Notes under the pieces: generated by a model
What the model saw: the letters and a program-made list of their open reading frames with translations, nothing else
The model's database searches: none
Told to the model about the DNA's origin: nothing
Position numbers and translations under genes: made by a program
Assembly: GCA_030619885.1 (NCBI GenBank)
Contig: JAUXAN010000013.1
Coordinates: forward strand, 1 to 54,667
Source: a bacterium
GTDB taxonomy: Bacteria > Hydrothermota > DG-26 > JAUXAN01
Direction: 5' to 3'
DNA length: 54,667 bases
Shown here: positions 1-54,667 of the stretch, one piece after another
Numbering within the stretch: position 1 is the stretch's first letter
Layout: every line of letters begins with the position of its first letter

Positions 1-11
1 GAGTTCTTTGG

Positions 12-63
12 AGTGCATTGACCGTGTCAATGCACTTTGGCAACAACACGGTTGTTGCACTCC
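12..63. repeat. Pair of adjacent hairpin-forming inverted repeats
   Basis: Two perfect inverted repeats lie side by side: AGTGCATTGAC/GTCAATGCACT (12-22 with 26-36) and GCAACAAC/GTTGTTGC (40-47 with 51-58). The outer GGAGTGC/GCACTCC arms can also pair. No T-tract follows, so a terminator is not indicated. They look like decayed palindromic intergenic repeats at the window edge. A CCATACGG core of the palindrome family described elsewhere follows at 88-95. Confidence 0.55.
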
Positions 64-138
64 ATAACCAGATTTGTCAGGACAAGTCCATACGGATCTG
101 CGATAGACCCTGCTAAATCCTAACCTATGTTCTCTCGG

Positions 139-190
139 GTGAATTGTTTCATGTTTTCAATTAAGAACGGTCTAAAGACCGTTCACTACC
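139..190 (-). repeat. Dispersed repeat with AACGGTCTTTAGACCGTT palindrome, copy 1
   Basis: The reverse complement of this stretch aligns along about 50 bases, with roughly 80 percent identity by eye, to 4355-4410 on the plus strand. Both contain the palindrome AACGGTCTTTAGACCGTT (one base altered in copy 2) followed by a block ending ATGAAACAATTCA. The copies are inverted relative to each other and bracket the segment holding the FemAB-like gene and the glgA operon. A 9-bp tandem motif (CTACCAACT, about three copies) abuts this copy. The rest of 1-320 shows no gene. Confidence 0.6.
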
Positions 191-286
191 AACTACCAAC
201 TACCAACTAAATCCTCGCAATGACAAAAGGGGGTTATCGGATAGCTTCTTCAGACTTGTTTATGTTATTTGTTCCGTGTTTTTCTC

Positions 287-314
287 TTGACGGATTTTAA
301 AAATATGCTACAAT
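287..314 (+). promoter_or_regulatory. Sigma-70 type promoter giving a leaderless start
   Basis: TTGACG at 287-292, a 16-base spacer and TACAAT at 309-314. The predicted +1 is about seven bases downstream, at position 321, which is the G of the GTG start codon of the next gene. No Shine-Dalgarno sequence is present. Confidence 0.65.
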
Positions 315-320
315 AATCGT

Positions 321-1286
321 GTGAAAAATATCGAGGTAATAACCTGTGAAGAGAGATATAGACAGAGATGGGATAAATTTGTGGACTATGCCAATAATGG
401 CACTATCTTCCATAAGCTAAAATTTTTGGACTACCATCCACTAAATAGACTTAAATTTCATCATTTAATCTTTCGTGAGTACGGCAACATATTAGCCCTA
501 CTGCCTGGAGGACTTGCAGATAGAATATTCAAATCTCCACAGGGAGCAAGTTTTGGCAGTTTCGTAATGGGTGAACTCTCTTTTGATAAAATCGATAGAA
601 TCGTCCAGAGTTTCCTTAAATATTGTGAAGAGGAAGGTATAGAAGAGGTTTACCTGACACCTCCACCGATAATTTACTCGAAGGTTACGAGTATGAATTT
701 AGATTATGCCCTTCTCTATAATGGATTTAAATATTCTCAACATCTCTACACGAGTGTAATTGACCTCACCCCTATCACAGACCCATTTGAAATATGTCAG
801 GAAAGGTCGAGAAATGCTGTAAGGAAGGCGATTAAGTCGGGTGTCAGGATAGAGATAAGCGAGGATTACGACAGTTTTTATCCAATCTTGGTGGAGAACA
901 AACGCAAATTTAATGTATCTCCAACGCATACCCTTGAAGAATTAAAAAAAATCCCAAATCTCGTTCCGAAAAACCTCAAACTCTTTTTAGCGTACAGAAA
1001 GAAAAAACTACTCGCAGGATGCCTCATATTTATTTGCAATGTGAAAACTTTCATAGCATTCTATATAGCTCAGGACTACCGTTATCAGAGATACAGATCT
1101 GTCAACTATCTCTTGTATGAAATAATCAAATGGGGTAAATCGCAGGGTTTCAGTTACTTTGACCTTGGTGTGAATCAGGATACCGCTTCGGATAATCCAA
1201 TGGAACTTAACCGTACTCTAATCTCATTCAAATCAAGCATGGGTGCAAAGTGTTTCTTGAGAAGCACATTCTATAAAAAGATTTAA
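321..1286 (+). CDS. FemAB/GNAT-like acyltransferase (Acetyltransf_6 type)
   Basis: A 321-residue protein resembling FemAB-related GNAT proteins (peptidoglycan cross-bridge or exopolysaccharide-linked aminoacyl/acyl transferases). The recognisable part is the C-terminal half: a segment with RSRNAVRKAIKSG around residue 165, then alternating strands and helices with the acceptor-loop pattern FYIAQDYRYQRYRSVNYLLY and the end motif YFDLGVNQ near residue 285. No signal peptide or membrane segment is seen, so it should be cytoplasmic. The GTG start at 321 is chosen because it coincides with the predicted transcription start. The gene stands alone and is convergent with tRNA-Pro/pcm. The family assignment is from sequence character; the substrate is unknown. 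Confidence 0.7.
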   Translation: MKNIEVITCEERYRQRWDKFVDYANNGTIFHKLKFLDYHPLNRLKFHHLIFREYGNILALLPGGLADRIFKSPQGASFGSFVMGELSFDKIDRIVQSFLKYCEEEGIEEVYLTPPPIIYSKVTSMNLDYALLYNGFKYSQHLYTSVIDLTPITDPFEICQERSRNAVRKAIKSGVRIEISEDYDSFYPILVENKRKFNVSPTHTLEELKKIPNLVPKNLKLFLAYRKKKLLAGCLIFICNVKTFIAFYIAQDYRYQRYRSVNYLLYEIIKWGKSQGFSYFDLGVNQDTASDNPMELNRTLISFKSSMGAKCFLRSTFYKKI

Positions 1287-1314
1287 AAAAATCCGAAACA
1301 GCGTGTGGTTATAA

Positions 1315-1378
<64 letters not shown>

Positions 1379-1388
<10 letters not shown>

Positions 1389-1999
1389 TCTTGCCAACCC
1401 CTCTCACCTATTAAGGGAACGAATATACACTCGAACAGCGCCCTCTTCTTAAGAGAGTTGTTTATCTTCTCAATTAGAGTCAATATCTGTGAGAACCTGT
1501 CTCCAATTGGAATTATCATTTTCCCCTTCTCTCTTAACTGATTGAATAATGTATCAGGTATATTGGGCGCACCTGCTGTAACCAAAATCTTATCGAAAGG
1601 GGAATGCTTATCCCAACCTACTGTCCCATCGTCTACTTTGAAATAGATATTTCTATATCCCAATCTTTTTAAAGTTTCTTCTGCTTTATGAGATAAACTT
1701 TTTATTCTTTCAATCGTATATACTTCTTTGCATATTTCTGCAAGGATAGCTGTCTGATAACCAGAACCGGTGCCAATTTCGAGTGCCCTATCCTTCTTTT
1801 TCAAATCCAATTCTTCAGTCATAGCAGCGACCATATAGGGTTGGGAAATGGTTTGTCCCTCTCCTATTGGAAGTGGATGGTCATCGTAAGCCATATTAGT
1901 TAGGTCTTCTTCAATGAAGAGATGCCGGGGGATTTTTCTCATAGCAGCAATTACTTTCTTATCTTTAATCCCGCGATCTAAGAGCTGGTGTTTAATCAT
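1379..1999 (-). CDS. pcm: Protein-L-isoaspartate(D-aspartate) O-methyltransferase
   Basis: Repairs isoaspartyl residues by SAM-dependent methylation in the cytoplasm. At 206 residues it has the usual PCMT length. The SAM-binding motif ALEIGTGSGYQTAILAEI lies near residue 78, preceded by the family motif GEGQTISQPYMVA near residue 47. The family C-terminus (VPLIGERGW) is followed by only four residues before a TAG stop that lies inside tRNA-Pro, so the last ten bases of the gene overlap the tRNA. The start at 1999 is preceded by a purine-rich GAGAGAAGAG. It is the third gene of glgA-surE-pcm; surE and pcm are commonly paired in bacteria as a repair/survival unit. Confidence 0.95.
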
Positions 2000-2027
2000 C
2001 TCTTCTCTCTCTTTTGTAAAATCTTCA

Positions 2028-2777
2028 TCAAAACTTTTTTTGAAAATCTTTTTCCCACCTTTTAATTCTTTTTATTGCTTTATGGTTAGTAAGGTCTAAA
2101 TGGAGTGGGGTAATGGAAACGAGTCCCTTCTCTATTGCATCGAAGTCTGTATTTTTGCCCTTCTCCCATTCGAGTTCTCCATCTATCCAGAAATATGGTT
2201 TTCCGTTATGGTCCACTCGCTCTTCGGCATAGTCTTTATATATCCTCTTTCCCAACTTCGTTATCTTAATCCCCTCTAATTTTTCCCCATCTGGTATATT
2301 CACATTCAAAAAAGTCTCCGGTGGCAGACCAATTTTACATATCCTTTGCACGAGTGCAGCAGCAAATTTCGCTGAAGCAGAAAAGTCGAATCTGTGTTCA
2401 GATACCAGAGAGACCGCTACAGATTTTATGCCCAGAAGTGTTCCTTCCATTGCCGCTGCAACAGTTCCAGAATAGAGAACATCGTCTCCAAGATTCGGTC
2501 CGTGGTTTATTCCTGATACGATTATATCAGGACGTCTCTTTAAGATTCCCCGAACAGCAAGAATTACACAATCTGTAGGAGTACCATCAACACTTATTTC
2601 GGTAGATGAGATATTCTTAAATCTTAATGGATGAGTTAAAGTGAGTGAATGGGATGAAGTGCTCTTTTCCTTATCAGGAGCAACTACAAAAACATCGCAA
2701 ATTTTCTCTAATCCATCTTTTAATTTTCTTAAACCTTTTGCGGATATTCCATCATCATTCGTAAGTAAAACGAGCAT
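2028..2777 (-). CDS. surE: 5'/3'-nucleotidase SurE
   Basis: Metal-dependent phosphatase acting on nucleoside monophosphates. The 249-residue length fits the family. The N-terminus MLVLLTNDDGISAKGL carries the metal-binding NDDG motif. Further family motifs are VVAPDKEKSTSSHSLT near residue 35 and VSGINHGPNLGDDVLYSGTVAA near residue 87 (conserved Asn and SGTV segment). It lies 28 bases upstream of pcm and 32 bases downstream of glgA on the same strand, so the three genes and tRNA-Pro probably form one transcript. Confidence 0.95.
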   Translation of the reverse strand: MLVLLTNDDGISAKGLRKLKDGLEKICDVFVVAPDKEKSTSSHSLTLTHPLRFKNISSTEISVDGTPTDCVILAVRGILKRRPDIIVSGINHGPNLGDDVLYSGTVAAAMEGTLLGIKSVAVSLVSEHRFDFSASAKFAAALVQRICKIGLPPETFLNVNIPDGEKLEGIKITKLGKRIYKDYAEERVDHNGKPYFWIDGELEWEKGKNTDFDAIEKGLVSITPLHLDLTNHKAIKRIKRWEKDFQKKF

Positions 2778-2809
2778 CGTATCTATTGTAGTATATTCCT
2801 ATAGATTTG

Positions 2810-4246
2810 TCAAGAGGGCTGTTTACTCATTCTCTTATACAGTTCATTATATGTCTTTGCTGCTGTGTCTAAGGTATGTCTCTCAGACATCGCATTTTTA
2901 GTTAATTTTCTCCAGACTTCCGCTGCTTTATATACGAACACTGCCTTCTTTACTGCCGAAACCAGTTCATTGGCAGAATATTTTTCAAAAACAAAACCAT
3001 TACCCTTTAGGGTCTTGGGGTCAAACTCTGTTATCTTCTCTAAGAGTGCCCCTGTTTTTCTCACTATTGGAATACTACCGTATCGGAGGGCAATTAGACT
3101 TGATAAACCAGAGGGTTCATATTTTGAAGGCACAAGGAATATATCAGAACCTGCATATATACGACAGGCAAGTACAGGGTCAAATTTTATATTGACAGAA
3201 GCCTTTCTCGGATAAGATGCGCTTAATTTTGCCAACCTTTTAGTAAATCTTTCCTCACCAGTTCCCAATAACACAAACTGCAATTCTTCTTTCATCAGTT
3301 CATTAATGGCACCAAGTAGTATATCAACACCCTTATAGGTATCCAGTCTGCACACCATTCCAATCAATGGGACATCAACATTATTCAATTTAAGCTCTCT
3401 GCGAAGGATGGTTTTATTTACCCTTTTTGTGATGATACTGTGGGTGTCGTAATGTTCATATACATAGGGGTCTATCTTTGGGTTCCACACATCATAATCT
3501 ATTCCATTTGAGATGGCACAGATATTGGCACTTCTTGCCCTCAGAATTTCGTCGAGCCCACACCCAAATTCCTTCGTTCGCATCTCCTCACCATAAGTTT
3601 CACTGACAGTTGTTATGATATCCGAAAATAGTATCCCGCCTTTGGCAAAATTTACCTTTCCATAATATTCCAATTCTAACAGATCCAATCCAAATCCACT
3701 GGCTATATTTTTATCAAATACACCCTGATAGCCCAGATTATGAATGGTATAGATTACTTTTGTATTTGCAAAGATTGGGTCGTCATTGAAGATTACTTTT
3801 AAATACACTGCGACTGGAGCAGTCTGCCAGTCGTTTAAGTGTATAACATCGAACTTCATCGATAGATATTTTGACATAAATAAGCAGCCTTTGCAAAAAG
3901 CTGCAAATCGTTCACAATTGTCTGGATAATCACCTTCTTCTGTTCCATAAAGTCCATCCCTGGTAGAAAATTCGTCCGCATCGAAAAAGAATACTTTCAT
4001 TCTTTCACCCGCATCATATTCAAACAGTTTGAAGACTTTCTTCTCCCACTTAAATGGCACTCCGAGAGTTTGTAAAACAGGACGAAGTTTTAAATTTTGG
4101 TCTTTTGTTACTTTATACAGGGGGGTAGCAAGATAGACTTCAGTGCCGAGTTTACTGATGGCTTTAGAAAGACCACCTATAGTATCTGCAATGCTACCCG
4201 TTTTCGCGTAGGGATAGATTTCGGGACTGACTATTAAAATCCTCAT
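2810..4246 (-). CDS. glgA: Glycogen/starch synthase (ADP-glucose type, GT5)
   Basis: Elongates alpha-1,4-glucan from ADP-glucose in glycogen synthesis. At 478 residues it is full length for GT5. The N-terminal Rossmann lobe begins MRILIVSPEIYPYAKTGSI. The catalytic C-terminal motif reads FLVPSKYEPSGLSSLIALRYG near residue 375 and matches the usual E-PxG-L pattern. The sugar-nucleotide loop normally written KxGGLAD is KTGSIAD here, so the second conserved Gly is replaced by Ser while Lys is kept. First gene of the operon; a promoter with predicted +1 about three bases before the ATG means it has essentially no 5' UTR and no Shine-Dalgarno sequence. Confidence 0.92.
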   Translation of the reverse strand: MRILIVSPEIYPYAKTGSIADTIGGLSKAISKLGTEVYLATPLYKVTKDQNLKLRPVLQTLGVPFKWEKKVFKLFEYDAGERMKVFFFDADEFSTRDGLYGTEEGDYPDNCERFAAFCKGCLFMSKYLSMKFDVIHLNDWQTAPVAVYLKVIFNDDPIFANTKVIYTIHNLGYQGVFDKNIASGFGLDLLELEYYGKVNFAKGGILFSDIITTVSETYGEEMRTKEFGCGLDEILRARSANICAISNGIDYDVWNPKIDPYVYEHYDTHSIITKRVNKTILRRELKLNNVDVPLIGMVCRLDTYKGVDILLGAINELMKEELQFVLLGTGEERFTKRLAKLSASYPRKASVNIKFDPVLACRIYAGSDIFLVPSKYEPSGLSSLIALRYGSIPIVRKTGALLEKITEFDPKTLKGNGFVFEKYSANELVSAVKKAVFVYKAAEVWRKLTKNAMSERHTLDTAAKTYNELYKRMSKQPS

Positions 4247-4255
4247 ATAGTCTAA

Positions 4256-4284
4256 ATATTAATTAAAATTTATATTATGTCAAG
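4256..4284 (-). promoter_or_regulatory. Promoter of glgA operon, near-leaderless
   Basis: Read on the minus strand: TTGACA (4284-4279), a 16-base spacer and TAATAT (4261-4256). Predicted +1 is near 4249, three bases from the glgA ATG at 4246. The consensus match is good and there is no ribosome binding site. Confidence 0.65.
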
Positions 4285-4354
4285 ACTATAATGGTTGTGT
4301 ATATATTTAGTGCTTTTGAGAAAACTTTATAAACTCGCCTCACAATGTCAAGTA

Positions 4355-4411
4355 TGGTAGTAAACGGTCTTTAGACTGTTCTTGATCAAAAAATATGAAA
4401 CAATTCATTTA
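4355..4411 (+). repeat. Dispersed repeat with AACGGTCTTTAGACTGTT palindrome, copy 2
   Basis: Matches the reverse complement of 139-190 over about 50 bases, including GGTAGT, the near-perfect palindrome and the ATGAAACAATTCA block. It lies between the divergent glgA promoter and the promoter at 4494. Nothing gene-like is seen in the rest of 4290-4490. Confidence 0.6.
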
Positions 4412-4493
4412 AAGAAAATTATAAAAAGCAGGGTTTAAAGGACCTATACTACCTCTTTCTCCTGTGCTTTACTCTGCGGTTGCAATTTTTCTC

Positions 4494-4521
4494 TTGACTT
4501 TTTGTTCGTGGAATTTATTTT
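4494..4521 (+). promoter_or_regulatory. Sigma-70 type promoter, leaderless GTG start
   Basis: TTGACT at 4494-4499, a 16-base spacer, TATTTT at 4516-4521. The predicted +1 is at 4528-4529 and an in-frame GTG starts at 4529. This placement selects GTG 4529 over the longer reading frame opening at 4502, which would lie upstream of the RNA start. Confidence 0.55.
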
Positions 4522-4528
4522 TTGTTGG

Positions 4529-5890
4529 GTGAAGTGGAAGATATTTATAGTCCTTTGTATCATCGTTCTGTGCATAACTTTTCTCTATCTCTTTTTAAGA
4601 ACCCCCACATTGCATAGAAGTATAAAATATACAGAACAGATCGTTCCTGATGGATGTTCTTTTTATGTGAACACAAAATTACCGTTGTCTATCTACGAAG
4701 AGGTAGCAAAACTCAAAATCAGAGAGAATACAAGAGATATAGAAATAGTTAAATCCTTAACAAAAAGAATCGATGAACTTGGTATTGGAGAAAGATTAGC
4801 CGAGCTCGTTGGAGATGAAATTGGAATCGCAAAGTATGAAGAGGAATATCTGATTATAACTAAACCTTCTATTAAAATCAGACTTTTGTGGAGAGAGGCA
4901 CTTAAAAAAGGTCATAGAAAGAAATATAGAAAGACCCCGTATAGTAGAATTAAAACAGACTTGAACTGTCTCTTCATAGGTAACTACATCTGTTTTAGCA
5001 ACAGAGAATCTCTCATTAAAGAAGTTATCGAATTGGGAAGGGGATACAAAAAGACCTCGCTGAGAGATAAAATAGTTCCCTCTGAAGATGCTTGTCTGTA
5101 TGGATATGTGGCTAAAGGTAACAGTTGGGTCGATTTCGAGTCTTTGGAGTTTGAAGTATTTAAGAAAGAAGAAAACAGTTTAGTGCTCAAGTTTAATATG
5201 AAAAAGCCCGTTGGTATCATTCCTGCTGGACTTGGAAAAGAAGGTGTAGAGAAACCTCTTTTTCTTCCTTCTTCAACCGTAAGTTTCATCAATTTTCCCA
5301 ACTTCGATTTCAGTAGTAGTTTTGAATATATGAATAGAGAGAATCCTAAGAAGATAAGAGACATTGTCAGGGAAAGCGGAGTGAATCTGTCCGGTTTTTT
5401 TGCAAATTTAAAAAAGCGTCTTCTTCTATATACTGAAGGATTCAATTCAGAAGATATACCTATGGTCTGTGGGATAATTACAGTAGAAGACCCAGATAGG
5501 ATGGATAAAAAAATCAAAGAATTGTCGTACTGGTTTTTCAAAAAAAGCAGAGGTCCAAAAAATTTGTCCGGATATGGTAAAGGGATAAACTATATTATGA
5601 ACCCTGAAGGTATACCTGTTCTTGCGTATACATTTTTTAAAAATGACCTCATAGTTTCAACATCTCTTCCACTGCTCAAATCAACGGTGAATACCTATTC
5701 AGGAAAGGAAGAAAAAATGAAATTCGAGGGAAATTTCGTCCCAAATATCTATCTCAATTTTAACAATCTGCTTGCCCTTATAAGAAAATATTTTAATTAT
5801 GCAGTGAGTGATAGTTCAAGAATAAAAGAGATAGTCTGTACTGTTAATCGAACTGAAGGAATCGAGGGAAAGATTTTGATAAATTTTTAA
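4529..5890 (+). CDS. Membrane-anchored protein of unknown function
   Basis: A 453-residue protein beginning with one hydrophobic anchor (about residues 4-23) and otherwise soluble, so most of it is predicted outside the cytoplasm. After the anchor comes a region starting EQIVPDGCSFYVNTKLPLS that resembles the opening of DUF3352-type proteins, but I cannot assign the family securely. Charged, strand-rich sequence continues to the end with no catalytic motif that I recognise. The GTG start is chosen from promoter position. It is monocistronic as far as can be seen. The strong AAAGGAGG just after its stop precedes only a six-codon frame, suggesting that a downstream partner has been lost. Confidence 0.6.
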   Translation: MKWKIFIVLCIIVLCITFLYLFLRTPTLHRSIKYTEQIVPDGCSFYVNTKLPLSIYEEVAKLKIRENTRDIEIVKSLTKRIDELGIGERLAELVGDEIGIAKYEEEYLIITKPSIKIRLLWREALKKGHRKKYRKTPYSRIKTDLNCLFIGNYICFSNRESLIKEVIELGRGYKKTSLRDKIVPSEDACLYGYVAKGNSWVDFESLEFEVFKKEENSLVLKFNMKKPVGIIPAGLGKEGVEKPLFLPSSTVSFINFPNFDFSSSFEYMNRENPKKIRDIVRESGVNLSGFFANLKKRLLLYTEGFNSEDIPMVCGIITVEDPDRMDKKIKELSYWFFKKSRGPKNLSGYGKGINYIMNPEGIPVLAYTFFKNDLIVSTSLPLLKSTVNTYSGKEEKMKFEGNFVPNIYLNFNNLLALIRKYFNYAVSDSSRIKEIVCTVNRTEGIEGKILINF

Positions 5891-6071
5891 AGGAGGTAAT
5901 AGGTTATGCATTCTGTGCTTCGATAATGCCTGTAAATATACTCCTTCAACCGGGAGACTATCTTTCAACCTTCGTGCTCTTTTTTGGACTGGTCTTCGGT
6001 TTCATAGGGATATTCATTACACATCCTCAAATGTATACCCCTCCATTCATCTCCTTTCACGGTTTCCCTAC
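5891..6071 (+). other. Orphan Shine-Dalgarno and six-codon frame; possible gene remnant
   Basis: AAAGGAGGTAATAGGTT followed by ATG at 5904-5906 is an excellent translation start, but the frame closes after MHSVLR. A longer frame begins at 5926 and encodes a hydrophobic stretch, but it runs antisense through the well-supported minus-strand gene at 6072-6368 and lacks its own ribosome binding site. Most likely this is the 5' scar of a deleted downstream gene. Confidence 0.3.
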
Positions 6072-6368
6072 CTATGTCTCCTTTGTCAGTTTTTCGCAAC
6101 TTCTTCTTGTGGATTCTTCTATTGCAAGCAGAACCATAATCACTTCGGCCCATGTGTAAATGAATATGAACATAATGGAACCATAGAGAAGCGTGATAAA
6201 AGCACCGCCAACACCACCTAATGCTGCGAATGGGCCTGCCATTCCTCTACTCGCACTACCTATGGCAATCATAGTGAAGAAACCTATTACAGCAAATACG
6301 GCTACTATCCATGCTATGACTTTGAATATCTTCGATATTATTCTCAAACTATTAAACTTTTGTTCCAT
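6072..6368 (-). CDS. Small two-helix membrane protein, unknown function
   Basis: A 98-residue protein with two clear hydrophobic segments (about residues 14-36 and 55-80) separated by a Gly/Ala-rich loop (GSASRGMAGPFAALGG), ending in a charged tail with AIEESTRR. The start at 6368 is supported by AAGGAGG five bases upstream on the minus strand. The tail after the second helix resembles conserved small membrane proteins of uncharacterised families, but no function is suggested. It is transcribed alone, divergently from the lipoprotein gene. The opposing frame at 5926 is considered a shadow. Confidence 0.65.
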   Translation of the reverse strand: MEQKFNSLRIISKIFKVIAWIVAVFAVIGFFTMIAIGSASRGMAGPFAALGGVGGAFITLLYGSIMFIFIYTWAEVIMVLLAIEESTRRSCEKLTKET

Positions 6369-6424
6369 AAAAACCTCCTTACAAACTTGATAAAAAAAAT
6401 AAAATCTTTGTCAAGGAAAAAACA

Positions 6425-6560
6425 GCCGTGACACGAAACACCACGGATGCTGACACGGATAAACACAGAATCAGTAGGTCGGGTTTCCCCGCCTGCTAAA
6501 GCGAAACTGCGGGCATGCATACCTGACATCACCTTCTGTGGACTCTGCGATCTCTATGGT
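6425..6560. repeat. Composite of decayed intergenic repeats
   Basis: Holds fragments that recur elsewhere. CACGGATGCTGACACGG with flanking ACACAGA matches, reversed, the stretch at 41412-41450. CAGTAGGTCGGGTTTCC recurs at 10314-10331. No gene is seen in 6369-6651 beyond this and the promoter at 6571. Confidence 0.5.
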
Positions 6561-6570
6561 TATTTTTTCC

Positions 6571-6598
6571 TTGACAATATTTTTGTTATTCTTACAAT
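6571..6598 (+). promoter_or_regulatory. Sigma-70 type promoter for lipoprotein/LysM operon
   Basis: TTGACA at 6571-6576, a 16-base spacer and TACAAT at 6593-6598. It gives a leader of roughly 47 bases that contains a strong AAAGGAGGTGA, unlike the leaderless units elsewhere in the window. Confidence 0.65.
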
Positions 6599-6651
6599 TA
6601 TCTAAGTATGTAAGTTAAAAAAATCTTTACTAATTAAAGGAGGTGAAGACG

Positions 6652-6885
6652 ATGAAGAAGTTTATATCTATTGCTTCCCTCTTTGTCTTCGTCGCAGGTT
6701 TTATCTTTTCTGGGTGTGCAGTAAAGGGAGTGACACCAGAAACCCAGAAGGAACTCGATGAAGCAAAGACTGCCTGTGAAGCTGCGGAAGATGAAGCAAC
6801 TTCACTTGAAAATGAACTCAAAAATTTAGAAGCTGAAAAAGCAGATAAGGAAGCAAAATTAGAAGAGCTGAAGACAGGGGGGTGA
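6652..6885 (+). CDS. Small coiled-coil lipoprotein
   Basis: A 77-residue protein. The N-terminus MKKFISIASLFVFVAGFIF is a signal peptide followed by the lipobox FSGC, so Cys about residue 21 should be lipidated and the protein anchored in a membrane. The mature part is a heptad-rich helix (ELDEAKTACEAAEDEATSLE and following), resembling Lpp-like or SlyB-adjacent coiled coils in style only. The ATG at 6652 is chosen because AAAGGAGGTGA sits seven bases upstream; the GTG at 6643 lies inside that site. It is co-transcribed with the LysM protein that follows 40 bases later, suggesting both act at the cell wall or envelope. Confidence 0.8.
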   Translation: MKKFISIASLFVFVAGFIFSGCAVKGVTPETQKELDEAKTACEAAEDEATSLENELKNLEAEKADKEAKLEELKTGG

Positions 6886-6925
6886 ATGACCAGTTTCACA
6901 TTTTTAAACTCAAGGAGGTCAATCT

Positions 6926-7357
6926 ATGAAGATATTTAAAATAGTTCCGATCTTAACTTTGGTGCTTCTTTTTTCAGTCTCTTATGCCCAGGAAGAGAAG
7001 AAAATGACTGAAGAGGATGCCAGGTTATTGATAGAAGAGTATAATAAGAGAGAGGCAGATGCCAAAGCCAAAATCGACGAACTGAACCCCAAACTTGAGG
7101 CTCTGCGTGGAGAGATAGCCATCCTCGATGAGGAGATAGCGAAACTTGAAGAGGAGATTGCTGAAAAGGAACCCGAGAAGGAAAAAGAATATTATGTGGT
7201 GAAAAAGGGAGACTGGCTTTCCAAACTCGCAGAGTATCCTGCAGTTTATGGAAAAGGAAACTATGCAATGTGGCCCAAGATATACCGCGCTAATAAGGAA
7301 TTGATAAAAGACCCAGACCTCATCTATCCGAACTGGAAGTTAAAGATACCGAGATAA
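6926..7357 (+). CDS. Secreted coiled-coil LysM-domain protein
   Basis: A 143-residue exported protein. A cleavable signal peptide (MKIFKIVPILTLVLLFSVSYAQ, cleavage likely after SYA) is followed by a Glu/Lys/Ala-rich coiled coil (about residues 28-90). A LysM-like domain occupies the end: YYVVKKGDWLSKLAEYP followed by WPKIYRANKELIKDPDLIYP and WKLKIPR. LysM domains bind peptidoglycan or other GlcNAc polymers, so a periplasmic structural or scaffolding role is likely. The start is supported by AAGGAGG eight bases upstream. Second gene after the coiled-coil lipoprotein; a strong terminator follows. Confidence 0.85.
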   Translation: MKIFKIVPILTLVLLFSVSYAQEEKKMTEEDARLLIEEYNKREADAKAKIDELNPKLEALRGEIAILDEEIAKLEEEIAEKEPEKEKEYYVVKKGDWLSKLAEYPAVYGKGNYAMWPKIYRANKELIKDPDLIYPNWKLKIPR

Positions 7358-7367
7358 AAGATCTTGG

Positions 7368-7400
7368 AGAGGGCTCCACTCACCGGAGCCCTCTTTTTTT
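7368..7400 (+). terminator. Rho-independent terminator
   Basis: A ten-base stem AGAGGGCTCC/GGAGCCCTCT with a short loop is followed by a T run ending near 7400. It lies ten bases after the LysM gene and 22 bases from the end of queA on the opposite strand; upstream As are few, so it mainly serves the plus strand. Confidence 0.9.
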
Positions 7401-7421
7401 GCTTCTTTGCAAAAAGTGTGA

Positions 7422-8450
7422 TCAAAGTATCAACATCGCATCACCATAACTGTAAAATCTATACCTTTTCTCTATTGCTTCTTTATAAGATTCTAAAATC
7501 AATTCTCTTGTTGCAAAAGCACTGACGAGCAAAAATGGTGTCGAGCGTGGAAGGTGAAAGTTGGTAATTAACGCATCAACAATCTTGAACTCGTATGGTG
7601 GATATATGAACTTTTCTGTCCATCCCCTTTTAGTTCCTATTCCCCATTTTCTATCTATCAGTTTGATCGCTGTTTCAATTGCTCTTACACTACTCGTTCC
7701 TACAGCGAACACCCTCTCCTTTTCCCTCTTTGCATTATTTATAAGATAGGCGGTATCTTCATCTATTTCAAAATACTCTTTATCCATCTTATGATTTCCT
7801 ATGGTTTTGGATTTTATCGGTTTGAATGTTCCAAGACCTATATGAAGCAGGATGGTGACTGTTTTCGCTTTTTCATTAATTTTTTTAATTATATCTTCTG
7901 TAAAATGAAGTCCTGCTGTAGGTGCAGCAATTGCCCCCCGTTGTTTTGCATACACTGTCTGATAATAGATTTTATCCTCCTCTTCTGCTACCCTTTTAAT
8001 ATATGGAGGTAGGGGTGTGGTGCCAATTCGGTCAACTGTAGCATCGAAGTTACCTTCATAATTAAATTTGACCAGATAATTTCCACTATCTTCTCTACCC
8101 ACTATCTCTCCATCAATATTTTCAAAAATGATTTTTGTTCCAATTTTCACCATTTTGTGTGGTTTAATTAAAACAGTCCATATATCCCGTTCAACCTTCC
8201 TTACGAGCAGCAGTTCAACCTTACCCCCCGTCTCCTTCTTTCCAAAGAGTCTCGCAGGGAAAACTTTTGTTTCGTTCATAACGAGCACATCATTGCTTTT
8301 GAAATATTCTACTATATCTTTGAATCTTCTATGCTCAATCTTTTTTGTCTTTCTGTGCAGAACTAAAAGTCTTGCTTCTTCTCTTCTTTCAAGAGGATAT
8401 TGTGCAATGAGTTCTTGTGGAAGGGAAAAATCAAAATCTGACAGAATCAC
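7422..8450 (-). CDS. queA: S-adenosylmethionine:tRNA ribosyltransferase-isomerase
   Basis: Transfers the ribosyl part of SAM to 7-aminomethyl-7-deazaguanine at tRNA position 34 in queuosine synthesis; cytoplasmic. At 342 residues it is full length. Family motifs are seen in order: FDFSLPQELIAQYPLERREE at the N-terminus, NDVLVMNETKVFPARLFGKK near residue 52, AAPTAGLHFT near residue 174, and the C-terminal NFHLPRSTPFLLVSAFA. Its start overlaps the stop of the small membrane protein by four bases (ATGA), so it is the last gene of ruvA-ruvB-small protein-queA, a common bacterial arrangement. Confidence 0.96.
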   Translation of the reverse strand: MILSDFDFSLPQELIAQYPLERREEARLLVLHRKTKKIEHRRFKDIVEYFKSNDVLVMNETKVFPARLFGKKETGGKVELLLVRKVERDIWTVLIKPHKMVKIGTKIIFENIDGEIVGREDSGNYLVKFNYEGNFDATVDRIGTTPLPPYIKRVAEEEDKIYYQTVYAKQRGAIAAPTAGLHFTEDIIKKINEKAKTVTILLHIGLGTFKPIKSKTIGNHKMDKEYFEIDEDTAYLINNAKREKERVFAVGTSSVRAIETAIKLIDRKWGIGTKRGWTEKFIYPPYEFKIVDALITNFHLPRSTPFLLVSAFATRELILESYKEAIEKRYRFYSYGDAMLIL

Positions 8451-8662
8451 TTTTTGAATATGAGATTTAAAATTATCGTTACCAAAATTGACAAAAGGAT
8501 GCAGGTAGCAAGAGGAAAGAAAAAGACAAAGTTTCTCTTTTTTACCACTATATCTAATGGTAATCTCCTAAGGAGCTGAAGTCTATGTAGAACATAGAGA
8601 AGGAGCCCGCATAGTGTGGTGATTATACCTAAAATAATGATTACTTTTATAAAAATATCCAT
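8447..8662 (-). CDS. DUF2905-like small membrane protein
   Basis: A 71-residue protein with two membrane helices (about residues 4-24 and 46-68). The central motif RLPLDIVVKKRNFVFFFPLA corresponds to the conserved GrlPGDi...yfPl core of DUF2905, a family usually found next to ruvAB and queA, which is exactly this context. The start at 8662 is preferred because it begins just after the ruvB stop; the longer frame from 8686 would run through the end of ruvB. Function unknown. Confidence 0.8.
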   Translation of the reverse strand: MDIFIKVIIILGIITTLCGLLLYVLHRLQLLRRLPLDIVVKKRNFVFFFPLATCILLSILVTIILNLIFKK

Positions 8663-8663
8663 T

Positions 8664-9668
8664 TTAAAACAAAGATTTCTGCCCAATCTTTACTCCAAAA
8701 TGGTCGTGAGCAATTGAGGTAGTTTCTCGCCCTCTCGGGGTCCTACGTATAAATCCTTCCTGGATCAGATACGGTTCGTATACTTCTTCAATAGTATCGG
8801 GCTCCTCACCAACTGCCACAGAGAGGGTTTTCAGACCAACAGGCCCACCACCAAATTTGTCGATTATCGTTTTGAGTATGATCTTATCCATCTCATCGAG
8901 ACCTTTCTGGTCTACATCGAGCATACGCAGGGCATACTCTGTTATCTCCATTGTTATTTTGCCCTCACCTTTTACCTGCGCATAATCTCTGACTCTTCTC
9001 AAAAGTCTGTTCGCTACCCGTGGTGTAGCTCGTGAACGATTTGCAATTTCATGCCCACCATCTTTGTCTATTTCTATTTTCAATATCTTGGCAGACCTCA
9101 TTATAATCTCGTGTAGGTTCTCTACTGGATAATATCCGATCCGACATACCATCCCGAATCTACCACGCATCGGCGAGGTCAAGAGTCCTGCCCTCGTAGT
9201 TGCCCCTATGAGAGTGAAGGGGACGAGATTCAGCCGCACTGACCTTGCACTCGGTCCCTTATCGAGCATAATATCCAAATGGAGGTCTTCCATCGCAGGA
9301 TAAAGATATTCCTCAACTGCCCTGTTCATACGATGAATCTCATCTATAAAGAGAACCTCTTTCTTATTTAGATTGGTAAGAATCCCTGCAAGGTCTCCCG
9401 GCTTTTCTAAGATTGGTCCTGTGGTAGATTTTATATCCACATCCATCTCTTTGGCAACTATATTTGCCAGTGTAGTCTTCCCAAGTCCAGGAGGTCCACA
9501 GAAGAGAATATGGTCGAGTGGTTCGTCTCGTTCTTTCGCTGCCTGAATGAAAACTTTTAAATTCTCCTTTAATTTCTGTTGCCCGATGAATTCGGAAAGT
9601 TTAGAAGGGCGGAGTGTTCTATCAAATTCAATCTCATCTTCATACCTCAATGGTGTGGTAACCCGCAT
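8664..9668 (-). CDS. ruvB: Holliday junction DNA helicase RuvB
   Basis: ATP-driven branch-migration motor working with RuvA. 334 residues, family-typical. Walker [12 protein letters not shown] near residue 60, Walker [12 protein letters not shown] near residue 106, sensor 1 IGATTRAG near residue 155, arginine finger segment RGRFGMVCR near residue 170, and C-terminal winged helix ending with the usual RTPRGRETT. It begins two bases after ruvA. No ruvC is visible in this window, though it is often beside ruvAB. Confidence 0.97.
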
Positions 9669-9670
9669 CT

Positions 9671-10246
9671 CTACCTCTCCACAAAACCCTTCGGAAGTGT
9701 CAATGATTTTTTGATCAATTCTTCAAGGGTTGCATCTTTACCTAAAAGCCTGGATGCCTCTTTCACAGCTTTTGATGCCTCTTCCCGTCTATATCCGAGT
9801 GTGAGCAGAGCCGATATCGCCTCAGTGTATGGAGTCTTCGGTTTTCCCTTCAAAATTAACTTGCCTTTTAACTCGAGCACGACCCTCGATGCTGTTTTTC
9901 TACCCACCCCTTTCGCCGCACAGATTCTGTCAACATCCCCAGAGGATACGGCATCATTGAACTCATCGATTGACATAGAAGAAATTATCCCAAGAGCGGT
10001 CTTTAATCCAACACCTGATACAGATATTAACAGTTCAAATAATTCTTTTTCTTCAGGTGTTGAAAAGCCATAAAGTTCCAATCGGTCATCATGAAGGGCA
10101 AGGTGGATATAGAGCATCTCCTCTTCCGCTGTCAATTTTTCATAAGTTGACAGCGGTATCTTTATCGAGTATCCAACACCGCCCACATCGAGCGTCACAG
10201 CCGTTGGTCTTTTCTCCACAACCTTGCCTTTGATATACGAGAACAT
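9671..10246 (-). CDS. ruvA: Holliday junction DNA helicase subunit RuvA
   Basis: Binds four-way junctions and loads RuvB. 191 residues: an N-terminal OB fold ([20 protein letters not shown]), a helix-hairpin-helix region with [17 protein letters not shown] near residue 73 and [20 protein letters not shown] near residue 108, and a C-terminal RuvB-binding domain ([19 protein letters not shown]). First gene of the operon. TATAAT on the minus strand at 10262-10257 puts +1 about four bases before the ATG, again a near-leaderless unit, although the -35 box is poorly placed. Confidence 0.96.
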
Positions 10247-10309
10247 ATATTTTTAGATTATAAAAAACAGAGTCAAGGTCAAGTAAAATCTTGCCTTCGG
10301 CAAAATGCT

Positions 10310-10360
10310 TTAAGCAGTAGGTCGGGTTTCCCATACGGGTCGTATGACCATACCCGACAT
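10310..10360 (+). repeat. Hairpin repeat carrying a nested 18-bp palindrome
   Basis: GTCGGGTTTCC and ATACCCGAC form inverted arms, and between them lies CATACGGGTCGTATGACC (10332-10349). The same outer repeat at 6471 has different filling, so the palindrome appears to be an insertion. The rest of 10247-10498 is AT-rich with no gene; TTGACA at 10456-10461 with TATGGT at 10479-10484 is the probable rsfS promoter. Confidence 0.65.
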
Positions 10361-10498
10361 TACTCTTGCCAGTTATTGCGAGCCCCCTATTAAATTCCTA
10401 TCCGTCAAGAAAAAAAGGAAAAACCCCTTCCACCTAACAATTCAAATATTTTCTCTTGACATTTTTGCGAACTTTAATATGGTTTGGATTCAGGGAGG

Positions 10499-10855
10499 AT
10501 GACAGAGACGGAAATCTCACCAGAGAAGTTAGCAGATATTATAGGTAAGAGTGTTTTGAGTACGAAGGGAGAGGAGGTTTTTATCCTCGATATGAGAGAG
10601 ATTTCCACTGTGACAGATTTTTTTGTGATATGTAGTGGCAGCTCGGATATCCATACAAGAGCCATCTCTGACAGAGTCGTTGAGGCAATGGAGAAGATAG
10701 ATATGAGACCATGGCATATAGAAGGTTATGACTATGGACACTGGATATTACTCGATTATGTGGATGTTGTGATTAACATATTTTATTATAAAACACGCGA
10801 GTTTTATAGACTGGAAAAACTATGGGGCGATGCCCCTATGAAGAAATTAACTTAA
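10499..10855 (+). CDS. rsfS: Ribosome silencing factor RsfS (Iojap/YbeB)
   Basis: Binds ribosomal protein L14 and blocks subunit joining when nutrients are short. 118 residues from ATG 10499. Family motifs: DMREISTVTDFFVICSG near residue 31, HTRAISDRVVEAM near residue 56, PWHIEGYDYGHWILLDY near residue 75, and the end FYRLEKLWGDAP. The upstream TTG at 10484 is an alternative start. GGGAGG directly abuts the ATG, too close to act as a normal Shine-Dalgarno, and the predicted +1 is about eight bases upstream, so initiation is probably near-leaderless. Confidence 0.93.
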   Translation: MTETEISPEKLADIIGKSVLSTKGEEVFILDMREISTVTDFFVICSGSSDIHTRAISDRVVEAMEKIDMRPWHIEGYDYGHWILLDYVDVVINIFYYKTREFYRLEKLWGDAPMKKLT

Positions 10856-10861
10856 ATAATA

Positions 10862-11135
10862 TGTGAAAACACCCATACGGGTCGTATGACCAAATGACAC
10901 CCAAACTACCGAAATATCAAGGGATTATAAAAACTATGATTGAAACAATAGACACTGATTTACACTGATGGCCACAGATTATAAAAAGAATATTCAATCA
11001 GTGAATATCTGTACATTCCATACGGTCACAGACCCGTATGGGATGCTGTGCAACGGATCTTGAGATGTTAATCTGTGTCTAATATACTTCTTGTCTTTCA
11101 GTGATTTTCGGTGTTTAATGTATAATCTGGGATTA
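10862..11135 (+). repeat. Composite repeat region upstream of argS
   Basis: Left: GAAAACACC then CATACGGGTCGTATGACC (10874-10891) then AAATGACACC; the same outer repeat at 14701 lacks the palindrome. Middle: blocks of ACTGATTTACACTGATG and CAATCAGTGAATATCTG, then CCATACGG at 11018-11025 and CCCGTATGGG at 11033-11042 followed by ATGCTGTGCAACGGATC. Right: CAGTGATTTTCGGTGTTTAA and TATAATCTGGGAT (11100-11133), shared with 14836-14865. No gene in 10856-11140. Confidence 0.7.
11121..11126 (+). promoter_or_regulatory. TATAAT box within repeat end, upstream of argS
   Basis: A perfect TATAAT lies in the right end of a dispersed repeat. No good -35 is seen at 17 bases. Predicted +1 near 11133 leaves an eight-base leader before the argS GTG start, with no Shine-Dalgarno. 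An identical box in the same repeat stands upstream of the gene at 14887. Confidence 0.45.
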
Positions 11136-11140
11136 ACCGA

Positions 11141-12742
11141 GTGATTAAAAAATATATAAAAGACAGGGTCAAAGAGACAGTCAAACAACTCTACAGAATA
11201 GAGCGAGAAGTAGACCTTACGATAAATGAAAAGTTTGGTGATTTTTCAACGAATGTAGCTTTTTCTATCGCAAAGGAGATGAAAAAATCACCCCAGGAAG
11301 TTGCACAGGAGATAGCCTCAAAGATAGAAAAAGACAAAAAATTTGCCAAGATTGAAGTCGGCGGCAATGGATTTTTGAATTTCTTTGTTGACAGGCGACT
11401 ACTGGCATTGGAAGTTGAGGAAATTTTGAAAATGGGTGACGCTTACGGGAAAAGCGATGTTGGAGAGAAAGAAAGGGTTTTGATTGAATATGTGAGCGCA
11501 AACCCAACAGGACCACTTGTGGTTGTCAACGCCAGAGCAGCAGCAATTGGCGATTCTTTAATTAGAATATTGAATTTTGCAGGGTTTGAAGCGGTTTCAG
11601 AGTTCTATGTTAATGACAGCGGACATCAGATAGATCTTTTGGAACAATCTGTAAGAACACGGTATAGAGAACTATCGGGTGAGAGAGTTCAATTCCCCCA
11701 GAATGGATACCATGGTAATTATATAAAAGCCATTGCTAAAGAGCTATTGGATAAAAAAATAGAGGAATTCAGAACATACCCTGTAAAAAAAATTGTTAGA
11801 GAACAACGCACTACCCTTGAGAGATTTAATGTAAGGTTCGATAGTTGGGTATATGAAAGCAAGATAAGGGACAGCACATTGATAAACGAAGTGAAGACAA
11901 AATTGAAATCGAGGGATATGATATACGAAAAAGATGGCGCGGTATGGATTCGATCCTCAAAGTTTGGAGATGAAAAAGATAGGGTGCTTGTGAAGAGTAA
12001 TGGAGAATTTACATATATATTACCGGATCTTGCGTACCACCTCAACAAATTTTCGAGGGGGTTTGAAAGACTCATCAATATCTTAGGTCCTGAACACCAT
12101 GGGTATATTGGACGAATGAAAGCAGGACTCGAGGCACTTGGCTATCCCCCAGAAAATCTGGTCATTCTCATAGCACAGCAGGTCAATCTGATAAAAGAAG
12201 GGAAGAAAATATTTATGTCCAAAAGGGAAGGTGAGTTCATACCCATGGATGAACTCTTAGATGAGGTTGGAACAGATGCAACCAGGTTCCTCTTTCTTTT
12301 GAGAAAAATCTCTTCCCATCTCGATTTTGATATCGATCTGGCGAAGAAGACCGCAGAAGAGAATCCAGTTTACTATGTCCAGTATGCACATGCAAGAATT
12401 TGCAGCATAGTCGTGTTTGCAAAAAAAATGGGGGTCGCTGTTGAGCAGATAGGTTCCGCCGAGATGAGTTTACTGAATGAAGAAAAAGAGTATGGACTCA
12501 TTAAGCAACTTGTAACATTTCCTGATATTGTGGAAGGGGCAGCATCGAATTTAGAACCCCATAGAGTTCCATTTTATCTAATCGATCTGGCAACGACTTT
12601 TCACAATTTCTATCAAAGATACAGAGTTGTCCAGGACGACCAAAATTTGACTCTGACGAGATTGGCACTTGTGGAAGCTACAAGGACTGTTTTGAAAAAT
12701 GGATTGAATTTAATTGGGGTATCTGCACCAGAACAGATGTAA
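11141..12742 (+). CDS. argS: Arginyl-tRNA synthetase with divergent HIGH motif
   Basis: Charges tRNA-Arg; class I synthetase, cytoplasmic. 533 residues, in the family range. It has the N-terminal additive domain (INEKFGDFSTNVAFSIAKEM), the active-site segment NPTGPLVVVNARAAAIGD near residue 122, VNDSGHQI near residue 160, GPEHHGYIGRMKAGLEALGY near residue 313, the KMSKS equivalent IFMSKREGEFI near residue 357, and the anticodon-binding domain (YAHARICSIV and a C-terminal DALR-type region). The HIGH signature, normally HVGHGR after NPTGPL, reads VVVNAR here. The rest is intact, so it is probably active or a known lineage variant. GTG start. Confidence 0.93.
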   Translation: MIKKYIKDRVKETVKQLYRIEREVDLTINEKFGDFSTNVAFSIAKEMKKSPQEVAQEIASKIEKDKKFAKIEVGGNGFLNFFVDRRLLALEVEEILKMGDAYGKSDVGEKERVLIEYVSANPTGPLVVVNARAAAIGDSLIRILNFAGFEAVSEFYVNDSGHQIDLLEQSVRTRYRELSGERVQFPQNGYHGNYIKAIAKELLDKKIEEFRTYPVKKIVREQRTTLERFNVRFDSWVYESKIRDSTLINEVKTKLKSRDMIYEKDGAVWIRSSKFGDEKDRVLVKSNGEFTYILPDLAYHLNKFSRGFERLINILGPEHHGYIGRMKAGLEALGYPPENLVILIAQQVNLIKEGKKIFMSKREGEFIPMDELLDEVGTDATRFLFLLRKISSHLDFDIDLAKKTAEENPVYYVQYAHARICSIVVFAKKMGVAVEQIGSAEMSLLNEEKEYGLIKQLVTFPDIVEGAASNLEPHRVPFYLIDLATTFHNFYQRYRVVQDDQNLTLTRLALVEATRTVLKNGLNLIGVSAPEQM

Positions 12743-13095
12743 ACGCCTTTTTAAATTGTCGGGAAAGGAGACCCACGAATTACACGAATACACACAAATA
12801 ATATAAAAAATTCTCAAAAAGAAGAATGAATTGTAATTCAGACACTGATTACAGTCCACGGATTGCACGGATTTTAATAGATTATCAGAACACCACCCCG
12901 CACATAACTTATGTGCGGGGAGAATGAGAAGGCCAGAGATCAGAATATCAGAACCTGTGTTTATTCTTACCCAGACGTGCGAATAGGTGCGAATAGGGTC
13001 GCGTCTTGACCCTAAAATGAACCCTAATTAATCCGTCCATTCCATACGGATGCTGTGCAACGGATCCTAAGATGAAATCAGTGGTTTGTTTTCTC
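12743..13095 (+). repeat. Gene-free stretch of short repeats
   Basis: No gene. Contains CACGGATTGCACGGATTT-type blocks also seen beside the GxxExxY copy at 49.4-49.9 kb, a perfect hairpin CCCCGCACATA/TATGTGCGGGG at 12896-12920 without a T-tract, and CCATACGG at 13042-13049 followed by ATGCTGTGCAACGGATC, the same phrase as at 11043. Confidence 0.6.
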
Positions 13096-13126
13096 TTGAC
13101 ATTACAGTCTGCTTTTCCATTATTAT
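13096..13126 (+). promoter_or_regulatory. Probable promoter of tRNA-His/tRNA-Lys
   Basis: TTGACA at 13096-13101 and TATTAT at 13121-13126, spacing 19, twelve bases before the mature tRNA-His 5' end. Confidence 0.5.
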
Positions 13127-13137
13127 ACCAATGTGAT

Positions 13138-13212
13138 GGTGAGCGTAGCTCAATTGGTTAGAGCGCTGGACTGTGGCTCCAGTGGTTGGGGGTTCAAGTC
13201 CCCTCGTTCACC
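13138..13212 (+). tRNA. tRNA-His (GTG anticodon)
   Basis: Acceptor GTGAGCG pairs with CGTTCAC (one G-T), with an extra encoded G at -1 opposite discriminator C, the histidine identity element. D-arm AGCTCAATTGGTT, anticodon stem CTGGA/TCCAG with loop CTGTGGC (anticodon GTG), T-arm GGGGG-TTCAAGT-CCCCT. CCA is not encoded. Confidence 0.95.
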
Positions 13213-13225
13213 CCGTTTAGATAGT

Positions 13226-13281
13226 GAACCCCGTAGGATAACAAATGTCCAACGAGGTAAACATCTATCGGGGTTCACCCA
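13226..13281 (+). repeat. Inverted repeat between the two tRNAs
   Basis: GTGAACCCCG and CGGGGTTCAC flank about 35 bases. The arms resemble the 3' end of tRNA-His, so this may be a processing hairpin or a repeat insertion; no function can be assigned. Confidence 0.4.
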
Positions 13282-13282
13282 T

Positions 13283-13356
13283 GCACCGCTAGCTCAACTA
13301 GGCAGAGCAACGGATTCTTAATCCGTAGGCTGCAGGTTCGATTCCTGCGCGGTGCA
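13283..13356 (+). tRNA. tRNA-Lys (CTT anticodon)
   Basis: Acceptor GCACCGC pairs perfectly with GCGGTGC, discriminator A. D-arm AGCTCAACTAGGCAGAGCA, anticodon stem ACGGA/TCCGT with loop TTCTTAA (anticodon CTT), T-arm GCAGG-TTCGATT-CCTGC. CCA is not encoded. Follows tRNA-His by 70 bases and is probably on the same transcript. Confidence 0.95.
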
Positions 13357-13377
13357 CTGCTTGGTTACATAGCTAAT

Positions 13378-13563
13378 ATGTTTTTTAAGAAAAAGAAGAA
13401 AGTGAAGAAAATTAGTTTTACTCAGATGTGTTATACTAATAGTATCTGCATAGAAGCAGTTGTAAATACATTAGTGAAAAAGGGAGTATGTAAAAGAGAA
13501 GAAGTTTTGGAAGAGGTGAAACGACTCACCCATATCGCAAAGGAAGGGAAAGAAGGAGGTTAA
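13378..13563 (+). CDS. Small basic helical protein of unknown function
   Basis: A 61-residue protein with a very basic start (MFFKKKKKVKKIS) followed by a predicted two-helix unit (MCYTNSICIEAVVNTLVKKG and VCKREEVLEEVKRLTHIA). I recognise no family. Support comes from its position: it begins 20 bases after tRNA-Lys and ends one base before the next gene, whose ribosome binding site lies in its last codons, so the two are almost certainly translated from one message. No Shine-Dalgarno is evident for its own ATG. Confidence 0.55.
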   Translation: MFFKKKKKVKKISFTQMCYTNSICIEAVVNTLVKKGVCKREEVLEEVKRLTHIAKEGKEGG

Positions 13564-13564
13564 G

Positions 13565-14686
13565 ATGGCACATGCATATACACCAGGACTCCGAGTTACC
13601 GAAAAGACCAGAATTGTGAAAGAGAGAAAACTCCCTCTACCCGGTGATGTTATGGTCAAAATAGGTGATACAGTTAAAGCAGAGGATGTAGTCGCTTGCA
13701 CATGCCTTCCAGGAAATGTGCAAACTGTCAATGTAGCAGGACTTTTAGGCACACTCCCAGAAGATGTACGAGATTGTATGTTGAAAAAAGAGGGAGAAAC
13801 CATCAAGAAGAACGAGGTGATTGCAGAAACGAAAGGGTTTTTGGGTCTCTTTAAATCCCGTGTCCAGTCTCCGACGAATGGGAGTATAGAGAGTATTTCA
13901 AATGTAACTGGACAGGTTATTCTGCGTGAGCCACCCGAACCTGTCGAAGTCTTTGCTTATATAGATGGAAAGGTAGTAAAGATATTCGAGAAAGAAGGAG
14001 TCGCCATTGAGACCTATGCTGCATTTATTCAAGGCATTTTCGGGATTGGAGGCGAAACGTATGGAGATATAAAAAGGGTCGTTGAAGATGAAGCCAGTAT
14101 CTTGACATCCAAAGAGATAGATAAAAACTGCAAAGATAAAATTTTAATCGGTGGTTCATTGGCAACATCGGATGGGTTGAAGAAATCTATCGAAGTTGGG
14201 GCAAAGGGTATTGTGGTGGGCGGTATAGCAGATAGAGATCTGAGAGACTTTTTAGGATATGATATCGGTGTTGCAATAACTGGTTCAGAAACTATAGGGT
14301 TAACACTCGTTATAACGGAAGGATTTGGAAAGATGAGAATGGCTCGCAAGACTTTCAACCTTTTAACCATGCATGAAGGTAAAAAAGCATCGATAAATGG
14401 CGCTACACAGATAAGAGCCGGTGTGATAAGACCTGAAGTTGTGGTTCCTATTAAAGAAGCAAAAATAGAGAAAGAGAAAATAAGAACAAAAACAGGTCTT
14501 GTAGTTGGCAGCCCGATAAGAATAATCAGAGAACCCTTCTTTGGTGAATTGGGCAAGGTAGTTGCCCTTCCGTCTGAACTTCAAAAAATAGAGACTGAGG
14601 CAAAAGTGAGAATCCTTGAGGTAGAACTCGAAAATGGAAAACATGTAACCCTGCCGAGAGCCAATGTTGAGATGATTGAAAAATAA
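13565..14686 (+). CDS. Conserved hypothetical protein with barrel-sandwich and KOW-like ends
   Basis: A 373-residue soluble protein. The first ~130 residues repeat a lipoyl/biotin-like or RnfC-like pattern: KLPLPGDVMVKIGDTVKAED, then VQSPTNGSIESISNVTGQV near residue 100. The middle has two Gly-rich segments resembling a Rossmann-type or DUF core (LIGGSLATSDGL near residue 196, GAKGIVVGGIADRDL near residue 216). The end has SPIRIIREPFFGELGKVVAL near residue 318, which resembles a KOW or Tudor-like strand pair. A strong AAGGAGG precedes the ATG. Enzymatic function cannot be named; the single-residue-hydrophobic, domain-repeat layout suggests a scaffolding or carrier role. Paired with the small gene before it. 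Confidence 0.6.
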   Translation: MAHAYTPGLRVTEKTRIVKERKLPLPGDVMVKIGDTVKAEDVVACTCLPGNVQTVNVAGLLGTLPEDVRDCMLKKEGETIKKNEVIAETKGFLGLFKSRVQSPTNGSIESISNVTGQVILREPPEPVEVFAYIDGKVVKIFEKEGVAIETYAAFIQGIFGIGGETYGDIKRVVEDEASILTSKEIDKNCKDKILIGGSLATSDGLKKSIEVGAKGIVVGGIADRDLRDFLGYDIGVAITGSETIGLTLVITEGFGKMRMARKTFNLLTMHEGKKASINGATQIRAGVIRPEVVVPIKEAKIEKEKIRTKTGLVVGSPIRIIREPFFGELGKVVALPSELQKIETEAKVRILEVELENGKHVTLPRANVEMIEK

Positions 14687-14698
14687 CCCCAAATAATG

Positions 14699-14866
14699 CT
14701 TGAAAACACCGAATGACACCGAAATTGCCGAAATACCAGGTCTATACGGATCTGAACGGAAAATTATAAAAATGGCATTTTATTTTTTAGGTGAAATTTT
14801 TTCCTTTGTATTTCCTTTTATTTCAGTGTTTTCAGTGATTTTCGGTGTTTAATGTATAATCTGGGA
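14699..14866 (+). repeat. Dispersed repeat with TATAAT at its right end
   Basis: Left end TGAAAACACCGAATGACACC, with the empty site that is filled by a palindrome at 10862-10905. Right end CAGTGATTTTCGGTGTTTAA followed by TGTATAATCTGGGAT (to about 14865), identical to 11101-11133. The two ends are inverted relatives (ACACCGAA versus TTCGGTGT). The TATAAT at 14855-14860 is a candidate -10 for the following gene. Confidence 0.65.
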
Positions 14867-14886
14867 TAATCACATATAGAAAAACT

Positions 14887-16758
14887 TTGTATTTTCATAT
14901 CTTTCTTGCCGGTGTTACAGGAGTCCTCGTATTATTGAGGGGCGGCGAGGAACAGATTGTTATCTATGGCTTTGAAATACTGACTATTGTTTGCTTCGCT
15001 ATCGTTGTCGGTAGATCGATAAAAAATGGCAGATTCACTCTCAAATATACTAATTTGGAAATCCCTCTTTTCCTATTTGGCTTATCTTTAACCCTCTCAT
15101 TCATTTTGTCTCCATACAGATACAGCAGTATGGGCGGTTTTTTTGAATATATCTCATATATACTTCTTTTCTTTCTCGTTCTTAACCTACTCAATGAAAA
15201 GGGGGTCAAATTTTTCATCGCAACATTAATAATTTTAAGCATCTATGAGTCTTCCCTCTGTATATATCAAAAGTTTATCTTAGGCATGCCCAGACCTAAC
15301 GGCACCCTCCGATATGCCACATATCTCTGTGATTTTCTATCCTGCGGCATCTCTTTTTTGCTTTTCTACATTCTATTTCACAATCTTCGTCTTTTCAAAA
15401 AACTGACCTTACTCGCTCCACTCTCTCTTATAGTATATGCCTTCTTTCTGACAGGAACGAGGGCTGGCTTGATAAATCTAGTCGTCATTGGAACTGTCTT
15501 TGGAATTGCCAAAGGAAAGAGATGGTTTCTCATCTTCTTGACGGTGATAGCGATATTCTTTCTTCTCATCCCAAACCCGATAACGGAGAGGCTATTGGCT
15601 GGAAAACTCCACGACATCTATGCACTCGAACGGGTGAATATATGGAAACAATCTTACAACATTTTTAAATCACATTTGTTCTTTGGGTGTGGCTTGGGAA
15701 ACTTCGAATATTTTGCCAGAATATATAACTTTCCTGTTGAAGAGGCGATTGGGAAATATGCCAAATGTGCGAAGATTGCACACAATCAGTATCTCCATAT
15801 ATCGGCGGAACAGGGACTTTTTGGTATAGTGTCGTTTTTATCGATCATCATAATCCTATTTGCAAAACTAAAGACTCACTGGATACCTAAAACCACTTCA
15901 ACTTCTGGCGTATCTCGCCTTCCATTCTTTGCAATTGTCCTGTTCTTCCTTGCTCACTTTTTCTTTGACAATTCGTTGTATCTTCCAGCCAATGCGGTAA
16001 TATTCTTTTCTTCCTTGGGTATCCTTGCAAGGAAACTTCCGTTTACAGAATTCACAAAAAAGTTCAACCCGAGTCGTAGATATGTAATCTATCTGATTAT
16101 AATAACCCTGTCTGTACTGTATTACTTTTCAACACCCTTCGTTTCTAAAATATTATACAGAAAGGCTGAAGAATTTGCAGAAGAAAAAAGATATGAGGAT
16201 GCTGTGAAGAATTGCAGGCTTGCGAGTATTTTCTTACCCAACTGTCCTGTCTATTATGATGGGCTTGGAAAACTTTATGAGAAAAGATTTGAGCAGACTT
16301 CGGATTTAGGATTTTTATATCTTGGCTACCAGCAATTCAAGAAGGCAGTTGAAAATGGTAGAATTGATAGAATCTACTGGGAGAATTTTGCAGACTTTTT
16401 GTGGAGGAAGAGAAAATATGTGAATGCGATTGATAACAAGGTATATTACGAAATTATAGAAAACTTAGAAGAAGCAATAAGGTGGGACCCCAAAAATCCA
16501 TTCATAAGGAGAAAATTGGCTTACTCCTATTATGCTTTTGAAAAACTGGATGAGGCGGAAGAAGAATTGAAACAACTTATCGAATTTGAACCGAACTACA
16601 TCGAAGCATACTATCTTTTAGGATTAGTCTATGAAAAAAAGGCAGAGATAAAATCTGCAAACATTTACTATAACAAGGCAAAAAAACTCAAGGAGTTGTC
16701 TTCAAAATGGATCCCACAGTCAGATTATGAAAAAAACCTGATTGGTTTCAACCCTTGA
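14887..16758 (+). CDS. O-antigen ligase/polymerase family protein with TPR tail
   Basis: A 623-residue inner-membrane protein with about twelve hydrophobic helices over residues 1-410 and a large extracytoplasmic loop containing FFGCGLGNFEYFARIYNF and AHNQYLHISAEQGLFG, the Wzy_C/O-antigen ligase signature. The last ~190 residues are tetratricopeptide-like repeats (FAEEKRYEDAVKNCRLASIF, LDEAEEELKQLIEFEPNY). Such fusions occur among bacterial ligases and polymerases that transfer lipid-linked glycans to lipid or protein. It starts with TTG; no Shine-Dalgarno. Together with the ABC exporter operon that follows it fits surface-glycan assembly. Ligase versus polymerase cannot be decided from sequence. 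Confidence 0.85.
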   Translation: MYFHIFLAGVTGVLVLLRGGEEQIVIYGFEILTIVCFAIVVGRSIKNGRFTLKYTNLEIPLFLFGLSLTLSFILSPYRYSSMGGFFEYISYILLFFLVLNLLNEKGVKFFIATLIILSIYESSLCIYQKFILGMPRPNGTLRYATYLCDFLSCGISFLLFYILFHNLRLFKKLTLLAPLSLIVYAFFLTGTRAGLINLVVIGTVFGIAKGKRWFLIFLTVIAIFFLLIPNPITERLLAGKLHDIYALERVNIWKQSYNIFKSHLFFGCGLGNFEYFARIYNFPVEEAIGKYAKCAKIAHNQYLHISAEQGLFGIVSFLSIIIILFAKLKTHWIPKTTSTSGVSRLPFFAIVLFFLAHFFFDNSLYLPANAVIFFSSLGILARKLPFTEFTKKFNPSRRYVIYLIIITLSVLYYFSTPFVSKILYRKAEEFAEEKRYEDAVKNCRLASIFLPNCPVYYDGLGKLYEKRFEQTSDLGFLYLGYQQFKKAVENGRIDRIYWENFADFLWRKRKYVNAIDNKVYYEIIENLEEAIRWDPKNPFIRRKLAYSYYAFEKLDEAEEELKQLIEFEPNYIEAYYLLGLVYEKKAEIKSANIYYNKAKKLKELSSKWIPQSDYEKNLIGFNP

Positions 16759-17085
16759 CAGATTGTCCAAAAACATTTTAATTGGACGCAGATCTCCGCA
16801 GATAACCGCAGAGGTAGTGCAGGGTCTTCAGACCCTGTCTGACAATGTCATTGCAAGCCTGTCCCTACGGATCCGTATGGATACGGGCGAAGCAATCTCC
16901 TATGCAGGGCAAGCGTTTTTGTATTCCACCATTCTAACATGTTAGAATCATCGAATGATAAATTTAAAAAGTATATTTTGTAAAAACGCAAACTTTGCCC
17001 ACACGACCCCCAAACGATTTCGTTGTTTAAAAACTGTTTCGTTTGTTAAAGTCACAGAGTCAAGCACCGTCCCCGAATTCTCCTA
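16759..17085 (+). repeat. Gene-free repeat region before the polysaccharide operon
   Basis: Contains AAAAACATTTTAATTGGACGCAGAT (two motifs, 16770-16793), the solo left end of the GxxExxY cassette family; a hairpin CAGGGTCT/AGACCCTG; a partial TGTCATTGC repeat interrupted by ACGGATCCGTATGG (16867-16880); and a perfect 18-bp palindrome ATTCTAACATGTTAGAAT at 16931-16948. TTTCGTTTGTT-like direct repeats follow near 17010-17048. No gene. Confidence 0.6.
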
Positions 17086-17114
17086 TTGACAAAATCTGCC
17101 CAAATTGGTATACC
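17086..17114 (+). promoter_or_regulatory. Promoter of the polysaccharide export operon
   Basis: TTGACA at 17086-17091, 17-base spacer, TATACC at 17109-17114. Predicted +1 near 17121, two or three bases before the ATG at 17124; no Shine-Dalgarno. Confidence 0.6.
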
Positions 17115-17123
17115 TATTATGTA

Positions 17124-17906
17124 ATGTTAGCATATCTGGAAGAATTGGTAAACCACCGAGAACTACTCCGTAGTTGGGTTTCAAGAGAGATAAAGGTTAG
17201 GTATAAACAAGCTGTATTGGGTATAGGGTGGGCAGTCCTTCAGCCACTTGCGATGATGCTGATATTTACAGTAGTCTTCTCTTACTTCAACAAAATTCCA
17301 ACCGAAGGGATACCTTACCCTATCTTTTCCTACAGTGCACTCCTCCCATGGGTCTTTTTCTCAAATTCTATCTCCTTCGGAACCACGAGTCTGGTGCGTA
17401 ATATGAATTTGGTCACCAAAATATATTTCCCTCGAGAAATACTCCCCTTTGCCTCTTTAATTGCAAGTTTTATAGATTTTCTCGTTGCCTCGGTCATATT
17501 TGTCTTTTTAATGATATACTATAAAATTGCACTCTCTACTTCGCTTTTCTGGATTCCTGTTATTCTCATCGTTCAAGTCATTTTCAGCCTGGGAATACTT
17601 CTTCTGGGTTCTGCGCTGAATGTTTTCTACCGCGATATCAGGTTCATTATCCCGCTTGTGCTCCAGATATGGCTCTTCCTCTCACCCATAATCTACCCGG
17701 TGAGTTTAGTTCCCAATAGGTACAAAACTCTTTATATGCTCAATCCAATGGCATCTATCATTGACTCTTACAGGAGGTCCATTCTTTTCGGAAAGAGTCC
17801 CCAACTCAACTTTCTTTTAATTACAACAATAGTAGCAATAATCTTATTTATTCTTTCTTACCGGTTTTTTAAAATTAAAGAGAAGGTATTTGCCGATATA
17901 ATTTAA
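17124..17906 (+). CDS. Polysaccharide ABC exporter permease (Wzm-like, ABC-2)
   Basis: A 260-residue ABC-2 family permease that with the next gene exports a lipid-linked polysaccharide across the inner membrane. It has the N-terminal amphipathic segment LRSWVSREIKVRYKQAVLG and six hydrophobic helices; the family motif GWAVLQPLAMMLIFTVVFS follows near residue 35 and FLSPIIYPVSLVP near residue 190. The ATG at 17124 is selected because it sits at the predicted transcription start; the longer frame from 17043 begins within the -35 region. First of ten overlapping genes. Confidence 0.93.
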   Translation: MLAYLEELVNHRELLRSWVSREIKVRYKQAVLGIGWAVLQPLAMMLIFTVVFSYFNKIPTEGIPYPIFSYSALLPWVFFSNSISFGTTSLVRNMNLVTKIYFPREILPFASLIASFIDFLVASVIFVFLMIYYKIALSTSLFWIPVILIVQVIFSLGILLLGSALNVFYRDIRFIIPLVLQIWLFLSPIIYPVSLVPNRYKTLYMLNPMASIIDSYRRSILFGKSPQLNFLLITTIVAIILFILSYRFFKIKEKVFADII

Positions 17907-17908
17907 TT

Positions 17909-19093
17909 ATGACAGTTATCAAATTTCAGAGTGTTTCAAAACGATACAGACTTGGATACAAGGTAATTAACTTAAGAGATGCCATACCAAAAATTTTCAA
18001 GTCTCGAGAAGATAAATGGTTCTGGGCTTTAAAAGATGTGAGTTTTGAAATTAAAAAAGGGGAAGCCCTTGGAATAATAGGACCCAATGGTGCGGGAAAG
18101 ACCACAATATTAAAAATTCTCTCCAAAATTACAGAACCTACAGAAGGAAATGCAGTAGTGAATGGACGGGTTGCCTCTTTAATCGAATTGGGTGCTGGCT
18201 TTCATCCTGATTTAACTGGAAGGGAAAATATCTATCTAAATGGGGCAATAATGGGGATGAGCAGAAAAGAGATAGATTCAAAATTCAAGGATATAGTCAA
18301 GTTTTCAGGACTGGAAGAATTTATCGATACGCCTGTAAAACGATACTCCTCTGGTATGTATGTAAGATTGGGATTTGCAGTAGCGATTCATACAGAACCA
18401 GACATATTGTTAATAGATGAAGTGCTGGCAGTTGGAGATATGAGTTTTCAGTTTAAATGTATAAAAAAAATAACCGAGTTTCGGAATACGGGTGGTACGA
18501 TTATCTTCGTCTCACACGATTTGCACAACATCCGTACCGTATGTAGCAAAGCATTACTTCTTGCGAAAGGAAAGATACAGGCGATAGGGAATCCTGTGGA
18601 TGTGACCATAAAATACAAAAACATCGCCAAAGATATACAGATGGGAGATAGATCGAAAAAATCAGAGAGAACAGGTAATTTCAAAGTCGAGATATCTAAA
18701 ACCGAAATGATAGGCTCCAGTCATAAGAAAAAACAGACCTTCAAATCAGGAGAGACACTTATTTTGAAAATCTACTATGTTTCACACATCGAAGCGAAAA
18801 GCCCTGTTTTTGGTGTTGGAATAACGAGGGACGACGGACTCGTCTGCTGGGGCACAACTTCTAAATTGGCGGGATATTCAATACCCTCCATAAAAGGAGA
18901 AGGTTCTATTGAGATTGTGTTTCCCAATCTCAATCTTGCTCCGGGCAGGTATAGAATATCCGCGGCAATCTGGCAATCGGATGGATTAATTCCTTATGAT
19001 TATCAGCTCGAAGCAGCAAGCCTCACTATAAAATCTAAAAAGAGCGATTATGGAGTAGTTATGCTCGACCACGAATGGCGACTGAAGAAATGA
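17909..19093 (+). CDS. Polysaccharide ABC exporter ATPase with Wzt-type C-terminal domain
   Basis: A 394-residue ATPase partner of the permease two bases upstream. Walker A GPNGAGKTT near residue 57, ABC signature YSSGMYVRLGFA near residue 147, Walker B ILLIDEVLAVGD near residue 167 and H-loop VSHDL near residue 203. Residues ~255-394 form an immunoglobulin-like Wzt C-terminal domain (FKSGETLILKIYYVSH, FPNLNLAPGRYRISAAI), which in O-antigen exporters reads the modification at the glycan non-reducing end and gates export. This suggests the glycan is capped or modified, perhaps by the methyltransferase fusion encoded next. Confidence 0.94.
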   Translation: MTVIKFQSVSKRYRLGYKVINLRDAIPKIFKSREDKWFWALKDVSFEIKKGEALGIIGPNGAGKTTILKILSKITEPTEGNAVVNGRVASLIELGAGFHPDLTGRENIYLNGAIMGMSRKEIDSKFKDIVKFSGLEEFIDTPVKRYSSGMYVRLGFAVAIHTEPDILLIDEVLAVGDMSFQFKCIKKITEFRNTGGTIIFVSHDLHNIRTVCSKALLLAKGKIQAIGNPVDVTIKYKNIAKDIQMGDRSKKSERTGNFKVEISKTEMIGSSHKKKQTFKSGETLILKIYYVSHIEAKSPVFGVGITRDDGLVCWGTTSKLAGYSIPSIKGEGSIEIVFPNLNLAPGRYRISAAIWQSDGLIPYDYQLEAASLTIKSKKSDYGVVMLDHEWRLKK

Positions 19094-21441
19094 AAGTTAT
19101 GCTCATAAATCCAGGTGGGGGGTATCCGCACGAATACCCCCCACTTGGATTACTTTACATCGCATCATCATTGCGCAATGCGGGATATGATGTTCATTTT
19201 TATGACGAGGGGGCAGAAACTAAACTACCCCCTCTAATCGAGTATTTAAAAACAGTCCAACCTGATATTTGTGGGTTTTCTCTATATACCACAAATGTTA
19301 TCAACTCATTCAATCTAATTAGAGATGTTAAAAAACATTTCAAAAAGTGTCGCATCGTTGTTGGAGGTCCTCACGCTACAGCGGTTCCCCAAAGGACACT
19401 GAAAGAATGCCCCGAAATAGACTATTTGGTCCTGGGTGAAGGTGAACTTGCTATTGTTGAACTGCTGAAAGCACTGGTAGGAAGAAAATCTGTGGCTGAT
19501 ATAGAGGGGTTATGTTTTCGAAATAACTCTCGAACCATTTGTACTCCTCCAAGGAAATTTATAAAAAATCTCGATACAATCGATTTTCCAACATACGACC
19601 TGATTAAAAAATTTAGATACCGATACGACCCATTGGAAATTGGGGAAAAAGTGGGAACATTGATTGCTTCCCGTGGATGTCCTTTCAAGTGCAATTTCTG
19701 TAATAAAGCGGTCTTCGGTTCCACTTACAGACGAAGGTCTCCAGAAAATGTTATTCAAGAAATGGAGTTTTTGTGCAGAGATTTCAAGATAGATGAATTC
19801 TACTTTATGGATGACCTGTTTGCTTTTAACAGTAAGTGGATACAGAAATTTTGTCAACTATTGAGAGAAAGGAATATTCGACTTCCATGGAGATGTCTTG
19901 AAAGAGCAGGAGCACTCAGTAAACAAGATTATATGATGATGAAGGAAAATGGATGTTATGTGATACAATTAGGTGTAGAATCTGGAAATCAGAAAATATT
20001 GGATAGTATTGGTAAATGTATAACAATAGACGAGATACGAAATACCTTCAGTACAGCCAGGGAGGCAGGACTTGATATTTTTGGATATTTTATTTTCGGA
20101 CATAGAGACGACAATCGAAAGACCATAAAAGAAACTTTGAACTTTGCAATTGACCTTAAATGTGATTTCATATCTTTCTTTACTCTTGTTCCATTTCCGG
20201 GTACGAAAGTAAATTCATTCGTTAATAAAAAAGACCGTTATAATTGGGCACGTATGCAGTATTTGAACTGGAATAGAAAGATATCGCCCATTTCCATATG
20301 TTCTGTTTCTTCTGATGACCTGGCTCGCTATGAAGAACAGGCATATATGGAGTATTTCGGCCGTTTCGGCTATCTTTTTAACAACATAATCTTTCACAGA
20401 GATAAACTGATTTTGAAGAAGATAAAAATGCAGTTCTGGATCAGGAATTTTAAATTGTTGACAGAACTAGAGGGAAGCGAAGGACGAATATTCTATCCTG
20501 GTATAAAGTCTTCTATTTTCTATTTCAAGGTAGCTGGTTTGAAATTAGCAAGATTTGTTAAAAAAATACATCGTATAATTTCGTTGTGGATAAGATGTAT
20601 AGAACTTTTTATTAAGGTATCTGCCTATTTTCTTTTTCCATCTGGATACCCCCTGGATGAACGACAATCTTTCTATGATGAAAAATGTTTTGTAAATATC
20701 TGGAAAGATTATCTAAAAAATGAGCACCGATTGAAGCAATCTATACAAGAGCACATAGGAGAGAGGGGACCGTTCATTGAAATCCTTCTCAAGTATGTAA
20801 AGAAATTCGATGGGAGACCTGCGGTTTTAGAAGCGGGATGTGGAACTGCTCTCGACAGTTACTGCCTGAGGAAGGAGACAGAAGTTGAATGCTGGTCCAT
20901 AGATATTTCCACCGAAGCCATAGAAGTTGCCAAGAAAATAGGTTCGATATTTCAGTGTAACATTAAATTGGGAGTAAGCGATGTGTTGAATATGTGTTTT
21001 GCTGACGAATCGTTCGATCTCGTTTTCAGCCAGGGATTAGTAGAACACTTCCAAGACCCTGCTGCTGCATTGCGGGAACAGAAAAGGATCTTGAAATATG
21101 GAGGATACTTAATAGTAGATGTCCCCCAGAAATACAATCCGTACACTGTGTATAAACACGAAAAGTTGCGAAAGAATAGATGGCATTATGGGTGGGAGAG
21201 AGAATTCACACTTTCTGAACTTAAAAATCTTGGCGAAAAATTGGGGCTTGAAACTGTAAAAATAAAGGGGCGTGGGTATGGTTTTAATGAAGACTTTGGA
21301 TTTTCTAAGATAAGATTTTTTCATAAAAAGTTTAAAAAAAATAGTTTCTTAAAAACGATTCTGGATAGAATCTGGCAATTTCTCGAACGGCACTGGGGAC
21401 ATTATTTCATGCAATCTATTACTATAATTTATAAAAAATGA
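19090..21441 (+). CDS. Radical SAM (B12-domain) protein fused to SAM methyltransferase
   Basis: A 783-residue fusion. N-terminal ~170 residues resemble the cobalamin-binding domain of BchE-type radical SAM enzymes (MKVMLINPGGG, PPLGLLYIASSLRNAGYDVH, GGPHATAVP) but lack the DxHxxG loop. A radical SAM core follows with the 4Fe-4S motif SRGCPFKCNFCNK near residue 197. After ~480 comes a hydrophobic linker, then a class I methyltransferase domain (VLEAGCGTALDSYC near 575, SQGLVEHFQDPAAALREQKR near 640). The ATG at 19090 overlaps the previous stop by four bases (ATGA). In a polysaccharide operon it may methylate or otherwise modify a sugar or lipid; substrate unknown. Confidence 0.85.
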   Translation: MKVMLINPGGGYPHEYPPLGLLYIASSLRNAGYDVHFYDEGAETKLPPLIEYLKTVQPDICGFSLYTTNVINSFNLIRDVKKHFKKCRIVVGGPHATAVPQRTLKECPEIDYLVLGEGELAIVELLKALVGRKSVADIEGLCFRNNSRTICTPPRKFIKNLDTIDFPTYDLIKKFRYRYDPLEIGEKVGTLIASRGCPFKCNFCNKAVFGSTYRRRSPENVIQEMEFLCRDFKIDEFYFMDDLFAFNSKWIQKFCQLLRERNIRLPWRCLERAGALSKQDYMMMKENGCYVIQLGVESGNQKILDSIGKCITIDEIRNTFSTAREAGLDIFGYFIFGHRDDNRKTIKETLNFAIDLKCDFISFFTLVPFPGTKVNSFVNKKDRYNWARMQYLNWNRKISPISICSVSSDDLARYEEQAYMEYFGRFGYLFNNIIFHRDKLILKKIKMQFWIRNFKLLTELEGSEGRIFYPGIKSSIFYFKVAGLKLARFVKKIHRIISLWIRCIELFIKVSAYFLFPSGYPLDERQSFYDEKCFVNIWKDYLKNEHRLKQSIQEHIGERGPFIEILLKYVKKFDGRPAVLEAGCGTALDSYCLRKETEVECWSIDISTEAIEVAKKIGSIFQCNIKLGVSDVLNMCFADESFDLVFSQGLVEHFQDPAAALREQKRILKYGGYLIVDVPQKYNPYTVYKHEKLRKNRWHYGWEREFTLSELKNLGEKLGLETVKIKGRGYGFNEDFGFSKIRFFHKKFKKNSFLKTILDRIWQFLERHWGHYFMQSITIIYKK

Positions 21442-22733
21442 AGATACTACTTATCACAGGCACTTTTCCACCTGTTAAATGTGGAGTGGGAGATTATACC
21501 TTCTATTTGGCAAAACATCTTGCAGAAAAGGGTAATATTGTTGAAGTACTCACTACACGCAAAGCCGAAAAAGTTGGACTGAAAATTCCGAATTTGACCG
21601 TATATCCTTTAATGGAATCGTGGGACTTTGTAGATTTGCTGAAAATGAGCGATTTCATAAAAAGGAACGCTCCCGATATCGTTCATGTTCAATTCGTAAA
21701 AGATACTTACAACAACGAGATTGCCATCTGTTTTCTGCCAATGTTTATCAAATCGAGGATGAAGCAAGGATGCAAGTTTTTTACCACGATTCACGAAACT
21801 GGTATTCCATTCAAAGATAGCGGTATAGAAGTTACAAAAAGGAGACTGGTTCCACTATACAAGTTACTATGGACATCATTGAGCAGATTACGACTTACCA
21901 GAACATACGAGGTGTTGAATGTTGCCGATGAGAATAGACATTTTAACCATGAAAAAGTAATTGGCAAAATGTTTGAGTGGATTGATGGAATAATCGTCGT
22001 TGATAACGAATACAAAAAGTGGCTGACAGAAAAAATTTCTGTGCATCCATCAAAAATCGTTCATATACCTGTAGGTTCAAATATCGAGAGAATACCGAAT
22101 TTCTCCAAAGGTGATAAAAAAATTACCCAAACAAAATTAGGGATTCGGCAAGATGATACAATAGTTTCATTCTTTGGATTCATTCACAGAGGGAAAGGGT
22201 TAGAAACTCTATTCATTGCTTTCAAACAGGTCATTTCAAAAAGAAGAAAGGGGCCAAAGCCATATCTTTTAATAATTGGTGAACTCAACGAGGTGGTAGG
22301 AGACAGGCGCTATCTGTATAATATGAAAAAACTCTCAAAAGAGTTAGGAATAGAAAAACGAGTATTCTGGACAGGATATTGTAGTAGTGAAAATGTCTCT
22401 CGATATCTTCTATCCTCCGATGTATGTGTTCTTCCATATGATGAAGGGGTCTCTTTCAAACGGGGTACTTTTATCACCGCGATTTCTCATGGTCTGCCTA
22501 CCATAACCACCATAGGAACTAAAATCCCGGATGATTTGCACAGCGGTAAGGATGTGCTATTGGTCCCGAGTAATGACCCTGCAAAATTAGCAGAAGCTAT
22601 TATGAACTTAACCAATTCGAAAGAACTTTTAATAAAACTAAAGAAATATTCTACATATCTTGCCAGAAAGTTTTCGTGGGAAAGCATCGTTCAAAAGACG
22701 ATGCAAACATATCAGAGAAATGTATGCGAATAG
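21438..22733 (+). CDS. Glycosyltransferase family 4
   Basis: A 431-residue GT-B enzyme adding a sugar to the lipid-linked glycan at the cytoplasmic face. The N-terminal lobe begins ILLITGTFPPVKCGVGDYTF, with the Gly-rich acceptor loop; DIVHVQFVKDTYNN near residue 80. The C-terminal nucleotide-sugar lobe has FFGFIHRGKGLETL near residue 250, VFWTGYCSSENVSRYLLSSD near 310, then VCVLPYDEGVSFKRGTFI. The usual E-x7-E pair is only partly kept: the region reads YDEGVSFKRGTFITAISHG. Starts with a four-base ATGA overlap with the fusion gene. Sugar specificity unknown. Confidence 0.88.
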   Translation: MKILLITGTFPPVKCGVGDYTFYLAKHLAEKGNIVEVLTTRKAEKVGLKIPNLTVYPLMESWDFVDLLKMSDFIKRNAPDIVHVQFVKDTYNNEIAICFLPMFIKSRMKQGCKFFTTIHETGIPFKDSGIEVTKRRLVPLYKLLWTSLSRLRLTRTYEVLNVADENRHFNHEKVIGKMFEWIDGIIVVDNEYKKWLTEKISVHPSKIVHIPVGSNIERIPNFSKGDKKITQTKLGIRQDDTIVSFFGFIHRGKGLETLFIAFKQVISKRRKGPKPYLLIIGELNEVVGDRRYLYNMKKLSKELGIEKRVFWTGYCSSENVSRYLLSSDVCVLPYDEGVSFKRGTFITAISHGLPTITTIGTKIPDDLHSGKDVLLVPSNDPAKLAEAIMNLTNSKELLIKLKKYSTYLARKFSWESIVQKTMQTYQRNVCE

Positions 22734-23872
22734 GAATTGATGCAAGACCGCTTCAGATATCGTGGCATAAGGTGCGGGGATTAGGACGATACACACAGAG
22801 TCTTATTAAATCGTTTCTTGAAATAGACAATGAAAATGAATATTTTCTCTTCGTGGATAAGAGTCTGCCATCCAATCTACCGTTTCCGATGAATAAATTT
22901 AATCTAATGCCAAGCAAATTAATTAATAGATTTCATCGGCCGAAATCTGTTAGAAAAGAAATACTTCTACCTGCTGAAGCACTGTTTCATAATATTGATA
23001 TTTTTCATTTTACTACACATCTTGATGCTCCATTCTGGCACCCGTGTAAGACTGTGGCTACAGTTCACGACTTAATACCATTGGTGTTTCCGAAGGAATA
23101 TATAGGATACTTCACCTATGCGAAGAGATTCCATCTTAAACAACAAGAACTCGCTGTCAGGAGGGCTGATATGGTAATTACGATATCTCATACATCAAAA
23201 CGAGATGTGATAAAGTATTACGGAATCAAGCATAAAAAAATAATCGTTATACATGAGGGAGTGGATACAATCTTTCATCCTATGAAAGATTTATCGGCAT
23301 TAGAAAGATTGCGGTCGCATTATAAGATCAATAAGCCCTTCATACTATATGTAGGGGGGACAGATTATCGGAAGAATTTCGAAAGAATGTTAACCGCCTT
23401 CAGTCATTATAAACGAAAGAGCAAAAATAAAATAATTCTCGTTGTCGTTGGACAAAAAAATATCAAGGAGACAAGGAAACTGAAGAAAAAGACCTTAAAA
23501 TTGGGGATAGAGAATGAAGTTTTTTGGACAGGTTTCGTTTCAAACGAGGACCTGGTTTTGTTTTATAACACTGCTGAATTGCTTTTATTTCCCACTCTTT
23601 ATGAGGGATTTGGCCTTCCTGTATTAGAAGCAATGGCATGTGGAACACCAGTAATTGCTTCAAACATCCCTTCTTTGTCTGAAGTGGCTGGAAATGCAGC
23701 AATATTAATAGACCCATACAACATAGAAGAGATGGCGGAGAGTATTGAGAGAGTTCTTAAGGATGCAAAATTGAGAAACAATCTCATAAATAGAGGATTT
23801 AAACAGGTGCAGAATTTTTCTTGGAAGAAGACTGCAAAAGAGACCTTGAACGTTTACAGGATGTTGGTATGA
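22724..23872 (+). CDS. Glycosyltransferase family 4 (tandem paralogue A)
   Basis: A 382-residue GT4 starting MRIGIDARPLQISWHKVRGL. Acceptor-lobe motifs: FHFTTHLDAPFWHPCKTVAT and VHDLIPLVFPKEY. Donor lobe: LYVGGTDYRKNFERMLTAF near 220, VFWTGFVSNEDLVLFYNTAE near 272, and the E-x7-E region YEGFGLPVLEAMACGTPVIA near 300. The ATG at 22724 overlaps the preceding gene by ten bases; the longer frame at 22676 would overlap it by 58. It shares its whole layout with the next gene, so the pair arose by duplication. Confidence 0.92.
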   Translation: MRIGIDARPLQISWHKVRGLGRYTQSLIKSFLEIDNENEYFLFVDKSLPSNLPFPMNKFNLMPSKLINRFHRPKSVRKEILLPAEALFHNIDIFHFTTHLDAPFWHPCKTVATVHDLIPLVFPKEYIGYFTYAKRFHLKQQELAVRRADMVITISHTSKRDVIKYYGIKHKKIIVIHEGVDTIFHPMKDLSALERLRSHYKINKPFILYVGGTDYRKNFERMLTAFSHYKRKSKNKIILVVVGQKNIKETRKLKKKTLKLGIENEVFWTGFVSNEDLVLFYNTAELLLFPTLYEGFGLPVLEAMACGTPVIASNIPSLSEVAGNAAILIDPYNIEEMAESIERVLKDAKLRNNLINRGFKQVQNFSWKKTAKETLNVYRMLV

Positions 23873-25017
23873 GAATTGGGATTGATTTTCGACCACTCCA
23901 AATTGATGGATATCTTAAAAGGGGGATTGGAAGATATGGACTAAAATTGATAGAGAATCTGCTTAAGATTGATAGAGATAACGAATACCTTTTCCTTTTA
24001 GATAAGAAAGAACCGGTTAAAGGAGCAATTGAAGAGAAGAGGATAAAAAAGACCTACTTTTCAAGTGGAGTATTTCATAGTAGCCGTAGTATAAAAAAAC
24101 ACCTGTTTTTGCCAATAGACCTCTTAACTCTAAAAACAGATATTGTTCACTTTCTTACACACTTCGAAGCTCCACTGATTCAACCTCAAAGAACGATAAT
24201 CACTGTTCATGATGTAATACCCCTTATTTTTATTGAAGACATACATCCCGAAATCAGGGGTCATGTTAAAAAAGCTATCAAACTGCAGAAATATGTATTG
24301 AAAAATGCAGCGAAGATAATCGCAGTTTCACACCGTTCAAAAAGCGATCTTATTACTTACTATAATATTCCTCAAGAAAAAATCAAAGTCATACATTCTG
24401 GAATCGAAGAGACTTTTAAAAAAGTAAAGGATAAATCGCTTTTGGAAAAGATAAAAGAACGGTTTAATGTAAGGGGTAAGATTTTGTTTTATACAGGAGG
24501 GCTGGAAAAACGGAAAAATATGCAAAGACTTCTTCTCGCATTTTCTAAATTGCTTAACAATTTTAAAAGAAAGATTTTCCTTGTCATTGGCGGGGAGGAC
24601 ATTCTCTATCTTCCGGAAATCAAAAATATGGTAAAAGAATTGGGGATTGAACATAAGGTTGTCTTCACAGAATACTTATCAGACCAGGATCTTGTTCTTC
24701 TTTACAATATTGCCGATGTTTTCGTTTTTCCTACACTCTACGAAGGTTTCGGTTTTCCTCCACTCGAGGCTATGGCATGCGGTACACCTGTGGTTACATC
24801 AAACATATCTTCTCTGCCTGAGATAGTTGGTAATGCCGCAGTCCTGGTGAATCCTTACAAGGTAGACTCTATAGTGGATGGGATCGTTACAGTTTTGGAA
24901 AATTGGAATCTGAGAAAAAACCTCATTGAAAAGGGATTTGCGAAAGTCAAGTTATTCTCATGGGAGAAGACGGCCGAGCAAACAGTAAAAGTTTATGAAG
25001 AAGTTTATAGAGATTGA
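23869..25017 (+). CDS. Glycosyltransferase family 4 (tandem paralogue B)
   Basis: A 382-residue GT4 beginning MRIGIDFRPLQIDGYLKRGI, aligning end to end with the preceding gene: HFLTHFEAPLIQPQRTIITV, VHDVIPLIFIEDI, FYTGGLEKRKNMQRLLLAFS, VVFTEYLSDQDLVLLYNIAD and the E-x7-E block YEGFGFPPLEAMACGTPVVT. Same length as its neighbour and joined by an ATGA overlap. Residue differences in the acceptor lobe suggest the two add successive, perhaps different, sugars. Specificity unknown. Confidence 0.92.
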   Translation: MRIGIDFRPLQIDGYLKRGIGRYGLKLIENLLKIDRDNEYLFLLDKKEPVKGAIEEKRIKKTYFSSGVFHSSRSIKKHLFLPIDLLTLKTDIVHFLTHFEAPLIQPQRTIITVHDVIPLIFIEDIHPEIRGHVKKAIKLQKYVLKNAAKIIAVSHRSKSDLITYYNIPQEKIKVIHSGIEETFKKVKDKSLLEKIKERFNVRGKILFYTGGLEKRKNMQRLLLAFSKLLNNFKRKIFLVIGGEDILYLPEIKNMVKELGIEHKVVFTEYLSDQDLVLLYNIADVFVFPTLYEGFGFPPLEAMACGTPVVTSNISSLPEIVGNAAVLVNPYKVDSIVDGIVTVLENWNLRKNLIEKGFAKVKLFSWEKTAEQTVKVYEEVYRD

Positions 25018-26056
25018 TAAAATAAGAAAAATCTGTATTTTTGAGCTTGGATTGATAGGTGATAGTGTGGTTATCATACCTGCGATGCGTGCGTTGAGAA
25101 AAAGTTTTCCTGATGCTCACATAGTAAGGATAGTCAATACATCCGTTAGAGATCTATTCGATGGATGCCCTTTCCTTGACGAAATCATCGAGTACGATAA
25201 AAATGGGAAGGAAAGGAGTATTTGGGGGAAATTTAAATTTTTACATAAAATCAGGAAGAAAGAATGCGATATGTTCATTAACTTCCACACACCCGAGGTT
25301 GGTAGAAACTTCGGAATTTATTTCAGAGATAATTTTTTCTCATTTTTAACAGGGGCAAAGGTACGGGTAGGCTACTGCAGCAAAGGCAATGGTTTTTTTC
25401 TCACTCACAAGATATTTGCCAACTCTGTATCGAGTGAATATATAGTCGATGTCATCTTGAGACTTTTAGGATTGTTGAAGATATACAATCCGAGTAGAAA
25501 GTATGAAATATGGACAACAGAGGAGAATGAAAGATCGATAGATAAGACATTAAAAGGGAAAAAACTGAAGCGCAAGTTTAACATTGGTTTACACCCATGT
25601 TCAAAATACAGCGCCAAGTCGTGGAAAGAGAGAAATTTTGCAGAGTTATCAGATATCTTAGCAAAGAGATACAGAGCAAATATCATTTTTACAGGTGCTC
25701 GGAAGGATAATAGCATAATTGAGGAGATTGTCAGCTATATGAGGGAAAATGCCATTTCTTTTGCGGGTAAGATAAGTATAGGGGAGTTTGTAGCATTATG
25801 TAAAAATCTTTCTTTATTCGTTTGTGTTGATACAGGCCCTATGCATCTGGCAGTTGCTGCAGGAATTCCTACAATCGCACTTTTCAGTGGAAGAGACAGA
25901 AAAGGCGAATGGGAACCAAGAGAGGATAATTTTTTTGTAGTAAGGAAGGATGTAGATTGTAGCCCCTGTTTTAAAGAATTTTGTGACCATCATTTGTGTA
26001 TGGAAACGATTACGGTTAAAGATGTTCTGGACGTCATAAAGGGAGTGGTCTCGTGA
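24995..26056 (+). CDS. Glycosyltransferase family 9 (heptosyltransferase-like)
   Basis: A 353-residue GT9 protein. Start region KICIFELGLIGDSVVIIPAM contains the family's Gly-Asp acceptor-binding loop; GLHPCSKYSAKSWKERNFAE near residue 190 and CVDTGPMHLAVAAGIPTIAL near residue 275 match the ADP-heptose-binding site. A Cys-rich end (CSPCFKEFCDHHLC) resembles that of many heptosyltransferases. The start overlaps the previous gene by 23 bases. Presence of gmhA at 44.7 kb is consistent with a heptose donor, but GT9 members can use other sugars. Confidence 0.88.
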   Translation: MKKFIEIDKIRKICIFELGLIGDSVVIIPAMRALRKSFPDAHIVRIVNTSVRDLFDGCPFLDEIIEYDKNGKERSIWGKFKFLHKIRKKECDMFINFHTPEVGRNFGIYFRDNFFSFLTGAKVRVGYCSKGNGFFLTHKIFANSVSSEYIVDVILRLLGLLKIYNPSRKYEIWTTEENERSIDKTLKGKKLKRKFNIGLHPCSKYSAKSWKERNFAELSDILAKRYRANIIFTGARKDNSIIEEIVSYMRENAISFAGKISIGEFVALCKNLSLFVCVDTGPMHLAVAAGIPTIALFSGRDRKGEWEPREDNFFVVRKDVDCSPCFKEFCDHHLCMETITVKDVLDVIKGVVS

Positions 26057-27171
26057 AAAGACTCAAAGTAATTCATTTGACCGTCGGATTTACTATCGGT
26101 GGAGCGGAGAGACTATTGGTTGATATGCTTCCAAGATTCGACAAAGAGTGCTATGATGTGAGTGGAGTATCTCTTAAAGGATGGGGTCCAATTGGTTGTG
26201 AACTAAAAGAAGCGGGTATAAGGGTGAGTAGTTTAGGTGGAAAAGGGAAGAAGGATTTAAAAGTACTGTTGAGACTGTATAAGTTATTGAAAATAGAAAA
26301 ACCGGACATTCTTCATACCCACCTTTTTCTTGCAAATGTAGCGGGTAGAGTAATTGGAAAATTGGCAAACGTTCCTATTGTCGTATCTTCAATCCACAAC
26401 ATTGAAGTCTGGATGGAATGGTATCATACTCTGCTCGACAGGTTAAGTTCGAGATTTGCTGATAGAATTGTTAGCTGTTCCGATGCTGCTCGAGAATACT
26501 CGATCAAAAAGACAGGAATTGATGCAAAAAGGTATACGACCATTTACAATGGTGTTGACTTGGCTAAATTTAATAGGAAACTAAATTTCAAAAGCAAAAG
26601 AGAAGAATTGGGGCTTGAAGTATCCTATCCTGTAATTGCGACAATAGGAAGGCTTATTGAGCCCCAGAAGGGTTTAAGATATTTAATAGAAGCCGCCCAG
26701 AAATTTGTATTGGAATTCCCAAAAACACAGTTTTTAATAATCGGTGATGGACCTGCAAAAGATGATCTACAAAATCTGGTGAAAAAATTAGGAATTTCAA
26801 AGAATTTCTTTTTTGCAGGGATGAGGCAAGACATTCCTGAAATTTTAAACACCATAGACATCTTTGTTCTTCCTTCTTTGCAGGAAGGGTTTGGTATCGT
26901 ATTAATAGAGGCAATGGCTGCTGGAAAGTGTATAATCGCTACTAAAGTTGGCGGAATACCAGAGGTTGTAAAAGACGGAGAAACGGGTATCTTGATACCC
27001 CCAAAAGATGTTCAATCACTTCTGACTGCGATGCTGGATTTGATGAAAAACAAAAACAGAAGAAAAAAACTTGGTGAGAGAGGACGGGATTGGGTTGAAA
27101 ACCGCTTTTCTATAGAGTGTACTGTTGTTCAAATAGAGTCTTTATATAAAAAATTGATTTCTCTCAGATGA
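26053..27171 (+). CDS. Glycosyltransferase family 4
   Basis: A 372-residue GT4. Acceptor loop VIHLTVGFTIGGAERLLVDM at the N-terminus, DILHTHLFLANVAGRVIGKL near residue 80; donor lobe with VIATIGRLIEPQKGLRYLIE near 195 and the E-x7-E block PSLQEGFGIVLIEAMAAGKC near 275, followed by GGIPEVVKDGETGILIPPKD. GTG start at 26053 gives a four-base GTGA overlap with the GT9 stop. The conserved residues suggest activity; sugar unknown. Confidence 0.93.
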   Translation: MKRLKVIHLTVGFTIGGAERLLVDMLPRFDKECYDVSGVSLKGWGPIGCELKEAGIRVSSLGGKGKKDLKVLLRLYKLLKIEKPDILHTHLFLANVAGRVIGKLANVPIVVSSIHNIEVWMEWYHTLLDRLSSRFADRIVSCSDAAREYSIKKTGIDAKRYTTIYNGVDLAKFNRKLNFKSKREELGLEVSYPVIATIGRLIEPQKGLRYLIEAAQKFVLEFPKTQFLIIGDGPAKDDLQNLVKKLGISKNFFFAGMRQDIPEILNTIDIFVLPSLQEGFGIVLIEAMAAGKCIIATKVGGIPEVVKDGETGILIPPKDVQSLLTAMLDLMKNKNRRKKLGERGRDWVENRFSIECTVVQIESLYKKLISLR

Positions 27172-28538
27172 GAAATGATAAGATTGTAATTTTCATATTT
27201 GCATGGTTTGTCAGATTGACGTTTACATTCCCAGCCATACTCAATTGCGAGCGCAGTTTTACTCCTGACTCTTATGAATATGACCAGATAGCAGTAAATA
27301 TTGTGGAACATCGCTCGTTTTCCTCAGAGGTATCAGAACCTTATCTGCCAAATTATAAGAGAACACCGATGTATCCCCTCTTCCTTGCAGGAATTTATTC
27401 ACTGTTTGGACATAAACCTGGTATAGGACTTTTCATCCAGACTTTACTGGGAGCCTTGACATGTTTAGTTGTCTATAAAATGAGTATGTTAGTCTTCACT
27501 CGCAAAGTCTCTCTGACAGCATCCGCGCTCTGCTCACTCGACCCACTTTTAGTGATATATACCGGCATTCTTCTCACAGAAACCGAATTTGCTCTGTTTC
27601 TTATTTTAGGAATGTATTTTCTGGTCGCTTACCTGAAATCTTTTAGAACATACCAGATAATACTAACAGCAGTCTGGTTTGGACTGTGTGCGCTTTGTAG
27701 ACCAATTGCACTTTACTTTCCACTCATCATTATTGTAATCTTGTTATGGAAAAAGTCTAAAATTCTTCACTCTTTCCTCTTTCTCGGATGTTTTGCATGT
27801 GCACTTTTGCCATGGATAGTCCGAAATTACTTTCATTTCAATGATTTTTTCATCTCGAAAATTACACAGGTCAATCTGTTTTACTACGAAGCCGCTCCAC
27901 TCCGTGCAAGTTATGAAAATGGGATGATGATAGCCGCCCTTTTCCACAAAAAGGAGGCGCTGACGACTGGTGCAAACCTCCTCAAACAAGAAATGAGAGA
28001 GAAGGAGGGAGAACTCCAGAATGGTATTCGGTTTTTAGACACCGCAGGCAGTTACGGCCTCCATTATATAATGAGACATCCAACCAGGTATATGGGAATG
28101 CGAACTTTTGGAGTAGCAAAGATACTTTTTACAAATGGAAGCCTCGTTGAACTTGGTAGAAATCTGCGGAAAGGAGGAAAGATCACGGAGGAACCTACAA
28201 AATCTCTCAAAGAGATTATTCCAGAAATCAAAGATGCAATTTTGAGCAGAAATTTCTTAAAAGTATTCAAAACAGCCTCTTCTCTTCGTTTGCTGATAGA
28301 AGTATTTTCCATCTTAGTCTACCTTTTCGTCATCATCCTTATAGCCATTTCTTTTTATAAAAAGATTAAAAAGGGGGAAGAAACAACTTTTTATATTGTC
28401 TTTTTAATGGCTATTTTGTATTTTATATGTATAGTTGGAACTTATGGTGGAAGTCGATTTCGTTTACCTGTAGAACCATATATTCTGATTCTTTTTTCAG
28501 ACGCATTGATAAGGCGGACTCGCAATAAAGAAGTATGA
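27168..28538 (+). CDS. GT39/ArnT-like membrane glycosyltransferase
   Basis: A 456-residue polytopic protein with about ten hydrophobic helices. The first periplasmic loop carries SFTPDSYEYDQIAVNIVEH, whose acidic residues match the catalytic Asp of the PMT/ArnT fold, then YKRTPMYPLFLAGIYSLFG, a hallmark of PF13231-type enzymes. These use polyprenyl-phosphate-linked sugars on the periplasmic side. It overlaps its neighbours by four bases at both ends, so it belongs to the exporter operon. It may decorate the exported glycan. Confidence 0.85.
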   Translation: MRNDKIVIFIFAWFVRLTFTFPAILNCERSFTPDSYEYDQIAVNIVEHRSFSSEVSEPYLPNYKRTPMYPLFLAGIYSLFGHKPGIGLFIQTLLGALTCLVVYKMSMLVFTRKVSLTASALCSLDPLLVIYTGILLTETEFALFLILGMYFLVAYLKSFRTYQIILTAVWFGLCALCRPIALYFPLIIIVILLWKKSKILHSFLFLGCFACALLPWIVRNYFHFNDFFISKITQVNLFYYEAAPLRASYENGMMIAALFHKKEALTTGANLLKQEMREKEGELQNGIRFLDTAGSYGLHYIMRHPTRYMGMRTFGVAKILFTNGSLVELGRNLRKGGKITEEPTKSLKEIIPEIKDAILSRNFLKVFKTASSLRLLIEVFSILVYLFVIILIAISFYKKIKKGEETTFYIVFLMAILYFICIVGTYGGSRFRLPVEPYILILFSDALIRRTRNKEV

Positions 28539-29533
28539 TAAAATTCATTACAATATTCGGTCTCTCTCTTTTGACTGCCTTTTTCCTAACCCCAGTATTT
28601 CAAAAGTTAGCAGTTAAAAAAAAGATATACGATATACCCACCTCGCTCAAAAGACATAAGAACCCAATACCGTATTTGGGCGGATTGTCAATCTGGCTCT
28701 CTTTTACAGTGCCTGTTCTCTTATTCATAATTCTAAAAGATACTTTGACAATGGAAACAATCGGGATTATTACAGGAGGAACAATCGTTTGTGGAATTGG
28801 ATTAATTGACGATTTGAAAAAACTTTCATCCTGGGTCAAACTTTTTGGCCAGTCTATCGCTGCATGTATTCTTCTTGTATGCGATGTAAAATTGAAGGTT
28901 ATCTTCTTCCCATCCTACTTGAACACAATCCTCACCTTTTTCTGGATAATAGGTATTACGAATGCATTCAACATAATTGATATAATGGATGGGCTCTCTG
29001 CTGGCTGTGCATTCATTGCATCTATGACTTTCTTTTTCATCGCATTAGGAACAAACCAATTCTTAGTGATTCTAACCACTGCCGCATTGGCAGGTTCCTG
29101 CCTGGGATTTCTATATTATAATAAACATCCTGCAAAAATATTTATGGGCGATGCTGGCAGTCTATTTCTGGGATTTACTTTAGCGAGTATAAGCATATCG
29201 TCATCTTACACAGCAGTAAACAACATTGCACTCCTCTCGCCGCTATTGATATTCGGTATGCCAATCTACGATACATTCTATGTCTCTTTGTTGAGAACAC
29301 TCCATAAAAAAAGCCCGTTTAAAGGTAGTAAAGACCATTTTGCAATAAGATTGAAGGCTCTGGGATTAAAAGGTTCGCACATCGTTTTGATTGTATTTCT
29401 GATTCAGACCGCACTCTGTGAGGCATCTTATATCGCAACGAATGTAAACATTTATGGTGCGATTTTCATATATCTATTAGTAATTTTAATCTTCATAATA
29501 TTTGGCAAAAGTCTGAGCAAGGTAGAAATTTGA
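28535..29533 (+). CDS. WecA/MraY-like undecaprenyl-phosphate glycosyl-1-P transferase
   Basis: A 332-residue polytopic enzyme that starts lipid-linked glycan synthesis by moving a HexNAc-1-phosphate to undecaprenyl phosphate. Family motifs: KNPIPYLGGLSIWLSF near residue 40, GLIDDLKKLSSW near 90 (Mg-binding Asp pair), NAFNIIDIMDGLSAG near 145, FMGDAGSLFLGF near 205 and a His-containing DHFAIRLKALGLKGSH near 265 matching the substrate-recognition loop of the WecA/TagO branch rather than MraY. Last gene of the operon; start overlaps by four bases. Confidence 0.92.
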   Translation: MIKFITIFGLSLLTAFFLTPVFQKLAVKKKIYDIPTSLKRHKNPIPYLGGLSIWLSFTVPVLLFIILKDTLTMETIGIITGGTIVCGIGLIDDLKKLSSWVKLFGQSIAACILLVCDVKLKVIFFPSYLNTILTFFWIIGITNAFNIIDIMDGLSAGCAFIASMTFFFIALGTNQFLVILTTAALAGSCLGFLYYNKHPAKIFMGDAGSLFLGFTLASISISSSYTAVNNIALLSPLLIFGMPIYDTFYVSLLRTLHKKSPFKGSKDHFAIRLKALGLKGSHIVLIVFLIQTALCEASYIATNVNIYGAIFIYLLVILIFIIFGKSLSKVEI

Positions 29534-29613
29534 TTTTTCCCTTGACATAAATCGGTGGTTTTATAAAATGAAAATGACAAAAAAGCAGGGTTTTTGGTCA
29601 TTGGAGTGACAAA

Positions 29614-31029
29614 ATGGTAGATTTTTCTGTCATCGCAGCTCAAAATCCGTGGTGGATTGAGAAAAAAGCGATAGTGGAAGACATTCATATACAGGGGTAT
29701 GAAGAGGCGAAGATAAAGAGGCGTCCAGAGATTCTTGGGGAATTTGATTTAGAATCTGATGGGGTCTATGTAATTCGCGGTCCCAGGCAGGTAGGCAAGA
29801 CTACTTTAGTTAAACTTCTAATTAAAAAATTATTGAAGAATTTAGACTCGAGGCGTATCTTTTATTTTGCTTGTGATGCATCTGGGATAGAAAAGGGGTC
29901 TGATCTGGCTGAGGCATTAAAACTTTACATCTCCTGGGCAAGGTCTGTTTTACCAAAGGAGAGGCTCTATATTTTCATAGATGAGGCAACTTATCTGTCA
30001 AATTGGAGCCTTGGAATAAAGGCTACATTTGATTTGGGACTTTTGAAGAAAACTTCTCTTATTGCAACAGGTTCCAGTGCTATAGATTTAAAGAGAGGAA
30101 CAGAAAGGATGCCTGGCAGACGAGGTAAGAAGTCTGGATTAGACAAGACGCTGATTCCTATGAACTTTAGAGAGTTCGTCAATACCCTGCACCCTGGGGT
30201 TTTTAAAAAATTCGGTTCTTTCCCTAAATGGAACCAACAAACCTTATTTGAAGCGGGTGAATCTATTGCTTTATATGGAAGGCAATTGGAAGGCCTATTC
30301 GAAAGATACCTCGTAACAGGTGGATTTCCGAACCCTGTTTCCAATGAAGTTTCAAAGGGAGAAATAGACCTTCATATATATGAAATTTATAGAGACTCCA
30401 CTCTCGGAGACCTTGTAAAACAGAGAAAACAGGAAAGATTTTTAAGGCAGTTATTGCTGTGGGTTGAAAGGATGTTAACCACACCGATTGATTGGAATGA
30501 TGCTACTCGTGAAACAGAAATCAAACATCATGAGACAGTCAGACAATATATAGAAGATTTAGAATTGAGTTTTATTTTCAACACAATTTACAGAGTGAAG
30601 AGCATTGGCAAATGTTTACCTTCATTCAGAGCGGGTAAAAAAGTTTATTTCAACGACCCATTCATTTTGCATACGCTCCGATGGTGGGTATATAGTTTTT
30701 CCAATCCATGGAGGGCAGCTTGCGAGTATGTGATGAATCGAGAGAATAGAGGTAAACTCGTAGAGACTATTGTAGCTTCTCATCTTAAACAGCACTTCAA
30801 TGAAATCTTTCATTGGAAAGATACAGGCGAAATTGATTTTATTGTGTGTGAAGAAGGAGATGTTAAAATGATGATAGAAGTTAAATATAGAGAGAGTGTA
30901 GGTCCAGGAGATATTCGTCCACTGTTATCTCACGGAGGCGGAGTGGTGCTTACCAAAAAAGGACTCTGGTTCGATAGAAAGAGAAGAACCGTTTTCATAC
31001 CTGTTTATTACTTTTTAGCGATGCTTTGA
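29614..31029 (+). CDS. AAA ATPase with DUF4143 domain
   Basis: A 471-residue protein. Walker A RGPRQVGKTTLVKLL near residue 53, Walker B-like LYIFIDEATYLSNW near residue 112, a sensor segment LIATGSSAIDLKRG near residue 148, and a C-terminal DUF4143 part with GEIDFIVCEEGDVKMMIEVK, a PDDEXK-like D-ExK arrangement. These proteins are common, often horizontally spread, and of unclear role; toxin-like or regulatory functions have been suggested. GGAG eight bases before ATG supports the start. A separate TTGACA at 29542 suggests its own promoter. It interrupts two blocks of glycan genes. Confidence 0.88.
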   Translation: MVDFSVIAAQNPWWIEKKAIVEDIHIQGYEEAKIKRRPEILGEFDLESDGVYVIRGPRQVGKTTLVKLLIKKLLKNLDSRRIFYFACDASGIEKGSDLAEALKLYISWARSVLPKERLYIFIDEATYLSNWSLGIKATFDLGLLKKTSLIATGSSAIDLKRGTERMPGRRGKKSGLDKTLIPMNFREFVNTLHPGVFKKFGSFPKWNQQTLFEAGESIALYGRQLEGLFERYLVTGGFPNPVSNEVSKGEIDLHIYEIYRDSTLGDLVKQRKQERFLRQLLLWVERMLTTPIDWNDATRETEIKHHETVRQYIEDLELSFIFNTIYRVKSIGKCLPSFRAGKKVYFNDPFILHTLRWWVYSFSNPWRAACEYVMNRENRGKLVETIVASHLKQHFNEIFHWKDTGEIDFIVCEEGDVKMMIEVKYRESVGPGDIRPLLSHGGGVVLTKKGLWFDRKRRTVFIPVYYFLAML

Positions 31030-31031
31030 TT

Positions 31032-32321
31032 ATGTTCACAGTTATTATAGGCGCAGGTTTAGGAGGTCTTTCGACGGCTTATCATCTTGAAAAGGAAGGT
31101 TTAGATTACAAAATATACGAGAAGGATTCAAAACCCGGGGGACTGTGCAAATCTGAAAAGGTTAATGGATTCACATTCGATTACACAGGTCATCTGCTCC
31201 ACTTCAAGACCAACTATGCAAAAGGACTCATTTTCAAGTTTCTGGAAGACAATGTGGAAGAACATAAGAGGAATTCATGGATATATTCAAAGGGTGTGTA
31301 TACGAGGTATCCATTCCAGTTGAACCTCTATGGACTGCCGCCGAAGGTGGTAAAGGAGTGTCTTGTAGGATATATAAAGTCGAAAATTAAAAGGACGAAA
31401 GCAGAATCTTTTGAGGAGTGGATTTATAGCAATTTTGGGACAGGGATTGCTAAACATTTTATGATACCATATAATAAAAAATTATGGAGATACAATTTAA
31501 AAAAATTAACACCTGAATGGACTGGCAGATTTGTGCCTGATGTAAAATTGGAAGAGGTAATTGAAGGGGCAATTTCTGATTTCAAAAAGAATATAGGTTA
31601 CAATCCAATTTTCTTCTATCCTAAAAATGGCGGGATTGAATCATTGGCTAAAGCACTTTCTTCAAGAGTAAAGAGAGTCAATGTAAATAAAAAAGTAACC
31701 ACGATAGACTTGAAAAATAGGATAGTAGAGGTTTCTCCTGAAGAGAAAATACATTACGATAGACTTGTCTCAACCATTCCGCTCCCTGAATTGATACAAA
31801 TAATCGACCCCGTACCTGCGAAAGTCAAGAAGTGTGCAAATGACTTAAAATATACATCTGTTTTGAATATAAATTTTGGGATAAACAGAGAAAAAATTTC
31901 TGATAAACACTGGGTCTATGTGCCAGAAAAGGATTTCATATTTTACAGAATAGGCTTCCCAATGAATTTTTTACAAGATTTGGTTCCAAAAGGAAAAAGC
32001 TCAATCTATACAGAAATATCGTACAAAACAGATGTCAGATGTCAGATGCCAGACACCAGTCGAGTTATAGAAGGTCTGCTAAAAATGGGGATTATCAAAT
32101 CAAAGAGGGAAGTAATATTAAAAAAAACCTTTGATATAAAATACGCCTATGTAATCTATGATAAAAGTCACAAGGTGAGTGTAGAGTTGATACATAATTA
32201 CTTAAATAAGAATAAAATTTATTCTGTAGGCAGATTTGGTAAATGGCAATACGCAACTATGGAAGATGCGATATTGGATGGGAAAGAAGTGGTTGACAAG
32301 ATGACCGAGAATTCCTTATGA
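31032..32321 (+). CDS. FAD-dependent oxidoreductase (amine-oxidase/UGM-like) of glycan cluster
   Basis: A 429-residue FAD enzyme. The dinucleotide-binding fold VIIGAGLGGLSTAYHLEKEG is at the start, followed by EKDSKPGGLCKSEKVNG. Motifs shared with protoporphyrinogen-oxidase-like and UDP-galactopyranose-mutase-like proteins in polysaccharide clusters are present: GHLLHF near residue 55, FMIPYNKKLWRY near 145, and the FAD-contacting end RFGKWQYATMEDAILDGKEV. ATG 31032 is two bases after the ATPase stop. Residues from ~332 to 340 are encoded by a small tandem CAGATGT(C) repeat, a likely in-frame insertion. Substrate unknown. Confidence 0.82.
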   Translation: MFTVIIGAGLGGLSTAYHLEKEGLDYKIYEKDSKPGGLCKSEKVNGFTFDYTGHLLHFKTNYAKGLIFKFLEDNVEEHKRNSWIYSKGVYTRYPFQLNLYGLPPKVVKECLVGYIKSKIKRTKAESFEEWIYSNFGTGIAKHFMIPYNKKLWRYNLKKLTPEWTGRFVPDVKLEEVIEGAISDFKKNIGYNPIFFYPKNGGIESLAKALSSRVKRVNVNKKVTTIDLKNRIVEVSPEEKIHYDRLVSTIPLPELIQIIDPVPAKVKKCANDLKYTSVLNINFGINREKISDKHWVYVPEKDFIFYRIGFPMNFLQDLVPKGKSSIYTEISYKTDVRCQMPDTSRVIEGLLKMGIIKSKREVILKKTFDIKYAYVIYDKSHKVSVELIHNYLNKNKIYSVGRFGKWQYATMEDAILDGKEVVDKMTENSL

Positions 32322-32338
32322 CATTTTCGGTCAGTCTG

Positions 32339-32366
32339 TTGACAGGATATAATTCTTATGTATATT
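32339..32366 (+). promoter_or_regulatory. Sigma-70 type promoter of the NHL gene
   Basis: TTGACA at 32339-32344, a 16-base spacer, TATATT at 32361-32366; predicted +1 near 32373 leaves a leader of about 15 bases with no Shine-Dalgarno. Confidence 0.55.
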
Positions 32367-32387
32367 TAGAAAAAATAAGTTATTAAG

Positions 32388-33326
32388 ATGGGAAGGAAAA
32401 TTTGGTATAGTTCAGCAATTTTCTTGGTGGTATGTATTGCTGTTTTTATACTATGGCAAAAATATAAAGAAGAAAACTCATACTATCTCGTAACAAGGTG
32501 GGGAAGGGAAGGAAAGGGAGAGGGGGAATTTTATCTTCCACATAGTATCGCTTTCGATGATTCAGGATATATTTACATTTCAGACAAAAATAACCATCGT
32601 ATTCAAAAATTCACATCTGATGGCAGATTCATCACAAAATGGGGAAAGAAGGGAATAAGAGAGGGTGAATTTAAATTCGAAGAAGGTATTGTAATAGATA
32701 GGCTGGGTTATGTATATGTAGTTGACCCATACAACCATCGCATTCAGAAATTTACTTCTGAAGGCAAATTTGTACTGGCATGGGACACAAAAAAGAAGAA
32801 TGAATGTGGCAATGGGTTTCCTGAGGGTATAGCGATTGATGATTCGAACAATGTATATATTGCTGACGGGATGTTCCATTGTATTAAAAAGTTCACATCA
32901 ACTGGTAAGTTAATCACAAGGTGGGGAAGAAAGGGTATGGGAGACGGCGAATTTAACGCCCCACGGGGTGTAAAAATTGATAATGATGGTTTCGTCTATG
33001 TAGCAGATATGCGCAATCACCGTATACAAAAATTTTCACCCGGTGGAGTTTTTATTGCAAAGTGGGGCAGAAAAGGCGACGCTGAGGGAGAATTTCATCT
33101 ACCTTTTGGGTTAACCGTTGATAAAGAGAATTACATATATGTTCATGATTCCAATCATCGAATTCAAAAATTTACATCTTCGGGTGATTATATTACAGGG
33201 TTTAAAAGGGTAGATTCTGATAGGTTATGGTATATGGGGGGGATGGCAGTTGATGATAGTGGCTATCTATATGTGGTTAATGGGTATGAACATTGCGTTA
33301 TGAAATTTGCGCCATCCCAAAAATAA
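32388..33326 (+). CDS. Membrane-anchored NHL-repeat beta-propeller
   Basis: A 312-residue protein. A single hydrophobic anchor (residues ~5-23) is followed by six NHL blades, each with the pattern GEF...GIAIDDSGYIYVADxxNHRIQKFTSDGKFITKWG. Typical examples are NNHRIQKFTSDG and VYVADMRNHRIQKF. The propeller is predicted on the outside of the membrane and is a likely ligand- or protein-binding module. No enzymatic motif is visible. The gene stands alone behind its own promoter and is followed immediately by a solo repeat cassette. Confidence 0.9.
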   Translation: MGRKIWYSSAIFLVVCIAVFILWQKYKEENSYYLVTRWGREGKGEGEFYLPHSIAFDDSGYIYISDKNNHRIQKFTSDGRFITKWGKKGIREGEFKFEEGIVIDRLGYVYVVDPYNHRIQKFTSEGKFVLAWDTKKKNECGNGFPEGIAIDDSNNVYIADGMFHCIKKFTSTGKLITRWGRKGMGDGEFNAPRGVKIDNDGFVYVADMRNHRIQKFSPGGVFIAKWGRKGDAEGEFHLPFGLTVDKENYIYVHDSNHRIQKFTSSGDYITGFKRVDSDRLWYMGGMAVDDSGYLYVVNGYEHCVMKFAPSQK

Positions 33327-33517
33327 GGACGCAGATGAACCCCGTTAGAAAATTTGTTTATAAGGTGGAAGGAAATAATTCATTTGGTTTCCTCCTTTCT
33401 AACGGGGCAGGGACACAAAGAAAAAAATATTTATTAAATCTTGGTGGCTTTACCTTGGTGGTGAAAATTATCTGCGGTTATCTGCGGAAATCTGTCATAC
33501 GACCCGTATGGGCGTCC
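33327..33517 (+). mobile_element. Gene-less relative of the GxxExxY cassette with nested inserts
   Basis: Begins GGACGCAGAT one base after the NHL stop and ends with ATCTGCGGTTATCTGCGGAAATCTG...CGTCC, the same ends that bound the GxxExxY cassettes. Inside is a 68-bp hairpin element (33340-33407) that starts CCCCGTTAGAAAATTTG and ends CTTTCTAACGGGG, nearly identical to 52349-52416. The right end AATCTG-CGTCC is split by GTCATACGACCCGTATG (33494-33510). No gene in 33327-33524. Confidence 0.65.
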
Positions 33518-33524
33518 AATTAAT

Positions 33525-34682
33525 ATGTTCACCATTATTCATATAATTACGAAACTCGAACTTGGCGGTGCTCAACAGATTTTACTCAATACGATAAGAA
33601 GGCTTGACAGAGAGAAATTTAAAAATCTGTTAATAACTGGAACAGAAGGACTTTTAGTAGAAGATGCAAAAGAAATTCCAAATCTAAAAATATACTCCAT
33701 TCCTGAATTCATTCGTGAAGTCAATCCTGTCAAGGATTTTCTCGCCTTCTTCAAAGTCTATCGTATTTTGAAACTTACATCAGTTCATCGGCATCCAGTC
33801 ATTGTTCACACTCACGGCTCAAAGGGAGGCGTTATTGGAAGAAGCGCTGCCAGACTTGCAGGTATAAAAATAATCATACACACGATTCACGGGTTTGCTT
33901 TTCATAATTTCCAAAATAGGCTCTTGAAAACATTTTATGTGCTTGTGGAGAAATCCTGTGCAAAAATCTCAACAAAACTCATTGCCGCATCCTTTGCAAC
34001 AAAAGAAAAGGGGCTGAAAGCAGGTATCGGTAAGTCTCGGCTTTATAAAGTTATATACGAAAGCACACCAATAGAGGATTTTTTAAGAATCGAAGTTGCT
34101 ATTAAAAAAAAGAAGCGAGAACTTGGATTGGATACAGAAAAGAAGGTTGTAGGAACGATCTGTTGTTTCAAACCACAAAAGGCGCCGCTTGATTTCATAA
34201 AAGTTGCTAAAAGAGTTTCTGATAACTTCGATGATGTCCAATTCGTAATAGTCGGTGATGGAATGTTGAGAAATAAGATTGAGAGATTAGTTGAAGATTT
34301 AAAGATTGAAGAGAGAGTAAGACTCTTGGGTTGGAGAAGGGATGTAGCGGAGATAATACCTATCTTTGATATTTTCGTTTTGACATCACTCTGGGAAGGG
34401 CTTCCGTTAGTATTTGCCCAGGTTATGTGTCAGAAAAAGCCGATTGTGGCAACGGCGGTTGATGGAACGAAAGAGGCCGTTATAGATAGAGTGAATGGAT
34501 TTCTTGCAGAACCTCACGATATTGATGGAATCACCGATAAGGTCTTATTGTTACTGAGGAATGGAAAGCTATCAAAGAAGATGGGAGAAAATGGTAAGAA
34601 GACAGTCTGGAAATTTGACATTGATAATATGGTAAACCAGATTGAAAAACTCTACTGTGAGCAAATTAGACACTCATGGTGA
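33525..34682 (+). CDS. Glycosyltransferase family 4
   Basis: A 385-residue GT4. N-terminal acceptor loop IHIITKLELGGAQQILLNTI; VIVHTHGSKGGVIGRSAARL near residue 90; donor lobe with VGTICCFKPQKAPLDFIKVA near 210, VRLLGWRRDVAEIIPIFDIF near 265 and the E-x7-E block SLWEGLPLVFAQVMCQKKPI near 285. Codes immediately after a repeat that ends in AATTAAT. Followed by the hairpin at 34693 and then the oligosaccharyltransferase. Likely part of the same glycan programme; sugar unknown. Confidence 0.92.
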   Translation: MFTIIHIITKLELGGAQQILLNTIRRLDREKFKNLLITGTEGLLVEDAKEIPNLKIYSIPEFIREVNPVKDFLAFFKVYRILKLTSVHRHPVIVHTHGSKGGVIGRSAARLAGIKIIIHTIHGFAFHNFQNRLLKTFYVLVEKSCAKISTKLIAASFATKEKGLKAGIGKSRLYKVIYESTPIEDFLRIEVAIKKKKRELGLDTEKKVVGTICCFKPQKAPLDFIKVAKRVSDNFDDVQFVIVGDGMLRNKIERLVEDLKIEERVRLLGWRRDVAEIIPIFDIFVLTSLWEGLPLVFAQVMCQKKPIVATAVDGTKEAVIDRVNGFLAEPHDIDGITDKVLLLLRNGKLSKKMGENGKKTVWKFDIDNMVNQIEKLYCEQIRHSW

Positions 34683-34692
34683 GTCAGCGTTC

Positions 34693-34720
34693 ACCCAGCA
34701 CTTATGCATAGGTGCTGGGT
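34693..34720 (+). repeat. Hairpin between GT4 and oligosaccharyltransferase
   Basis: ACCCAGCAC (34693-34701) and GTGCTGGGT (34712-34720) form a perfect nine-base stem with loop TTATGCATAG. No T-tract, so it may be a processing hairpin or a palindromic repeat rather than a terminator. Confidence 0.5.
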
Positions 34721-34760
34721 TCATCTATATCAGATTTCGTGGCGTTCCGTCTTTTTTAAT

Positions 34761-37007
34761 ATGAGTAAGAAAGAATTTTTATTAGTTTTCTTGATTTCAT
34801 TATCCGCATTTGCTGTCAGAATGATCAATTTCAAATCCATTTTTGTCAATGGAATGGTCTTTTTTAACACTCCCGATGCTTATTATCATCTGAGGAGAAT
34901 AATGCTTATTCTGCACAACTTTCCCAAAATTCCGCATTTTGATTCATATATGGCATATCCTGACGGCGCTTATTGTATCTGGTCACCCTTCTTCGATTTT
35001 ATTGTAGCCTTTTTTGCGAAAATCGCAACTTTAGGTTATTCATCTAAACAGTTAGTAGAAACCGTCAGTGCATTGTTCCCACCTGTAATTGGTGCATTGA
35101 CTATATTTCCATTCTATTTGGTCGGCCGAGAGATATTTAATAAAAAAGTTGCATTCCTCTCTTCCGCCCTGCTTGTTTTTCTGCCGGGTAATATCTGGTA
35201 TAACCTCGCAGGAAATCTTGACCACGATGCAAGTAATAACTTTTATATCCTTTTTGCTGTTCTATTTCTATTCTATTCTTTAAAAAAGGAAAATAGAAGA
35301 AATCTATTCATATTATTATCAGGCATTTCTTTGGGTTTTTCTCTTTTAAACTGGCAGGGAAATCTATTCTTTGTAGCTATTATAACACTCTTTGGTGTTT
35401 TAGAAGCAATTAGAGAGTTAACTGCGGATAAGAAAAATAGTATTATCTTTGTTTTTGTCGGTATCTTACTGATTTCGATGTTTACTATCTTACCATTTTC
35501 AATCTACCCGTTGAATAATGAGAATACAAAATTCACTTATCTATCTTTGAGTTGGTTTCACCTTCTTTTTCTTCTACTTTGCACACTCCCATTTATTTAT
35601 ATCTATTTGTTCAAAAAACTTCGCATTGGGAATTTGGGACGAAGTCCAGTCTATCAATATCTCCTGTTCTTTCTAATTTTGGGGGGAACTTTTTTAATTA
35701 TTTCGCTCATTCCACACGAATTCATCCAAAATATTATAAGGGGATTTGATTTTATAAGAAGAAAAGATGTTTGGTTAAGTTATATCACTGAATTCCAGCC
35801 TCTTTTCTTCTGGATGGGAGGATTCACCAGGATATTCCCCGAAGTTACTCTTTCTATGTTTGTATATACCTGGCCTCTGGTCTTAATTGTAATGTCTTTA
35901 GAAATTAGAAAAACTTCTCAAAAAGCCAAATCATATCTGTTTTTTATAATCTGGACATCTGTAAATGGTGTATTAGCATTCAGTGAGAGAAGATTTACAG
36001 TATTTTTTTCTATTAGCATAACACTTCTATCAGGGTATTTCTTTTATATTGCATGGAAAGCGCTGGAATCTCGGAGAAAAAAGAAGTTATTTCACTTGAT
36101 GATCCTTGTTGGTCTTGGTTTTTTTATATTTAAACCGATTATCTCTCCTTTCACTGATGGCACTTTCCATGGTGGTATAATAACAGAGCAAGTTTTCAAT
36201 TCTTCACTCTGGCTCAGAGAAAATACTCCATCTACAGCTTATTACCTGCAACCTTCGAAAAAGCCCGAATATGGAATCCTTGTCCACTGGAGCGAAGGAC
36301 ACTATATCAAATATTTGGGAGAAAGACCTGTTGCAATCGACAATTTCGGCAATATGAACCCAGGTTTCAACGAATCCTCTGCTTTCTTTCTTGCCGAAAA
36401 TGAAGAACAGGTTTCATCTTATATCACCTCCAAAAGAATAAGATATTTATTCTTAATGCCTTCCATTGCAGACCTCTCTATGTACTGTGATATTGAGAAA
36501 ATTAATCGAAGAGAATATTACGCACCCATTGAAGGAGGTATATCTTTTACAAAAAAGTATTTCTCTCTTATAGAGACGAGACTGTATTTTGGAGATGGTT
36601 CATTTTGGTTGATAAACAACTTTGAACTGCCTGCTGTTCAACATTTCCGACTTGTTTTTGAATCCAATAAGACCACCCAGTTTATTGATGAAAGCAAGGC
36701 ACCTGTAAAAATATTTGAGTATGTTAAAGGCGCCAAAGTTGTTGGCAATGTTGCGCCTTTTCATGAAGTCACTGCTTCAATAAAATTGAAGACAAACACA
36801 GGCAGGGAGTTCAAGTATATTTCAAAGATAATGGCGGATGAAGAAGGCAAGTTTTGTTCGACATTACCATACTCGACTTTAGATTATCCGCCAGATGTAA
36901 CACCACAAAGTAGATGGGTTATAGAATCAGGTAAAAAGAGAATATTATTAGACATAGATGAGAAACAGGTTCAAAACGGTAGTAAAATCTACCTATTTTC
37001 TCCTTGA
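34761..37007 (+). CDS. STT3/PglB-like oligosaccharyltransferase
   Basis: A 748-residue polytopic protein with about twelve hydrophobic helices followed by a soluble C-terminal domain of ~270 residues. The first external loop contains TPDAYYHLRRIM, the Asp-containing loop that binds metal and acceptor in STT3 proteins. The soluble domain opens with VHWSEGHYIKYLGERP, occupying the place of the WWDYG acceptor-binding motif and its downstream YxxxxxxRP pattern. Such enzymes transfer lipid-linked glycans en bloc to Asn (or Ser/Thr) of exported proteins. The ATG at 34761 is preceded by TTTTTTTAAT with no Shine-Dalgarno. The two pilin genes follow directly, making pilin a plausible acceptor. Confidence 0.8.
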   Translation: MSKKEFLLVFLISLSAFAVRMINFKSIFVNGMVFFNTPDAYYHLRRIMLILHNFPKIPHFDSYMAYPDGAYCIWSPFFDFIVAFFAKIATLGYSSKQLVETVSALFPPVIGALTIFPFYLVGREIFNKKVAFLSSALLVFLPGNIWYNLAGNLDHDASNNFYILFAVLFLFYSLKKENRRNLFILLSGISLGFSLLNWQGNLFFVAIITLFGVLEAIRELTADKKNSIIFVFVGILLISMFTILPFSIYPLNNENTKFTYLSLSWFHLLFLLLCTLPFIYIYLFKKLRIGNLGRSPVYQYLLFFLILGGTFLIISLIPHEFIQNIIRGFDFIRRKDVWLSYITEFQPLFFWMGGFTRIFPEVTLSMFVYTWPLVLIVMSLEIRKTSQKAKSYLFFIIWTSVNGVLAFSERRFTVFFSISITLLSGYFFYIAWKALESRRKKKLFHLMILVGLGFFIFKPIISPFTDGTFHGGIITEQVFNSSLWLRENTPSTAYYLQPSKKPEYGILVHWSEGHYIKYLGERPVAIDNFGNMNPGFNESSAFFLAENEEQVSSYITSKRIRYLFLMPSIADLSMYCDIEKINRREYYAPIEGGISFTKKYFSLIETRLYFGDGSFWLINNFELPAVQHFRLVFESNKTTQFIDESKAPVKIFEYVKGAKVVGNVAPFHEVTASIKLKTNTGREFKYISKIMADEEGKFCSTLPYSTLDYPPDVTPQSRWVIESGKKRILLDIDEKQVQNGSKIYLFSP

Positions 37008-37032
37008 CAAGTTTTCTTAATGTTTATATAAG
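37004..37032 (+). promoter_or_regulatory. Sigma-70 type promoter of pilin 1
   Basis: TTGACA at 37004-37009 overlaps the stop codon of the preceding gene; 17-base spacer; TATAAG at 37027-37032. Leader about 37 bases with GGGAGG before the ATG. Confidence 0.65.
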
Positions 37033-37075
37033 TATTAATAAAATATCGGATTGAACACATGCTTGGGAGGGTAGT

Positions 37076-37591
37076 ATGCGTGGATTTACCCTAATAGAAT
37101 TGATGATAACCGTTGTAATAATTGGGATTTTAGCGGCTATTGCTATACCAAATTACATAACAATTAGGATTAATGCCCTCGAGGCTTCTGTAAAGGCTAA
37201 TATGCATACTATCAATCTTGCTACTGAACAATTCGCAATTCTGGCTGATGGATTTTACCCGGGTGATATAAATACGAAAGTAGATGATATTCTTTGGAAT
37301 GGGGATATGCACTCTTTGGCAGCGGGCAGACGCATGCCTCCTTTTCCCAATAATGCGCTCGTTTGTCCTCACTTCGGCTTTAAAAATCCGATTGAAACGG
37401 ATAACAATGTTATTGATAATGATGGCGATGGTCCACCACCTCCTGCAACGGTAAGAGGCTGCTGTTATTATACAGGCTACAAGATTGATAAGGTTACTCC
37501 TTCAGGTAATGGTGAAAAGGCTTTTGGTTATAAAATTTCCGCTTATGGTCATACTAAGCCGTTAAATCTTATCCTAACATCAGGACAATAA
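37076..37591 (+). CDS. Type IV pilin-like protein (pilin 1)
   Basis: A 171-residue prepilin. The leader is only MRG, cleaved before FTLIELMITVVIIGILAAIA, the N-methylated hydrophobic helix with Glu5. The downstream segment MHTINLATEQFAILADGFYP matches the equivalent part of pilin 2. Extra residues around 78-105 (NGDMHSLAAGRRMPPFPNN) form an insertion absent from pilin 2. Two cysteines (CPHFGF, GCCYY) may form a disulphide. GGGAGG lies upstream of ATG. No N-X-S/T site is present in the mature globular part that I can find, unlike pilin 2. Confidence 0.9.
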   Translation: MRGFTLIELMITVVIIGILAAIAIPNYITIRINALEASVKANMHTINLATEQFAILADGFYPGDINTKVDDILWNGDMHSLAAGRRMPPFPNNALVCPHFGFKNPIETDNNVIDNDGDGPPPPATVRGCCYYTGYKIDKVTPSGNGEKAFGYKISAYGHTKPLNLILTSGQ

Positions 37592-37603
37592 GAAAAAATT
37601 ATG

Positions 37604-38033
37604 GGACGCAGATTCTCATGATTTTAAATATAAAGATATAACCGAAAAAATCATCAAGGCTTTTTACCAAGTATATAATACACTCGGCTATGGATTCTTG
37701 GAAAAAGTGTACGAGAATGCAATGTTAATAGAACTGAAAAAATTAGGTCTTACTGCTATTCCACAGTCTCCGATCAAAGTGTATTATGAAGAGCAAATAA
37801 TCGGGGAGTATCTTGCAGATATATTAATAGATGGAAAAGTAATAGTCGAGATTAAATCAGCAAAAAGTCTGGCGGAAGAGCATGAAGCACAATTATTAAA
37901 TTACTTGAAAGCAACTGATATAGAAGTCGGTTTATTACTGAACTTTGGTCCTAAACCAGAAATTAAGCGCAAGGCATTTGATAATTTGAGGAAGTAATAA
38001 TAAATCTGCGGTTATCTGCGTAAATCTGCGTCC
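37604..38033 (+). mobile_element. GxxExxY cassette 1 (terminal inverted repeats)
   Basis: A 430-bp unit with perfect 11-bp inverted ends: GGACGCAGATT (37604-37614) and AATCTGCGTCC (38023-38033). The right end has three tandem ATCTGCG units. It starts 12 bases after the pilin 1 stop and ends just before the pilin 2 regulatory region. It contains a single GxxExxY reading frame and almost nothing else. Confidence 0.65.
37617..37997 (+). CDS. GxxExxY family protein (PDDEXK-like), copy 1
   Basis: About 126 residues are encoded in one open frame from the cassette left end: HDFKYKDITEKIIKAFYQVY, then the family motif GFLEKVYENAM, PIKVYYEEQIIGEYLADILI, the nuclease-like KVIVEIKSAKSL (D-ExK arrangement), and LLNYLKATDIEVGLLLNFGP. 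No ATG exists before the motif; the first in-frame ATG is at 37698 (MLIELKK is preceded by MEKVYENA in another reading of the start), which would cut the conserved N-terminus, so a TTG/ATT start or a cryptic start must be assumed. GxxExxY proteins are uncharacterised; nuclease activity is inferred from fold predictions for the family. Confidence 0.65.
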   Translation, partial: HDFKYKDITEKIIKAFYQVYNTLGYGFLEKVYENAMLIELKKLGLTAIPQSPIKVYYEEQIIGEYLADILIDGKVIVEIKSAKSLAEEHEAQLLNYLKATDIEVGLLLNFGPKPEIKRKAFDNLRK

Positions 38034-38039
38034 AGTTTC

Positions 38040-38071
38040 TGCAATAGTTTTCGCATTTTGCAATAGTTTTA
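38040..38071 (+). promoter_or_regulatory. Direct repeats, candidate sigma-54 activator site
   Basis: TGCAATAGTTTT occurs at 38040-38051 and 38059-38070, spaced 19 bases apart, about 105-135 bases upstream of the sigma-54 promoter. Position and spacing suit a bacterial enhancer-binding protein such as a PilR-type activator; no activator gene is visible in the window. Confidence 0.5.
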
Positions 38072-38176
38072 CAAGTTTATTATATAGCATTTTCCATGTT
38101 CTTTGAAAATAAATAAAAATACCTGTGTAAAATAAAGGGAAATATGGATTCCATTTCTCCTCGTGTACACCTTTTC

Positions 38177-38192
38177 TGGCATAGTTCTTGCA
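38177..38192 (+). promoter_or_regulatory. Sigma-54 promoter of pilin 2
   Basis: TGGCATAGTTCTTGCA matches the consensus TGGCAYRNNNNTTGCA at every fixed position. The predicted transcript begins near 38203, about 98 bases before the pilin ATG. Sigma-54 control of pilA through PilR is established in several bacteria. Confidence 0.8.
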
Positions 38193-38300
38193 CATATAAT
38201 AATTGCTTAGTAATTATAGTTGTTCTTTGGAAAAAGGATTATCTATTTTAAAAAATCAGCGATCCAGGATCAAGGATCTAGCAAAAAGGAGGTGAACAAA

Positions 38301-38780
38301 ATGAAAGCAAGAGGATTTACTTTGATTGAATTGATGATTGTGGTAGTGATTATCGGAATTCTAGCTGCGATTGCTATACCGAATTTTATCTCTATGCAAG
38401 AGAGGGCAAAAGAGGCCGCGGTCAAATCGAATATGCACACTGTCCAATTAACCACAGAGGACTGGGCTGTTCAAGCAGATGGAGCCTATCCGCCGGATGT
38501 TAACACAGATATCCCCGGAAAGGATCTAGGAGATATGCTGCCATCTAATTTTAAGAATCCTATCACTGGTAATACTAACAAGCATGGCAGTAGTGCTGGA
38601 GACTATGCCTTTTATTCGATAGCGAAAAATAGTGCTGCACCCTCAGCCGTAAATAAAGGGGCGGTATGCTATATAGGATATGGAGCCTTCGGTGCCAACA
38701 CTACTCTCGCTAGCTCATACACTATTACAGGAGGCAGAGCGAATGGGACCCCGCTTATGTGGCTTTCTGCTGGACAGTGA
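38301..38780 (+). CDS. Type IV major pilin-like protein (pilin 2)
   Basis: A 159-residue prepilin with leader MKARG cleaved before FTLIELMIVVVIIGILAAIA. The mature globular part has MHTVQLTTEDWAVQADGAYP, shared with pilin 1. It has two N-X-T sequons, NTT near residue 133 and NGT near residue 148, close to the C-terminus. AAGGAGGTGA lies six bases upstream of the ATG; the longer frame at 38220 would start before this site. Expression is expected from the sigma-54 promoter, and a strong terminator follows, so it is a single-gene, highly expressed unit; it is the likely main pilus subunit. Confidence 0.93.
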   Translation: MKARGFTLIELMIVVVIIGILAAIAIPNFISMQERAKEAAVKSNMHTVQLTTEDWAVQADGAYPPDVNTDIPGKDLGDMLPSNFKNPITGNTNKHGSSAGDYAFYSIAKNSAAPSAVNKGAVCYIGYGAFGANTTLASSYTITGGRANGTPLMWLSAGQ

Positions 38781-38795
38781 TTGAATAACTTCTAT

Positions 38796-38830
38796 AGGGA
38801 CAAACCTTCGGGTTTGTCCCTATTTTTATT
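38796..38830 (+). terminator. Rho-independent terminator after pilin 2
   Basis: AGGGACAAACC - TTCG - GGTTTGTCCCT, an 11-base perfect stem with a UUCG tetraloop, followed by ATTTTTATT. Very strong. Confidence 0.95.
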
Positions 38831-38857
38831 TGAAAAGGACTTTCTTGTAATGATTTC

Positions 38858-38885
38858 TTGACATATTTTGTGCCATACATATAAG
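38858..38885 (+). promoter_or_regulatory. Sigma-70 type promoter of the DUF2723 gene
   Basis: TTGACA at 38858-38863, 16-base spacer, TATAAG at 38880-38885; leader about 86 bases. Confidence 0.55.
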
Positions 38886-38977
38886 ACTGATGTATACATA
38901 AAAATTATTTTTCTAATACTTCTATTAGTATAAAATGATTAAATCTACTTAATGTATATAGTCAGAATTTCAATAGC

Positions 38978-40783
38978 ATGAATTTTTCAAGGAAGATAAC
39001 GCCATTATGTTTTTTGATTCTTATCTTTTTCATATACTATTTTTTTGCCTGCCGCTCTCTCTATTTTGAAGATTCTTCCGAGTTTGTTACTGTCTCTTTC
39101 GCGCTCGGTATAGCCCATCCACCCGGATATCCCTTATATGTACTCCTTGGAAGAATTTTTTCGCTTCTGCCAATTGAGAATATCCCTTTTAAAATAAACA
39201 TTTTATCGGGATTCTTTGGCACCCTCACAATTTTCTTCTTGTATTTAATCATCAAATCTATCTCGAACTCTGAAATACTCGCTGTCTCTTCAAGTCTCTT
39301 GTTTGCATTTACACCAACTTTTTGGTCATCCAGCGAATTTGCAGAAGTGTATTCACTTAATGCACTCTTTGTAGCGATTTTAATCTATCTCGTGGTTAAA
39401 ACAAAAAACCCTCTATTATTCTCTTATCTGTTTGGATTAGGACTTTGTAATCATCACTCCCTTTTTTTAATTCTACCTGCGATATTTTTTATTAAAAATT
39501 GGAATAAGAAGAAGATAATTTCATCACTCCTTCTTTTTCTTTTCGGTCTAACTTTGTATCTCTATATTCCAATAAGAGCCGGTTGTTCTCCTCAATTGGA
39601 CTGGTATGGCCCCACAAATGTTGGGGACACTATAAAACATATCACCCGAGAGTACTATTGGGCTCCAGGATCAAGAGCAAGGACATTTTTTATATTCTCC
39701 CAGCAACTGAGATACTTTTTTACAACTCTTCTTCACGAATTCTGGCTCTTCAGTATCGTTGGATTTCTCGGAATCTTTCTCTGTTTTAAAAAAGAAAGAT
39801 ATAAAATGCTCCTTTTACTTCTGTTTATCTCCTTTACATTAGGAGTGATAGTATATACTAATTTTCCCCTCACAAAAATAGAGTGGGATCTTTCAAAAGT
39901 ATTTTTCATACCCGCTTTTTTTATATTCACCGTCTTCTGCGGAGTAGGACTCGATTTTTGTGGTAAGAAACTGAAACCATTTTTTATATACCCTGTTATT
40001 TTAGGTTTGGTTTTCTATATATTTTCAAAAAATCTTTCAAGTTGTTCAAAAAGAAATTATTTTTATGTGGAGGACTGGATTAAAAATGTCTACAAAACTC
40101 TGCCTGAAAATTCAGCGTTTTTTGTGGATGGTGATACAGAGACTTTCTCATTAGCATATTCTCAGTTTGTGGATAAGAAAAGACAGGACATCGAAATTTA
40201 CGATTACTATGGCAATATATTCCCCAATATTTACGAAAAGAATTTTCCGGAAATAGATGAAGAACATCAGAAAAAGATCCGCGGTAAGATAATAGAATCC
40301 TGTTTGGCAAAAGGGAAACTGGTATATCTCAATAACATCAGTGATATAACACTTTCAGAAAATTATAGAATAGAACAGGAAGGTATACTCCATAGGGTGA
40401 TACCCAAATATGTTCACATAGAAAAAAGGAAGTTTGACTATACTCTCCATGGTTCGTTTGAAGTTTGGACTAATGAAGACTATTTGACTCGCTTTTTTAT
40501 CGCCCAAACACTTTTTTTTGTCTCAACATATGAAGAAAATGATAAACTTCTCAATATAGTTAAGAAATTAGCATGGGATATACCCGAGTTCAGATTGGGA
40601 ATAGCCAGATTTTATACATCTCAAGGGCTAAAGGAAGAAGCAATGAGAGAGCTTTATGAGATTCTTATGTTAGACCCTTTTTATAAAGATACCTATATAG
40701 ATCTCATCGAACTTTTGGGGAAAGAAAGGGTTGAAGAGGCTCATAAAATAAGGAAAAAGATGCAGAAATACTGTCCAGAATAG
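38978..40783 (+). CDS. DUF2723 / PMT-like membrane glycosyltransferase
   Basis: A 601-residue polytopic protein. The first external loop reads YFEDSSEFVTVSFALGIAHP followed by PGYPLYVLLGRIFS, the D-x-E...GIAHPPGYPLY signature of DUF2723, a PMT-fold family. About eleven hydrophobic helices reach residue ~360, and a soluble domain follows, ending in TPR-like helices (GLKEEAMRELYEILMLDPFY). It probably uses a polyprenyl-linked sugar at the outer face of the membrane; acceptor unknown. Starts a three-gene run of membrane glycosyltransferases (this gene, a pseudogene, and the gene at 41496). Confidence 0.85.
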   Translation: MNFSRKITPLCFLILIFFIYYFFACRSLYFEDSSEFVTVSFALGIAHPPGYPLYVLLGRIFSLLPIENIPFKINILSGFFGTLTIFFLYLIIKSISNSEILAVSSSLLFAFTPTFWSSSEFAEVYSLNALFVAILIYLVVKTKNPLLFSYLFGLGLCNHHSLFLILPAIFFIKNWNKKKIISSLLLFLFGLTLYLYIPIRAGCSPQLDWYGPTNVGDTIKHITREYYWAPGSRARTFFIFSQQLRYFFTTLLHEFWLFSIVGFLGIFLCFKKERYKMLLLLLFISFTLGVIVYTNFPLTKIEWDLSKVFFIPAFFIFTVFCGVGLDFCGKKLKPFFIYPVILGLVFYIFSKNLSSCSKRNYFYVEDWIKNVYKTLPENSAFFVDGDTETFSLAYSQFVDKKRQDIEIYDYYGNIFPNIYEKNFPEIDEEHQKKIRGKIIESCLAKGKLVYLNNISDITLSENYRIEQEGILHRVIPKYVHIEKRKFDYTLHGSFEVWTNEDYLTRFFIAQTLFFVSTYEENDKLLNIVKKLAWDIPEFRLGIARFYTSQGLKEEAMRELYEILMLDPFYKDTYIDLIELLGKERVEEAHKIRKKMQKYCPE

Positions 40784-40795
40784 AATTTCATAGTT

Positions 40796-41322
40796 ATGAA
40801 AAGAAAAACATTTATTATTGTAATATTACTTCTCGGTCTACTTCTTATCCAATCTTTTATGAGTATAATTCAGAAATCACCTACAATCGATGAGACGGCA
40901 CACCTTCCAGTAGGTCTATCATTTTTTGAAAAAGGCGATTTCAGATTGGATATTTTGCATCCACCATTGGCGAGGATGATAGATGCTTTTCCTCTTTTAT
41001 TTATGGATGTGCATACCTACTATGGACTGGGTTGGGAAAAGACTGATTTTGGGTGGTTCGGCTTCCTCTCCCCTATCATTATCTTAAAGGAATGGATGAA
41101 CAGAATCGTGAGGCAGAAGGCAAGTTCTACACTTTTCTGTTTGGAAAGCTCTCTTATGGCGGCTGTTGGTATTATTATATCCTTGCATTTTTAATCAAAG
41201 TCCCGCTTCCGCCAAATTTTTATGAATGGGTGAGAGAGTACGAACCTGTTGAGAAAATCGGATATTCGATTTTCATCTACGATATACCACACCAAAATGC
41301 TATTCATTCAAAAACATTTTAA
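40796..41322 (+). pseudogene. Remnant of a GT39-like glycosyltransferase
   Basis: Two pieces in different frames. The first (40796 to about 41060) has a signal-anchor and SPTIDETAHLPVGLSFFEKG followed by DILHPPLARMIDAFPLLF, the N-terminal catalytic loop of a PMT-type enzyme. The second, in the frame containing 41053-41322, reads LPYHYLKGMDEQNREAEGKF then FLFGKLSYGGCWYYYILAFL, which are middle-to-late motifs of the same family, and ends with PVEKIGYSIFIYDI, a typical C-terminus. Together they cover under a third of a ~550-residue enzyme, so the gene has lost the middle and is frameshifted. It ends in the solo repeat AAAAACATTTTAATAGGACG. Confidence 0.7.
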
Positions 41323-41455
41323 TAGGACGCAGATTCACGCTGATAATCGCAGATTAAGTGGGGGACCCGTCCATACGGATCCTGCGGATACGGGTTCTTT
41401 ACAAGTTTCTCTGTGTTTATCCGTCTCAGCATCCACGATGCTCCGTGTTATTTAT
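41308..41455 (+). repeat. Solo cassette end and decayed repeats
   Basis: AAAAACATTTTAATAGGACG then CAGATTCACGC (41309-41341) matches the left end of the GxxExxY cassettes including upstream context seen at 16770 and, reversed, at 52845. A CCATACGG palindrome core lies at 41371-41378, and TCTGTGTTTATCCGTCTCAG (41410-41429) recurs reversed near 6440. No gene in 41323-41495. Confidence 0.6.
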
Positions 41456-41495
41456 TGTTGACATCCTCCGTCATTTTTAGAGTTAATGGACATAG

Positions 41496-43394
41496 ATGTT
41501 TAAAATGCTACCCCTGTTTTCTGCGTGGAAGGAAATTCTCTTTTTAGCCTTTATCCTTGTAGATGCATTTTTTGTGGGAAGACAATTTTTGAAATGGTTG
41601 AAGATAAATTTTTCATCACAACTGGAAGGGGTTGTATTCTCTACAGCCATTGGATTGGGAGTTATTGCCTATTCCATTTTATTCTTAGGAGCTTGTGGAG
41701 TTTTATACAGAAGTGTTGTATGGGTTCTTTTGGTTGTCTTTTTCTTGCTATTTGTAGTAAATCCCGTTAGAAAGTTTGGAAGGGGCTTTCTTTCTGACAG
41801 ACAGGACCGATTTCTGTGTAGGAACCCGTATGGGTTCCCTACTTATATCAGTGTCGCAATAATAGTCGTAGCATTGTTTTTAACTGTTGTGAGTGCTGTT
41901 GTTCCTCCAGTATATTATGATATTCTTCTGTATCACTATGGGGCGCCAAATATATACATTCAGAATCATAAGATTGTTTATATTCCAGAAATCGTTCACT
42001 CAAATTTTCCTTTTACTGTGGAGATGCTCTATACCCTTGGACTTCTCATTGGCAAAGAGACACTCGCCAATTTGATAAATATGACATTTGGCATTCTCTC
42101 TGCTATGAGCGTCTGGTGCCTGGCAAGAAAGTATTTTAGTAAAAAAGTCGCTCTGCTTGCAACAGCAGTCTTCTCCTCTTCAGCATCGGTGATAGAACTT
42201 TCGGTTCTTCCAACGGTTGATATTGCACTTACTTTCTTCAACACGCTTCTGTTATTATCACTTTTGAACTGGTTGCATAATAGAGAACAAAGATGGCTAT
42301 ACATAATGGGGGTTTTCGCTGGAATTTGTATGGGTATTAAATATACGGCGATGCTTCTATGCTTTGGACTTGGGTTTATAATAATAGCAACCCGAATGCT
42401 GATTGATAGAGAAGGGAAACTATTCAAAAAAGTCTTTATATACTCTCTTGTGGCCTTTGCAATCTTCTCTCCATGGCTGATTAAAAATCTTTACTACACA
42501 GGAAATCCTGTTCATCCAGGATTTTATAATCTATTCGATGGGAAAGATTGGAGTCTGGAGCAGGAGAGGAAACTTGCTGAAATAGCACGCCATGTGCCCT
42601 TTAACTTTAAACAATTTCTATTATTACCCTATAATCTGCTCTTCAATTATCAAAAAGAACAGGTGGCGGGTTTTTTGGGTCTGGTATTTTCCATATTCGT
42701 TTCCACAAGTCTCGTCTTGCCCAAAAAAGATAGAATTATAAAATTTTTAATCCTTTATAGTTTAATTTATTTTATATTCTGGGCACTATCTTTCTGGATG
42801 ATAAGATTCTTAGTTCCTGTTCTTGGAGTCTTGAGTGTGATTGTAGCATATACGATTGATAGACTCCAAAATTTTAAAAGACCGATAAAGATTTTAGCAA
42901 ATATCTGTTTTATCGGATGCATAATTACAAATTTTTTTTGGTTCACATATTTCAATAAGGTGACCCATACGATTTTTTTGCGTGGAGTTTCTGCTATTGA
43001 AGAAGAGGAGTTCTTCAAAACACTCTTTCCCCCTTATTTTGCTATTGAATATGCAAATGAGCATCTTCCTCCTCAATCGTTCATTCTCTTCTTCGGGGAG
43101 ACACGCCATTCATATTGTAGGGTCAAGTATATATGCAACACCGCTTATAATAAAAACCCACTCGCAGGAATTGTCAAAGCAAGCGAAGATGGGAAGGAGA
43201 TTCTGAAGGGATTGCACAGATTGGGAATAACCCATATAGTCTTTTCTCCATCTGAAGCCAGCAGATTGGAGAAGGGTTGGTCTTATCTGGACTGGGAGGC
43301 AGAGGATTACAACAAATTCAATCGATTTTTATCAGAATCGGTAGAAATTATGTATCATAGATACGGTATCTTTCTTCTCAAGATCAAATATTAA
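41496..43394 (+). CDS. Membrane glycosyltransferase (GT39/DUF-like) with in-frame repeat insertion
   Basis: A 632-residue polytopic protein with about twelve hydrophobic helices and a C-terminal soluble domain. The external loop with VPPVYYDILLYHYGAPNIYI near residue 130 resembles the acidic catalytic loop of PMT-fold enzymes in polysaccharide clusters. Residues ~89-115 (NPVRKFGRGFLSDRQDRFLC, then RNPYGFPTY) are encoded by two known repeat types: a CCCGTTAGAAA hairpin and GGAACCCGTATGGGTTCC. They lie in a cytoplasmic or external loop between hydrophobic segments, so the frame is kept. TTGACA at 41458-41463 and GTTAAT at 41482-41487 predict +1 near the ATG. Confidence 0.75.
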   Translation: MFKMLPLFSAWKEILFLAFILVDAFFVGRQFLKWLKINFSSQLEGVVFSTAIGLGVIAYSILFLGACGVLYRSVVWVLLVVFFLLFVVNPVRKFGRGFLSDRQDRFLCRNPYGFPTYISVAIIVVALFLTVVSAVVPPVYYDILLYHYGAPNIYIQNHKIVYIPEIVHSNFPFTVEMLYTLGLLIGKETLANLINMTFGILSAMSVWCLARKYFSKKVALLATAVFSSSASVIELSVLPTVDIALTFFNTLLLLSLLNWLHNREQRWLYIMGVFAGICMGIKYTAMLLCFGLGFIIIATRMLIDREGKLFKKVFIYSLVAFAIFSPWLIKNLYYTGNPVHPGFYNLFDGKDWSLEQERKLAEIARHVPFNFKQFLLLPYNLLFNYQKEQVAGFLGLVFSIFVSTSLVLPKKDRIIKFLILYSLIYFIFWALSFWMIRFLVPVLGVLSVIVAYTIDRLQNFKRPIKILANICFIGCIITNFFWFTYFNKVTHTIFLRGVSAIEEEEFFKTLFPPYFAIEYANEHLPPQSFILFFGETRHSYCRVKYICNTAYNKNPLAGIVKASEDGKEILKGLHRLGITHIVFSPSEASRLEKGWSYLDWEAEDYNKFNRFLSESVEIMYHRYGIFLLKIKY

Positions 43395-43567
43395 CCCAGA
43401 TTATGCGTTAATCTGGGAAATACCAATATTACCAAATCCAAAATTTAAAGTAAATCCCAATTTCCAAATTCCAAAAGAGCATGTCTCTATAGATCCGAAA
43501 ATGTAGTATTTATTTACTTTGGATTTGATAGTATTTGGATTTTGAAATTACGCCAACGGCGTTGGCG
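43395..43567 (+). repeat. Gene-free repeats between convergent genes
   Basis: CCCAGATTA/TAATCTGGG hairpin near 43396-43419, then inverted blocks related to CCAAATCCAAAATTTAAAG versus CTTTGGATTTGATAGTATTTGG, and the palindrome CGCCAACGGCGTTGGCG at 43551-43567. None has a proper T-tract. Confidence 0.5.
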
Positions 43568-44110
43568 TTAGTGGACTATTCCGAGCCAGTCTTTGAATAG
43601 GAAGAGGAACCGCCCGATTGCGAGCGAGATTCTTGCCATCACCGTATAACCGAATGAAGCACCGAACCCAACCATCACGAATACTATTCCAACCTTCGAT
43701 GCCGCACCCAGAGTTCCCTTATGTTCCTTTGAGAAGAAGAAGTATATGACGGTGCATACTACTCCGATTAAAATTATGACAGCCCAGATCCCACCCAATG
43801 TGGTTGTGAACGATCCTTTAGTGAGGATGGTTCCTTGAAGTTGACGAAATATGGATGCTTCCAACACCGTGGGGATATAGAGTCCCATGTAATAGCCGAG
43901 ATAGAATGCGATTGGGATGCGAACCAACCACGATATTCTTGTTATGAATCGGGTAATGTATAGAAGACCGATAAAGGCGGGGATAAGTAATAGGAAATTT
44001 ACCTCGTTGACAGGATTGAATAGACCCGGGCTTAAACCTTCCTTTGTTACTTGAATAGTTGCTGTTTTGAGAGGGTTCGCTAATACAGGGAGAAAGACAT
44101 TGTGATACAT
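43568..44110 (-). CDS. Conserved multi-pass membrane protein, possibly 5'-frameshifted
   Basis: At least 180 residues with five hydrophobic helices (e.g. NFLLLIPAFIGLLYITRFIT, IPIAFYLGYYMGLYIP, GIWAVIILIGVVCTVIYFFF). In the same frame upstream of ATG 44110 the sequence continues as ENPFYRAAEYLFVGISNGYF, which looks like genuine protein, back to a TAA, with no start codon. A strong AGGAGGAGG and ATG (44187) exist but in another frame that closes after 35 codons. A one- or two-base indel near 44150-44185 would join them. I do not recognise the function. Confidence 0.55.
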   Translation of the reverse strand: MYHNVFLPVLANPLKTATIQVTKEGLSPGLFNPVNEVNFLLLIPAFIGLLYITRFITRISWLVRIPIAFYLGYYMGLYIPTVLEASIFRQLQGTILTKGSFTTTLGGIWAVIILIGVVCTVIYFFFSKEHKGTLGAASKVGIVFVMVGFGASFGYTVMARISLAIGRFLFLFKDWLGIVH

Positions 44111-44183
44111 AAAGGCAATGAAATAGCCATTAGAAATACCAACAAAGAGATATTCTGCAGCACGGTAGAAGGGATTTTCTTTT

Positions 44184-44499
44184 TCATCTCTTCCTCCTCC
44201 TTACTGCAAAATAGCCGATATTACCTAAAATCACGAAGACCATAATTGCAATATGGGCTATAGATTGTGAACTCATCCCCTCAGCAGCCTTCCTTCTTCC
44301 GCCTACATCCCATTTCTTCGATACAAGTTCCTCATATTCTGCTGCCCCTTTCATCCCGCACAACATCCCCGAGAATTGACCTGTAGACTTTATACTGCTT
44401 TAATAGCTCATCATCGGCTGAAAGTTGCCAGTTGACGATGATACTACCACCGCCATCATCGGGTGCATCTTTAGCAATGATGTTGGTTGGTGGTGAAAT
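44184..44499 (-). pseudogene. C-terminal remnant of an FN3-domain surface protein
   Basis: Two frames. One encodes ISPPTNIIAKDAPDDGGGSI followed by IVNWQLSADDELLKQYKVYR, a fibronectin type III domain of the kind in secreted proteins. After a shift near 44325 the other encodes YEELVSKKWDVGGRRKAAEG and a C-terminal anchor IAHIAIMVFVILGNIGYFAV plus RRRKR. The N-terminal part of the protein is gone; the sequence begins abruptly near 44500 beside repeats. It lies just upstream of the membrane protein, with which it shares a stop/start overlap. Confidence 0.55.
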
Positions 44500-44577
44500 C
44501 TAATTAAACAGAACTAAAAGGATAGCAATAAAATTCACAAAAAAACATATGTTTTACAAACTCCTTGTCAATAAAAA

Positions 44578-44680
44578 ATTGACCACAGAGAACACAGAGT
44601 TCAAAGAAAAAAGGAGAAAGGGGAAATTGTCCATACGGATCCGTTGCACAGCATCCGTATGGAATAGACGGTTCGTAGGT
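44578..44680 (+). repeat. Repeat block with full CCATACGG...CCGTATGG unit
   Basis: CCACAGAGAACACAGAG repeat (44581-44597) followed by CCATACGG (44631-44638), GATCCGTTGCACAGCATC and CCGTATGG (44655-44662). This is the clearest complete 32-bp form of the long palindrome. No gene in 44500-44747. Confidence 0.6.
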
Positions 44681-44711
44681 TGCTTTAGTCTACGAACTCG
44701 GCAATTTTTTC

Positions 44712-44740
44712 TTGACAAGAAGTTAGTTTTTTTGTATATT
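44712..44740 (+). promoter_or_regulatory. Promoter of gmhA operon, leaderless
   Basis: TTGACA at 44712-44717, 17-base spacer, TATATT at 44735-44740. Predicted +1 at 44747-44748 coincides with the A of the gmhA ATG. No Shine-Dalgarno. Confidence 0.7.
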
Positions 44741-44747
44741 AAATAAA

Positions 44748-45317
44748 ATGAGGTTTATAGATCAGATTAATGAGGAAATAGAAGAGAGCATCAAAATAAG
44801 TGAAGATTTAATGAACATTACCTCTGAAATTTCGAAGGCTGTGGAACTTGTCTTAAAGACTTTCAAATCGGGTTGCAGGATATTTCTCTGTGGTAACGGT
44901 GGTTCTGCCGCAGACGCTCAACATATAGCCTGTGAACTGGTAGGTAAATTTCTGAAAATAAGGGATGGTCTTCCTGCAATAGCATTGACAACAGACACTT
45001 CTGTTATAACGAGTATATCAAATGATTTTGGTTATGATAAGGTATTTTCAAGACAGATTGATACACTTGGAAAAAAAGGTGATGCCCTTGTAGCAATCAG
45101 TACGTCGGGAAGCTCGAAGAACGTTTTACTTGCAGTGGATTGTGCAAAAAAACGACGGATGAACACTATAGCATTGACAGGCTGCGACGGTGGCGAACTC
45201 AAAAAGATGGTAGATATATCAATTGTGGTTCCCTCGTGTAAAACTCCAAGAATCCAGGAGGCGCACATAACTATAGGACACATACTCTCCAAAATAGTCG
45301 AGAGAGAGTTTTTCTAA
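44748..45317 (+). CDS. gmhA: Sedoheptulose-7-phosphate isomerase (phosphoheptose isomerase)
   Basis: Makes D-glycero-D-manno-heptose 7-phosphate, the first step to ADP- or GDP-heptose for surface glycans. 189 residues, one SIS domain: CRIFLCGNGGSAADAQHIAC near residue 43, LTTDTSVITSISNDFGYDKV near 84, VAISTSGSSKNVLLAVDCAK near 115 and C-terminal IQEAHITIGHILSKIVE with the catalytic His region. Full length. The donor could serve the GT9 enzyme at 25 kb. First gene of gmhA-ispE-spoVG-tRNA-Gln. Confidence 0.93.
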   Translation: MRFIDQINEEIEESIKISEDLMNITSEISKAVELVLKTFKSGCRIFLCGNGGSAADAQHIACELVGKFLKIRDGLPAIALTTDTSVITSISNDFGYDKVFSRQIDTLGKKGDALVAISTSGSSKNVLLAVDCAKKRRMNTIALTGCDGGELKKMVDISIVVPSCKTPRIQEAHITIGHILSKIVEREFF

Positions 45318-46186
45318 TGAATACTCTGGTACTGAAATCTTTTGCCAAGATAAATTTAGGAATCGAAATCGTTGGTAAAAGGAAAGATGGTTATCATAAC
45401 GTAAGAACAATTCTCCAGAGCATAACTCTTCATGACAAGATCACACTCAGAAAATACAGTAACGGTATAAGAATAAGATGCACGATGCCGTTGGTTCCAA
45501 CGGATGAGAGGAACTTAGTTTACAAAGCGGCTGATATATTCTTTAAAAAGAAGAAGATGAATTCAGGCATTAAAATCGCTATAAGAAAAAATATCCCTGT
45601 TGGAGCAGGGTTAGGTGGAGGGAGTTCAAATGCGGCAGCAACATTGAGGGGGTTGAACGAACTATTTAACGGTGGGATGGCTTATAGGGAACTCTTTCAG
45701 ATGTCGAAGAAATTGGGAAGTGATGTTCCTTTCTTCTTGAAAGGTGGCACTGCACTGGCAGAGGGGAGAGGAGATAAATTAAGTTACATTAACTGTGTTC
45801 CCAATTTTTGGGCAGTAATCGTTTTTCCTGGTTTCTCGATTTCAAGTTTACGTACATACGAAAGATTAGACCCCAAAGAATTTTCTTCAAACAGTAAAAA
45901 AGTACTAAAAGTAGAATCCCTTCTGAATGCGATAAAAAGGAACAATTTAGAGAAATTGTGCAAAAATTTAATGAATGGGTTTGAGGATGTGATATTTAAA
46001 AAACATTCAGAGATAAAGAAAATCAAAGAAGGACTTGTATCTAAAAGAGCAATTGGTGCTTCCTTATGTGGCAGCGGGTCTTCAGTTTTTGGAGTTTTTA
46101 AAACCAAAGACCAGGCAGAAAAAACCCTCTTACACTTTTCAGATTTAGGATATTCGGTATGGATAGTGAAAAGTTGTAAGGGGTGA
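45317..46186 (+). CDS. ispE: 4-diphosphocytidyl-2-C-methyl-D-erythritol kinase
   Basis: GHMP kinase of the MEP isoprenoid pathway; provides precursors for undecaprenol, the carrier used by the glycan genes here. 289 residues, full length. N-terminal SFAKINLGIEIVGKRKDGYH, ATP-binding NIPVGAGLGGGSSNAAATL near residue 92, LGSDVPFFLKGGTALAEGRG near 132, and C-terminal GASLCGSGSSVFGVF. Start overlaps the gmhA stop by one base (TAATG). Confidence 0.95.
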   Translation: MNTLVLKSFAKINLGIEIVGKRKDGYHNVRTILQSITLHDKITLRKYSNGIRIRCTMPLVPTDERNLVYKAADIFFKKKKMNSGIKIAIRKNIPVGAGLGGGSSNAAATLRGLNELFNGGMAYRELFQMSKKLGSDVPFFLKGGTALAEGRGDKLSYINCVPNFWAVIVFPGFSISSLRTYERLDPKEFSSNSKKVLKVESLLNAIKRNNLEKLCKNLMNGFEDVIFKKHSEIKKIKEGLVSKRAIGASLCGSGSSVFGVFKTKDQAEKTLLHFSDLGYSVWIVKSCKG

Positions 46187-46197
46187 CAGGAGTAAAA

Positions 46198-46494
46198 ATG
46201 GAGATCACAGAAGTCAGGGTTTATTTAAGAAACGAACCCAAGATAAAGGCGGTTTGTAATGTTACTTTCGATAATTGTTTCGTCGTAAAAGGTATTAAAG
46301 TTGTAGAGGGGAAAAATGGATATATAGTAGGTATGCCCAGTTTCAAGGGAAGAAATGGGCAGTATAGAGATATCGCTCATCCGATAAATAGCGAAATGCG
46401 AAAGAAAATGGAGGAGGCAGTTCTCAACTCTTATAAAGAAGAGTTAGAAAAACAGGCCAAACCATCGGGTATTCCACAAACACCTGGAGATTAA
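46198..46494 (+). CDS. spoVG: SpoVG family regulator
   Basis: A 98-residue protein matching SpoVG: MEITEVRVYLRNEPKIKAVC, then CFVVKGIKVVEGKNGYIVGM, PSFKGRNGQYRDIAHPINSE. SpoVG is a site-specific DNA/RNA-binding protein that is widely found outside spore formers and often next to ispE and prs, as here. The start at ATG 46198 has AGGAG six bases upstream; the GTG at 46183 is 15 bases earlier and would overlap ispE. tRNA-Gln begins two bases after the stop. Confidence 0.93.
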   Translation: MEITEVRVYLRNEPKIKAVCNVTFDNCFVVKGIKVVEGKNGYIVGMPSFKGRNGQYRDIAHPINSEMRKKMEEAVLNSYKEELEKQAKPSGIPQTPGD

Positions 46495-46496
46495 TT

Positions 46497-46568
46497 TGGG
46501 GTGTAGGCAAGTGGCAAGCCATCCGCCTTTGGAGCGGACATTCGGAGGTTCGAATCCTCCCACCCCAG
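46497..46568 (+). tRNA. tRNA-Gln (TTG anticodon)
   Basis: Acceptor TGGGGTG pairs with CACCCCA, discriminator G. D-arm AGGCAAGTGGCAAGCCA, anticodon stem TCCGC/GCGGA with loop CTTTGGA (anticodon TTG), T-arm GGAGG-TTCGAAT-CCTCC. CCA is not encoded. It lies in the spoVG transcript and is probably released by processing. Confidence 0.95.
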
Positions 46569-46584
46569 GAACGCTCACGGACCC

Positions 46585-46635
46585 ATCGCACACGACCCGT
46601 ATGGTCACAGATCCTATCCCTATGGCTCTGTGAAC
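46585..46635 (+). repeat. Palindrome-family repeat upstream of prs
   Basis: ACGACCCGTATGGTCACAGA (46593-46612) shares the core of the family; TCACAGATCC and GGCTCTGTGAACGGAT form imperfect arms around it. It provides most of the prs leader. Confidence 0.5.
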
Positions 46636-46651
46636 GGATATAGGAGGTAAG

Positions 46652-47596
46652 ATGTACGATGACTTGAAGTTAATCACAGGTAATTCTAATAAAACTTTGG
46701 CAAAAGCTATTGCAAAAAAACTTGGGGTTGAACTCACTGATACACAGGTTTCCAGATTTTCCGATGGGGAGATCAGAGTTAAAATAAATGAGAATATCAG
46801 AGGAAAAGAAGTTTTCGTTGTTCAATCAACCCATCCACCTGCAGAAAATTTACTTGAACTATTAATTATGCTCGATGCAGTTCGAAGGGCATCGGCAGAA
46901 AAAATTACTGCCGTCATACCATATTTTGGATATGGGCGACAGGACAGAAAAGACCAACCCAGGGTCCCAGTTACAGCAAAACTCATCGCTAATCTCGTCA
47001 CAGAAGCAGGGGCAGACAGAGTTCTCACAATAGACCTGCATGCAGGGCAGATTCAGGGATTCTTTGATATACCTGTAGACCACCTATTTGGCTCCCAGAT
47101 TCTTCTCGATTACTTCAAGAGGAAGAGAATAAAGAATGTGGTTATGGTTTCACCCGATGTAGGGGGTATAAAAGTTACAAGGTCCTGTGCAAAACGGATG
47201 GGTTCTTCACTTGCTTTGATAGATAAACGGAGACCTGCGCCAAACGAGTCTGAAGTTATGAATGTTATAGGTGAGATAAAAGATAAGAACGCTCTCATTA
47301 TTGATGATTTAGTTGATACAGCAGGTACACTCACAGAAGCGGCTTCTGCCCTTATTGAAAACGGGGCAAAGAGTGTTCGTGCAGGAGCGACACATCCTGT
47401 CCTTTCAGGTAATGCCATCGAAAGATTGGAAAAATCACCCATAGAGAAACTGATTGTGACCGATACAGTCCCACTTCCAAAAGAAAAGCGGATTCATAAG
47501 ATAGAAATCCTTACCGTCTCCGACATCCTTGCAGAGGCGATTAAAAGAATTCACGAAGAAAAGTCAATCAGTATTCTCTTCGAGCCTTATGATTGA
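46652..47596 (+). CDS. prs: Ribose-phosphate pyrophosphokinase
   Basis: Makes PRPP from ribose 5-phosphate and ATP. 314 residues, full length. DDLKLITGNSNKTLAKAIAK at the start, the DGE catalytic loop QVSRFSDGEIRVKINENIRG near residue 31, YFGYGRQDRKDQPRVPVTAK near residue 90 and the PRPP signature ALIIDDLVDTAGTLTEAA near residue 210. AGGAGG precedes the ATG. The spoVG-prs neighbourhood is common. Its stop overlaps gatC by eight bases. Confidence 0.96.
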   Translation: MYDDLKLITGNSNKTLAKAIAKKLGVELTDTQVSRFSDGEIRVKINENIRGKEVFVVQSTHPPAENLLELLIMLDAVRRASAEKITAVIPYFGYGRQDRKDQPRVPVTAKLIANLVTEAGADRVLTIDLHAGQIQGFFDIPVDHLFGSQILLDYFKRKRIKNVVMVSPDVGGIKVTRSCAKRMGSSLALIDKRRPAPNESEVMNVIGEIKDKNALIIDDLVDTAGTLTEAASALIENGAKSVRAGATHPVLSGNAIERLEKSPIEKLIVTDTVPLPKEKRIHKIEILTVSDILAEAIKRIHEEKSISILFEPYD

Positions 47597-47870
47597 AAAG
47601 AGCGAAGTTGAACATATCAGTGAGTTAGCTCAACTTCACCTCACAGAAAAAGAGAAAGAAATTTTTGCCCACCAGTTCACAGAAATTCTCAATTATTTCG
47701 AAAAATTGAAAGAGATAGCCATTGAGAGAGTTGAGCCACTCTCGCATATAGTAGACTTACATAACCCCACAAGAGAGGATAGAGAGCAAAAACCTCTTCA
47801 AAAAGGTCTCTCTTTAAATAATGCACCCTAGGTAGAAAATGGATATTTTAAAGTTCCAAAAGTGGTGTAG
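47589..47870 (+). pseudogene. gatC: gatC with in-frame TAG near its end
   Basis: GatC is the small subunit of the tRNA-dependent amidotransferase GatCAB. The frame from ATG 47589 encodes SEVEHISELAQLHLTEKEKE ... EPLSHIVDLHNPTREDREQK ... LSLNNAP and then TAG (47829-47831). The same frame continues as VENGYFKVPKVV and TAG (47868), which is the highly conserved GatC tail (NAPxxxxGYFxVPKVV). So a single nonsense codon has cut off the last 12 residues, or the TAG is read through. TAG is used as a normal stop elsewhere in this window, so truncation is likelier. The gene sits directly before the broken gatA. Confidence 0.75.
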
Positions 47871-47875
47871 TCCCT

Positions 47876-48281
47876 ATGGAATTATGCGATAGACCTGTGT
47901 TAGAACTGAACTCGCTTTTAAAAAAAGGAGAAATAACTTTCTTCGATATAACAGAATCCATATTGAAAAGAATAGAATCTGTCGAACAAAAGACGAATGC
48001 ATACATCACTTTACTCGAAGAGAAGATATTTAAAAAGGCGGAGGAGTTAGATAAAAAGGTCAACAGAAAGACCAAATTTCCTGTTCTCACAGGTATCCCA
48101 ATAGCAGTCAAGGATAATATATGTACAATACGACCCGTATGGGCGACCTGCGGATAATCTTCCCGTAGGTTTACAGATAATAGGAAAGCCATTTGATAAA
48201 TTTATGGTATTGAGGGTTGCATATGCTTATGAGTCAAATACTGAATGGCACACAAAGAGACCCCAAGAAACTGTCCAATGA
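47876..48281 (+). pseudogene. gatA: gatA with large internal deletion at a repeat
   Basis: Amidase subunit of GatCAB, normally about 480 residues. The N-terminal 85 residues are present (LNSLLKKGEITFFDITESIL, VLTGIPIAVKDNICT) and end at the catalytic-Lys region. They run into ATACGACCCGTATG then GGCGACCTGCGG (48128-48152), a copy of the palindromic element, and stop at TAA 48155. In another frame from 48150 the authentic C-terminus resumes: DNLPVGLQIIGKPFD then LRVAYAYESNTEWHTKRP, ending TGA 48279-48281. About 350 codons, including the Ser-cisSer-Lys triad serines, are missing. Either a true deletion between element copies or a misassembly. Confidence 0.85.
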
Positions 48282-48289
48282 CCCCGTTC

Positions 48290-48394
48290 TGTCATTGCGA
48301 GCGACCACTTCGCTGTCGCTCAGTGCAAGCTCTGGGAGCGTGGCAATCTCGTCGACAAAAATGAGATTGCTTCCCCATACGGGTCGCAATGACA
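48290..48394 (+). mobile_element. MITE-like element at the miaA 5' end
   Basis: A 105-bp unit with perfect 11-bp ends TGTCATTGCGA (48290-48300) and TCGCAATGACA (48384-48394), the end sequence of a class of palindromic repeats seen in many bacterial genomes (GTCATTGCGAGC...GGCAATCTCG...GAGATTGCTTC). CCCATACGGG (48374-48383), a core of the smaller palindrome family, lies in its right arm. It follows the gatA remnant by eight bases and supplies the start codon of miaA. Confidence 0.75.
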
Positions 48395-49323
48395 TTCTCG
48401 GGCAGCCTCCCAGGATTAAACTGCCAATTATATGTGGTCAGACAGGTGTCGGGAAGACAGAGATTGGCATAAAAGTCGCATCTGAATTGGGTGGAGAGAT
48501 TATCTCTGCCGATTCGAGACAGATCTACAAATTCATGGACATCGGAACGGCAAAACCGACAAAACTGCAGAGGAAGTTGATAATTCATCACCTTTTAGAT
48601 ATAAAACATCCTGATGAGGATTATTCTGCAGGAAAATATGCAAAAGATGCGGAGAAGATAATAGATGAGGTCGTTTCTAAAAAAAGACTGCCGATAGTCG
48701 TTGGTGGCTCAGGACTGTATATAAAGGCGTTGACAGATGGCCTATTCCATTCACCACCAATCGACCTAAAGATAAGAAATAGACTAAAGCAGGAGTTAGA
48801 AAAAAGGGGTATTGAGTCGCTCTATCATGAGCTTCGCAAATTTGACCCGGAATCAGCCAGTAGAATCAATTCAAAAGACCGACAGAGAATACTGCGTGCA
48901 CTCGAAGTCTTTAAAGCGACAGGAATCCCCTTCTCGCAACTACAAAAGACGACTAAAACGAATTCCAAGTTCATACCCATATTCATCGGACTCATTCGGG
49001 AAAGGGATGAGTTAAAAAAGAGGATTGAGCTCAGAATAGATAAGATGATGCAGTCAGGTTTTGTAGACGAAGTCAAAAGACTGTTGGAGAAGGGGTATTT
49101 ACTTTCCTTGAATTCTTTCAATGCTGTCGGTTATAGAGAATTGGCGAATTATTTGAAAGGTAACTACAGTTTGAAAGAAGCGCTAAGATTGATAAAGAAA
49201 AATACAGACTCTTATGCAAAAAGACAGTTGACATGGTTTAAAAAAATTGATAAGATAAACTGGATTCATTTAAAGGGAAAAGATGATAAGACAGAAGAGA
49301 TTATAAGGATAATAAAAAAATGA
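48361..49323 (+). CDS. miaA: tRNA dimethylallyltransferase
   Basis: Isopentenylates A37 of tRNAs reading UNN codons. 320 residues from ATG 48361. P-loop IICGQTGVGKTEIGIKVA near residue 22, catalytic Asp segment DSRQIYKFMDIGTAKPT near 48, HHLLDIKHPDEDYSAG near 77, VVGGSGLYIKAL near 115 and C-terminal SYAKRQLTWFKKI. The family normally begins just before the P-loop; here about 20 extra residues (MRLLPHTGRNDILGQPPRIK) come from the MITE-like element, which must now provide translation initiation. The longer frame from 48217 runs through the gatA remnant and repeat and is rejected. Confidence 0.88.
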   Translation: MRLLPHTGRNDILGQPPRIKLPIICGQTGVGKTEIGIKVASELGGEIISADSRQIYKFMDIGTAKPTKLQRKLIIHHLLDIKHPDEDYSAGKYAKDAEKIIDEVVSKKRLPIVVGGSGLYIKALTDGLFHSPPIDLKIRNRLKQELEKRGIESLYHELRKFDPESASRINSKDRQRILRALEVFKATGIPFSQLQKTTKTNSKFIPIFIGLIRERDELKKRIELRIDKMMQSGFVDEVKRLLEKGYLLSLNSFNAVGYRELANYLKGNYSLKEALRLIKKNTDSYAKRQLTWFKKIDKINWIHLKGKDDKTEEIIRIIKK

Positions 49324-49364
49324 AAGTTAGATTGTCAGTAATTAGACAGGCTGAAGATATCTGA

Positions 49365-49858
49365 AAGCCACGGATTTCACAGATTAGGAATCCGTGTAAT
49401 CTGTAGTTTATGAAAGCAAGCAATTTGAAACTAATTTACGAAGAGTTGACTTACAAAATAATAGGTATAGCAATGAAGATTCATAAGGAGTTGGGCCCAG
49501 GTTTTTTGGAAGCAGTATATGAAGAAGCTATGATAATCGAGTTGGAGAAAGAAGGTTTACCTTTCCAAAATCAAGTGCCGATAGAAATTGAGTATAGAGG
49601 AAAGAAACTGAAGAAAAAGTATAGAGCAGATTTTGTAATTGACTAGAAGGTTTTAGTAGAGATGAAAGGAATAAGCAAGCTAACAAAGGTAGATGAAGCC
49701 TGCATGATCAATTATCTCAAAGCAACGGATCTCAAGGTAGGACTCATATTAAATTTTGGTAGGAGCATCTTGGAATGGAAGAGGCTAATATATTGAGAAA
49801 TTGCACGGATTTTAAAGGATTTCACCAATTATTTTTTTATCCGTGTAATCTGTGGCTT
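49365..49858 (+). mobile_element. GxxExxY cassette 2 (different terminal repeats)
   Basis: Ends are AAGCCACGGATTTCACAGAT at 49365 and, reversed, AAGCCACAGATTACACGGAT ending at 49858: inverted, about 20 bases, with the two half-motifs CACGGAT and CACAGAT swapped. The unit holds a single, interrupted GxxExxY gene. Its ends differ from those of cassettes 1 and 3, so it is a separate family of the same design. Similar CACGGATT blocks without a gene lie at 12855-12885. Confidence 0.55.
49410..49796 (+). pseudogene. GxxExxY protein copy 2, interrupted by TAG
   Basis: The frame reads LKLIYEELTYKIIGIAMKIH, KELGPGFLEAVYEEAMIIEL (GxxExxY motif intact), EYRGKKLKKKYRADFVID, then TAG (49644-49646), then KVLVEMKGISKLTKVDEACM, INYLKATDLKVGLILNFG and TGA at 49794. 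The stop lies between the conserved Asp (ADF) and the ExK motif of the putative PDDEXK site, where other members have a short residue such as Gly, Asn or Lys. One nonsense change explains it. The sequence differs clearly from copies 1 and 3. Confidence 0.75.
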
Positions 49859-49885
49859 GAAATAGTTTATGCAAGTTTTAGCATG

Positions 49886-49897
49886 GTTAACGTTAAC
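49886..49897 (+). promoter_or_regulatory. Perfect palindrome GTTAACGTTAAC before the nucleotidyltransferase
   Basis: A 12-bp perfect palindrome 13 bases before the start of the next gene, overlapping where RNA polymerase would sit. A possible -10 GAATAT (49899-49904) would put +1 at the ATG. An operator role is a guess. Confidence 0.3.
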
Positions 49898-49909
49898 TGA
49901 ATATTTACA

Positions 49910-50881
49910 ATGAAAGTAATAATACCGGTAGCTGGCGTAGGGACGAGACTTAGACCACATACTCATACCGTTCCAAAGGTGCTCATCAATGTAGCGGGTA
50001 AACCGATTCTCGGACATATATTAGACTCATTGGTGCCTTTTGTGGATGAACTTCTCCTTATAATCGGATATATGAGTGAGAAGGTCAAAAGATATGTCGA
50101 TATGAACTACAACTTCAAAGTAACCTATGCAAAGCAAAAAGAGAGAAAAGGGCTGGGTCATGCGATTTATCTTGCGAAAAGCAAGATTGAAACAGATAGT
50201 TTCTTGATAATGCTTGGCGATACAGTCTTCGAGGTTGACCTCAACTCTGTGTTGAAAAACAAATATACTACTATCGGTGTGAAAGAGGTCCCTGACCCGA
50301 AACGGTTTGGGATAGTTGAGACTAAAAACGGAAGAGTGGTAAAACTTGTCGAGAAGCCTTCAAACCCGAAGAGTAATTTAGCGGTTGCAGGCATTTATTA
50401 TATCAAAAATTCCAGGCTGTTATTTAACTGCATTGAAGAAATTATGAACAAAGACATCAGAACCAAAGGAGAATATCAACTCACCGATGCACTGCAACTT
50501 ATGATTGAAAATGGAGAGACAATCAAAACCTTTCAGGTTGACGGCTGGTATGACTGTGGGAAACCTGAAACCCTCCTTTTAACGAACAGGCATCTCCTCA
50601 CAAAATTTTCTAAGAAAGCATCGGTTAAAGGTTCCATTTTAGTAGACCCTGTTTATATATCCCCCAGTGCTACCGTGAAAAATTCCATAATTGGTCCGTA
50701 TGTTTCAATCGCCGATGGTGCAAAAATAAAATCATCTATAATTCAGGATACGATTATAAATGAGAATTCGCAGGTTATAAATGCGTTGGTCTTCAAATCC
50801 ATAATAGGAAGTTATGCGGTCGTAAGGGGGAGATTCAAGAAACTGAATGTGGGCGATTCGTCAGAAATTATCATAGAGTGA
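49910..50881 (+). CDS. Sugar-1-phosphate nucleotidyltransferase
   Basis: A 323-residue enzyme making an NDP-sugar donor. The N-terminal signature KVIIPVAGVGTRLRPHTHTV followed by PKVLINVAGKPILGHIL matches RmlA/GlmU-type pyrophosphorylases (GxGTRLRP...PK). Metal and sugar residues appear in LIMLGDTVFEVDL near residue 102, VVKLVEKPSNPKSNLAVAGI near 145 and DGWYDCGKPETLL near 210. Residues ~245-320 form a left-handed beta-helix (hexapeptide) with SILVDPVYISPSATVKNSII. Closest in style to long RmlA-like (glucose-1-phosphate thymidylyltransferase-type) proteins; the sugar is not certain. It could supply the glycan genes. Confidence 0.87.
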   Translation: MKVIIPVAGVGTRLRPHTHTVPKVLINVAGKPILGHILDSLVPFVDELLLIIGYMSEKVKRYVDMNYNFKVTYAKQKERKGLGHAIYLAKSKIETDSFLIMLGDTVFEVDLNSVLKNKYTTIGVKEVPDPKRFGIVETKNGRVVKLVEKPSNPKSNLAVAGIYYIKNSRLLFNCIEEIMNKDIRTKGEYQLTDALQLMIENGETIKTFQVDGWYDCGKPETLLLTNRHLLTKFSKKASVKGSILVDPVYISPSATVKNSIIGPYVSIADGAKIKSSIIQDTIINENSQVINALVFKSIIGSYAVVRGRFKKLNVGDSSEIIIE

Positions 50882-50894
50882 ATTATGGAAGATT

Positions 50895-51035
50895 CAGATA
50901 GTAGACACAGATTTACACTGATGAACACAGATAAGAAATTATGAAAATGGAAAATAAGAAATTGTAAGATCTGATTATTGGAAAGTAAATTTCTCAATTT
51001 CTTGTTTTGAAATCTGTGGTAATCAGCGTCTGAAT
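50895..51035 (+). repeat. Decayed ACTGATGAACACAGAT-type repeats
   Basis: GACACAGATTTACACTGATG at 50901-50920 and, near 51010-51030, AAATCTGTGGTAATCAGCGT are inverted relatives about 90 bases apart, a gene-less version of the cassette ends. No gene in 50882-51047. Confidence 0.5.
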
Positions 51036-51047
51036 TGTAAGTGAATT

Positions 51048-51929
51048 ATGAGCGGATGGATATACGAGATTGAATTTAAATTGAAGACTATCTGGCATGT
51101 TTTATGGGAATCAGCTTTCCATTTCACCAAAGATGGATGTTTCCATCTCTCGGCGGCAATTGGATACTACACATTATTTGCTATAATACCTTTTCTTTTC
51201 ATCATAGTCTCTGTAGCAAGTTTTCTGTTAGGTTCATCGGAACAGGCGTATCTCAGCACTTTCAATCTATTTAAAGAATTTTTCCCTAATATGAGCCCTT
51301 CTGTATTTTCTGAAGTAAAAAATCTTTCTTCAAAAGCACAATTACTCGGTTGGGTTGGTATCCTTATTCTACTCTGGACTGCGAGCCTTGTTTTTTCATC
51401 CATAGAATTTGCCTTGAGTCATGTTTTTAGAGTTGAAAAGAGGAGGTCATTCGTCTACAACAAGCTCCTTGCGATGATTATGGTTCCTCTGGGTGGGGTA
51501 GTAATCTTTCTATCTTTTAGTATAACGACCTTTTCAGAAGTAATTAAGAAGAGTTCCATACAGATTCACAATTTCAATCTGAGTCAACTGTTAGCGAACA
51601 GTTTTTTAGTCAGGTATATCCTGCCTTTCTTCTTACTAACAGGGGTATTAATTCTGGTATATAAATTCGTTCCTAACATAAAGATCTCCTTCAAACATGC
51701 CATTGTAGGTGGTGGGTTGTGTGCCATTCTATGGGAGATTGGAAAATTTATATTCACCTGGTATATTGCGAACAAGGCACATTTCAGTGCTGTATATGGT
51801 TCACTGGAAGCCATTGTGATAACCGTTTTGTGGGTATTCTACTCTGCCTGTATTTTTCTTTTCTGTGCAGAATTGATCTCGATTTATAGAAGGAGAGACA
51901 TACTTCTGTTGAAAGAGGCATTTCTATGA
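51048..51929 (+). CDS. YihY/BrkB family membrane protein
   Basis: A 293-residue inner-membrane protein with six hydrophobic helices. The family motif FHLSAAIGYYTLFAIIPFLF lies near residue 35, followed by VASFLLG; WVGILILLWTASLVFSSIEF near 105 and the end AIVITVLWVFYSACIFLFCA near 260 also match. These proteins were once annotated ribonuclease BN; the biochemical role is unsettled (possibly transport). The stop overlaps the next gene by four bases (ATGA), suggesting co-regulation with the cyclic-nucleotide-binding protein. Confidence 0.92.
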   Translation: MSGWIYEIEFKLKTIWHVLWESAFHFTKDGCFHLSAAIGYYTLFAIIPFLFIIVSVASFLLGSSEQAYLSTFNLFKEFFPNMSPSVFSEVKNLSSKAQLLGWVGILILLWTASLVFSSIEFALSHVFRVEKRRSFVYNKLLAMIMVPLGGVVIFLSFSITTFSEVIKKSSIQIHNFNLSQLLANSFLVRYILPFFLLTGVLILVYKFVPNIKISFKHAIVGGGLCAILWEIGKFIFTWYIANKAHFSAVYGSLEAIVITVLWVFYSACIFLFCAELISIYRRRDILLLKEAFL

Positions 51930-52330
51930 GAAAAGAAGCACATCTATTCTGGAAATTCGGGAAGGAATTCCCCAAGGGAACCATTCTCTTCAAAGAGGGT
52001 GACAAAAACAGGGAGATGTATGTCATTTTAAAGGGCAAGGTAAAGATAAGCAGGACAGTTTCAAAAAAAGAAGAAAAACTTGCAGTGATTTCTAAAGGGG
52101 AATTTTTTGGAGAGATGGCGGTTCTGACCAACGAACCACGCACTGCAACCGCTGAGGTGATTGAGCCGAGTAAGATTCTTGTGGTAGATGCAGACACATT
52201 TGAGACATTAATAAGGACTCACAGTGAAATCGCCTTAAAAATGTTACAAAATTTGGCGAGCAGACTTCATGAAACTGACAAAAAACTGAGTAACCTATCC
52301 AGAAGAAGGGCTCGAACCCGCAAAATATGA
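51926..52330 (+). CDS. Cyclic nucleotide-binding domain protein
   Basis: A 134-residue stand-alone CNB domain. FGKEFPKGTILFKEGDKNRE at the start, VILKGKVKISRTVSKKEEK, then the phosphate-binding cassette GEFFGEMAVLTNEPRTATAE near residue 72 with FGEMA and RTATA well preserved. There is no helix-turn-helix, so it is not a Crp-type repressor; it more likely gates a partner protein, possibly its YihY neighbour. The Arg and Glu of the cassette are kept, so it should bind a cyclic nucleotide. Confidence 0.9.
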   Translation: MRKEAHLFWKFGKEFPKGTILFKEGDKNREMYVILKGKVKISRTVSKKEEKLAVISKGEFFGEMAVLTNEPRTATAEVIEPSKILVVDADTFETLIRTHSEIALKMLQNLASRLHETDKKLSNLSRRRARTRKI

Positions 52331-52335
52331 AATAA

Positions 52336-52847
52336 GGACGCAGATGAACCCCGTTAGAAAATTTGTTTATAAGTTGAAAGGAAATAATTCATTTGGTTTC
52401 CTCCTTTCTAACGGGGTGAACGCAGATTCTCAGGATTTTAAATATAAAGATATAACCGAGAAAATTATCAAGGCCTTTTACCAAGTCTATAATACACTCG
52501 GCTATGGATTCTTAGAAAAAGTGTACGAGAACGCAATGTTAATAGAACTGAAAAAATTAGGTCTTACTGCTATTCCACAATCTCCGATAAAAGTTTATTA
52601 TGAAGAGCAAATAGTTGGAGAGTATTTTGCAGATATATTAGTAAATGAGAAGGTAATAGTTAAGATTAAATCGGCAAAAAGTCTTACGGAAGGCAACGAG
52701 GCACAATTATTAAATTACTTGAAAGCAACTGATATAGAAGTCGGTTTATTACTGAACTTTGGTCCTAAACCAGAAGTTAAACGCAAGGCATTTGATAATT
52801 CAAGGAAATAGTAATAAATCTGCGTTTATCTGCGTAAATCTGCGTCC
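52336..52847 (+). mobile_element. GxxExxY cassette 3 with nested hairpin element
   Basis: A 512-bp unit with ends GGACGCAGAT (52336-52345) and, on the right, three ATCTGCG units finishing ATCTGCGTCC (52838-52847). Beyond this the right flank ATTAAAACATTTT is shared, reversed, with the flanks at 16770 and 41309. A 68-bp hairpin element (52349-52416, CCCCGTTAG...CTAACGGGG) is inserted three bases into the left end with a partial duplication (GAACGCAGATT), compared with cassette 1. Confidence 0.68.
52344..52811 (+). CDS. GxxExxY family protein (PDDEXK-like), copy 3
   Basis: A 155-residue protein. Residues 1-30 (MNPVRKFVYKLKGNNSFGFL and LSNGVN) come from the inserted hairpin element, which also provides the ATG. 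The remaining part is nearly identical to copy 1: FKYKDITEKIIKAFYQVYNT, GFLEKVYENAM, PIKVYYEEQIVGEYFADILV, KVIVKIKSAKSL, LLNYLKATDIEVGLLLNFGP. The ExK motif reads VKIK rather than VEIK, so the catalytic acidic residue is replaced by Lys, and nuclease activity may be lost. The repeat has in effect supplied a start codon that copy 1 lacks. Confidence 0.7.
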   Translation: MNPVRKFVYKLKGNNSFGFLLSNGVNADSQDFKYKDITEKIIKAFYQVYNTLGYGFLEKVYENAMLIELKKLGLTAIPQSPIKVYYEEQIVGEYFADILVNEKVIVKIKSAKSLTEGNEAQLLNYLKATDIEVGLLLNFGPKPEVKRKAFDNSRK

Positions 52848-52861
52848 TATTAAAACATTTT

Positions 52862-54595
52862 CTACTTGAATTTGTTTGTTATAGGCATCCTTCTTCCAAA
52901 ACCGAATGCTTTTGGGGTGATTTTTATCCCAATCGGTGCCTGCTTTCTTTTGTATTCGTTATGGTCGACCTTGTATATCACTTCCTCTACCATTTCTTTT
53001 TCAAAACCTGAATTTATTATCTCAACTTTGGTCTTATTTTCTTCGATATAGTGTTGCAAGATTGGATCTAAAATCTCGTATGGTGGCAGGTCATCACTGT
53101 CTTTCTGCCCTATCCTCAGTTCAGCAGACGGCTCTTTGTCCAGTATATTTTGGAGTATTATCTCCACTCCCGCAGGTCGTATGACAGATCGCCCATACGG
53201 GTTGTATGACAGACCCGTAATGGGATGCTGTGCATCGGTTTTATTTGTCTGATTGATATATCTTGCCAACTGATAGACCATTGTCTTTGGGACATCTGAA
53301 ATCACTGCCAGACCGCCGGCCATATCCCCATAGAGGGTAGCATATCCCACCGCCAATTCCGACTTATTGCCTGTTGAAAGAACCAGATGTCCGAATTTAT
53401 TTGATATTGCCATAAGAATATTTCCCCTTATCCTAGCCTGAATGTTTTCTTCTGTAGCATCACTTTTTCTGTTTTTAAACTCTTTTTTCAATGTGTTTAA
53501 ATATGAGGTGAATATTTCAGATATAGAGATTGTTTTACATTTCACTTTGAGATTTTTGGCAAGATTTTGTGCATCTTCCACGGAAGATTTTGAAGTTATC
53601 TCGCCCGGCATCAATACACACAGCACGCTATCCGCCCCCAGCGCTTCTACAGCGAGCGCCGTAGTCAGTGCAGAATCTATACCACCGCTCAAACCGATAA
53701 TGACATTTTGGAATCCGTTTTTTCTCACATAGTCTCTAATTCCGAGTACGAGGGCATCGTGAATATCTTTAATCAGATTCTCTTTTAAAATCACTTCCTT
53801 TTGCGATTCCAAATTAACAAGAGCAAAATCTTCCTCAAATCGCCTGCAATGAGCGATCAACCTTCCTTTTTTGTCAAAAACATAACTCCCCCCATCAAAG
53901 ACCAAATCGTCCTGTCCACCAATTAGGTTAACATAGGCTATGGGAACAGAATTCCCCCTTGCCCTCTTCGCAATCAACTCTCGCCTTATGTTACCCTTTC
54001 CTGCATAGAATGGGGATGCGGAGATATTCACTATGAAGTCAGCACCCTGTTTTGCCTGTCGCTCGGTTGGACCTTCGTCTATCCATATATCTTCACAGAT
54101 ATTTACCCCCATTTTAAGCCCGTCTACACTGAAGAGAGGAATATCCTTTACCGTTTCAAAATATCGGCTCTCATCAAAAACATCATAATTTGGCAGATGA
54201 GATTTGTAGTATTTACCTATCAGTTTGCCATTCTGGATAACAGCGGCTGCGTTGTAGAGTATCCTGCTTTCAGTATAAAAACGAGAAGAAATATCATAGA
54301 CATCTCGTGGAACTTTAGTTTCAGAAACATCTACAAACCCCACTACAATAGTAATCCCTTCTGATGCTTTTATGATTTCATCCAGTTTCTCTCTGTTCTT
54401 TTCTATAAAACTCGATTTTAACAGAAGGTCCTTTGGTGGATATCCAGTAATTGCCAATTCTGGAAAGACTACTAAATGGGCATTATGTTGTTTTGCTTTT
54501 TCAATAGCGTTAACAATTTTCTCTGTATTCCCATCTAAATCTCCGACAGTCGTATTTATCTGTCCTATTGCTATCTTATATTTGGATAAATTCAC
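52862..54595 (-). CDS. nadE: Glutamine-dependent NAD+ synthetase with in-frame repeat insertion
   Basis: Final step of NAD synthesis. 577 residues. N-terminal nitrilase-type glutaminase (LVVFPELAITGYPPKDLLLK with catalytic Glu, KSHLPNYDVFDESRYF with Lys, GVNICEDIW with Cys) and C-terminal ammonia-dependent synthase (GLSGGIDSALTTALAVEALG, P-loop; LSTGNKSELAVGYATLYGD). Between NQTNK and EIILQNILDKEPSAELR, near residues 452-476, lies TDAQHPITGLSYNPYGRSVI followed by RPAGV, encoded by copies of the palindromic element and absent from the family as I know it. The insertion preserves the frame next to a loop before the PSAELR motif. GTG start coincides with the predicted +1. Confidence 0.93.
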   Translation of the reverse strand: MNLSKYKIAIGQINTTVGDLDGNTEKIVNAIEKAKQHNAHLVVFPELAITGYPPKDLLLKSSFIEKNREKLDEIIKASEGITIVVGFVDVSETKVPRDVYDISSRFYTESRILYNAAAVIQNGKLIGKYYKSHLPNYDVFDESRYFETVKDIPLFSVDGLKMGVNICEDIWIDEGPTERQAKQGADFIVNISASPFYAGKGNIRRELIAKRARGNSVPIAYVNLIGGQDDLVFDGGSYVFDKKGRLIAHCRRFEEDFALVNLESQKEVILKENLIKDIHDALVLGIRDYVRKNGFQNVIIGLSGGIDSALTTALAVEALGADSVLCVLMPGEITSKSSVEDAQNLAKNLKVKCKTISISEIFTSYLNTLKKEFKNRKSDATEENIQARIRGNILMAISNKFGHLVLSTGNKSELAVGYATLYGDMAGGLAVISDVPKTMVYQLARYINQTNKTDAQHPITGLSYNPYGRSVIRPAGVEIILQNILDKEPSAELRIGQKDSDDLPPYEILDPILQHYIEENKTKVEIINSGFEKEMVEEVIYKVDHNEYKRKQAPIGIKITPKAFGFGRRMPITNKFK

Positions 54596-54601
54596 ATAAA
54601 C

Positions 54602-54630
54602 TCTATATTACTATTTTCTCAAAAAGTCAA
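54602..54630 (-). promoter_or_regulatory. Promoter of nadE, leaderless
   Basis: On the minus strand TTGACT (54630-54625), a 17-base spacer and TATAGA (54607-54602). Predicted +1 is the G of GTG at 54595. No Shine-Dalgarno. A CCGTATGG palindrome core lies further upstream at 54654-54661. Confidence 0.65.
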
Positions 54631-54667
54631 GAAAAATCGACCTATCTCTGGATCCGTATGGAATGCA

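Follow-up and report, generated by a model that had tools for sequence, protein, structure and literature searches.

Leaderless genes were reported in 207 of 953 bacterial genomes by Zheng et al. 2011 (PMC3160421), who describe them as clustered in Deinococcus-Thermus (mean share 39.4%), Actinobacteria (19.2%) and a few other groups, and as nearly absent from Bacteroidetes/Chlorobi, where 1 of 37 genomes had them, at 2.4%. A second source predicts leaderless transcription for 21.6% of bacterial species and attributes non-canonical AT-rich ribosome-binding sites (RBSs) to the FCB group (PMC9581028), and a third covers 14 bacterial phyla (PMC5397173). The layout described for Deinococcus-Thermus, a -10 box adjacent to the open reading frame (PMC12340547), is also the one that we find in the 54,667-nt stretch of DNA analysed here (the window) and across the genome it comes from.

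Promoters and start codons in the window

The promoter-to-start units of the window are collected in Table 1. The promoter of the gene at 321 agrees with what a sequence-only reading of this DNA had claimed; it consists of TTGACG, a spacer of 16 and TACAAT, with six bases before GTG. Promoters were scored as matches to TTGACA and TATAAT minus a spacer penalty, with a maximum of 12; as a control, only 2 of 140 displaced positions upstream of eight of the scored genes reached 9 or more. The same reading had proposed eight leaderless units. Seven of them stand, although 4529 and ruvA are weaker: the start of 4529 is less sure because an in-frame TTG at 4502 lies within the promoter, and ruvA, which had been included 'more loosely', deserves that wording, with a perfect TATAAT but an ambiguous -35. 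The list was also incomplete, as it overlooked surE (TTGACA-N17-TACAAT-N7-ATG).

Table 1. Promoter-to-start units in the window, with the score of the best promoter abutting the start
Unit	Interval	Strand	-35	-10	Score	Remark
GTG 321, GNAT/FemAB-like gene	287..323	+	TTGACG 287-292	TACAAT 309-314	9.5	abutting
ATG 2777, surE	2775..2813	-	TTGACA 2813-2808	TACAAT 2790-2785	11.0	abutting
ATG 4246, glgA	4244..4283	-	TTGACA 4283-4278	AATATT 4260-4255	10.0	abutting
GTG 4529, gene without Pfam family	4494..4531	+	TTGACT 4494-4499	TATTTT 4516-4521	8.5	weaker promoter
ATG 6652	6571..6654	+	TTGAC promoter at 6571			contrast, SD-led: leader, then AAAGGAGG before ATG
ATG 10246, ruvA	10244..10287	-	ambiguous	TATAAT 10262-10257	9.0	-10 ~10 nt before ATG
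ATG 17124, ABC-2 transporter permease (wzm)	17086..17126	+	TTGACA 17086-17091	TATACC 17109-17114	10.0	promoter before start
ATG 44748, gmhA	44712..44750	+	TTGACA 44712-44717	TATATT 44735-44740	11.0	abutting
GTG 54595, nadE	54593..54630	-	TTGACT 54630-54625	TATAGA 54607-54602	9.0	abutting

The eighth proposed unit, argS (GTG 11141), fails, as its score is only 6.0 and no TTGAC precedes its TATAATCTGGG. This TATAAT box lies in a short dispersed repeat with four copies in the genome sample described below, two of them in the window, and since the repeat carries a -10-like box, argS had been misread as a promoter case. The repeat, ttcggtgtttaatgNNtaatctggg, occurs at 11107 and 14841 of the window, at L008 2053 (minus strand) and at L078 548, a short way upstream of the starts of argS, 14887 and other genes. 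A separate observation concerns the genes at 37698-37997 and 52344-52811, which, by eye, have in common the stretch KAFYQVYNTLGYGFLEKVYENA or one very like it and are probably duplicates within one small family.

No Shine-Dalgarno sequence (SD) was detected at 321, glgA, wzm, gmhA, nadE, ruvA or 4529; AGGAGG stands at normal spacing before all five genes for which a strong one had been claimed (6652, 6926, 13565, 38301 and 46652).

The promoters might abut spurious starts, with real translation beginning at an SD-led codon further downstream. Where close homologues are lacking, gene starts are indeed not fixed, and that of 4529 is uncertain. However, residue 1 of SurE aligns with residue 1 of several solved chains (5ksq, 1ilv), as does that of RuvA with 1ixr and 8gh8 and that of GlgA with 1rzu and 2qzs, while residue 2 of GmhA aligns with residue 2 of 1tk9. 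Aligned with their homologues from residue 1 or 2, these four proteins leave hardly any room for an overlooked downstream start. In addition, a strict SD-led candidate start was found in only 1 of the 58 leaderless-type cases of the genome sample, and we regard spurious starts as very improbable.

Promoter spacing and two classes of starts across the genome

The source genome (G000, 2,455,971 bases in 86 contigs, window included) was sampled at 57 loci, again including the window, which amount to 942,502 bases of the 2.46 Mb at a GC content of 39.5%. A simple purpose-written hexamer caller yielded 675 genes in this sample, and the gene starts used below rest on its calls. We defined a strict promoter-like site as TTGAC, 17-19 bases and TANNNT; 315 sites fitted, with 331 combinations of site and spacing. 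Measured from the end of the -10 box, the distances to start codons of called genes peak sharply at 6, 7, 8 and 9 nt (15, 22, 9 and 11 counts), fall to 4 counts at 10 nt and are at background level beyond. The 57 starts at 6-9 nt compare with 10.75 expected from a background of ~2.7 per position between 12 and 59 nt (Poisson p ~4e-23), and the test is conservative because that background includes true leadered genes. The first T of the -10 box thus lies 12-15 nt upstream of the start, in agreement with the ~12 bp of the TA-led class of Zheng et al. 2011.

The usual distance from a -10 box to +1 is ~7 nt. As +1 would fall at the 6-9 nt peak, the predicted leader is ~0-3 nt long. The frequent counts at 8, 9 and 10 nt (9, 11 and 4), which put +1 at 1-4 nt before the start, speak for short leaders of ~3-10 nt on which the ribosome would bind by other means than an SD. 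We nevertheless hold this unlikely, given that the mode at 7 nt coincides with the usual distance and that nothing above background is seen beyond 10 nt.

A distance peak had been suggested as a check of the leaderless layout, and it appears when TTGAC is part of the pattern, but with TANNNT alone no clear peak emerged at the single-candidate starts of this AT-rich genome; only the test with both boxes is decisive here. When decoy words (CAGTT, GTTCA) replaced the -35, no start in the sample lay at 3-8 nt. Over the whole genome, the pattern ending in ATG had 182 matches, against 20 for the reversed and 92 for the displaced pattern, and the RTG pattern had 228 against 39 in the control, which by subtraction leaves 46 against 19 for GTG. 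AT-rich upstream DNA of low GC could by chance yield look-alikes of -35 and -10 boxes near starts, and the weakness of argS and 4529 as single examples, like the uninformative TANNNT, speaks for such an origin. For the class as a whole it is refuted by the reversed, displaced and decoy controls, by the lack of signal at operon-internal genes of this genome and by a peak in a relative with 52.7% GC (see below), and we give it almost no weight; for single genes it may apply.

By strict criteria 58 of the 675 genes (~9%) have leaderless-type starts (49 ATG, 8 GTG and 1 TTG), and 157 are SD-led, with GGAGG at 4-9 nt, through 163 starts (148 ATG, 6 GTG and 9 TTG). These two sets overlap in 1 gene. 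GTG had been described as frequent in the first class; it is enriched there (8 of 58 against 6 of 163 starts; odds ratio 4.2, p = 0.011) but belongs to a minority of the strict cases, so that 'often' was an overstatement. Two identical leaderless-type promoters with GTG starts, at G000:C24:3339 and 8116, lie 4.8 kb apart, which suggests duplicated genes. The fraction of T before the -35 was 0.49 for leaderless-type and 0.57 for leadered promoters, so a T-tract at this position is not special to the former and was rejected as their mark.

The two classes also differ in their position within transcription units. A same-strand neighbour at most 20 nt upstream was present for none of the 50 leaderless-type genes with a known neighbour, compared with 36 of 144 SD-led genes (p = 9e-6). 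We then built an independent promoter model from those promoters alone whose start lies at least 15 nt downstream, and applied it to genes that have one candidate start within their first 60 nt. At a threshold of 8, it classed as leaderless-type 18 of 102 unit heads, with 1.1 expected from displaced positions, and none of 76 operon-internal genes (Fisher p = 2.4e-5). Under a 90-nt rule the figures were 10 of 61 and 0 of 53. TTGAC stood at -38 to -34 before 10 of 63 heads and before none of 53 internal genes. Leaderless-type starts are hence those of single or operon-proximal genes only, as in the TA-led class. Their share of about a sixth of unit heads is a lower bound because only strong promoters are seen; many unit heads have neither signal. 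The genome-wide excess is far beyond chance, and 'common', as the leaderless design had been called, means about a sixth of unit heads.

The SD is not generally absent from this genome, as it would be in SD-less initiation of the FCB type. Among 213 single-candidate starts, its motifs are most frequent between -12 and -9 (75 counts), and the 3′ end of the 16S rRNA reads GGATCACCTCCTTTCT, with the anti-SD intact, so the two modes coexist. The abutting sites could also be secondary promoters, the main transcripts starting further upstream and carrying leaders. Such leaders would be without an SD in all but 1 of the 58 cases, although other leadered genes of this genome use one, and we consider this improbable.

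We therefore conclude, with a probability of about 0.8, that this genome uses two modes of translation start, SD leaders and leaderless-type unit heads, as the sequence-only reading had proposed. The bases for this are the spacing of promoter and start, the absence of an SD, the restriction to unit heads, the four starts pinned by homology and the recurrence in relatives. Operon-internal genes and many unit heads would have leaders whose SD pairs with the intact 16S tail, and a sixth or so of unit heads, if not more, would have a housekeeping -35/-10 promoter with +1 on the start codon or ~3 nt from it. To judge by promoter geometry, the housekeeping RNA polymerase would begin at the start codon and produce a leaderless or nearly leaderless mRNA. 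By analogy with the leaderless-mRNA literature (PMC9031893), the ribosome, presumably in its 70S form, would bind directly to the AUG or GUG at the 5′ end.

Distribution in the phylum and its neighbours

We extended the analysis to 147 genomes of the phylum by counting whole-genome matches to the pattern with ATG 4-7 nt behind the -10, using the reversed pattern and a displaced one (19-22 nt) as controls. In total, the test pattern matched 17,136 times, the reversed one 1,779 times and the displaced one 7,651 times; since the displacement is a real leader length, the ratio to it understates the excess over chance. The test exceeded the displaced control at p < 1e-3 in 86 of the 147 genomes (78 after Bonferroni correction) and was not significant in 61. 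Ratios of 2.4-4.3 mark the strong families f20, f10, f13, f30, f25, f5, f18 and f36, of which f10 and f20 contain genomes that are almost complete. There was no excess over the displaced control in the same-class genomes G004 and G010 (families f2 and f3; 52 against 63, ratio 0.83, and 34 against 33, ratio 1.03), and little or none in f27, f31, f29, f19 and f12. In f27, f31 and f16, TTGAC promoters are scarce altogether, which makes the test nearly blind in those families. The 254,012 bases taken as a negative control from an f31 genome (G083, L176-L195) held 20 promoter-like sites with no starts behind them, and with so few sites this absence may reflect other promoters; f31, f27 and f16, where TTGAC-N17-TANNNT is almost absent, may use another promoter type.

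In 400,000 bases and 302 genes of an f20 genome at 52.7% GC (G042), the peak lies at 5-8 nt (16, 14, 8 and 6 counts), and the starts at 4-9 nt are 42 ATG, 9 GTG and 1 TTG. The same peak at this base composition shows that low GC is not the cause.

The mode was also followed gene by gene. For nadE, a script recognized the leaderless-type layout at 7 of 30 loci (the source genome and 6 of 29 relatives). At L098, L099 and L106, from the f20 genomes G042, G082 and G078, it reads TTGACA...TATACT...GTG, again with a GTG start. By eye, a -10-like box just before the start is also visible at L100, L112, L115, L116, L118 and L119, which fall outside the script's criteria and are not counted. At L112, L115, L116 and L119, a box that is GGCACACTATAA-like or similar follows TTGACA after ~20 nt and ends directly ahead of ATG, a spacing that differs from the standard one. 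For surE the layout was found at 1 of 30 loci, that of the source genome, and in none of the 29 relatives, in many of which the gene seems, by eye in the upstream text and without a count, to lie close behind another gene. These figures do not support the idea that each gene conserves its leaderless state; the mode looks more like a habit of the genome as a whole, one that goes with where promoters lie. That S1, the ribosomal protein, had been lost was rejected as the reason for the mode, as rpsA was found in 59 of the 60 genomes searched, including the source genome and strong families; matches passed the curated cut-off in 19 of 60, a rate as low as that of the named controls (2 of 14).

An ArgS tree, built on 63 rows after two short ones of the 65 had been dropped, places the phylum beside Cloacimonadota and KSB1, which are usually counted on the FCB side. 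Test and reversed counts in four Cloacimonadota genomes (12/12, 15/42, 21/53 and 14/7) and in an Elusimicrobiota genome (28/19) are near, below or little above the controls. Two KSB1 genomes are somewhat above (66/24 and 62/46), and so are two other outgroups, another bacterium (25/9) and a Nitrospirota genome (31/12). In Portnoybacteria, a 0.7-Mb genome (G109, behind L041) had 29 matches against 2 reversed, and this lineage may also use leaderless starts. Further afield, one 50-kb stretch of E. coli held no strict promoter-like site, and a D. deserti plasmid gave 2 matches against 2 in the control, TTGAC probably not being the -35 there; neither is therefore informative as a control.

Comparison with known leaderless systems

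The mechanism itself is known, and the lineage is apparently unreported for leaderless starts: a literature search on leaderless starts in WOR-3, a guess at the GTDB name of the phylum, found no paper, and further literature listings include none on this lineage. The chances seem to us evenly balanced that the whole phylum, near Cloacimonadota/KSB1, starts a large share of its units without a leader, alongside a working SD system and S1, from full -35/-10 promoters and not from bare -10 boxes, the mode having been lost or gained repeatedly from family to family; no other phylum on the FCB side of the bacterial tree would then have been found rich in leaderless genes before it. Annotation is affected, as a start codon without an SD, sometimes GTG, may lie directly behind a promoter. 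Leaderless starts are also described as altering the response of genes to some antibiotics (PMC9581028, PMC3160421). Its families differ, while the source genome has an intact 16S tail and S1 is found almost throughout; the phylum is thus well suited to the question of why a lineage takes up or gives up the leaderless mode.

Leaderless starts in Mycobacterium and other Actinobacteria use AUG and GUG. As reported for that group, leaderless genes here stand beside SD-led ones and have a -10 close before the start; those accounts concern high-GC genomes and an experimentally mapped transcriptome (PMC3898074, PMC3160421), whereas ours is a low-GC uncultured genome with evidence from sequence only. 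Deinococcus-Thermus, as described in PMC12340547 and PMC3160421, is alike in having a -10 a few bases before the start, no SD, SD-led genes alongside and some GTG starts. Its promoters are mainly -10 motifs, to which an added -35 raises expression, and its leaderless share is ~30-39%. Here, in contrast, the cases found have a clear TTGAC -35, which is also part of the test used, and the strict test puts the share at 58 of the 675 called genes (~9%). Cloacimonadota and KSB1, the neighbours of the phylum in the ArgS tree, lead to a comparison with the Bacteroidetes/FCB group (PMC3155529, PMC9581028); the genomes of that group are described as mostly without SD and with AT-rich leaders, whereas in the genome studied here the SD is used and leaderless-type starts are frequent.

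Follow-up and report, generated by a model that had tools for sequence, protein, structure and literature searches.

The IVS described so far interrupt 23S rRNA genes, carry an S23 ORF as cargo and are removed by RNase III. In Coxiella burnetii, the IVS measures 428 nt and contains a single S23p ORF; its terminal inverted repeats form a stem of 28 bp. It has been called a selfish element, and earlier authors suggested that it is a mobile element or the remnant of one (PMC4990558). Insertion sequences have terminal inverted repeats, and most of their families generate target-site duplications. IS200/IS605 and RAYT/REP elements and their palindrome-ended derivatives have end hairpins, no clear target duplication and gene-less derivatives. 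MITEs are short gene-less elements with terminal repeats that originate from a longer element. Here, we compared with these systems a window of 54,667 nucleotides (the whole stretch of DNA analyzed), in which an initial annotation had noticed short cassettes with one GxxExxY gene each.

GxxExxY cassettes and gene-less copies in the source genome

First, we found that the three cassettes were present where the initial annotation had placed them (Table 1), and in a genome-wide profile search all of them matched TIGR04256 far over the cut-off. The protein of cassette 1 scored 138 and 143 bits against TIGR04256 and PF13366 (curated cut-offs 35 and 22, respectively), and cassette 3 was likewise compared with PF13366 for membership of GxxExxY / PDDEXK_3. 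As had been described, cassettes 1 and 3 shared their ends, with a right end of three ATCTGCG units (at 38004, 38014 and 38024 in cassette 1, where AATCTGCGTCC occupies 38023-38033), and cassette 2 had another end type (AAGCCACGGATTTCACAGAT / ATCCGTGTAATCTGTGGCTT). The left end of cassette 3 was additionally split by a palindrome of about 72 bp, with a second left unit from 52418, and this palindrome was the source of the ATG and of the N-terminus MNPVR...SNGV of the GxxExxY frame.

Second, GxxExxY was the only gene within these cassettes; none of them encodes a transposase of the DDE, HUH, serine or tyrosine type. No cassette of the window holds an obviously healthy gene: cassette 2 is a pseudogene interrupted by a TAG stop codon, in cassette 3 the catalytic Glu is replaced by Lys (ExK became KxK) and cassette 1, whose PD-(D/E)XK active site is complete, showed no ATG, GTG or TTG ahead of the motif. 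No rRNA family match was found across the window, and the cassettes sat between protein genes.

Table 1. Coordinates of cassettes, arms, frames and gene-less copies in the window
Feature	Position	Strand	Remark
Cassette 1, complete GxxExxY element, 430 bp	37604..38033	+	exact ends
Cassette 1, left terminal unit GGACGCAGATT	37604..37614	+	
Cassette 1, GxxExxY frame (PDDEXK_3), ExK Glu at 37848	37605..37997	+	catalytic residues intact
Cassette 1, right arm, three ATCTGCG units, 10-bp period	38003..38033	+	
Cassette 2, GxxExxY element, other arm family CACGGATTTCACAGAT / ATCCGTGTAATCTGTGG	49365..49858	+	
Cassette 2, GxxExxY pseudogene, in-frame TAG 49644-49646	49410..49796	+	
Cassette 3, GxxExxY element, left end with internal palindrome	52336..52847	+	
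Palindromic insert AACCCCGTTAG...CTAACGGGGT, cassette 3 left arm	52347..52418 (limits approximate)	.	about ten like copies in genome
Cassette 3, GxxExxY frame, catalytic Glu to Lys (AAG 52662-52664)	52344..52811	+	
Cassette 3, right arm, three ATCTGCG units	52817..52847	+	
Right-end copy, gene-less, 93% identical to cassette 1 right end	16784..16812	-	
Gene-less mosaic: left end and palindrome, foreign repeat, two right-end units	33327..33488	.	
Right-end copy, gene-less	41325..41355	-	

The solo ends reported at 16784 and 33327 were also present, and the one given as 41324 should read 41325; those at 16784 and 41325 are right ends, and that at 33327 is a left end bearing the same palindrome as cassette 3 (33337-33406). 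The window held 8 end-motif matches with at most one mismatch, compared with 0.53 expected. In the source genome (G000; 2.46 Mb, 86 contigs), pattern searches with at most one mismatch gave 180 matches to AATCTGCGTCC and 25 to the reversed pattern, which served as control, versus 8 places with GxxExxY. Cassette 1 had two more full copies in unrelated surroundings, cassette 3 and one on contig C80 (91-92% identity over 428 bp). Other copies retained both ends and had lost most of the gene (C38:57379-57583 and C29:14555-14733); shorter copies of the ends numbered about 40. Gene-less pairs of ends were spaced 84-266 bp apart, and an outer A+T-rich extension was frequent. The internal-deletion derivatives fit the description of MITEs given above, and the gene-bearing cassette does not. 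About ten copies had the palindrome at the identical left-end spot, in sizes of 43-82 bp and with MNPVR...SNGV in frame.

Other repeats were seen during this reading. A similar palindrome was present in one of two sister species and missing from the other (loci L132 and L124). Between the gene-less pair C36:24671-24858 lay a sequence that reads as the 5' part of a four-helix-bundle S23 gene (MKIERFEDLE...). Within the window, 6373-6611 and 44556-44727 were gene-less, MITE-like and bounded by terminal inverted repeats of 26-50 bp unrelated to the GxxExxY ends.

Occurrence and pairing of the arms

Arms were scored by comparing the 150 bp upstream of a gene with the 150 bp downstream of it for an inverted match. 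In the phylum set (WOR-3; 60 genomes, 71 single-domain GxxExxY genes and 89 neighboring control genes), 83% of the GxxExxY genes exceeded the 95th percentile of the controls (about 5% of the controls did so), and the proportion was 21% when left and right flanks from different loci were paired. The second set comprised 77 loci from about 20 phyla with 327 control genes from the same loci; its query, like that of the IMG/VR search, consisted of three close sequences, the third row carrying one Met-to-Leu error. Here the median arm score was 24, compared with 10 in controls, and about 71% of the loci were above the control 95th percentile of 17. The initial annotation had held that its reading would be refuted if most GxxExxY genes lacked such ends, or if the ends were just as common beside unrelated genes. 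The opposite of the former was observed; as to the latter, ordinary genes were without them, whereas S23 genes and gene-less copies had ends of the same kind. Among the S23 genes (TIGR02436, the four-helix-bundle protein of the 23S rRNA IVS), 89% of 28 exceeded the control arm threshold, with other words, and separate S23 cassettes of the same anatomy coexisted with GxxExxY cassettes in the same genomes.

An unbiased scan of 373 kb around GxxExxY genes, a sample selected for this gene and hence no genome-wide census, revealed 66 arm pairs versus 3 in shuffled DNA. A GxxExxY gene lay inside 54 of them, and most of the other 12 were gene-less or abutted a GxxExxY element, while a different gene was enclosed now and then. 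Clear arms were missing at some single-domain GxxExxY genes of Bacteroidota. The two-domain GxxExxY genes (about 270 aa), which served as negative control, showed no arm excess (2/13).

Some of these genes were also read individually. Two-domain GxxExxY genes at G000:C32:21617-22351 and in L090-L096 lacked arms, and their upstream regions were ordinary; they resemble genes settled in the chromosome, and the two-domain type may be a domesticated host form. By eye, same-word arm pairs were seen around a nucleotidyltransferase-like gene (L246 3235-4369) and a GIY-YIG-like gene (L227 2869-3496), so cargo other than GxxExxY and S23 may occur in arm pairs. GxxExxY was found in 8 plasmid records and in 1 of the 2.9 million IMG/VR contigs, and a search in phages gave none; thus, the gene is not in general phage- or plasmid-borne. 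The resolution of the protein tree was too poor to prove transfer between phyla.

The arms were made of tandem words, and the word varied by family (ACGCAGAT, CACAGAG, CACAAAG, ACGAAT, CACTGA, CCGTTAAT and more). At 147 loci, the left arm matched its own right arm with a median of 19, compared with 10-12 for the right arms of elements with 40-60% identical proteins. Even among ten filled copies of one orthologous Flavobacterium site, self-pairing exceeded cross-pairing (27.8 versus 19.4; 9/10; p=0.006). Because own-arm matching exceeds cross-matching, the two arms co-evolve after insertion: their sequence drifts and their complementarity stays, through either selection on pairing or mutual correction of the arms. 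RNA folding of whole cassettes gave z values of -2.7 and -0.8.

Mobility and the candidate movers

Unrelated loci, in one genome or in different families of the phylum, shared elements with 80-95% identity that was confined to about 430-650 bp and ended at the arms. In the clearest case, G036:C77 carries an element of about 514 bp that is precisely absent from the orthologous site of a sister species (G046:C24:7972; flanks 96-98% identical): the filled site reads ...aacttaaGACATCC...TATACCAGggggttaa..., and in the empty one ...aacttaa is directly followed by ggggttaa.... No target duplication of at least 3 bp was found at this one precise empty site; hence, the flank check proposed in the initial annotation yielded paired ends and an empty site and no such duplication. 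An earlier empty-site candidate from the same two species was rejected as not clean, the other species holding a different gene-less repeat there. Thus, the cassette is a discrete, sharply limited unit with dispersed copies, internal deletions and one precise empty site. Together with the near-identical dispersed copies and the arms in about 20 phyla, this supports the view of the initial annotation that the cassettes are minimal mobile elements from which gene-less derivatives arise. It had also known of no description of GxxExxY as a mobilizing protein, and neither that nor a description of such arms was found by us in the freely accessible literature; one passing mention of GxxExxY close to a reverse transcriptase proved unrelated.

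Relatives of the G036:C77 element were found at other places in G046, and several of them had internal deletions that differed in extent; a few bases after their right end, TATAATGAACATTATACCAGG, came a ribosome-binding site and start codon. In addition to the arms, this family had a local hairpin at both ends. In three copies, at three sites, its gene was truncated C-terminally, after the catalytic residues, which implies that the element moved in trans, that it moved before the truncation or that the short form works. In the G046 copies L328-L346, TATAAT and CCAGGAGG stood directly before start codons, so the right end may provide the downstream gene with promoter and ribosome-binding site. 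Two further repeats were noted in L322 (G036:C90): a REP-associated (Y1) transposase gene flanked by GGTAGCCGCAACCTTTAGGTTGCG hairpins (1719-2362), which is missing from the orthologous G046 site, where there is another repeat, and three copies (11043-11305, 15797-16059 and 17380-17642) of an element of 263 bp whose terminal inverted repeats measure 44 bp and which also occurs in G046.

The elements favored the orientation of their neighbors. In the WOR-3 set, the downstream neighbor was on the same strand in 66/69 cases and the upstream one in 62/69, whereas 82.5% of adjacent control genes were co-directional (76% at gaps of 60-600 bp); on the downstream side this excess was significant (p=0.001 and 1e-5), and for upstream neighbors it was weaker (p=0.07 and 0.003). 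In the multi-phylum set, neighbors were co-directional in 55/66 and 60/68 cases versus 72%.

The GxxExxY protein is under purifying selection (pairwise dN/dS mostly 0.04-0.3, with a few values to 0.39), so it matters to the element or to the host. An alignment of 86 sequences retained the motif's G, E and Y, a D, ExK, QxxxY and NF, all of which except NF were invariant or nearly so. The predicted structure had a mean pLDDT of 95, and its best matches among solved folds were Cas4 SSO0001, the archaeal Holliday-junction resolvase Hjc and lambda exonuclease; the homing endonuclease I-Bth0305I was also returned, weakly, and Cas4 sequence models matched weakly, below their cut-offs. The predicted active site of GxxExxY is complete and of Cas4/Hjc/lambda-exonuclease type. 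These enzymes act on DNA ends, flaps or junctions.

We infer that the cassette is moved by its own nuclease, and we slightly favor the view that GxxExxY cassettes are minimal, IVS-like intergenic mobile elements, self-mobilized by a structure-selective enzyme. Each consists of one nuclease gene of roughly 120 codons between complementary arms of short tandem words; the cassettes inhabit intergenic DNA, nearly always in sense with their neighbors and often directly before a start codon, and shed gene-less derivatives. The protein would recognize the hairpin or four-way junction of the arms instead of a fixed sequence, and extrusion of the arms in this form would explain why pairing is kept despite the change of words. 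Cutting of the hairpin or junction would release or copy the element, which would then be joined into a new intergenic site, and gene-less copies would subsequently be mobilized in trans. However, there are far more gene-less ends than genes, which would be expected of ends mobilized by another agent, and the element of the empty site has a truncated gene, local terminal hairpins like those of IS200/IS605 and no target duplication.

These last points fit the main rival, in which an HUH (Y1) transposase like those of IS200/IS605 or RAYT systems acts in trans on non-autonomous cassettes and GxxExxY is a passenger or accessory. Y1_Tnp was common (38/60 genomes of the phylum and 14 places in the genome of the window), the truncated gene belongs to a dispersed family, and a RAYT with REP-like ends of its own lay near a GxxExxY element in G036. 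Yet the ends of that RAYT differ from cassette ends, and no Y1_Tnp match was found in G014 (4 GxxExxY and 5 S23) or G052 (5 and 3 places, fragments included), both genomes being incomplete. Moreover, the arms pair with each other over about 400 bp, beyond local hairpins, and track GxxExxY and S23 genes rather than Y1, and the nuclease is under strong purifying selection. We therefore consider this explanation unlikely, though a serious one.

A homing-type process appears quite improbable. In it, the nuclease would cleave arm copies without a gene, or orthologous sites that are empty, and repair, with the arms as homology, would install the cassette together with its gene. In its favor, the same Flavobacterium intergenic site, between terminator and start codon, was filled in some species, gene-less in L305, a remnant in L306 and empty in others, and at one WOR-3 site, two genera carried distinct GxxExxY lineages (46% protein identity) whose arms differed, tandem gene-less arm modules adjoining one element; the weak fold match to I-Bth0305I points the same way. 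On the other hand, the dispersed copies at unrelated sites and the clean empty site without arm remnant require insertion into arm-free DNA, which argues against homing. In L300-L302, L304, L307-L309 and L314 of Flavobacterium, the place of the GxxExxY element of other species was occupied by terminator-like repeats (AAATTCCAAA...TTTGGAATTT).

An ordinary, non-mobile host gene with regulatory or terminator repeats would suit the purifying selection and the location between co-directional genes, but hardly the dispersed, near-identical, element-limited copies, the pseudogenes and the internal deletions; the empty site refutes it unless a precise deletion occurred, and we give it very little chance. 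Spread at the RNA level, by an IVS-like stem-loop transcript and a reverse transcriptase in trans, agrees with the sense orientation and IVS-like anatomy and is largely refuted, as RVT_1 was found in just 1/60 relatives and in none of the copy-rich genomes. It is the near absence of reverse transcriptases, together with Y1 transposases that are common but unmatched in two incomplete genomes, that led us to weigh self-mobilization, Y1 in trans and homing as we did.

Relation to described elements

GxxExxY is annotated in many phyla without a known role, and matching repeat words lie scattered and unexplained through genomes. Should the two be gene and ends of a single type of element, this common gene family would gain a function and this class of intergenic repeats a source, the long-puzzling IVS would become a special case of a genome-wide element, and a very small nuclease that possibly acts on DNA shape would be added. 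At roughly 400-500 bp, the cassette looks to be among the smallest known selfish DNA elements. More tentatively, and with the odds somewhat against it, the GxxExxY cassettes, the free-standing S23 cassettes and the 23S rRNA IVS could form one large, unrecognized class of mobile elements of less than 600 bp in at least 20 bacterial phyla. In this class, no fixed end sequence would be needed for mobility, which would instead depend on the hairpin or junction shape that the co-evolving word-repeat arms take, with GxxExxY as the structure-selective mover nuclease.

With regard to proteins, GxxExxY resembles Hjc, Cas4 and lambda exonuclease in its predicted PD-(D/E)XK fold and its D...ExK...QxxxY pattern and differs from them in having its own N-terminal GxxExxY helix pair. 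With regard to elements, the cassettes share terminal inverted repeats with insertion sequences, without the target-site duplication of most IS families at the one precise empty site. The derivatives are like MITEs in being short, gene-less, ended by inverted repeats and derived by internal deletion, whereas the cassette ends are not tied to a known transposase, the arm sequence varies by family and no target duplication was seen. As in IS200/IS605 and RAYT/REP elements, there is no clear target duplication, one cassette family has end hairpins and gene-less derivatives exist; unlike them, the cassettes lack an HUH transposase, have two long arms that pair with each other and carry GxxExxY or S23.

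Finally, the cassettes agree with the 23S rRNA IVS in a length of about 430 nt, one small ORF and complementary, stem-forming ends. Free-standing S23 cassettes and the IVS share the anatomy of the GxxExxY cassettes and probably their way of life. In contrast to the known IVS, the cassettes are intergenic, with many dispersed copies (no 23S or 16S signature motifs were found in any of the loci examined), and their cargo is the PD-(D/E)XK nuclease GxxExxY, as in the window, or a free-standing S23 gene. The 23S rRNA IVS is thus the nearest known thing, and the cassettes would be its genome-wide, nuclease-bearing variant.
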